From: a virus
Reading direction: 5' to 3' (one strand)
DNA length: 23,555 bases
Virus record (IMG/VR): IMGVR_UViG_3300035438_001194
Coordinates: 1 to 23,555 of that record
Shown: positions 1 through 23,555 of the stretch, in pieces
How positions within the stretch are numbered: position 1 is the stretch's first letter
Layout of the letters: each line of letters opens with the position of its first letter
Made by a program: the position numbers and the translations under genes
Notes under the pieces: model-generated
What the model was told of the DNA's origin: nothing
Databases searched by the model: none
The model's input: only the letters and a program-made list of their open reading frames with translations

Positions 1-116
1 CCATCGGTGATCGCCCAGGACGGTTCGGACATGGCTGGAAGGGAGGTTGCCACCATGTCAGCACCATGAGCGGATGCACTGATCATAAGTAATCCGGCCA
101 GAAATCGTCGCATCAT
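1..116 (-). CDS. Secreted protein, N-terminal fragment (runs off left edge)
   Basis: Only the first 38 codons are in the window. Translation gives MMRRFLAGLLMISASAHGAD followed by a Ser/Pro-containing stretch. This is a typical signal peptide: two arginines, a hydrophobic core, and an AHG-AD type cleavage region. The ATG at 116 overlaps the TGA of the upstream gene (ATGA) and has a strong Shine-Dalgarno, AAGGGGG, just before it. The mature part cannot be assigned. Its place at the end of a run of small membrane proteins and a secreted nuclease suggests lysis or another envelope function, but this is inference. Confidence 0.6.
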   Translation of the reverse strand, partial: MMRRFLAGLLMISASAHGADMVATSLPAMSEPSWAITD

Positions 117-355
117 TCCCCCTTGTATACTGCGTGCATCGAATTCTTTTGACCTTCTACCAACTCGACCAACTCCTCGGCACTGATCGTGCCCGGCTCG
201 CCAGAATCGAGAGTGTCAGCGATTCGCCTGAGTAGGGCTGGCAGAACTGACTGGATCAGCGGCACGGCTACCAGCCTGATCAGGGGCCAAAGGATCGCGA
301 ATGGGATCACGGGGAACCCCATTTTATTTCGCTCGTCAGCTGCGTTCGGTGTCAT
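113..355 (-). CDS. Small hydrophobic phage protein
   Basis: About 80 residues starting MTPNAADERNKMGFPVIP. A longer reading frame continues upstream, but the start at 355 is preferred. It overlaps the stop of the preceding gene as ATGA, as at most junctions here, and has GGCGGGAAA upstream; an ATG six bases earlier is an alternative. A hydrophobic segment (roughly residues 13-40, IPFAILWPLIRLVAVPLIQS) could span or lie on the membrane, followed by an acidic C-terminal half (ISAEELVELVEG). No family recognised. Its position among holin-like genes makes a membrane or lysis role possible. Confidence 0.6.
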   Translation of the reverse strand: MTPNAADERNKMGFPVIPFAILWPLIRLVAVPLIQSVLPALLRRIADTLDSGEPGTISAEELVELVEGQKNSMHAVYKGE

Positions 356-666
356 TTGCATTTCCCGCCGCAGCAGGTTTTGACAGGTCGTAGCAAGCGT
401 CTTGCGTACTCTCGTCCGTAGGTCTTTTGCTTGTGTCCGTAAAATGCCAGCCACGCCGGTGGCCCATTGATGACAGTCACGGTGGTGGCAACTACCGAGG
501 ATTTCTCGGTAGTTGGACACTGACCGTTTTGACACGATTGAGCGGTGACGAAAAAGAGTTCTGCGAGCATGTGTTGAGCCTTGTTTTTGAGGATATTAAG
601 GGATGTTCCCGAAACAGATTTCGGGGACATCCCGAAGTCAATCTGGATCGGGAAATCGTCGCTCAA
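352..666 (-). CDS. Hypothetical phage protein, Cys-containing
   Basis: About 104 residues with no recognised domain. The C-terminus is basic and ends TCCGGKCK, and there are further cysteines mid-protein (QSCQNGQC), so a metal site or disulfides are possible. The frame is supported by its ATGA overlap with the following gene and by full use of the interval. The start at 666 overlaps the end of the previous gene by 29 nt, longer than most junctions here, so a later start is possible. Function unknown. Confidence 0.5.
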   Translation of the reverse strand: MSDDFPIQIDFGMSPKSVSGTSLNILKNKAQHMLAELFFVTAQSCQNGQCPTTEKSSVVATTVTVINGPPAWLAFYGHKQKTYGREYARRLLRPVKTCCGGKCK

Positions 667-910
667 GTTCTTTGAGCTTCAACTCCTTTTCGATCGCCAT
701 TTTTTCACGTTTCAAGCGGATCACGTGGATCGCTTGAATTACGCCCGCAGCCGCCATAAAGATGGCCGGGATTGTCTTTATCAATGCAATCACGACTGAG
801 TCCTCCGGCCGATTTGCAACTTCTGCAATCGTCCAGATGGAAGATACGCCGTACAACGGCATACTGAGAATGGAATAATCAGAAGTAGCCGGAATATCAG
901 TCGGTTGCAT
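638..910 (-). CDS. Small membrane protein with C-terminal coiled coil
   Basis: About 90 residues. A hydrophobic segment around residues 39-62 (VVIALIKTIPAIFMAAAGVI) is followed by a charged helix (RLKREKMAIEKELKLKELERR), a layout common in phage spanin-like or Rz-like and other small membrane proteins. The N-terminal 30 residues are polar with scattered aromatics. No good Shine-Dalgarno is seen before 910, but the start is only 5 nt past the previous stop, so translation is probably coupled. A role in lysis is a guess from context. Confidence 0.55.
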   Translation of the reverse strand: MQPTDIPATSDYSILSMPLYGVSSIWTIAEVANRPEDSVVIALIKTIPAIFMAAAGVIQAIHVIRLKREKMAIEKELKLKELERRFPDPD

Positions 911-915
911 TTATG

Positions 916-1137
916 TTAGCTCAGTGATGGTGGGAGTTTATCGCCTGACGCGAGGTAACGGGCAAGCTGGGCGACTGCAAATGTGATTGCAATTCCAAGC
1001 GGCGCGATTGTGTCTACAATCTTAGGCAGATCCGCTTGGATCACGCCGACGGCTGTGATAGCACCCACAATAGCAGCACGAATGATTGTTGAACGTGCTT
1101 GGTCGTAGTTGACCTGACCCAAAATATCCTTGATCAC
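916..1137 (-). CDS. Holin-like two-helix membrane protein
   Basis: 73 residues beginning (M)IKDILGQVNYDQ. There are two hydrophobic stretches, about residues 20-35 (IIRAAIVGAITAVGVI) and 44-62 (IAPLGIAITFAVAQLARYL), with a short polar C-terminus. Size and topology fit a class II holin, but many phage small membrane proteins look alike. The start codon is GTG at 1137, overlapping the TGA of the nuclease gene (GTGA) and preceded by an excellent AAAGGTGA Shine-Dalgarno 7 bases away. The stop is TAA. Confidence 0.6.
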   Translation of the reverse strand: MIKDILGQVNYDQARSTIIRAAIVGAITAVGVIQADLPKIVDTIAPLGIAITFAVAQLARYLASGDKLPPSLS

Positions 1138-1604
1138 TTTTTTTCACCTTTCGTTTGCGGTTTCGGTCTCTTGCGATACTCCCAAGGTGCAATCACATTG
1201 GGATCTGACCACAAGCCCCGGCTGGCTGTCTTGGCCTGTGTCTGAGCGGATTGTAATTGGGTATCGCGTTTGGCGTATTGTTCGTACCAATGGGCCATGC
1301 CAGTTTCGACCATCGTCAGACTGGCATCTTTGCCAGCGATTTCAACTCGTGCCAGCAGTCGCCCGTAACGGTCTTTTTTGCCCGGCTTGATGGTGACGGT
1401 TTGGCCGAACACCAGTCCTGATAGGGATTGTTTACTGGCCTGTCCGAATGGTTGTTTCAATTCAGGCGCGTCAATGCCGTCCAGCCTGATTTTAATTGTT
1501 TCGTCGGTTCGCACGGTGATCGTGTCGCCATCGTAAACGGCGATTACTTTGGCTTCAAAGGGTGGGGCGAACGTGAGCAGGATAGTTGCAATTGCAATAA
1601 TCAT
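1134..1604 (-). CDS. Secreted staphylococcal-type (thermo)nuclease, SNase family
   Basis: 156 residues starting MIIAIATILLTFAPPFEA, a signal peptide, so the enzyme should act outside the cytoplasm. The SNase core is intact. DGDT (D27) and IRLDGIDAPE supply the equivalents of S. aureus nuclease D21, R35, D40 and E43 (here R40, D45, E48), and DRYGR supplies the second arginine (R82). The family cleaves DNA and RNA using Ca2+. The start at 1604 makes an ATGA overlap with the upstream gene and has AAAGGGG before it; the open frame continues upstream but lacks a better start. Possible roles are degrading extracellular or competing phage DNA, or nucleotide scavenging. Confidence 0.88.
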   Translation of the reverse strand: MIIAIATILLTFAPPFEAKVIAVYDGDTITVRTDETIKIRLDGIDAPELKQPFGQASKQSLSGLVFGQTVTIKPGKKDRYGRLLARVEIAGKDASLTMVETGMAHWYEQYAKRDTQLQSAQTQAKTASRGLWSDPNVIAPWEYRKRPKPQTKGEKK

Positions 1605-1807
1605 TTCAGCCCCTTTGGAACCGTGAAGCAGTGGCCCAGGACGATTCCCACTCCGAGAGCAAAGCTGAGGCTGTGCTGATTGACTTCCCAGATTGCCTCG
1701 CTCCACGTTGTGCCGCCTGACTGCCATTTGTAAAGGTCAACCAACAGCAGCACAATAGCTGCGGTGATTAACGCGATGAAATTTGTGGCAGCAGTCCTGA
1801 ATTTCAT
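1601..1807 (-). CDS. Small two-helix membrane protein (second holin-like candidate)
   Basis: 68 residues. Hydrophobic segment 1 is about residues 8-24 (NFIALITAAIVLLLVDLY). Segment 2 is about residues 46-60 (SLSFALGVGIVLGHCF), with a short basic tail. The start at 1807 overlaps the previous stop as ATGA and has AAGGTG upstream; the open frame extends further but without support. Together with the protein at 916-1137 it gives two holin-like candidates flanking the nuclease. No family recognised. Confidence 0.6.
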   Translation of the reverse strand: MKFRTAATNFIALITAAIVLLLVDLYKWQSGGTTWSEAIWEVNQHSLSFALGVGIVLGHCFTVPKGLK

Positions 1808-2322
1808 TTCACGCACCTTATGAGGATCGCCAAAGCTGACAGGATGCCGAGCAACCATGTACGAGGCTCTGGAACGGTGTTTCCAGTGATCTGAAGTGAC
1901 AAGCCGCTTGCGTTCTGCGCCCACGCAATTGGATTATCTGCCGAAATACCGAGGTAATAAGTTGTGTGCGAGACCATCGGGATATCGAGGTGGAAAAATG
2001 GTAGGTTGGAGAACCCGATCAGGCTCACTTGGTCGGATGGAGTGTATTCCAATCGCATCTCGGTTATCCACCAGTCCACAGGCTTTTGCAGCACGGGATC
2101 GTAAAATGACAGGTACAACGAACCAGTAAATCCGGCTGGCTTATAAATATTGAGCCTGTAATCCCACAGTTCAGTGGAATCTTTAGAATTAAATGCCTGA
2201 TATATCCACTGGTCTTTGCCCGTGTAGACAAGCCCCGTGATCGGCTCGGCAAGGTTATCAAATAATATCTCCGAGCCTTGTATCGGCAGTCCAAGAAATA
2301 GCAGGAGCAGTAACTTTTTCAT
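1804..2322 (-). CDS. PEP-CTERM secreted protein (choice-of-anchor type)
   Basis: 172 residues. It has an N-terminal signal peptide (MKKLLLLLFLGLPIQGSE), then a beta-rich domain beginning LFDNLAEPITG and containing QWIYQAFNS. This resembles the 'choice-of-anchor R' domain found in PEP-CTERM proteins. The C-terminus is a textbook PEP-CTERM signal: VPEP, a hydrophobic helix, then a basic end RCVK. In bacteria such proteins are processed by an exosortase and sent to the cell surface. The start at 2322 overlaps the previous stop as ATGA and has GGGAC before it. Its neighbours are fibre and lysis genes, so the gene is clearly inside the phage late operon. It looks like a cargo gene acting on the lysogen or infected cell surface; no exosortase is in the window. 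Confidence 0.82.
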   Translation of the reverse strand: MKKLLLLLFLGLPIQGSEILFDNLAEPITGLVYTGKDQWIYQAFNSKDSTELWDYRLNIYKPAGFTGSLYLSFYDPVLQKPVDWWITEMRLEYTPSDQVSLIGFSNLPFFHLDIPMVSHTTYYLGISADNPIAWAQNASGLSLQITGNTVPEPRTWLLGILSALAILIRCVK

Positions 2323-2888
2323 AGTGTCCCGTTTGCATTTGAAGGTGGTGCCCACAACACGGGCATTTCGGCGGCGAATTGGGCGGGTGTTGGGACTGCC
2401 CGTAAACCCGCCAACACGTCTGATTCGATCTTGTACGCAACTTCGTAGCATCTCTGCCTGAACGATTTAGCGGCAACCCCGTCAGCGGCCCATTGCAGGA
2501 TAGGACTGTCAAACCATGTGATGGCGGATGAAATAGAATCGAAATCGCGTGGTGCAACCTGGGCATCCATGTGCTGGTCCAAGAGTTGCTTGAGGATCGC
2601 CTTTTGTGACCTCAAATAGCCCATTTGCTCATCAGGTGTGAGCGTGACCACAGCCCATGTCTCGGTGACCTTCGAGCCTACCAGTTTCAACGCCTGAAGC
2701 AGTCGTGTTGTGGCTGGATTGATTGTCGGCTTAACCGATGGCGTGAACGGGTAGAAGCCGTATTGCGCGAGGATGTCAGCGTCCAGCGTGTGGAAGTTGC
2801 TGACATTGGCGAATGTTTTTGGCAACACTTGAGGTGGGCTGATTTGACCGTTTTTGACTTGGCAGAATTGCATTACAGGATGCTCCAT
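2319..2888 (-). CDS. Phage tail-fibre-associated / assembly-like protein
   Basis: 189 residues. The N-terminal part (MQFCQVKNGQ) and the central pattern TWAVVTLTPDEQMG resemble small proteins encoded after fibre genes (XkdW or DUF4376-like and tail-fibre assembly proteins). These often carry a 'query-variable, W.V..LT.EE' segment. The C-terminal half is helical with many aromatics (ITWFDSPILQWAADG) and ends in a Pro-rich tail. It lies directly after the LamG-like gene with a 16 nt overlap and stops in an ATGA junction. The family is assigned only by pattern memory, so function is tentative. Confidence 0.5.
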   Translation of the reverse strand: MEHPVMQFCQVKNGQISPPQVLPKTFANVSNFHTLDADILAQYGFYPFTPSVKPTINPATTRLLQALKLVGSKVTETWAVVTLTPDEQMGYLRSQKAILKQLLDQHMDAQVAPRDFDSISSAITWFDSPILQWAADGVAAKSFRQRCYEVAYKIESDVLAGLRAVPTPAQFAAEMPVLWAPPSNANGTL

Positions 2889-3634
2889 TTGGATTGCAGG
2901 TAAGTCCCGATAGCTGTTAGATCAGTAGAGCCTAAAACCGAAGGATATATGATCAATTCACCCATCGTAAATCTGCCATATTGAGACGCTGGGCCAGCGC
3001 CAACAATTAGATTGGTGAACGACGTTATTGCACCTTGAACGCCCGTTAATGCAACTCCAGACACATAGGGTACAAGCCCTGTACTTGTGCCGCTGTTTGT
3101 CTGATATAAACGCAGAAACGTGTTGTAGATGGATGTGGTCGGAGAATAGGTTAAAGCGCCGCCATTCCACGAGCCGCTTGCCGTGGAAACCTGACCTCCA
3201 TAGTTGCCTAAATAACTCCCGAGCCAGAGCCTTGTTGTTGATGTGCTAAGATCCGTTGCGTTTAGGATTCGGTCAACCTGCGTATTGCGAGTCATCTTGA
3301 GTGCAATAACCACTGTGTAAGGCGTCGAAAACGGTATGGCAACCGACACGTACGAACTTGTTCCGTTAAAATCCGCTAAGCCGAGGCTGTTCTGGCCGTT
3401 TGCGGGAGACAACCACGTTGGCCTGTTGCCAGATGTCGCCTGAATTGCGTGCCTGCTATTTCCAGACAGGTCGTTCCACTGATAAATACTCTGGCCTGAA
3501 GTTGTCACTGGCGTTGTTCCAGCGTCCGTAAACAGAGTGTTTTGCTGCGATGCGTCCAGCCAGAGGGCGGAGCCTGAGACGGGTAAACCGCCCGTCGCCG
3601 TCTTTGTGGCATTCCTGACAATATTTGAGAGCAT
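2873..3634 (-). CDS. LamG/concanavalin-like lectin domain protein (tail fibre or adhesin)
   Basis: 253 residues. After about 20 residues the pattern of a concanavalin-like/LamG sandwich appears: ALWLDASQ, then YQWNDLSGNSRHA, RPTWLSP, LADFNGTSSYVSV, and near the end GELIIYPSVLG followed by YLQSKWSI. These are usual landmarks of such domains in secreted and phage adhesin proteins, which bind surface glycans. The start at 3634 overlaps the previous stop as TAATG; the open frame extends about 46 codons upstream, but that part overlaps a recognisable gene in another frame. The composition is Ser/Thr/Gly-rich, like the neighbouring fibre genes. Likely a receptor-binding or virion decoration protein. 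Confidence 0.72.
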   Translation of the reverse strand: MLSNIVRNATKTATGGLPVSGSALWLDASQQNTLFTDAGTTPVTTSGQSIYQWNDLSGNSRHAIQATSGNRPTWLSPANGQNSLGLADFNGTSSYVSVAIPFSTPYTVVIALKMTRNTQVDRILNATDLSTSTTRLWLGSYLGNYGGQVSTASGSWNGGALTYSPTTSIYNTFLRLYQTNSGTSTGLVPYVSGVALTGVQGAITSFTNLIVGAGPASQYGRFTMGELIIYPSVLGSTDLTAIGTYLQSKWSIL

Positions 3635-4188
3635 TAGTAGTTTTGACCTCCCACGTAACCCTGCCAAGTCGTTCCACCATCGCTCGAAAAGAAGGCAAAT
3701 GTGTCGATCTTGCCAGATGTCGATGTCAGCGTTGGAGCCGTGCCACCCGCCCACTTGATAGCCGCTGGCCAAGTCACTGCCCGTGCTGTTCCGTCAGCGG
3801 TCAGGATCAAGGTGAATGAGCCACCGGAACCGCTTGCAGGAGGGTTGATGATGGTCAGTGTGGTGATCGCTGCGTTGAGCGAGACGGTAAAGATATTCGA
3901 CGTTTCAAGGTTCAATGTCAGCACGCCAGATGAGATTGTTGGGCTGGAGACAGATTCGGAATAGTCCCGAAGTTTAGCCCGAATCAGTTCGGTGTCCAGC
4001 AGATTCTGCGGCCCCGTCAGGTCGCTGTAGGCTCTGGCGGCTGCGTATCCGAGTGCCGTCCATGCCGTCCCGTTGCCAAGTTTGAACTTGCCGGTGTCAG
4101 TCTCATAGCCGATTTCACCGGATGCCAGCGTGGTGTTGGCGGATGTCCATGCTGCGGCGGTGTCGCGTCTGACTTGTATTAGTGCCAT
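3634..4188 (-). CDS. Tail-fibre-like structural protein
   Basis: 184 residues. The N-terminus carries the common phage fibre motif RRDTAAAWTSANTTLASGEI followed by a short stretch ending KLGNGTAWTAL (residues about 7-48), found in fibre and tropism-determinant N-terminal domains. The rest is a Thr/Ser/Gly-rich beta domain (TWPAAIKWAGGTAPTLTS, then TFAFFSSDGGTTWQGYV), typical of a distal fibre knob. It overlaps its neighbours by a single base on both sides (TAATG). It is probably part of the receptor-binding apparatus together with the adjacent genes. Confidence 0.72.
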   Translation of the reverse strand: MALIQVRRDTAAAWTSANTTLASGEIGYETDTGKFKLGNGTAWTALGYAAARAYSDLTGPQNLLDTELIRAKLRDYSESVSSPTISSGVLTLNLETSNIFTVSLNAAITTLTIINPPASGSGGSFTLILTADGTARAVTWPAAIKWAGGTAPTLTSTSGKIDTFAFFSSDGGTTWQGYVGGQNY

Positions 4189-4595
4189 TAGTTTGTGATT
4201 GCACTCCCGCCATCGTAAGAGCCGGTGTTGGTGGTCAAGGCTGTGCCGCCGTCAATGGTGGCTGAGATTGGGGCGTAACGTGAGTCGGCATAGTCGCGAG
4301 TCAGGATTGAGTTGGCTGACCAGACTGTGACGTTGTCGAGTGTGGCGTTGGCTGATGAAAGGTTGTAACCTGCGGGTGTCATCTTGATCTCGCAACCGTC
4401 GCCCGTGTCGTCAACCGCATACATCACTGTGGATTGCGGGATATCGTAGATCGCGTAAAGCGGGGTCCCGTTGGCATCCACTTCACCCGTTGGGAGATTG
4501 GCTTCATAATATTGCCATCCACCGACACAGAATGTGCCGTTTCCCGCTCCTGCGAACGATTGGATCACGCCTTTGTGTTTTGAGGTGAATATCAT
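4188..4595 (-). CDS. Fibre-associated phage protein
   Basis: 135 residues. No named family, but the C-terminal part (SILTRDYADSRYAPIS, then a Gly/Thr-rich tail DGGTALTTNTGSYDGG) is of the kind seen in phage fibre proteins, where 'DARYA' segments mark trimeric fibre repeats. The N-terminal half is beta-rich with aromatics (GNGTFCVGGWQYYEANLP). Start ATG at 4595 with AGGTAACGGGA upstream and an ATGA overlap. Probably a structural adhesin component. Confidence 0.58.
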   Translation of the reverse strand: MIFTSKHKGVIQSFAGAGNGTFCVGGWQYYEANLPTGEVDANGTPLYAIYDIPQSTVMYAVDDTGDGCEIKMTPAGYNLSSANATLDNVTVWSANSILTRDYADSRYAPISATIDGGTALTTNTGSYDGGSAITN

Positions 4596-5476
4596 GTCCC
4601 GTTACCTGGTATTTTAACGAAGGGTGCGTAGAGTTTATCGCAGGTGTCTTTGTTCATGATTTGGAGCGGATTCATCCCTGCTGGCGTGTTAGCGGAAACT
4701 CCAGGCGGCAGTTCGACTGATGATTTGCCCTGAATAAAAACGCCGGTATTTGACACCCCGATTGAAGAGGATATGAATGGATCATAGTAATACAAGGTCA
4801 TTCCAAGTAGATTTGTGCCAAAACCCATATCGCGGTAGGCTGTTCCGTTAGCATAGCGAAAGGTTGACCGGAGATTGATTGCAGCACTGGATATATCCAA
4901 GTCTGCTTGTCTGAAAGCGGAATTTCTCGAGTCCGTTGAATCATAATAACGCGATCCCATCACGAGGGCTGTGCCTACTGTACCCGTAAGGTTTGAAATA
5001 CCGGCATACTGTTGATACTGCACTGATCCTGCCGTAAACAGCTTCGAAGTACCATAAATGGATCGCGTGGTGTTCGGCGTGGTGGTCGTGTTCACAGGAA
5101 TAATGGTCGGAACATTCACAATCCCGGAATTGACACCCGAAGCGAGCGGGAAATATAGCCCGCCCGCCACATTGGAAACATCGTTCGCCGTCAGCGAAAC
5201 ATTGCCCGCCCGCCCGTTGAACGCTGTCACACCGCCCGCCTGAGCCGACAGCAGCCCGTTGGCGTTGATCGACAGATTGTCACCGACAATGACCCCGCCC
5301 AGAGTGGTGGTGGTCGCTGGCGATAGGACTGAGCCGGGGCCTTGCGGTCCCTGTACGCCCATCGTCAGCACTTCGATCTGCTTATCACCAATCACTTGGA
5401 TGGTGTCGGTTGTGCCGCTGCCTGTGACCGTCACCACATCGACGCGGGTTTCCGTGACTACGACGATATCAGCCAC
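4592..5476 (-). CDS. Tail fibre protein with short collagen-like segment
   Basis: 294 residues. The N-terminal Val/Thr-rich strand region is followed by a short collagen-like stretch (GVQGPQGPGS, about residue 40-48). Next come the frequent fibre motifs TTTTLGGVIVGDNLSI and GVTAFNGRAGNVSLTANDV (about residues 55-100), then a long Ser/Thr/Tyr-rich beta region. The C-terminus (MNKDTCDKLYAPFVKIPGNGT) again has a 'KLYAP' fibre signature. The start codon is GTG at 5476 with a perfect GGAGGT Shine-Dalgarno, overlapping the previous gene by 8 nt. A shaft or host-recognition fibre is the best reading. Confidence 0.75.
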   Translation of the reverse strand: MADIVVVTETRVDVVTVTGSGTTDTIQVIGDKQIEVLTMGVQGPQGPGSVLSPATTTTLGGVIVGDNLSINANGLLSAQAGGVTAFNGRAGNVSLTANDVSNVAGGLYFPLASGVNSGIVNVPTIIPVNTTTTPNTTRSIYGTSKLFTAGSVQYQQYAGISNLTGTVGTALVMGSRYYDSTDSRNSAFRQADLDISSAAINLRSTFRYANGTAYRDMGFGTNLLGMTLYYYDPFISSSIGVSNTGVFIQGKSSVELPPGVSANTPAGMNPLQIMNKDTCDKLYAPFVKIPGNGT

Positions 5477-5813
5477 GTGTCACCTCCGGCGATACGGTCA
5501 GTGTGCCGCTCAAAAGCCGCGTGACCGCACCGCTGCCAAACAGGACTTCAAGGTCATAGACGCCGTTGACCAGATTGGCAGTCACAGCAGGGTCAAGGCT
5601 GATTGCAATGTTTCCAGTGGTCGCGTTGGCGATGGATAGGCAAGCCGATGGGGAAGTGAGTGACAGAGTCGTGTTGGCATCCGCGTAAGATGTGCGGACC
5701 ATCAAACGTGCCGTGCATCCGGTCAGGTTGACGGCGATGTTAGCGGACTTCCACTGAAGCGAACGGTTGAATGATGCACCGGCTTCAATCTCAAGGTTGT
5801 GTGTTCCGGCCAT
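5469..5813 (-). CDS. Small beta-sandwich phage structural protein
   Basis: 114 residues: MAGTHNLEIEAGASFNRSLQ, then VNLTGCTARLMVRTSYADAN, ending in beta strands (GVYDLEVLFGSGAVTRLLSG). This arrangement is widespread in tailed phages next to fibre genes, often annotated as phage hypothetical or baseplate-like protein. The start directly follows the portal stop (TAAATG) with GGAGGT seven bases upstream. Probably a connector between virion and fibre, or a fibre cofactor; the exact role is not known from sequence. Confidence 0.65.
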   Translation of the reverse strand: MAGTHNLEIEAGASFNRSLQWKSANIAVNLTGCTARLMVRTSYADANTTLSLTSPSACLSIANATTGNIAISLDPAVTANLVNGVYDLEVLFGSGAVTRLLSGTLTVSPEVTRG

Positions 5814-7121
5814 TTATTCAACCTCCATTTCCGCGTCAGGTGTCTCGGTGTCTGCAGGTCCCTCAGGCTCCACGGCCTCAGCCTCGGGAACCTCCTCCAG
5901 CTCACCAAGGCCCAAAGTGGCTCTCGCTTCATTGATCGTAAAGATTCCTGCCCCAACGCCAGCCGTGGCGATGTCCATCAGTGCTTTTCTATCAACGGAC
6001 AATTCCTCAATTTGCGAGGTGTCAAACCGCACACACAGTTCTGGGTTAGGCTGCGAAGTCACGCCGTCGCAGGCAATGGGCAGTGTTTGCACGAGTCGCG
6101 TGAGTTCACCGGCCACCAGGTCGAGGAACGGAATCACAGCATCCCGCCACGACGCCTTGTTGGCCTCGACGAGGTTGCTGTAAGTCTTGCCCGTGTCAGG
6201 CTGTTTCAAACTCATAGGTGCCCATCCTAACACACCACAGATGCGGGCGGTGGCTAAATCGGCCATTTCGCTGACGGATAGATCTTTTGGCGAAAATCCG
6301 GGGCTTTTGATATCCATTTCGCTGGTTCCAACAAACGGCCTGCCCACTGCTTTACCGCTCACAGCCCGTGCCAGGTCGGACTGGACTTGCGACAGTTGCA
6401 GGTCAGATAGATTGCCGAGCGTTTTGAGGCTGACAATCAGCGATGGCACGCCGGATCGACTCAGTACGGTGGTCTCGTATTGACCGATGATCTTCACTAG
6501 CGCCATTTCAGCAACAACAGAATCGAGCACCGAAACGCCACGACTCTGAGCATAAGATGACCGCCCTTGACGGTACGCCAGCATCAATTCAGCTGGAACG
6601 GAATAGTTGTAAGCACGCCCCCAATCACTTCCCATCACTGGATATTCGAGCACTTCGTTAATAGATTCGCCCATGATCGGCCGCATGATCCAAGGCGATG
6701 GTATCGGCATCAGCTCAGTGACGGCATTGCCAGCGGTGTTGGTGATCACTTGCACATAGGCGTTGCCGTTATCGCATAGGCTGGCGTACAGGTGCTCCAG
6801 CACCGTCGCATCTGATTCACCCGGTGATGGACGCTGCCAGAGGTGTTGCAAAGGGTGATCGACCGGGATAAACCCGCCGTCCTCGTCCCAATAGCCCACT
6901 TGCATGATGGCTTTGGTGGAGTTGCGTCGCATCGCCTGAATGGCTGCCTGAACCACGCTCACTTGTGTGTAAGGGCGTGCGAGGGTCATGTAGTCGTTAG
7001 ATAAGCCAGTCATCATATCTACAGACCATGATGAGGCGGCAATATCAGCGGTGTTGGCAGTAACGCCAGCCCTCACGGACTTGGTGAACCGGTCTCGGAT
7101 GTTTTCAAACAGTGTTGGCAT
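5814..7121 (-). CDS. Phage portal protein, HK97 family
   Basis: About 435 residues, the usual size. Features of the family include the N-terminal helix with VSVVQAAIQAMRRNS and the DHPLQHLWQRPSP loop. The segment LYASLCDNGNAYVQV is followed by ELMPIPSPW, and SRGVSVLDSVVAEMALVKII precedes the stem region. The C-terminus is acidic and low-complexity (EEVPEAEAVEPEGPADTE). The portal forms the dodecameric DNA gate at one capsid vertex and docks the terminase. I chose the ATG at 7121 (MPTLFENIRDRF), 5 nt after the terminase stop; an ATG at 7139 overlapping the terminase gene is equally open and neither has a clear Shine-Dalgarno. The usual protease and capsid genes do not follow. Confidence 0.9.
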   Translation of the reverse strand: MPTLFENIRDRFTKSVRAGVTANTADIAASSWSVDMMTGLSNDYMTLARPYTQVSVVQAAIQAMRRNSTKAIMQVGYWDEDGGFIPVDHPLQHLWQRPSPGESDATVLEHLYASLCDNGNAYVQVITNTAGNAVTELMPIPSPWIMRPIMGESINEVLEYPVMGSDWGRAYNYSVPAELMLAYRQGRSSYAQSRGVSVLDSVVAEMALVKIIGQYETTVLSRSGVPSLIVSLKTLGNLSDLQLSQVQSDLARAVSGKAVGRPFVGTSEMDIKSPGFSPKDLSVSEMADLATARICGVLGWAPMSLKQPDTGKTYSNLVEANKASWRDAVIPFLDLVAGELTRLVQTLPIACDGVTSQPNPELCVRFDTSQIEELSVDRKALMDIATAGVGAGIFTINEARATLGLGELEEVPEAEAVEPEGPADTETPDAEMEVE

Positions 7122-7126
7122 AGTGG

Positions 7127-8479
7127 TCAAGACACCCATCGGAACGGTTGTACTGAGGAGAGATAGCTGAACGCATCGGCAGCGGAATCAACCTGGTCAT
7201 CATGTTTTCCGGTTGGAAATGAGCACAATTCGTCAATGAAATCACGGTTCCATTCGCCCTTTTCCAGCTCAATCGAACCGGATTCAAAAGCAGCGGCCAT
7301 CGGCATCGCCCGCACTTCTTTGGAGCCAGTTGGCCGTTTGCTGATGACTCCATAACCGATCAAGTTGCGGGTATCATGCTGGACCTGATCGACACCCGCC
7401 GAGCCGGGGTCTTGTGCCAGGTGGACGATCGTTTCGCGGCCATCAGTCTCAGCGATCTGGCGTTGGATTGTGCGACGGGTAGCAGGCGACCATTGCCCGC
7501 GTGAAACGTGCTTGATTCGGTAGATGTCGCCGGTCCTGCACATCCACACACCGGCAGTGTAATCACCACCACCGACCGTTGCGGCTGTGTCCCATGCTCG
7601 GCATGAGTTGGAGTTGAGTGGTATCGGTGATGGATCGACAATCTTGAACCATTCCGGCCTGAAGAACCCGCCATCACGTGGTGTTGGTGTCTGTTGATAC
7701 AGAGCGGAAAAGGCGTAGGAACCGACGGTCTTTTTGATCCGGTCGAAGTCTTCCACGCTGTACCGTTCTGGCCAGAGTGCCTCGCCGGGATGACGTCCGA
7801 TCAGGTCATCTTCCTCAGCAATCGCAGGCAGGCTGACCACATCCCATTGCTCGCCACCGTCATTGGCCTGTTCCAGTAATTGGCCAGCCAAGTCGAGGCT
7901 GTGCCAGCGGGTCATGATCAGGATCACCGCAGCGCCGGGATGCAGTCGCGTGTACAGGTCGTTCTGGTACCAATCCATCACCCGCGTGCGATAGGTGGGC
8001 GATTCGGCCTCGGCACGTGACTTAGTTGGGTCATCAATAATGACCAGGTCGGCACCATATCCGGTAACACCTGATCCGACACCTACCGCATAAAGCCCAC
8101 CACCGTGTTCACTTGACCACTGGTTTTGTTTGTTTTGGTCGTCGGAAAACTCGAAACCGAATTCCTTGGCAATCCGGCGTGTTTGTCGCGAGAAAGTGCA
8201 TGCCAGCGAGTGATTGTAGGCCCCGATGATCACCCGTAAACTCTGATCCAGCAATAGCCTGTAAGCAGCATAATGGATCGTTGCCAGCTCGCTCTTGCCG
8301 TGCCTGGGCGGGAGGAACAGCATCAACCGTTTGCAGTCACCGGTCGTCACCCTGTCCAGCGCCCGGCGGCATTCCGCTAAGTGTTCTGGCGACCACTGGT
8401 GTGCTGGTGTCGCCGCTTGCAGGAAGCGGTTTAGGCCCCTTGGGATTAACTGTTTTGCGTGGTGGTGTGTCGCACTCAT
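7127..8479 (-). CDS. Terminase large subunit (packaging ATPase-nuclease)
   Basis: 450 residues. The ATPase domain has Walker A LPPRHGKSE (about residues 56-64), Walker B LVIIDDP (145-151) and the coupling motif IMTRWHS. The C-terminal RNase H-like nuclease domain has AWDTAATVGGGDYTA, QDPGSAG and the closing acidic motif KHDDQVDSAADAF. The enzyme cuts concatemeric phage DNA and pumps it through the portal. The gene overlaps the small-subunit gene by 143 nt in another frame; recognisable terminase sequence begins near residue 29, so most of that overlap is genuinely double-coding. No Shine-Dalgarno precedes 8479, suggesting coupling to the small subunit. Confidence 0.95.
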   Translation of the reverse strand: MSATHHHAKQLIPRGLNRFLQAATPAHQWSPEHLAECRRALDRVTTGDCKRLMLFLPPRHGKSELATIHYAAYRLLLDQSLRVIIGAYNHSLACTFSRQTRRIAKEFGFEFSDDQNKQNQWSSEHGGGLYAVGVGSGVTGYGADLVIIDDPTKSRAEAESPTYRTRVMDWYQNDLYTRLHPGAAVILIMTRWHSLDLAGQLLEQANDGGEQWDVVSLPAIAEEDDLIGRHPGEALWPERYSVEDFDRIKKTVGSYAFSALYQQTPTPRDGGFFRPEWFKIVDPSPIPLNSNSCRAWDTAATVGGGDYTAGVWMCRTGDIYRIKHVSRGQWSPATRRTIQRQIAETDGRETIVHLAQDPGSAGVDQVQHDTRNLIGYGVISKRPTGSKEVRAMPMAAAFESGSIELEKGEWNRDFIDELCSFPTGKHDDQVDSAADAFSYLSSVQPFRWVS

Positions 8480-8750
8480 TATCGAGACTTGCCCAGTCGA
8501 TTGCGGGTTTATCGCTGATTTCGATGTTCGTCGTCACCTTGCCGTCCATCCGGTCCCAGATCGCTGACCAGTACCGGAAGTCGCCCTCCAATGCCATCTT
8601 CAGGCCCTTTTGGACCATCGCCCGTAGCAGTTCTGGCTTAGATTCCAGCTCTGCTTCGAGGGCGATCTGGAGCGGCTTTTTGGCACTACGGCCAGCGTTG
8701 CCGGATACGCCCTTGGGCCACGGTTTAAGGTTTTGGAGGTTCGGTGGCAT
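8337..8750 (-). CDS. Putative terminase small subunit (DUF5681-like)
   Basis: 137 residues starting MPPNLQNLKPWPKGVSGNAG. The 'N L xxW x KGVSGNxxGR' pattern is the DUF5681 signature, usually encoded directly before a large terminase and therefore taken as the DNA-recognition subunit. A helical middle region (PLQIALEAELESKPELLRAM) follows. The C-terminal 45 codons overlap the start of the large subunit and encode a Pro/Gly/Thr-rich, probably disordered tail. Position and order support the call; DNA binding is inferred. Confidence 0.75.
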   Translation of the reverse strand: MPPNLQNLKPWPKGVSGNAGRSAKKPLQIALEAELESKPELLRAMVQKGLKMALEGDFRYWSAIWDRMDGKVTTNIEISDKPAIDWASLDNECDTPPRKTVNPKGPKPLPASGDTSTPVVARTLSGMPPGAGQGDDR

Positions 8751-8756
8751 GCGTCA

Positions 8757-9641
8757 CTACACTTTCACTGGTTTTAGTGGAGTGGATTTTCTCCATTTCT
8801 CATCAATAATCATTGGATAGGCAGCATGAACGTTTATCTTGTGATGTATTCTAAAATGAGGGCTTCGGCGGTCACCAATGACGCCAATTTTCACGCAAGA
8901 TGGAGAGTGACATACGGTCGTGTGAGCCTTAACGTAAGTTCCGTACTTTTTGTACAGATCAGAGATTCCGCCGCCGCTGCTTTGCGTGGCCGACTGATTT
9001 AACTGCATAGGCATGATTGTTAGAAAGAGGTGGCCCTGCCTTCCAAGAGTCACATAAGTGTTTACATCCTCATTGAATCGCCCCCTAAACTGGAACCTTC
9101 TTTCGGTTGAGCAGAAAAATGAGTTCATACACTTTCTTCTGGTTCTTACCAGTTCGCGGTCTTTGTTTCCGCCGAGATAGTCACCACCTTGAGCAATAGC
9201 AATAGATAAACACGGTGTTTTGATGTAAAAATTTAATAGCTCTGAAATAGACCTTTCAAACGTTAAGTTTGCTATTTGATGGGTTGTGTCGCGAATATGA
9301 AAACGATACATAAACGATGTGTAATCATCGTCAAGTTGCAAGAAATACTTATACCCTAGATTTTCAGCTATGTCAAAACACGCATTTCTTGCGTACGTGA
9401 TCGTTCTTCTATCTTTGAAATTGTCACCCTCGTCGAATTTATGCGAGTATTCTTCCTTGCTGAACTGAATAACCTTTTCTCCATATAGGCTCTTGTATCT
9501 ATCTGCGGTTTTGTCTTCATCGTCGATTACTATATAGGTTTTTCCATTCCAATTACACCTTTCGAGAGTGCGAAGCGTTTTGACGTTATTAGGACGACCA
9601 TGAGAAAGTATGAATATACAGAACTTGTTTGCTTCAGACAT
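8757..9641 (-). CDS. TET-associated-type glycosyltransferase (DNA hypermodification candidate)
   Basis: 294 residues. The N-terminal GT-A-like half reads FILSHGRPNNVKTLRTLERC, YIVIDDEDKTADRYKSLYG, DEGDNFKDRRT, ITYARNACFDIAENLGYKYF, then LQLDDDYTSF with a DXD-type metal site. I recognise this as the family named TAGT (TET-associated glycosyltransferase) in phages, thought to put sugars on modified DNA bases. Start ATG at 9641 has GGAG nine bases upstream; an upstream in-frame TTG at 9656 lacks such support. The gene overlaps the ParB-domain gene by 8 nt, and both ends of the pair fit the known ParB-TAGT pairing. Base use is far more AT-rich than the phage average, and it is the only gene here ending in TAG (followed at once by TGA). 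Function is inferred from family memory; no TET or base-modifying partner is in the window. Confidence 0.66.
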   Translation of the reverse strand: MSEANKFCIFILSHGRPNNVKTLRTLERCNWNGKTYIVIDDEDKTADRYKSLYGEKVIQFSKEEYSHKFDEGDNFKDRRTITYARNACFDIAENLGYKYFLQLDDDYTSFMYRFHIRDTTHQIANLTFERSISELLNFYIKTPCLSIAIAQGGDYLGGNKDRELVRTRRKCMNSFFCSTERRFQFRGRFNEDVNTYVTLGRQGHLFLTIMPMQLNQSATQSSGGGISDLYKKYGTYVKAHTTVCHSPSCVKIGVIGDRRSPHFRIHHKINVHAAYPMIIDEKWRKSTPLKPVKV

Positions 9642-10446
9642 TTTCAAGCTCCGCAAGTTTTTTTAGATTTTCACTTAAATGTACAAATCCATTTTCTATT
9701 GCCTTTTCGATATCAATAATCACTAATCCGCTTCGCTCCATTAGACATTGAATCTCTTTGCTCGCGTGGCAGTAATACTCCGCGATTTGACGAAACGCAA
9801 AAACAGTGTGCCTCTCAGCCGATATTAGTAGAAACGCCGAAACGTCTTCAGGCAGTTTTGCCGCGATTATCTCTTTTACAAGAGATTCTGTTTTGCCTCT
9901 ATCATACAGGTCGTTAAACTTAGGGCAATCCCCTGTCGGTTCGTAGATTGGCGGCGTAATCTTTCCGCTGTATCTGTCGTCAGAGTCTTCTCCATCCGGG
10001 TCATCCCCATCAGGGTCGTCAACTGCGACGCCTTTCAGCAACTCACTCCCCAACCCCTCCACAAGTGCATCAATCTCGACATCACTATACCCCGCCGCCG
10101 TGGTGTCAAACTCCTCCGATTGCAACGCTCGCAAGGTCTCAGCCAGCGCCGTGGTATCCCACTCGGCCAGTTCTGCCGTCCGGTTGTCAGCGATGGCGTA
10201 AGCCGTCGCAGCCGATCCAGTGAGCGACGATTCGACCACCTTGATATCGCTCCACCCTAGTTTGACTGCGGCCATGTACCGACCGTTGCCGGATAGGATG
10301 ATGCCCTTGGAGTCGATCACAATCGGGTGTTGCTGCCCAAACTTGCGAAGGCTGGCGACGATCGCGTCAATGTTCCTTTCGCCGTGCTTTCGCAGGTTTG
10401 CAGGATCTTGACTGATCGAGCCGATGGCGACTGTCTTGATTTTCAT
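9634..10446 (-). CDS. ParB-like nuclease-fold protein with extra C-terminal domain
   Basis: 270 residues. Residues 1-95 form a ParB/sulfiredoxin domain: VAIGSISQDPANLRKHGERN, LRKFGQQHPIVIDSKGIILSGNGR, and AYAIADNRTAELAEWD. An acidic linker (DDPDGDDPDGEDSDD, about residues 140-156) leads to a helical domain. It starts PPIYEPTGDCPKFNDLYDR and contains AERHTVFAFRQIAEYY and SGLVIIDIEKAIENGFVHL. I recall this C-terminal domain next to TET-associated glycosyltransferases in phages. The start at 10446 makes an ATGA overlap with the preceding gene. Base composition changes sharply within the gene: the ParB half is GC-rich like the phage, the C-terminal half AT-rich like the glycosyltransferase. Likely a DNA-binding or NTPase partner in DNA modification rather than a partition protein. 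Confidence 0.7.
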   Translation of the reverse strand: MKIKTVAIGSISQDPANLRKHGERNIDAIVASLRKFGQQHPIVIDSKGIILSGNGRYMAAVKLGWSDIKVVESSLTGSAATAYAIADNRTAELAEWDTTALAETLRALQSEEFDTTAAGYSDVEIDALVEGLGSELLKGVAVDDPDGDDPDGEDSDDRYSGKITPPIYEPTGDCPKFNDLYDRGKTESLVKEIIAAKLPEDVSAFLLISAERHTVFAFRQIAEYYCHASKEIQCLMERSGLVIIDIEKAIENGFVHLSENLKKLAELENV

Positions 10447-10904
10447 TTGAGTTTCCGGCATCGCCGTTTAGCCTTCTTGTCGCGTGCCTCAGCCTCAGCT
10501 TCAGAAGCCTCAGCGAAAATATCGTCAATCCGCTCGTGCTCAAGTTCGCGTTCAAACCCCGTGGAATGACATGCGGCACAGTAGAGACGCGAACCGCGTT
10601 TGATCCCTCGGCAACGATCGCAGGTGGCCGGGTCTTGATCCTGTGTCTCAGGCGTCCAATCACCCTGGCCGAACACGACGCCAATCACTTCGGGTGCTTT
10701 GCGTGATTTAGTTGGGTCAACCATCTTGCGATACGTGTTGCGGCAGACGCCGAGGATTTGGCAGGCGTCTGTGTCTTTCACGTTTTCGAACAGTAGGAGA
10801 AGCGCGAAAGCACGTCGCACAACTGCTACATCCACTTTAGTGCTACGCCCGCGGTTGCTGAGACTGCTGAGGGCAACCTTGAGGCCAGAGGTGTCAACAA
10901 GCAT
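10443..10904 (-). CDS. Helix-turn-helix and zinc-finger protein
   Basis: 153 residues. An HTH-like segment (DACQILGVCRNTYRKMV, about residues 46-62) is followed by a four-cysteine zinc-binding motif CDRCRGIKRGSRLYCAACH (about 96-114). The tail is very charged, Glu/Ala-rich then Lys/Arg-rich (AEAEARDKKAKRRCRKLK). Shine-Dalgarno GAGG lies 8 bases before the ATG. Upstream, 10905-11001 is a 97 bp gap that is AT-rich near 10990 and holds a short inverted repeat (TTCAC/GTGAA around 10946-10960). No convincing promoter is visible there. It could be a transcription factor for the packaging operon or a terminase-associated DNA-binding protein. Confidence 0.65.
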   Translation of the reverse strand: MLVDTSGLKVALSSLSNRGRSTKVDVAVVRRAFALLLLFENVKDTDACQILGVCRNTYRKMVDPTKSRKAPEVIGVVFGQGDWTPETQDQDPATCDRCRGIKRGSRLYCAACHSTGFERELEHERIDDIFAEASEAEAEARDKKAKRRCRKLK

Positions 10905-11001
10905 GGTGTTCGCCTCGCGTTTTACCTATAAGGTGTAGTACGTGTTCACTTTCGGTGAAAATAAAGTCGTAAGTCATGGTGTGGTAACGAATTAAAAAAT
11001 A

Positions 11002-11184
11002 TTAATTTTGTTCACGCCTCCTGCGGGTGTGGTACTCCACCAGACTGACCGGTGGTAACGGGATCGGCCCCAGATCGGCAAGGTTGGCCTTGTCACCGTG
11101 CAATGCCCGGAGCCGCGACCATTTGCGGCTCCGTTGGGTCAGTTGGCATCGCCATTCCCACTCGGTTTTGGCTTGTTTTTGCAT
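11002..11184 (-). CDS. Small basic hypothetical protein
   Basis: 60 residues, Arg/Trp-rich (WEWRCQLTQRSRKWSRLRAL; ends RRRREQN). It overlaps the end of the preceding gene by 46 nt, which is long for this phage, and no strong Shine-Dalgarno precedes 11184. The frame fills an otherwise empty stretch before a gap, and the TAA stop sits at the edge of an AT-rich palindromic sequence. Nucleic-acid binding is possible from the charge, nothing more. Confidence 0.45.
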   Translation of the reverse strand: MQKQAKTEWEWRCQLTQRSRKWSRLRALHGDKANLADLGPIPLPPVSLVEYHTRRRREQN

Positions 11185-11357
11185 TCAGGGTCCCACTTCG
11201 GCTTGGGGTCTGGATCGGAAAGGAAAACAGACGAGACTTTGGTGATAATGTCGGGGTCGTCCGTGTCCACTTGGTAGGTCACGATGTGGTTCTCCTGCCT
11301 TGCCCCGTGCAGGATCATGTTCCGAAGTGCGTGAAATGCCACCATGAAACGAGCCAT
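11139..11357 (-). CDS. Small hypothetical protein
   Basis: 72 residues. It starts MARFMVAFHALRNMILHGAR and ends in a Pro/Asp/Lys-rich tail (LSDPDPKPKWDPECKNKPKP) that looks disordered. The start overlaps the stop of the resolvase gene as TAATG, the usual translationally coupled junction here, which is the main support for the gene. No domain recognised. Confidence 0.6.
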   Translation of the reverse strand: MARFMVAFHALRNMILHGARQENHIVTYQVDTDDPDIITKVSSVFLSDPDPKPKWDPECKNKPKPSGNGDAN

Positions 11358-11854
11358 TATGCACCACCTGCCACGGCCACCCGTGACATCATGAACTCGT
11401 GATACTTGGCAATTGCAAACGCCGATCGTTTGTCCGTTGCTCCCCTGAGCAGGTAGAGTGGATCACCCTTTTTACCGGACGGCCCGTAGATTGATTCTAA
11501 GGCCGCCCGCAGTGTTGCGTCACTGAGTTTACCACCGGCAGTAAACCACTGACCGTAATCACGCCGAGTGTAGACGGTGAGCGGAATTTGCTCGTACTCG
11601 GCTGTAACTTTCACCATGCCGATAAACTGGCTGGTAGCATCCGATGACTTCCCGAATTGATAAGAAATAAAATCTTCAATCGCAATCTCGCAGTGCCTAG
11701 CCCATCCGGATCGCAGCGTTCGGCGAAGTTCGTCGTTACAGATTTTGTCAGCCGACATGATATTTGGCAATTTGATATTGGCCGTGCCAACGATCGGGCC
11801 GATGACGCAAACGCCAGAATGCGTGCTGCCGGGGTCGATGCCGATGATGGTCAT
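11357..11854 (-). CDS. RuvC-like Holliday-junction resolvase / RNase H-fold protein
   Basis: 165 residues starting MTIIGIDPGSTHSGVCVIG, the first strand of a RuvC-type RNase H fold with the catalytic Asp at residue 7. A second acidic motif AIEDFISYQ (Glu about residue 60) and a C-terminal ATDKRSAFAIAKYHEF motif complete the likely metal site. Phage RuvC-like enzymes resolve recombination and replication branches before packaging. The start at 11854 overlaps the previous stop as ATGA and has GGAG eight bases upstream; the frame is open a little further upstream without support. Confidence 0.75.
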   Translation of the reverse strand: MTIIGIDPGSTHSGVCVIGPIVGTANIKLPNIMSADKICNDELRRTLRSGWARHCEIAIEDFISYQFGKSSDATSQFIGMVKVTAEYEQIPLTVYTRRDYGQWFTAGGKLSDATLRAALESIYGPSGKKGDPLYLLRGATDKRSAFAIAKYHEFMMSRVAVAGGA

Positions 11855-12192
11855 GATTGTAACTCCGGAAAGGGTAACTTGGGGCAATCTAAGGCTCTTA
11901 GATAGTACAGGAATAAAGATAACGCGGTGATTCCGCTTGTGCTGAATATTGGGAATTTGACCTTTGATGGAGAATGATCAGGGAAAAAGAATTGAAGGCT
12001 CAGGCAATCGGCTGTGACCTTAGTTTTTTTGTTGATCACGATATCCCAGAGCAAACTGGTTTTTTCTAGTTCCGATAATCTTCCCTGATATTGCGAAGCG
12101 GCCTCTGAGAATTCGGTCATTGCGTTGAGGAGTCTGTCGTGTTCAGCACGGTCCATGTACTGATAGTACAGTTGGTTGATGTGGATTATCAT
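11851..12192 (-). CDS. Hypothetical phage protein
   Basis: 113 residues: an N-terminal helix with Tyr/His (MIIHINQLYYQYMDRAEHDR), then EFSEAASQYQGRLSELEKTS, and a more hydrophobic second half (GITALSLFLYYLRALDC). Good Shine-Dalgarno GAGGG before the ATG, and ATGA overlaps at both ends. No family recognised. It sits between a resolvase and a DUF3310-like gene in the early/middle operon. Confidence 0.6.
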   Translation of the reverse strand: MIIHINQLYYQYMDRAEHDRLLNAMTEFSEAASQYQGRLSELEKTSLLWDIVINKKTKVTADCLSLQFFFPDHSPSKVKFPIFSTSGITALSLFLYYLRALDCPKLPFPELQS

Positions 12193-12518
12193 GCGTTCGC
12201 CCTCTTTAAATCCTTTTTCCGTCGCTCAGAATCGACCATCGCCAGAACAACTGGCATGATGTCGCTCATAAAATAAGGTCCCGAACGGGATTTGACGTGG
12301 CTCCAGACTGCCCTTGATAGCCAGAACTCTTCCGCTGTTTTATCTGTCTCCGCTTCACCCTCTTTATTTCCACATCGAAACCGGTGTTCCATTGCGGAAA
12401 TAATGCAGTGGTAAACCTCATGAGAGACGCGGGGTTTAAGCCAGGCTGAAAGTTCGTTGTTCGCGAAGTCGATAAACTCGCGACCTGAGGTCAGAAGGTA
12501 GTAATCAGGGCAACTCAT
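12189..12518 (-). CDS. DUF3310-like phage protein
   Basis: 109 residues starting MSCPDYYLLTSGREFIDFAN. The segment SHEVYHCIISAMEHRFRCGN followed by KTAEEFWLSRAVWSHV matches the general layout of DUF3310 and nucleotide-kinase-like phage proteins (a helix with 'A..Y..R.GnK.g', then a helix of paired aromatic and charged residues). The start at 12518 has GGAGG upstream and an ATGA overlap; an open frame continues upstream but lies inside the previous gene. The biochemical function of DUF3310 is not settled. Confidence 0.55.
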   Translation of the reverse strand: MSCPDYYLLTSGREFIDFANNELSAWLKPRVSHEVYHCIISAMEHRFRCGNKEGEAETDKTAEEFWLSRAVWSHVKSRSGPYFMSDIMPVVLAMVDSERRKKDLKRANA

Positions 12519-12844
12519 GCTATCGGCCTCCAATGTGTAGGTGGTTGAATCAAACTGTCTGGGGTTGCAGGCTCTATGGTCTGACTTTGTTTGCTCCAAA
12601 AGGCTAGTTGTGACTTGAACCAACAAGGGCTGCCGGTGTCGGGAAACAACCTGTCAAACCAGCCGACCCGTTCAAGGCGGTTGGCACTATTTTCGCGGAG
12701 AATCACGGTTGTTCCCATTTGAGGCAGCGTGGCCGGATCGTCAGTAATTTCGATCCACACTGGCGTCATCAGGTTGTAAATGGTCAACGCCGCAGCCTTG
12801 GCCTCGCCATGTGGTAGCGATGCGATAAAATCAAGCAGTGTCAT
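12515..12844 (-). CDS. DUF551-like phage protein
   Basis: 109 residues starting MTLLDFIASLPHGEAKAAAL. The second part has the DUF551 plan: VWIEITDDPATLPQMGTTVI (usual 'W..v.d.lP..g..V'), then a variable middle with RVGWFDRLF, and a closing PPTHWRPIA (usual 'ITHWmpLP'). DUF551 proteins are common small phage proteins of unknown role. Three possible ATGs exist. The one at 12844 is chosen because GGAGGAGG lies at proper distance and because it carries the 14-nt start motif shared with the next three genes upstream. Confidence 0.65.
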   Translation of the reverse strand: MTLLDFIASLPHGEAKAAALTIYNLMTPVWIEITDDPATLPQMGTTVILRENSANRLERVGWFDRLFPDTGSPCWFKSQLAFWSKQSQTIEPATPDSLIQPPTHWRPIA

Positions 12845-12977
12845 TGTCATCCTCCTCCTCGTCGTCGTCACACACACAGCACACACAGCACGAAAGGCAG
12901 TTGTCGCAGACGAAAGCTGGCACCGAGCTTTTGTAGCATCTGGGGCAGATCACAGTCAGCGGTTCAAGCGGTGTCAT
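12831..12977 (-). CDS. Cys-rich small zinc-ribbon-like protein with acidic tail
   Basis: 48 residues, too short for usual ORF cut-offs. The protein starts MTPLEPLTVICPRCYKSS and has a CxxC at residues 11-14, then CDNCLSCCVCCVC (24-36), nine cysteines in 26 residues, followed by an acidic tail DDDEEEDDNDTA. The layout suggests one or two bound zinc ions. Support for reality: its ATG overlaps the TGA of the upstream gene (ATGA), AGGAGCC lies upstream, and its stop overlaps the next start by 14 nt in the same way as the neighbouring gene pair. Otherwise the stretch would be an unexplained 130 bp hole in a tightly packed operon. Confidence 0.68.
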   Translation of the reverse strand: MTPLEPLTVICPRCYKSSVPAFVCDNCLSCCVCCVCDDDEEEDDNDTA

Positions 12978-13156
12978 TTGCTGGCTCCTTCCAAAGCATG
13001 TGTGACCTCGTTAGCCTGGATCTTGTTAATCATTGCAAGTAGTAGGGTTGTGGGAACAGCAATTCGCTCCCGCTTGTTTTCTAATTGCATAGTTGCAATA
13101 CGCTTCCAATCGCCAACGACTTGCGGTGTTAGCAGTTCTTTCTCAAGCGGTGTCAT
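12974..13156 (-). CDS. Small hypothetical protein (MTPLE start)
   Basis: 60 residues starting MTPLEKELLTPQVVGDWKRI, largely helical and charged, with no recognised domain. The start at 13156 is chosen over an upstream-extended frame because it carries AGGAGCC plus the repeated start sequence and overlaps the previous gene's end by 14 nt. It ends in an ATGA junction with the Cys-rich gene. Confidence 0.58.
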   Translation of the reverse strand: MTPLEKELLTPQVVGDWKRIATMQLENKRERIAVPTTLLLAMINKIQANEVTHALEGASK

Positions 13157-13520
13157 TTGTTGGCTCCTCTTCATCCTCTCTTTGTTGTCCCGTGTAAAGC
13201 TCGAATTCAACGTCATAAATCGGAACGGTTGCAAACCACTTTTTAGCATTCTCGATTGACAGGAACACCTGCGGTTCCTCGTGAGTCATGAACATAGTGC
13301 CGAAGGGGAGCTTGGCGATGTAAACGGCAGGACGCTTCGCAAGTTCAGCCTTGAGTGATTGATTCTCGGCTTCAAGCAAGCCCACGTATTCCTCAAGCTT
13401 TCTGGCTATCTGCGACGTCCAGATGGAGTAGGATTCCAGCAACATTCCATGTCTGCTTGCGAACTCACGCCGCTGAAAAAGATCGGCGACCTCGGATTTT
13501 AATTCTTCAAGCGGTGTCAT
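13143..13520 (-). CDS. Coiled-coil hypothetical protein (MTPLE start)
   Basis: 125 residues starting MTPLEELKSEVADLFQRREF. A helical heptad-like region (KLEEYVGLLEAENQSLKAEL, about residues 43-64) is followed by a mixed domain (AVYIAKLPFGTMFM, then QVFLSIENAKKWFATVPIYD) and an acidic tail (REDEEEPTNDTA) resembling the tail of the Cys-rich neighbour. The frame is open to 13784, but the start at 13520 has the shared start motif, a GGAGGCGAGGG purine tract upstream, and abuts the 39-residue gene. Function unknown. Confidence 0.6.
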   Translation of the reverse strand: MTPLEELKSEVADLFQRREFASRHGMLLESYSIWTSQIARKLEEYVGLLEAENQSLKAELAKRPAVYIAKLPFGTMFMTHEEPQVFLSIENAKKWFATVPIYDVEFELYTGQQREDEEEPTNDTA

Positions 13521-13639
13521 CATCGCCCTCGCCTCCACTCTGCCCACGAATCCATCGCCTCGGAATAGCAGCACCTTGCCACCACCAGCAGCATCAAGCC
13601 AGTGAACGGGAACAGGAGCGTCTCGAATATTTCTGTCAT
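13520..13639 (-). CDS. 39-residue single-helix membrane peptide
   Basis: Translation reads MTEIFETLLFPFTGLMLLVV, then ARCCYSEAMDSWAEWRRGR. One hydrophobic segment (about residues 8-21) is followed by a Trp/Arg-rich tail. It fits exactly between two genes: its ATG overlaps the upstream TGA (ATGA) and its stop shares one base with the next start (TGATG). This double fit is the main argument, since at 39 codons chance ORFs are common. No function can be assigned. Confidence 0.55.
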   Translation of the reverse strand: MTEIFETLLFPFTGLMLLVVARCCYSEAMDSWAEWRRGR

Positions 13640-13878
13640 GCTGTGCATCTTGCCGAAGCCTCCTGTAACGGTGAAAAGTCTGCCAATTGCGGATCAAGAT
13701 GGCACATCCACTTGAGATCGCGTGCGAATTGCAACAGATCGCCATCGTTTGGCCGATCCAACACAAACCACGCCAGATTGCCACTGCGGATAAATAGTAT
13801 TTCGGTCCGTTGCGACCGCGAGTCCGAATAGGCCGCGAATCGCTCGTAACCGATCCTTCGGTCCAGTACCGATTGCAA
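13636..13878 (-). CDS. Hypothetical protein with non-ATG start
   Basis: About 80 residues from a TTG at 13878 with GAGGGA six bases upstream: (M)QSVLDRRIGYERFAAYSDS, then ILFIRSGNLAWFVLDRPNDG and LLQFARDLKWMCHLD. Reading back in frame, coding potential continues without a stop (LISLFALENDRHFRGETLVS) to a CTG at 13950 that would overlap the upstream TGA as CTGA, giving about 104 residues. No ATG or GTG lies in this frame between the two genes. The true start is therefore TTG or CTG. No family recognised. Confidence 0.55.
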   Translation of the reverse strand: MQSVLDRRIGYERFAAYSDSRSQRTEILFIRSGNLAWFVLDRPNDGDLLQFARDLKWMCHLDPQLADFSPLQEASARCTA

Positions 13879-13946
13879 CGCTTCCCTCAGCGAAACAAGC
13901 GTCTCACCGCGAAAGTGTCGATCATTTTCCAGCGCAAAAAGGCTGA

Positions 13947-14351
13947 TCAGGGGATTGTCGATAGTAATTTGTCCCGTATATCTAGTTCCAATGTGTCCAC
14001 CGCGTCTGGGTCGTTCAGAACCGCGTCATCGCCGTACATTGCAATCGCAGCCGCGTCATATGCCGCCGCCGCTTCCTTCGCTGTGTAGTAGCCGTGCCGA
14101 TGTTTTCCATTGCCGACATGGACGGCGAACGACCGGTGCGACCTGCAATAACTGATTCCGATCGTCCCGCCGCTCCTGATCTTGTGCTGCTGGTGATGTT
14201 CGATAATCGTCCCTAGCCGCCTGATCAGTTCGCCGCTGCCTGGCACCTCTTTATCAAGGTCGCGATCGTCGGGGAAGGTGCAATCGGGATTCTCGCTTTT
14301 GTACTGGCAAACGATCGCGATACGTTGGTTTGTCGCGCCGGTTAGGGTCAT
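13947..14351 (-). CDS. AP2-domain DNA-binding protein
   Basis: 134 residues. The C-terminal half carries an AP2/ERF-type domain: IGISYCRSHRSFAVHVGNGK, HRHGYYTAKEAAAAYDAAAI, AMYGDDAVLN (about residues 65-117). The 'G.y.t..eAA.AYD.AA...G..A.lN' pattern is diagnostic. Phage AP2 domains are usually fused to HNH homing endonucleases; here the N-terminal part has no HNH motif that I can see, so this is a stand-alone binder or a decayed homing enzyme. It starts in a TAATG junction with the ParB-like gene. Confidence 0.75.
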   Translation of the reverse strand: MTLTGATNQRIAIVCQYKSENPDCTFPDDRDLDKEVPGSGELIRRLGTIIEHHQQHKIRSGGTIGISYCRSHRSFAVHVGNGKHRHGYYTAKEAAAAYDAAAIAMYGDDAVLNDPDAVDTLELDIRDKLLSTIP

Positions 14352-15175
14352 TACGAGATGTCCCTTACGGTAAATCTCGTCTTCAATCCTTTATTAACGG
14401 CACCCAGCATCCCTAGACCCCAGCTTCTAGGGCCACCGTTTTCAAGCGACAAGGCCATATTTTTTGCTGCCCTACAAAGGGTTTTTGATCCAATCTCAGT
14501 AATTCTGGATTGAAACCGATTACAGTCTAGTCCCTCGCCATCAAGGCTTTTTGCAAGGGAGCATAGCCCCTCGAAAGCAACTGTTGTGATTGGTGTGTTC
14601 TCTGTCTCTGTTATCTTCAACGCAAGACGCAACGCCTTTTCGCATATAACGGGATCTGTTTGCGTCCGTCTCAATATCCCAGTGATAATACCTGTTTGCC
14701 CGTAAGAGTCTGGCCTTGCCGTGATTGTGATACCGAGGTTCGATAGCATTCTATCCGCTGTCAAGGCTAATTCGTTTTCAGCCACAATCATGGCTTTATA
14801 CTTGTCGACAGCTTTGACTGGGTTTCGGAGGGAATTCGCACCCAGAAAACTCTTGGCCTCATCAATAATGCTGGACGACTTATAGACAACGCATGGCAAT
14901 ACGCTAATATCCTGAATTGACCTTGCCGCCAATAGCCTGTGCTGACCGTCTACGACGTAGTAGACTCCTCCTCTATCTGCAATAACCATAGCCCCGAATG
15001 AAAGCCAGTTCCAACTGGATTTAATACTGCGGATTGTGTCTGCTGATATCTTGTCCCGCTGGTAAGAATGGTCTACGAAAATCATGGCCTTTGGTATCCA
15101 AATCAGTTTGGCACCAGAGGGAACGCTTGTATCAAGCGTTAGGCAGGTGTGCAAGTTTCTTGCTGTCTTAGCCAT
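14351..15175 (-). CDS. ParB/Srx-fold protein, DUF6551-like
   Basis: 274 residues. The N-terminal third has a ParB-like core: IFVDHSYQRDKISADTIRSI, SSWNWLSFGAMVIADRGGVY, then YVVDGQHRLLAARSI (the conserved DGQHR box, about residue 76) and VLPCVVYKS. The remaining helical part (EAKSFLGANSLRNPVKAVDK and onward) matches the DUF6551 layout. Such proteins occur widely in phages; nuclease or NTPase activity is presumed. Good Shine-Dalgarno AGGGGAA before the start, two bases after the csrA stop, so the two genes are probably co-translated. It is a separate lineage from the ParB-domain protein at 9634-10446. Confidence 0.78.
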   Translation of the reverse strand: MAKTARNLHTCLTLDTSVPSGAKLIWIPKAMIFVDHSYQRDKISADTIRSIKSSWNWLSFGAMVIADRGGVYYVVDGQHRLLAARSIQDISVLPCVVYKSSSIIDEAKSFLGANSLRNPVKAVDKYKAMIVAENELALTADRMLSNLGITITARPDSYGQTGIITGILRRTQTDPVICEKALRLALKITETENTPITTVAFEGLCSLAKSLDGEGLDCNRFQSRITEIGSKTLCRAAKNMALSLENGGPRSWGLGMLGAVNKGLKTRFTVRDIS

Positions 15176-15177
15176 CG

Positions 15178-15384
15178 TTATTCCCCTGTATTTGAACTTA
15201 CCTTAGTTACCGCTTGCCTCTGCTTCCGCTCCCACACTTCCCGACGATCAATCACAACCGACTGCGGAGCCGTGAAACCCAGCTTGACCGCACCGCGTTC
15301 TGATTCCGTCACCGTCAGAACGGTTTCGATTCCGTTCACCGAAATCACGATCTCTTCGCCGATTTTGCACTTTAGAACTAGCAT
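15178..15384 (-). CDS. csrA: CsrA/RsmA-family RNA-binding regulator
   Basis: 68 residues starting MLVLKCKIGEEIVISVNGIE, then VTESERGAVKLGFTAPQSVV and IDRREVWERKQ. The N-terminal MLVL, the 'G..V.LG..AP..V.I.R.EV' core and the length all fit CsrA, a dimer that binds GGA motifs in mRNA leaders to block or stabilise translation. The key RNA-contact Arg near position 44 is present (R47 here), but the usual Arg6 is Cys (KCK). A good GGAGGT Shine-Dalgarno precedes the ATG. The sequence AUGGAGG around it is itself a CsrA-type site, so self-control is plausible. A hairpin and a structured non-coding stretch lie upstream. A phage-carried copy could redirect host post-transcriptional control. Confidence 0.88.
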   Translation of the reverse strand: MLVLKCKIGEEIVISVNGIETVLTVTESERGAVKLGFTAPQSVVIDRREVWERKQRQAVTKVSSNTGE

Positions 15385-15411
15385 CTGCTGTAACCTCCAT
15401 GTTGAGTGAGT

Positions 15412-15436
15412 GCCGGTGGTGTATGAAGCCACCGGC
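15412..15436 (-). promoter_or_regulatory. Hairpin in the csrA leader
   Basis: Inverted repeat GCCGGTGG/CCACCGGC (8 bp stem, 9 base loop) about 28 bases upstream of the csrA start on its coding strand. Not followed by a T-run, so not a terminator. It may shape the leader next to the GGA-containing Shine-Dalgarno. Confidence 0.5.
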
Positions 15437-15764
15437 GCGAGTGTGATTGGTCAACTCCCCCTTAGCCCAAGTGATCTTGCCCGGCTGTGGAGCCGGAGAA
15501 ACAGGATCGGAATCAACTAATCAGGAGTCAGTCAGCACTGGTTATCGGCCAGCCTGACAAGCCGCCCGTTGGAATCGAACCAACGCAGGGAAATAGACCC
15601 CCTTGCCCACTGACGGCGGATACAGCCCCGCTTATCGGTCGCTCAGTTCCCAGCCTGATCACTCTTGCCCCTCTCATGAAGGGGCGGGTGGTAAGGATTC
15701 CACCGAGCCACGACCGACACCGCCTAGAAATCGGAGCAAAGATGGCGGCTTACGGGTGCTGATC
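15437..15764 (-). ncRNA. Highly structured non-coding region upstream of csrA
   Basis: About 330 bases with no credible gene on either strand, flanked by tightly packed genes. Read on the minus strand it contains a string of perfect or near-perfect hairpins: CCGCC/GGCGG, GGTGG/CCACC, GCCCCT/AGGGGC, GCGG/CCGC, AGGGG/TCCCT, GTTGG/CCAAC (a tRNA T-arm) and CCGGCT/AGCCGG. Hairpins at about 15665-15683 and 15480-15495 are both followed directly by GCAAGA. The density argues for a functional RNA or a long leader of csrA. Candidate readings: a phage small RNA cluster, a tRNA- or tmRNA-like element, or a Csr-type sponge. Only about three GGA motifs are present, few for the last. Exact RNA ends cannot be seen. 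Confidence 0.45.
15561..15584 (-). other. tRNA-like 3' end: T-arm plus acceptor strand
   Basis: On the minus strand a canonical 17-base T-arm (GTTGG TTCGATT CCAAC) is followed without a gap by GGGCGGC, the place of the acceptor 3' strand. A matching 5' strand is either CCGCC about 50 bases upstream, leaving no room for a D-arm, or GCCGCC at 15744-15749, leaving about 190 bases, tmRNA-like in plan but short. Between the near candidate and the T-arm lies an anticodon-arm-like hairpin with a 7-base loop GTCTATT (CTA in anticodon position). Only 2 bases separate it from the T-arm, so it is not a normal tRNA. Confidence 0.4.
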
Positions 15765-16115
15765 TTATGTCACTTGTTCCGGGTGGGCAGTCCAGTGCCG
15801 ACTCGCCTGGGACTCCTCCACCAAAAACTCATTACCGTCTTTGTCAGAACCGAGCGAGACAATGCGATCGTAAGGGTGGCGGTTCATTAACCGCACAATC
15901 GCATCAGGGTCAGCGTCAGGATCGGCAGCCAGGTTGCGAGCCAGTGCCAGTGCGGTTTCCTTGCGAGCATAGTCGATGGCGAACTTGTACTTGCCCGCCC
16001 GTTCTGGCCACATACTGATCAGGGTGATTTCGGCCATGTTTAATCTCTTGGCACGGGCAGCCAGAAATGTTTCGGCGGCGGTAAACAGCGGTGCTGTCAT
16101 TGTTGCGGTGGTCAT
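15765..16115 (-). CDS. Hypothetical phage protein
   Basis: 116 residues: Ala/Thr-rich helical start (MTTATMTAPLFTAAETFLAA), then ISMWPERAGKYKFAIDYARK, LARNLAADPDADPDAIVRLM, and SLGSDKDGNEFLVEESQAS. No family recognised. Shine-Dalgarno GAGGTG and an ATGA overlap with the previous gene support the start. It is the last gene before the structured non-coding region. Confidence 0.62.
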   Translation of the reverse strand: MTTATMTAPLFTAAETFLAARAKRLNMAEITLISMWPERAGKYKFAIDYARKETALALARNLAADPDADPDAIVRLMNRHPYDRIVSLGSDKDGNEFLVEESQASRHWTAHPEQVT

Positions 16116-16318
16116 GACTGCACCTCGTCAACTTCAATAGACGGCTGAAACGGTATGCGGTCGGAGGTTTTGGATTCGATCCGTCTCCATAGCCGACGCA
16201 CATCGCCCATCGCCTCCGAGAGCAGTTCCTTATCAAATTCTGGCACCAAGATTGCCAGTCGGTTTCGTTGCAAACATCGCTCAAGCTCGGTTTGGAGCAG
16301 CTCTAAATCGGTGTTCAT
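16112..16318 (-). CDS. Small helical hypothetical protein
   Basis: 68 residues, mostly charged helix (MNTDLELLQTELERCLQRNR; LLSEAMGDVRRLWRRIESK). Strong Shine-Dalgarno AAAGGTAAG before the ATG. A TATATT box lies about 15 bases upstream of the start (16333-16338), but no matching -35 is seen at proper distance, so a promoter after the terminator is only possible. Function unknown. Confidence 0.6.
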   Translation of the reverse strand: MNTDLELLQTELERCLQRNRLAILVPEFDKELLSEAMGDVRRLWRRIESKTSDRIPFQPSIEVDEVQS

Positions 16319-16354
16319 TTACTTACCTTTCAAATATAGTGGTGTGGTGAAAAT

Positions 16355-16384
16355 CCCAGGCCGGCTGCGTATGACCAGCCTGGG
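16355..16384 (-). terminator. Terminator after the ssDNA-binding gene
   Basis: On the minus strand, stem CCCAGGC/GCCTGGG (7 bp, 16 base loop with further partial pairing) followed by ATTTTC, 14 bases past the stop of the SSB-like gene. The T-run is short, so termination may be partial. Confidence 0.6.
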
Positions 16385-16398
16385 CGACCGTCCGTGGT

Positions 16399-17082
16399 TC
16401 AGAATGGGATGCCGTCAACGTGGTCGTGCGAACCGCTAACCGCACGCATCATCATCGAATCGGCATCAGACTGGGTGTAGGCCGGTGCCGTTTGGTGTTG
16501 CGTGTAGGCAGGCTGGATCACTTTGGCCCTGAGATATTCAGGGACAGCGTATTCACCCACCGGTGGCTCGAAATCGCCATTACCAAACTTCTCGGCGTCA
16601 GCCACTTTAGTGAGCCCGTTGAGCCACAGCTTGACACCCTTGAAGCCGTTTTGGTCGTAAGCCATAGCTTGGACATGGATGGCACCGATCATGCCGCCGT
16701 AAACCTCCGTCTGACTTTGGATCGGCTTGTTATTACGGTCCATGATCCGCGGCGCCCGTTTATCGGAGCAGGATGCGTTCAGAACCACGTTACCGAAGGC
16801 TGGATCGCCTTGCACCTTGGTTTCAAGGTCGCGATTTTTAATCGGCCAGTGTTCCTTAAAGCCTGCTGGATTGCCGCCCCAGCGTGCCCCGAAAAACTCT
16901 CTGGCAACCGCTACACAGTCGTCGTAAATTACTTGTACGATTGGGTCTTGCCGATCAAGGATCAGCGAGGCCGAGTAACGGGGTTTACCCTTGCCGTCCT
17001 GGGACTCGCGGGGTGTCCAAATGAACGGGTAACTGATGCGACCGACGGGTGAACGATTTGGACCGAATACGAGATCTGACAT
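16399..17082 (-). CDS. Single-stranded-DNA-binding protein, DUF2815-like
   Basis: 227 residues starting MSDLVFGPNRSPVGRISYPF. The pattern WTPRESQDGKGKPRYSASLI, AREFFGARWGG, GNVVLNASCSDKRAP, YGGMIGAIHVQAMAYDQ and GFKGVKLWLNGLTKV fits the DUF2815 family, OB-fold phage ssDNA-binding proteins comparable to T7 gp2.5. After a Gln/Thr/Tyr-rich linker the protein ends HDHVDGIPF, close to the C-terminal tip of bacterial SSB (DDIPF) that recruits partner proteins. Start at 17082 has AGAGG upstream; the frame is open to 17148 without support. The gene is flanked by terminator-like hairpins on both sides, so it is probably separately expressed. Confidence 0.8.
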   Translation of the reverse strand: MSDLVFGPNRSPVGRISYPFIWTPRESQDGKGKPRYSASLILDRQDPIVQVIYDDCVAVAREFFGARWGGNPAGFKEHWPIKNRDLETKVQGDPAFGNVVLNASCSDKRAPRIMDRNNKPIQSQTEVYGGMIGAIHVQAMAYDQNGFKGVKLWLNGLTKVADAEKFGNGDFEPPVGEYAVPEYLRAKVIQPAYTQHQTAPAYTQSDADSMMMRAVSGSHDHVDGIPF

Positions 17083-17137
17083 GGGATGCCTCTTTACTTG
17101 TCTATGTGTGAATCTGTTGAAACGTGCTAGAAAACAC

Positions 17138-17166
17138 GCCACGGCCAAAATCCGATTGGCCGTGGC
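17138..17166 (-). terminator. Rho-independent terminator of the 18004-17176 operon
   Basis: Perfect 11 bp stem GCCACGGCCAA/TTGGCCGTGGC with a 7 base loop, followed on the minus strand by GTGTTTTCTAG. It lies 10 bases past the stop of the gene at 17176. Confidence 0.75.
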
Positions 17167-17175
17167 TTCGCGGCG

Positions 17176-17487
17176 TCACACCAATGCAGGTGTTTGGTTG
17201 GCGATTGCTTGTTTGCACAGGGCAATCGCGTGATTGATAAAGTGTGGCTGAACGGCTGGGGCGCCATATTCAAGCCACTCTAACTGTCCGGTGAGCCAGT
17301 TCAGTTCACGACCGGATTCTGCGGCGGAGATGATTCTCAAAATCCACCTGCAGTCATTATGCGATTCCATCGTTCGCTCAAGTCGAGACTCAAGCGCTTT
17401 TTTGATGGTCTTTTGTGTCTTGTAATTGCGAGCGGCATAATCACGCAGCTCGGCCTTGATGTTTGCTGTGTCGAGTTCGTTGATCAT
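17176..17487 (-). CDS. Hypothetical phage protein
   Basis: 103 residues: charged helical N-half (MINELDTANIKAELRDYAAR; KTIKKALESRLERTMES), then RWILRIISAAESGRELNWLT and a C-terminal helix. Start has GGAGG seven bases upstream and an ATGA overlap. Last gene of a three-gene unit driven by the promoter at 18116-18144, ending at a strong terminator. No family recognised. Confidence 0.62.
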   Translation of the reverse strand: MINELDTANIKAELRDYAARNYKTQKTIKKALESRLERTMESHNDCRWILRIISAAESGRELNWLTGQLEWLEYGAPAVQPHFINHAIALCKQAIANQTPALV

Positions 17488-17702
17488 GGCTTGGCCTCCA
17501 ATAATGCTTCTGCGGAATCCACTTCAGATCGGAGCACGCCAAGATCACAAGCAGTCATTGCCTCGCCAGCAGGCAGCGACAGCGGGATATGTGCCGCCCA
17601 AGTGAGCGTGGTGAGCTGGTTCTTGAGTCGGATGATTTCTTCGGCTTGGCGGATCACTAGGCGGTTCGTTCGGTCCACGTCTCGCATGTCAATGGTGTTC
17701 AT
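17484..17702 (-). CDS. Small helical hypothetical protein
   Basis: 72 residues: MNTIDMRDVDRTNRLVIRQA, EEIIRLKNQLTTLTWAAHIP, then a second short helix. Predicted coiled-coil character in the first half. ATGA overlaps at both ends. It belongs to the same unit as its neighbours; function unknown. Confidence 0.6.
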   Translation of the reverse strand: MNTIDMRDVDRTNRLVIRQAEEIIRLKNQLTTLTWAAHIPLSLPAGEAMTACDLGVLRSEVDSAEALLEAKP

Positions 17703-18004
17703 CGTGTCAGCTCCGTTAGGAGACTGCGGAGCCGAGCAAGGGTGACGGCGGCGTGCGACAGGTTTGCCGTGTGGTCATCACCCAATAAGGCTGATTCGAT
17801 GGTAGCCAGAAGACGTTGCTCGCTCTGAAAAGCGGTGTCCAGGAGCCGAGCGGTTTGCTCTTCCTCGCGCTGGCGGCTGGACTCGAAACGCTGCTGAAGT
17901 TCGTTGGCCATTCGCTCCCTCTCGATCCATTGGTCATCGTAATCACGCAGGCCAGCCTTCAGGCGGGCTTGGTGCTCTAAGTCTTGGTCTAAGATGCTGT
18001 TCAT
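17699..18004 (-). CDS. Coiled-coil hypothetical protein, first gene of its operon
   Basis: 101 residues, Glu/Arg/Gln-rich: LKAGLRDYDDQWIERERMAN, ELQQRFESSRQREEEQTARL, then a Leu-rich C-terminal helix. The 'AxLRDYxxxx' sequence recurs in the product of 17176-17487 (AELRDYAARN), suggesting the two may be related. GGAG six bases before the ATG. Transcribed from the promoter at 18116-18144 through a leader that contains a tetranucleotide repeat. Confidence 0.62.
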   Translation of the reverse strand: MNSILDQDLEHQARLKAGLRDYDDQWIERERMANELQQRFESSRQREEEQTARLLDTAFQSEQRLLATIESALLGDDHTANLSHAAVTLARLRSLLTELTR

Positions 18005-18051
18005 TGTGTGCTCCGCGAAGAGTGTTACTTACTGGGCTTGGTGACTTACTT

Positions 18052-18075
18052 ACTGACTGACTGACTGACTGACTG
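18052..18075. repeat. (ACTG)6 tetranucleotide repeat in an mRNA leader
   Basis: Six perfect ACTG units, preceded by related ACTT units (about 18044-18051). It lies in the untranslated leader of the 18004 operon, 48-72 bases before the start codon. Such tracts can change length by slippage. Confidence 0.85.
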
Positions 18076-18082
18076 AAGTTTC

Positions 18083-18111
18083 CTAGGTGACAAGTTACCT
18101 TAGTCATCTAG
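18083..18111. promoter_or_regulatory. Operator-like inverted repeat downstream of the 18004 operon promoter
   Basis: CTAGGTGAC and GTCATCTAG form an imperfect inverted repeat (8 of 9 positions) with an 11 base spacer, lying just downstream of the promoter's expected start of transcription. The same CTAGGTGAC sequence occurs at 21886-21894 in the regulator control region, so a shared DNA-binding protein is likely. Confidence 0.5.
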
Positions 18112-18115
18112 AATC

Positions 18116-18144
18116 AATATAACTAAGAGACTAAGTACTGTCAA
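18116..18144 (-). promoter_or_regulatory. Sigma-70 promoter of the 18004-17176 operon
   Basis: On the minus strand TTGACA (18144-18139), 17 base spacer, TATATT (18121-18116). It matches the promoter of the regulator gene at 21857-21885 at 25 of 30 aligned bases, including ACTARG repeats within the spacer. Confidence 0.75.
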
Positions 18145-18167
18145 GAAGAAAAGCGAAAAAGTTTTTG

Positions 18168-18383
18168 GTGTCCACGTGTGTCCACTGTGACCGCGTCCAC
18201 GGGCATTGTTTATATATTGTTACTTTGTTTCTATTTTTCCTTTTTTCTATTTCTATTATTATTTTGTTTATAAACAATATAGGTAAAAGATGTGGACCTG
18301 TGGACACGCCTATATATAGCAAGTACTTAAGTATGGACACAATGTGGACACGATGTGGACACAATCAACAAAGATGCGGACAC
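18168..18383. repeat. Iteron array around an AT-rich core (putative replication origin)
   Basis: The 8-mer GTGTCCAC or its complement GTGGACAC recurs: exact at 18168, 18178, 18300, 18344 and 18355, with one-base variants at 18193, 18333 and 18376, and a 6-base match at 18292. Left copies read GTGTCCAC and right copies GTGGACAC, so the two groups face each other across about 90 bases of nearly pure A/T (18205-18290). This is the layout of an iteron origin with a DNA-unwinding element. It lies directly after the primase-helicase gene. The interval 18005-18428 otherwise contains no gene, only the promoter, repeats and terminator listed. Confidence 0.6.
18264..18277. repeat. Perfect AT-rich palindrome in the origin core
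   Basis: TTGTTTATAAACAA, a perfect 14 bp palindrome inside the AT-rich core. A TTGTTTATA copy also occurs near 18207. Could be a protein-binding site or help strand opening. Confidence 0.7.
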
Positions 18384-18407
18384 GGATCGTTTTTCCGTGC
18401 CCGCATC
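18373..18407 (-). terminator. Bidirectional terminator after the primase-helicase gene
   Basis: A 14 bp stem (one G-U pair on the minus strand) with a 7 base loop. GATGCGGGCACGGA pairs with TCCGTGTCCGCATC, followed by TTTGTTG on the minus strand and by GTTGTTGTTTTC on the plus strand. It lies 22 bases past the stop of the primase gene, and its outer arm contains one iteron variant. Confidence 0.75.
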
Positions 18408-18428
18408 GTTGTTGTTTTCTTGAATATC

Positions 18429-20924
18429 TTAGAAGTCGGATCGGATTCCGCCTGCCTGGACGCTCAAATTCCATCCGTAATCCGTAAAGATCAGACCCCT
18501 CAGGCACCTCTTGCGAGTCTCGGTTCGGTTCCCGAGTCTGGCGACTCTCAACTTTGGATACAGGTCTTTGATCTGTTTTGAGATGGTCTGAATACAGGCG
18601 GGGTGCCGTCCCGTCTGCCCACACCACGCCTTGTAAGTGTCGTAGATCTTGCCGATTTCGAGCGTCTCAGATTCATCACCGGTGACCTCAATGCAGTCCG
18701 CGACGAATGCCTGGGCGGGTGATCCAATTTCTTTTGCTTCCTCGATAGCGTTTGAAGTGGAATCGTTTTCAGGGAATTTGCCCGATTGGAGCAACTTGGA
18801 ATACCCTTCAACCGCCCACGCTAGAATGCCGGTCATCTCCGATGCAATCCTACTGTGAAGTGTCTGGTCTTCCCTCCCAACGTGGCTCTCTGTGAATTGT
18901 AGGACCAGCAGGCGTGTTGGGATGGCCGCAGCTGCATCTGGGAGCCGTGGCATTTCGTTTGATGCCATGATGATCCTCGTGGGTAGTTTTCCTGACCAGT
19001 CAGACTGGTACTTCCTTGCGATCCTGATTTCGTCCTCTCCTGAGATAGATAAGATGCGTTCAATCGCGTCTGAAACGTTGTCACGCGATCCAAACCGCAC
19101 GTCAGGCATGATTGCCACAGGTACGCCGATAAGTTTCTCAAGGCCAAACTCCCGAGCCAAGTCGCCAATCCCTAGTGATGCCACGGATTCAGGGCCAATC
19201 ATGTTCCCCATCGTTCTCGTGATCGTACCCTTTCCTGATCGCGGCGGACCGATCATGGCGAGTATCTTTTGGAAGCTGGTATTCGATGTCAGACAGAGGC
19301 CAAAAAACATCTGGAGTAACTCAATTGACTGCGGATCATTGGGGAAACAGGATTCCAGGAACGCTTTCCAGGCTGGACAATCTGCCCCCTCACCAGTCCA
19401 TTCCACGTTAGATCTGACTTTTGAAAACCACCTGTTGCTGAGGTCCTGTGTCTGTTTTGTCCTGACGTTAAGTATGCAGTTCCTGAGTGCGATAGTCTCA
19501 ACCGGATCCCAGTCGCCTTGCGTCCGGTCAATCCAATAAGGCATTTTTGGGAGCTTGCGATCCGGTATTGTACTGATAGATGTGAACGCCTGATAAGCCG
19601 ACTGGATCACTCCAGATGTGACCGGCTTTTTCTTGTACTTCGCTTTCTCTTCGGGGTCATCCAGCCTGGCATAACACTGCTCCGCATTCATCAGGAACCA
19701 GTGGTCAATATACCCTCCGATTGTCGCTCTAAGTTCATCTGGCCTGATCTCCTGATATTTCCCCGCTCGCCATTGCCATGATGTCCCCTGCCAAGTCACA
19801 AACCGGTTCTGGTGTTCACTCGCTATGAATTCTGTTGCGGTTAAGAAAGGGTCGTAATAAGGGATGAGTTGATTCTTGCACGCTGAAGCGTCGCCACCGA
19901 AATCCTCTTTCTGGTCCTCACTTTTCACCAATAATGACTTCTGGTTTTCCGCTGGCAGTTCGATCGTTGTCCCACGCTTCGACTCGTATTTCTTTGGCGC
20001 AACGGGCTGTGCTGTGCCTCTTGTCCAAGCCCATTCCATCGTCTTCTGAGCACATCTTAAGGATCGGCAATTCCCATTCGACATCAGTGCCGATTCCACC
20101 GACTGGAATATCTCTGATTTCTGATACTCAAGCCCCATCCCTGCTGCATACCCGCCCGCCATCCTGACGTTGGCTCGCAAGGTGAAGTGCAGTTCACCGG
20201 ACGCAGATGCTGCGATCTTGTCAATTAGTTTATTGGTCCGGTTAGCGAACCACCCAGATTCCCAAGTGTCTGACGCCGCTGGAACTTCACACCTAACGGT
20301 ATTCTCCGAAGTCGCCTTGTACTCCCCTTTGATCTCCATCAGCCAATGTGCTGCAACGTCCGGAAGGTCCGCTGGTTCCACGTCCCTATCAATATGTTTT
20401 CCCTCTGACGGGGCGCACGCCACCTGTGCCTGTCCGGTCTCTGAGCCTACGAAAATTTCGACGTGCCCACCGCCAGGCATGTTGATTTTTCGCCTCGGCT
20501 GATCGCCGTACTTCTTCAGGAATTCAGGCGTCGCCTTGTACCATAAGTGCAGCCCACCAGCACCTCTGACAACATGTGTCTCGTGTACTTCCCCTCCGAA
20601 CGCGATTTCGATAAAATCGTCTCGGATACTTTCGATTTTGCTGAAATCCTTACCAGGTGGATCAAGATCAAACACGACGTACCCAAACGGCTGACAGCCA
20701 AGCCCCGCGTCTTTTGGGTGATTAAGAATGGTATCTTGTAATATCTTTCGCCTGTCTGGGATGGAATGTTTTCCCCATCCAACCCCGACAGGTTTCTTTA
20801 CTTTGCCGTGGTCGTCCCTGTAAAGTGCCAGGGGCCTTAGTCCGAGCAAATCCATCGCGTCAAAAGCCGCCAAAAGATCAGATCTTTTGACGGCCTGAAA
20901 ATAGGCTTCCCAGTGAGGGTTCAT
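18429..20924 (-). CDS. Primase-polymerase / SF3 (D5-type) helicase fusion
   Basis: 831 residues, typical length. The N-terminal prim-pol domain has the catalytic VVFDLDPPG (about residue 80-88) and the GGLHLWYKA motif (about 120-128). The C-terminal helicase has a D5_N-like lead-in (DPQSIELLQMFFGLCLTSN) and Walker A IGPPRSGKGT (about 557-566). Walker B VAIMPDV and the sensor segment IIMASNEMPRLPDAAAAIPT follow, then a C-terminal winged-helix-like end. The protein should prime and unwind at the phage origin just downstream of its gene. Start ATG at 20924 overlaps the previous stop as ATGA; an upstream in-frame ATG at 20945 is less likely. Confidence 0.9.
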   Translation of the reverse strand: MNPHWEAYFQAVKRSDLLAAFDAMDLLGLRPLALYRDDHGKVKKPVGVGWGKHSIPDRRKILQDTILNHPKDAGLGCQPFGYVVFDLDPPGKDFSKIESIRDDFIEIAFGGEVHETHVVRGAGGLHLWYKATPEFLKKYGDQPRRKINMPGGGHVEIFVGSETGQAQVACAPSEGKHIDRDVEPADLPDVAAHWLMEIKGEYKATSENTVRCEVPAASDTWESGWFANRTNKLIDKIAASASGELHFTLRANVRMAGGYAAGMGLEYQKSEIFQSVESALMSNGNCRSLRCAQKTMEWAWTRGTAQPVAPKKYESKRGTTIELPAENQKSLLVKSEDQKEDFGGDASACKNQLIPYYDPFLTATEFIASEHQNRFVTWQGTSWQWRAGKYQEIRPDELRATIGGYIDHWFLMNAEQCYARLDDPEEKAKYKKKPVTSGVIQSAYQAFTSISTIPDRKLPKMPYWIDRTQGDWDPVETIALRNCILNVRTKQTQDLSNRWFSKVRSNVEWTGEGADCPAWKAFLESCFPNDPQSIELLQMFFGLCLTSNTSFQKILAMIGPPRSGKGTITRTMGNMIGPESVASLGIGDLAREFGLEKLIGVPVAIMPDVRFGSRDNVSDAIERILSISGEDEIRIARKYQSDWSGKLPTRIIMASNEMPRLPDAAAAIPTRLLVLQFTESHVGREDQTLHSRIASEMTGILAWAVEGYSKLLQSGKFPENDSTSNAIEEAKEIGSPAQAFVADCIEVTGDESETLEIGKIYDTYKAWCGQTGRHPACIQTISKQIKDLYPKLRVARLGNRTETRKRCLRGLIFTDYGWNLSVQAGGIRSDF

Positions 20925-21640
20925 GATGCGGTGCTGCCGATCCATTTGTAAGTCTTGATTTTGTGCCCCTCTTTAGACACCACCCGCAGGCGTGCTGACT
21001 TCCTGTGGTAGTCTTGGAAATCAGCCTCAAGAGCTTTATCCACCAAGAAAGTTCCGTTGTCGCGGTACACTTCGATCTCGTTAAGATCCAAGCCGCGACA
21101 GGAGATGAATTCCGCGAAAATGTCTCGGAATTCAGGCGGCTCGTGATCGACATCCGCCTGACCTTTTTTGCTCGGGTCAAAAGATTTACCTGTGATCGGG
21201 CAGTCCATTGGTTGCCCACCAAGAACTCTGACCATAGTGGTGAGTTTCTCGTAAACCTGTTTTTTCACTGCCGACCTGAACGCATCCCGTACGAGCGACA
21301 CGCGAGTCTTAATCTTCCAGCAGTCGATAGGTTGCCAGTTCACTAAGTCGCCGTCAGGCATGATCCAGAAAAAAGTAAGGCTCTGGTAATCACATACCCT
21401 ATTAGGCAGTACAGTTAAGTCCATGACCATTTTACTGCTGTCTGGCTTGTCTTCACTATCGAACTTCTTTGGATAGAAAAGGTCGTAAAGCGAGGCCATG
21501 AACTCAAAATCGCTATCACCTCGGGTGATCGACTCGCCATAAGACAGTCTCGATTTGATCCGAGCGACTTCGGCAGCCAATGTCGTGGCGTTGTAATCCT
21601 TGCCACAAACCACAAACTGCCGACCACGGAGTTTAGCCAT
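20921..21640 (-). CDS. DUF3223/HNH-like phage protein
   Basis: 239 residues. The N-terminal part (TTLAAEVARIKSRLSYGESI; DFEFMASLYDLFYP) fits the DUF3223/DCL-like domain. The C-terminal part reads DCPITGKSFDPSKKGQADVD followed by HEPPEFRDIFAEFI, and later FQDYHRKSARLRVVSKEG. That is the HNH-like arrangement (Cys, DVDH.PP.F, then YH...A.LR) found in such proteins. A nuclease acting in replication or against host DNA is plausible. The start overlaps the regulator's stop by 8 nt, and the gene feeds directly into the primase gene. Family assignment is from pattern memory. Confidence 0.65.
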   Translation of the reverse strand: MAKLRGRQFVVCGKDYNATTLAAEVARIKSRLSYGESITRGDSDFEFMASLYDLFYPKKFDSEDKPDSSKMVMDLTVLPNRVCDYQSLTFFWIMPDGDLVNWQPIDCWKIKTRVSLVRDAFRSAVKKQVYEKLTTMVRVLGGQPMDCPITGKSFDPSKKGQADVDHEPPEFRDIFAEFISCRGLDLNEIEVYRDNGTFLVDKALEADFQDYHRKSARLRVVSKEGHKIKTYKWIGSTAS

Positions 21641-21812
21641 TGGATAGGATTCTCTTTTCTGCTCTCACGACTTCTAAGTAACCCGCCAGTGAATCCTCAA
21701 GGATCCTTTCGACGATTCGCGACTGTGATATCTTCTGCTCGCAGTGCAAAAGCCAAAGTGAGTCGCTGATGTCTTCCGATACGTTCACTACAAGTCTTTT
21801 CTTCTTGACCAT
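21633..21812 (-). CDS. Ribbon-helix-helix-like regulator
   Basis: 59 residues: MVKKKRLVVNVSEDISDSLW, LLHCEQKISQSRIVERILED, then SLAGYLEVVR. A basic beta strand (KKRLVVNVSED) followed by two helices with the SQSRIVERIL turn is the CopG/Arc (RHH) plan, usually a dimeric operator binder. The start at 21812 has AGGGGAAA upstream; the open frame extends to 21866 but would cover its own -10 box. First gene of the leftward replication operon. It is a good candidate for the factor binding the repeated ACTAGG-type motifs around its promoter and at 18083-18144. Confidence 0.68.
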   Translation of the reverse strand: MVKKKRLVVNVSEDISDSLWLLHCEQKISQSRIVERILEDSLAGYLEVVRAEKRILSNG

Positions 21813-21856
21813 CTGATTTCCCCTGTGTGTGTTCGTAACTATGAACCAACAGACAC

Positions 21857-21885
21857 AATATAACAATGTAACTAGGTACTGTCAA
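21857..21885 (-). promoter_or_regulatory. Leftward sigma-70 promoter of the regulator-replication operon
   Basis: On the minus strand TTGACA (21885-21880), 17 base spacer, TATATT (21862-21857). The transcript would start near 21850, upstream of the regulator start at 21812. ACTAGG motifs lie within the spacer and next to the -35. Confidence 0.8.
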
Positions 21886-21919
21886 CTAGGTGACTAGGAA
21901 CCGACCGAAAAACCTAGTT
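21868..21919. promoter_or_regulatory. Cluster of ACTAGG-type operator motifs
   Basis: ACTAGG occurs at 21871, 21885 and 21893, and in reverse at 21913-21918. GTCAACTAGGTGAC (21881-21894) is a near-palindrome (12 of 14 positions) overlapping the leftward -35. A further GTAACTAG copy lies at 21977-21984 directly before the start codon of the rightward gene. The position suits control of both divergent promoters. Confidence 0.62.
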
Positions 21920-21946
21920 GATTTGTTGGCCGAAAGGTAATAGTAT
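21918..21946 (+). promoter_or_regulatory. Rightward promoter of the 21985 gene
   Basis: TTGATT (21918-21923), 17 base spacer, TAGTAT (21941-21946). The -35 overlaps one reverse ACTAGG motif, so leftward and rightward transcription could be controlled together. Confidence 0.6.
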
Positions 21947-21951
21947 ACATG

Positions 21952-21965
21952 TGGCAATTGTGCCA
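21952..21965. promoter_or_regulatory. Short inverted repeat near the rightward start of transcription
   Basis: TGGCA-ATTG-TGCCA, 5 bp arms with a 4 base centre, at about +1 to +12 of the rightward promoter. Could be a second operator or a leader hairpin. Confidence 0.45.
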
Positions 21966-21984
21966 ATCAGAAAAAGGTAACTAG

Positions 21985-22248
21985 ATGAAGACAGCGACCG
22001 CAAAGGTACCAACAGAGCTGAGAAAGATTGGCTTTGCTGCACCAGAGCAAATCCACGGCGTGCTGAAACAAGTTGTCGGTTGGGCCGAGATGTCTGAGAT
22101 TCGGCCATCTGGCGTGACATTTACCGAGCGTGAATTTTTACAGGGCCTAATCTGCGGATTCTGGGCCAAAGGTCAGGATGAATGGGCGAAAGAACTTGAG
22201 CAAAACGCTATTGCGCTCAAGAAGATCGCAAAGCCGGTTGCCCGATAA
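21985..22248 (+). CDS. 87-residue protein divergent from the regulator (putative switch protein)
   Basis: MKTATAKVPTELRKIGFAAP, EQIHGVLKQVVGWAEMSEIR, PSGVTFTEREFLQGLICGFW, ending in a Lys/Ala-rich helix. The 'VTFTEREFLQGLICGFWA' part could be an RHH or helix pair, but no family is recognised with confidence. AAAAAGG lies 8 bases before the ATG. Its place opposite a small DNA-binding regulator and just before the att site and integrase is typical of immunity or excision genes. Confidence 0.68.
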   Translation: MKTATAKVPTELRKIGFAAPEQIHGVLKQVVGWAEMSEIRPSGVTFTEREFLQGLICGFWAKGQDEWAKELEQNAIALKKIAKPVAR

Positions 22249-22336
22249 CTAACCCGTCCTCCCCCTTTAAAATCGCAATCCGTTGGTGACACATGGGTTA
22301 CACTTTGAGAAGATCTGAATCGACGACCTTGCAGAA

Positions 22337-22377
22337 CTCCGGAGCAAAAGGCCGCAAGTTCGAATCTTGCCGGGTGT
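22337..22377 (+). other. att core: exact 3' half of a tRNA-Arg(CCG)
   Basis: In tRNA numbering: anticodon loop CTCCGGA (32-38, anticodon CCG), GCAAA (39-43), five-base variable region AGGCC, T-arm GCAAG TTCGAAT CTTGC (49-65), acceptor strand CGGGTGT (66-72). Every spacing is canonical, but the bases before the loop (CAGAA) cannot pair with GCAAA and no ACACCCG 5' strand exists upstream. Only the 3' half is therefore present. Tyrosine integrases use such halves as attP/att cores, and an integrase gene follows 105 bases later. The rest of 22249-22482 has no gene; AT-rich TTAAG-containing sequence at 22384-22430 may hold integrase arm sites. Confidence 0.75.
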
Positions 22378-22482
22378 ATTGCGGTAAGTCTTTAGGATTA
22401 AGGCTTTTAAGACAAGACGTTAAGTGTTCGACAATTCCGGAATACTTAGACAACAATGTTGAGAATTTTCACCGGCGGCGAC

Positions 22483-23555
22483 ATGGCACGCCCACCTAAC
22501 CCTATACCCAAGTACACGTTACATAGTTCTGGTCGCGCCAGAATCTATTTTAACAACGTGTATAAGTATCTGCCCGGGGCGTTCAACTCGCCCGAATCGC
22601 GGCAGGCGTTTTATGAAATGTGCGAAATCATCCACGCAACCGGTGACTGGCCCGTTGAGGTCGTGCCCGAAAAGCCACTCACGGTGATGGAACTGGGAAT
22701 CAGGTATCTCGCCTTTTGTGTCACCTACTACGGCCAAAAAAAGAACGGTCGTACCGAAGCGGTGAACCTGCGCTATGCGGTGGATTCGCTGACTGATCTA
22801 TATGGAAGTCGGCTCGCTGGCGAGTTCGGTCCACCACAACTTAAGGCGGTTCGTAAGTCGCTCATCAAAAAAGGTCACGTGCGGAGATCAGTCAATAAGA
22901 GAGCCACCCAGATAATCGCTTGCTTCAAATGGGCAGTCGAGGAAGGACTGGTTGAACCGGACGTGTGGCAGCGGCTGTCCGCCGTCAAACCAATTGCACC
23001 TGGGCGAGAGGGTGCTATCGACAATCCAGCGGTCGAACCGGTGACTTCCAGTCAGTATGAACTCGCCCTGCCCTACCTTCCGGCCGGTGTCAAGATTGCG
23101 ATTCAGGTCCAGCGTCTGACCGGCATGAGGTCCAAGGAACTGCTGTCGATGTGCCCGCAGGATTGCGATATGTCCCGTGAGCACTGGATCTATCGGCTTG
23201 AAAAGCACAAGACGGTAGAACACACTGGCGTTGCTTTTGTGCTGATCCCAGCGCCGGCGGTTGAACTACTTCAGGCCTGTATGCCCAAGACATTTTGTGA
23301 CAGGTGGTTCCCTTGGTCTGTCGGTCATCAACAAAAAAGTGTCGCGCGTGCGTGCCTGTCCGCAGGTGTACCACATTGGTATCCACACCAGTTACGTCAC
23401 AACTTGGCGACCGAGATTAACGAAAAACTAAATATTGAGGCGGCTCAAAAGGTGCTCCGACACACCGACCCACGCATGACGCGAAGGTACTCTAAAGAGA
23501 CTGTGGAAGGGCTTTTAAGCGTTGCCGATCAACTCTACCCCGATGTTAATTTAGG
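22483..23555 (+). CDS. int: Tyrosine recombinase / phage integrase (runs off right edge)
   Basis: About 357 codons are visible with no stop before the window ends. Start MARPPNPIPKYTLHSSGRAR; an in-frame ATG nine codons earlier (22456) is an alternative. The N-terminal part resembles integrases frequent in Planctomycetes ('PxYxxHxxSGxAxV' then '..SPESR..Y'). Catalytic residues: Arg in QRLTGMRSKELL (about residue 216), Lys in the EKHKT turn, HQLRH (about 302-306), the His in VLRHTDP and nucleophile Tyr in RRYSKE (about 335). All are intact, so the enzyme should be active. It catalyses integration and excision at the tRNA-derived core beside it. Confidence 0.93.
   Translation, partial: MARPPNPIPKYTLHSSGRARIYFNNVYKYLPGAFNSPESRQAFYEMCEIIHATGDWPVEVVPEKPLTVMELGIRYLAFCVTYYGQKKNGRTEAVNLRYAVDSLTDLYGSRLAGEFGPPQLKAVRKSLIKKGHVRRSVNKRATQIIACFKWAVEEGLVEPDVWQRLSAVKPIAPGREGAIDNPAVEPVTSSQYELALPYLPAGVKIAIQVQRLTGMRSKELLSMCPQDCDMSREHWIYRLEKHKTVEHTGVAFVLIPAPAVELLQACMPKTFCDRWFPWSVGHQQKSVARACLSAGVPHWYPHQLRHNLATEINEKLNIEAAQKVLRHTDPRMTRRYSKETVEGLLSVADQLYPDVNL

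What the first reader, a model, noticed from the sequence alone, without database searches (positions are those of the whole stretch)
1804..2322. Phage late operon encodes a PEP-CTERM (exosortase-sorted) surface protein
The protein has a signal peptide, a choice-of-anchor-like beta domain, and a complete VPEP-helix-RCVK tail. It is translationally coupled inside a block of fibre and lysis genes. PEP-CTERM proteins are normally chromosomal and need a host exosortase. A phage copy would use host sorting machinery to place a phage protein on the cell surface, for example to mask a receptor, exclude other phages, or change biofilm properties during lysogeny.
Basis: partly seen in the sequence, partly recalled or inferred. 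Interest (0 to 1): 0.75.

Follow-up and report, generated by a model that had tools for sequence, protein, structure and literature searches.

The report
Phage-encoded exosortase-type (PEP-CTERM-like) surface protein
A temperate bacterial virus carries, between its tail-fibre and membrane/nuclease genes, a small exported protein ending in the tag that bacteria use to sort their own proteins to the cell surface, and similar tags turn up in many unrelated phages, which suggests that phages repeatedly borrow this host sorting system.

Summary
Window 1804-2322(-) encodes a 172-aa protein: signal peptide, Cys-free beta-rich domain, then VPEPRTW-hydrophobic-RCVK. It overlaps both neighbouring genes by ATGA. 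The window copy is below curated PEP-CTERM cut-offs (PF07589 9.6 of 20.7 bits; relatives up to 19.4). The anatomy is under selection, though: 12 close relatives and one homologue only 44% identical all keep Pro-Glu-Pro plus a C-terminal helix, and dN/dS is about 0.1. The gene is accessory: 13/13 phages with one version of the upstream gene have it, while 11/11 sister phages with a 42%-identical version join the flanking genes directly. The fibre-tip type does not predict its presence.

It is not a curiosity of one phage: one motif scan of IMG/VR found 43 tail-bearing proteins in 23 families, several next to terminase or portal genes. None of 16 phage records tested encodes an exosortase, and I found no publication describing phage PEP-CTERM proteins.

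Best reading: a late-operon/lysogeny cargo protein exported and processed by a host exosortase. The host and its exosortase could not be identified, and the purpose (receptor masking, superinfection exclusion, matrix change) is untested. The "choice-of-anchor" assignment is not supported by models.

The parts
1804..2322 (-). PEP-CTERM-like exported protein gene, 172 aa
2275..2322 (-). signal peptide (residues 1-16), predicted cleavage after Gly16
   Evidence: sequence; hydropathy; conserved in all homologues
1879..2274 (-). exported domain, residues 17-148: no Cys, 21% Ser+Thr+Asn, beta-rich in a medium-confidence model of the 44% homologue (pLDDT 67)
   Evidence: no significant fold or family match
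1807..1875 (-). C-terminal sorting-type tail VPEPRTWLLGILSALAILIRCVK
2319..2322 (-). ATGA overlap with upstream gene (translational coupling)
1804..1807 (-). ATGA overlap with downstream small membrane-protein gene; AAGGTG ribosome-binding-like site at 1814-1819 lies inside the RCVK codons
2319..2888 (-). 189-aa protein downstream of the fibre genes; its version (>=82% vs ~42%) predicts presence of the PEP-CTERM-like gene
1601..1807 (-). 68-aa small membrane protein; directly abuts the 2319-2888 homologue in sister phages that lack the PEP-CTERM-like gene
1134..1604 (-). thermonuclease (SNase) with its own hydrophobic signal-like N-terminus
   Evidence: PF00565 E 6e-24
3634..4188 (-). fibre-like protein with major tropism determinant N-terminal domain
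   Evidence: PF18454 E 2e-13
2873..3634 (-). fibre-tip/virion structural protein
   Evidence: phrog_10356 E 1.5e-11
5814..7139 (-). portal protein
7127..8479 (-). terminase large subunit
   Evidence: phrog_38 E 2e-101
22483..23555 (+). tyrosine integrase, runs off the window end (temperate phage)
   Evidence: PF00589 E 1.3e-14

Best explanation
The gene is an accessory gene of a temperate tailed phage that encodes a host-exosortase cargo. Step 1 (inferred from gene order and overlaps): it is co-translated with the fibre-side gene upstream and the small membrane protein downstream. Step 2 (strongly indicated by sequence): the signal peptide exports it and the C-terminal helix holds it in the inner membrane with PEP at the periplasmic face. 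Step 3 (inferred from PEP-CTERM biology, not shown): a host exosortase recognises PEP, removes the helix-basic tail and passes the beta-rich domain to the outer surface or extracellular matrix. Step 4 (speculative): the displayed domain benefits the phage or lysogen by changing the surface, most simply by limiting adsorption or entry of competing phages, or by altering the matrix around an infected or lysogenic cell.
For: Tripartite tail plus signal peptide. PEP invariant and helix kept in all 13 homologous contigs, down to 44% identity, although the sequence and length of the helix and basic end change. dN/dS 0.10 over the gene and 0.15 in the tail. The exported domain has the composition described for PEP-CTERM proteins (no Cys; Ser+Thr+Asn 21%; 4.5% Lys+Arg; against PMC1569441). 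PEP-CTERM models pick the right segment, close to cut-off in relatives. The C-terminal 23 residues model as one helix and the middle as beta strands. No phage-borne exosortase in 16 records. Independent phages carry PEP-CTERM tails over the Pfam cut-off or of canonical sequence beside terminase or portal genes: L103 next to TerL; L135 between TerL and portal; L105 after a portal-like gene; L125 near a portal.
Against: The window copy and its closest relatives stay below curated cut-offs, and the 44% homologue gives no Pfam hit. The basic end is weak (RCVK; GRFI in L010/L011). Host unknown: the genome scan with the terminase gave only matches of 41% identity or less, so no exosortase could be shown. 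The same fibre-tip types occur with and without the gene, which argues against receptor-specific masking. No expression or localisation data.
Confidence: 0.68

Rival explanations
1. [quoted passage not shown]
For: Signal sequence plus C-terminal helix, beta-rich periplasmic domain, and position beside small membrane proteins downstream of the fibre genes.
Against: No lipobox Cys anywhere before the tail, which a u-spanin needs. Sister phages keep the flanking genes but lack this gene altogether. PEP is invariant. The spanin hits in tblastn are chance level (E 4).
Confidence: 0.1
2. A plain C-terminally anchored periplasmic protein of the phage: the PEP is structural and no exosortase is involved.
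For: Sub-threshold model scores, weak basic end, Pfam silence for the 44% homologue.
Against: PEP kept over 56% divergence while the rest of the tail changes. Composition and architecture fit PEP-CTERM. Phages in general carry clear PEP-CTERM proteins.
Confidence: 0.17
3. Host gene picked up by transduction and drifting without a role for the phage.
For: PEP-CTERM proteins are normally host cargo; the gene is absent from sister phages.
Against: dN/dS about 0.1; precise ATGA couplings on both sides; retention on different phage backbones (portal 24-98% identical).
Confidence: 0.05

Closest known systems
PEP-CTERM sorting domain / exosortase (EpsH) system (PF07589, TIGR02595; Haft et al. 2006, PMC1569441)
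   Same: Signal peptide, PEP motif, hydrophobic helix, basic end, Cys-poor Ser/Thr/Asn-rich domain without other homologues, no transmembrane segment in between.
   Different: Carried by a phage in a single copy, not beside EPS genes; window copy below curated cut-offs; weak basic cluster; no exosortase in the same record.
Lysogenic-conversion and superinfection-exclusion membrane or surface proteins of temperate phages (from general knowledge)
   Same: Accessory gene in a temperate phage, exported, present or absent between sister phages.
   Different: Would use exosortase sorting, which I found described for none of them; exclusion not tested.
Phage-borne PEP-CTERM proteins on IMG/VR contigs (L101/L105/L141 group; L103; L112/L155; L135; L139; L149/L150)
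   Same: Signal peptide plus PEP-CTERM tail in phage gene neighbourhoods, several over the Pfam cut-off.
   Different: Unrelated exported domains and different slots (terminase, portal, other modules); likely different hosts.
Unimolecular spanins (e.g. T1 gp11; from general knowledge)
   Same: Exported N-terminus and C-terminal transmembrane helix, phage lysis-region location.
   Different: No lipobox Cys here; gene is dispensable among sister phages; PEP motif present.

Membership tests
PEP-CTERM protein | Near-invariant Pro-Glu-Pro close to the C-terminus | tested here: met
   Invariant in the window and 13 homologous contigs
PEP-CTERM protein | Hydrophobic transmembrane helix directly after PEP | tested here: met
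   Kyte-Doolittle 2.6-2.75 over 13 residues; helix 157-179 in the model
PEP-CTERM protein | Cluster of basic residues at the very end | tested here: inconclusive
   RCVK in most, IAKAKK in L012, KVKR in L188, but only GRFI in L010/L011
PEP-CTERM protein | N-terminal signal peptide and no other transmembrane segment | tested here: met
   Sequence and hydropathy; SignalP itself not available
PEP-CTERM protein | Curated model score (PF07589 20.7 bits; TIGR02595 16 bits) | tested here: not met
   Window 9.6 and 8.1 bits; best relatives 15.8 (protein) and 19.4 (record); L004/L008 13.6 of 16 for TIGR02595
PEP-CTERM protein | Exosortase in the same cell | not testable with these tools
   Host not identified; phage records have none
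Choice-of-anchor domain protein | Match to an NCBIfam or Pfam choice-of-anchor model | tested here: not met
   No such hit up to E 10 in Pfam or NCBIfam
Unimolecular spanin | Lipobox with acylated Cys at the signal-peptide cleavage site | tested here: not met
   No Cys in residues 1-148
Phage accessory (moron) gene | Present or absent at one locus between otherwise similar phages | tested here: met
   13 with, 11 without at the same slot; flanking genes abut directly when it is absent

The most novel reading that the evidence does not exclude
Phages of many outer-membrane-bearing bacteria have independently recruited the host exosortase pathway, encoding their own PEP-CTERM cargo in virion or late modules to remodel the surface of infected or lysogenic cells, for example as superinfection exclusion: an undescribed class of phage surface-conversion proteins.
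Probability: 0.35. Interest if true: 0.82.

Novelty: new variant of a known kind. Interest (0 to 1): 0.6.

Why it matters
Exosortase sorting is known as a bacterial matter tied to exopolysaccharide, flocs and biofilms. If phages supply their own cargo, they gain a ready route to place proteins on the surface of hosts whose surfaces are hard to study. That would make testable predictions: exosortase-dependent display, PEP-dependent cleavage, and altered adsorption of related phages. It also gives a first handle on dozens of unannotated small phage genes and on the function of PEP-CTERM proteins.

Tried and rejected
PHROGs, PADLOC, Pfam, NCBIfam and PDB sequence searches gave no family for the exported domain. 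Cultured phages (INPHARED, tblastn) hold no relative of it or of four other viral PEP-CTERM proteins tested.

The first AlphaFold model (9 near-identical rows) was useless (pLDDT 44). Adding the 44% homologue raised it to 67, but Foldseek gave no significant match in PDB or BFVD (best E 0.04 and 0.009), so no fold is claimed.

Host search failed: the terminase profile against genomes gave only matches of 41% identity or less in four unrelated phyla; the integrases against plasmids gave only weak generic matches; relatives of one such genome were uninformative. My own impression that the integrases look planctomycetal is memory only and was not confirmed, so it is not used.

I first thought the gene travelled with a fibre (receptor) type. 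Rejected: the same fibre-tip domain types occur with and without it, and L188 has a sister-type fibre and a chimeric upstream gene yet keeps the PEP-CTERM-like gene. No direct promoter evidence; the consensus scans were at chance level.

Full report
OBSERVATION. The window is an IMG/VR virus record of 23,555 bases. The ORF at 2322->1804 (minus) encodes 172 aa: MKKLLLLLFLGLPIQG-SEILFD...GLSLQITGNT-VPEPRTWLLGILSALAILIRCVK. The start overlaps the stop of gene 2319-2888 (ATGA), the stop overlaps the start of gene 1601-1807 (ATGA), and that gene in turn overlaps the SNase gene 1134-1604. Upstream in the same direction lie the terminase, portal and fibre genes. A tyrosine integrase at 22483-23555 runs off the window end, so the phage is very probably temperate.

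IS THE TAIL REAL? The curated models place the tail correctly but below cut-off (PF07589 9.6 of 20.7 bits; TIGR02595 8.1 of 16). Twelve close contigs exist. All keep VPEP[RSQ]T[WY], a hydrophobic stretch and mostly a basic end, although the end itself changes: RCVK, GRFI, IAKAKK. Relatives score better: PEPST variant 15.8 bits, E 0.015; L012 E 0.12, and E 0.0038 to PEPxxWA-CTERM. In searches of single records the E-values are 5e-5 to 6e-3. A scan with the upstream gene found a 13th contig (L188/L189) whose protein is only 44% identical but ends TPEPQTW-hydrophobic-AKVKR, although Pfam does not call it. Pro-Glu-Pro is invariant over the family. dN/dS is 0.10 for the gene and 0.15 for codons 149-166. 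In 1118 distinct predicted proteins of these phages no other protein has PEP before a hydrophobic C-tail. The domain between the two hydrophobic ends has no Cys, 21% Ser+Thr+Asn and 4.5% Lys+Arg, which resembles the composition that Haft et al. 2006 report for PEP-CTERM proteins (PMC1569441). One nuance: the codons of IRCVK contain the AAGGTG ribosome-binding-like site of the next gene, so conservation of RCVK is not independent evidence.

WHAT IT IS NOT. No choice-of-anchor or other domain model matches. The better AlphaFold model (pLDDT 67, pTM 0.57, built on the 44% homologue) shows about nine strands and a 23-residue C-terminal helix, but Foldseek finds nothing significant. It lacks the lipobox Cys of a unimolecular spanin.

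ACCESSORY STATUS. Sixty-two terminase-related loci were fetched. Twelve contigs with the window's version of gene 2319 (>=84% identical) have the gene directly downstream; eleven sister contigs with a 42%-identical version lack it (Fisher p 7e-7, not corrected for shared ancestry). In sisters the 2319 homologue abuts the small membrane protein directly. L188 raises the count to 13/13. A third group (L013, L035, L036) has another ~145-aa protein in the slot and no such gene. L009, L010 and L011 carry the gene on a different terminase/portal backbone (portal about 24-25% identical), so the module moves between backbones. The gene tracks the body of gene 2319, not the fibre tip: the same tip-domain types occur with and without it, and L188 has a sister-type fibre and N-terminus of 2319.

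BEYOND THIS PHAGE. One stringent DNA pattern for VPEP[S/T-like]TxAL in IMG/VR hit 58 stretches. In 43 the motif is at the end of an ORF and followed by a hydrophobic run; these fall into 23 families by their exported domains, the largest with 16 contigs. Seven of nine examined exceed the Pfam cut-off and the other two are just under it. Several are in unmistakable phage context: beside TerL (L103, phrog_15 E 1e-108), between TerL and portal (L135, E 2e-24 and 6e-72), after a portal-like gene (L105), near a portal (L125). Others may be host flanks and were not all checked. No record tested encodes an exosortase. Literature searches found no paper on phage-encoded PEP-CTERM proteins, within an open-access library only.

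MECHANISM. Shown: exported architecture, conserved tail, operon coupling, accessory distribution, purifying selection. Inferred: inner-membrane intermediate with PEP at the periplasmic face; exosortase cleavage. Speculative: surface display that limits competing phages or changes the matrix. The secreted nuclease and small membrane proteins in the same coupled block fit an exported accessory cassette, but nothing links them functionally.

VERDICT. The interpretation as exosortase cargo is probable but not proven, and the purpose is open. By strict model score the window protein should be called PEP-CTERM-like. The larger finding is the recurrence of PEP-CTERM tails in phages.

Noticed in passing
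window 22290-22390; L078-L087 5811-5911: A tRNA 3'-half-like element upstream of the integrase: the T-stem differs among phages with full compensation (4 of 5 pairs changed on both sides, 100% paired in 11 sequences) between near-invariant flanks. It looks like an attP core that swaps the T-arm of the host tRNA.
   Followed up: partly
window 8757-9641: TET-associated glycosyltransferase (PF20691, E 6e-34), suggesting modified phage DNA bases.
   Followed up: no
window 1134-1604: Thermonuclease with a hydrophobic signal-like N-terminus in the same coupled block; possibly an exported nuclease. Its slot neighbours vary between relatives.
   Followed up: no
window 20921-21640: Weak but clear match to DUF3223/HamC models of PADLOC (E 1e-9).
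   Followed up: no
L068 7346-8349: Terminase gene interrupted by about 1 kb near residues 144-146 of the query, intron- or insertion-like.
   Followed up: no
L089 (Isosphaera pallida plasmid pISOP01), 31147-31911 of the record: A bacterial plasmid encodes an exosortase over cut-off (TIGR02602, E 1e-33).
   Followed up: no
L149 4693-5847: In a viral contig the PEP-CTERM gene is followed at once by a 384-aa protein with a signal-like N-terminus (no Pfam hit) that reads like an outer-membrane barrel: a possible cargo/partner pair.
   Followed up: no
L078-L087 integrase 3' ends (about 7070-7095): The integrase reading frame ends in a run of glycine codons of varying length in relatives.
   Followed up: no
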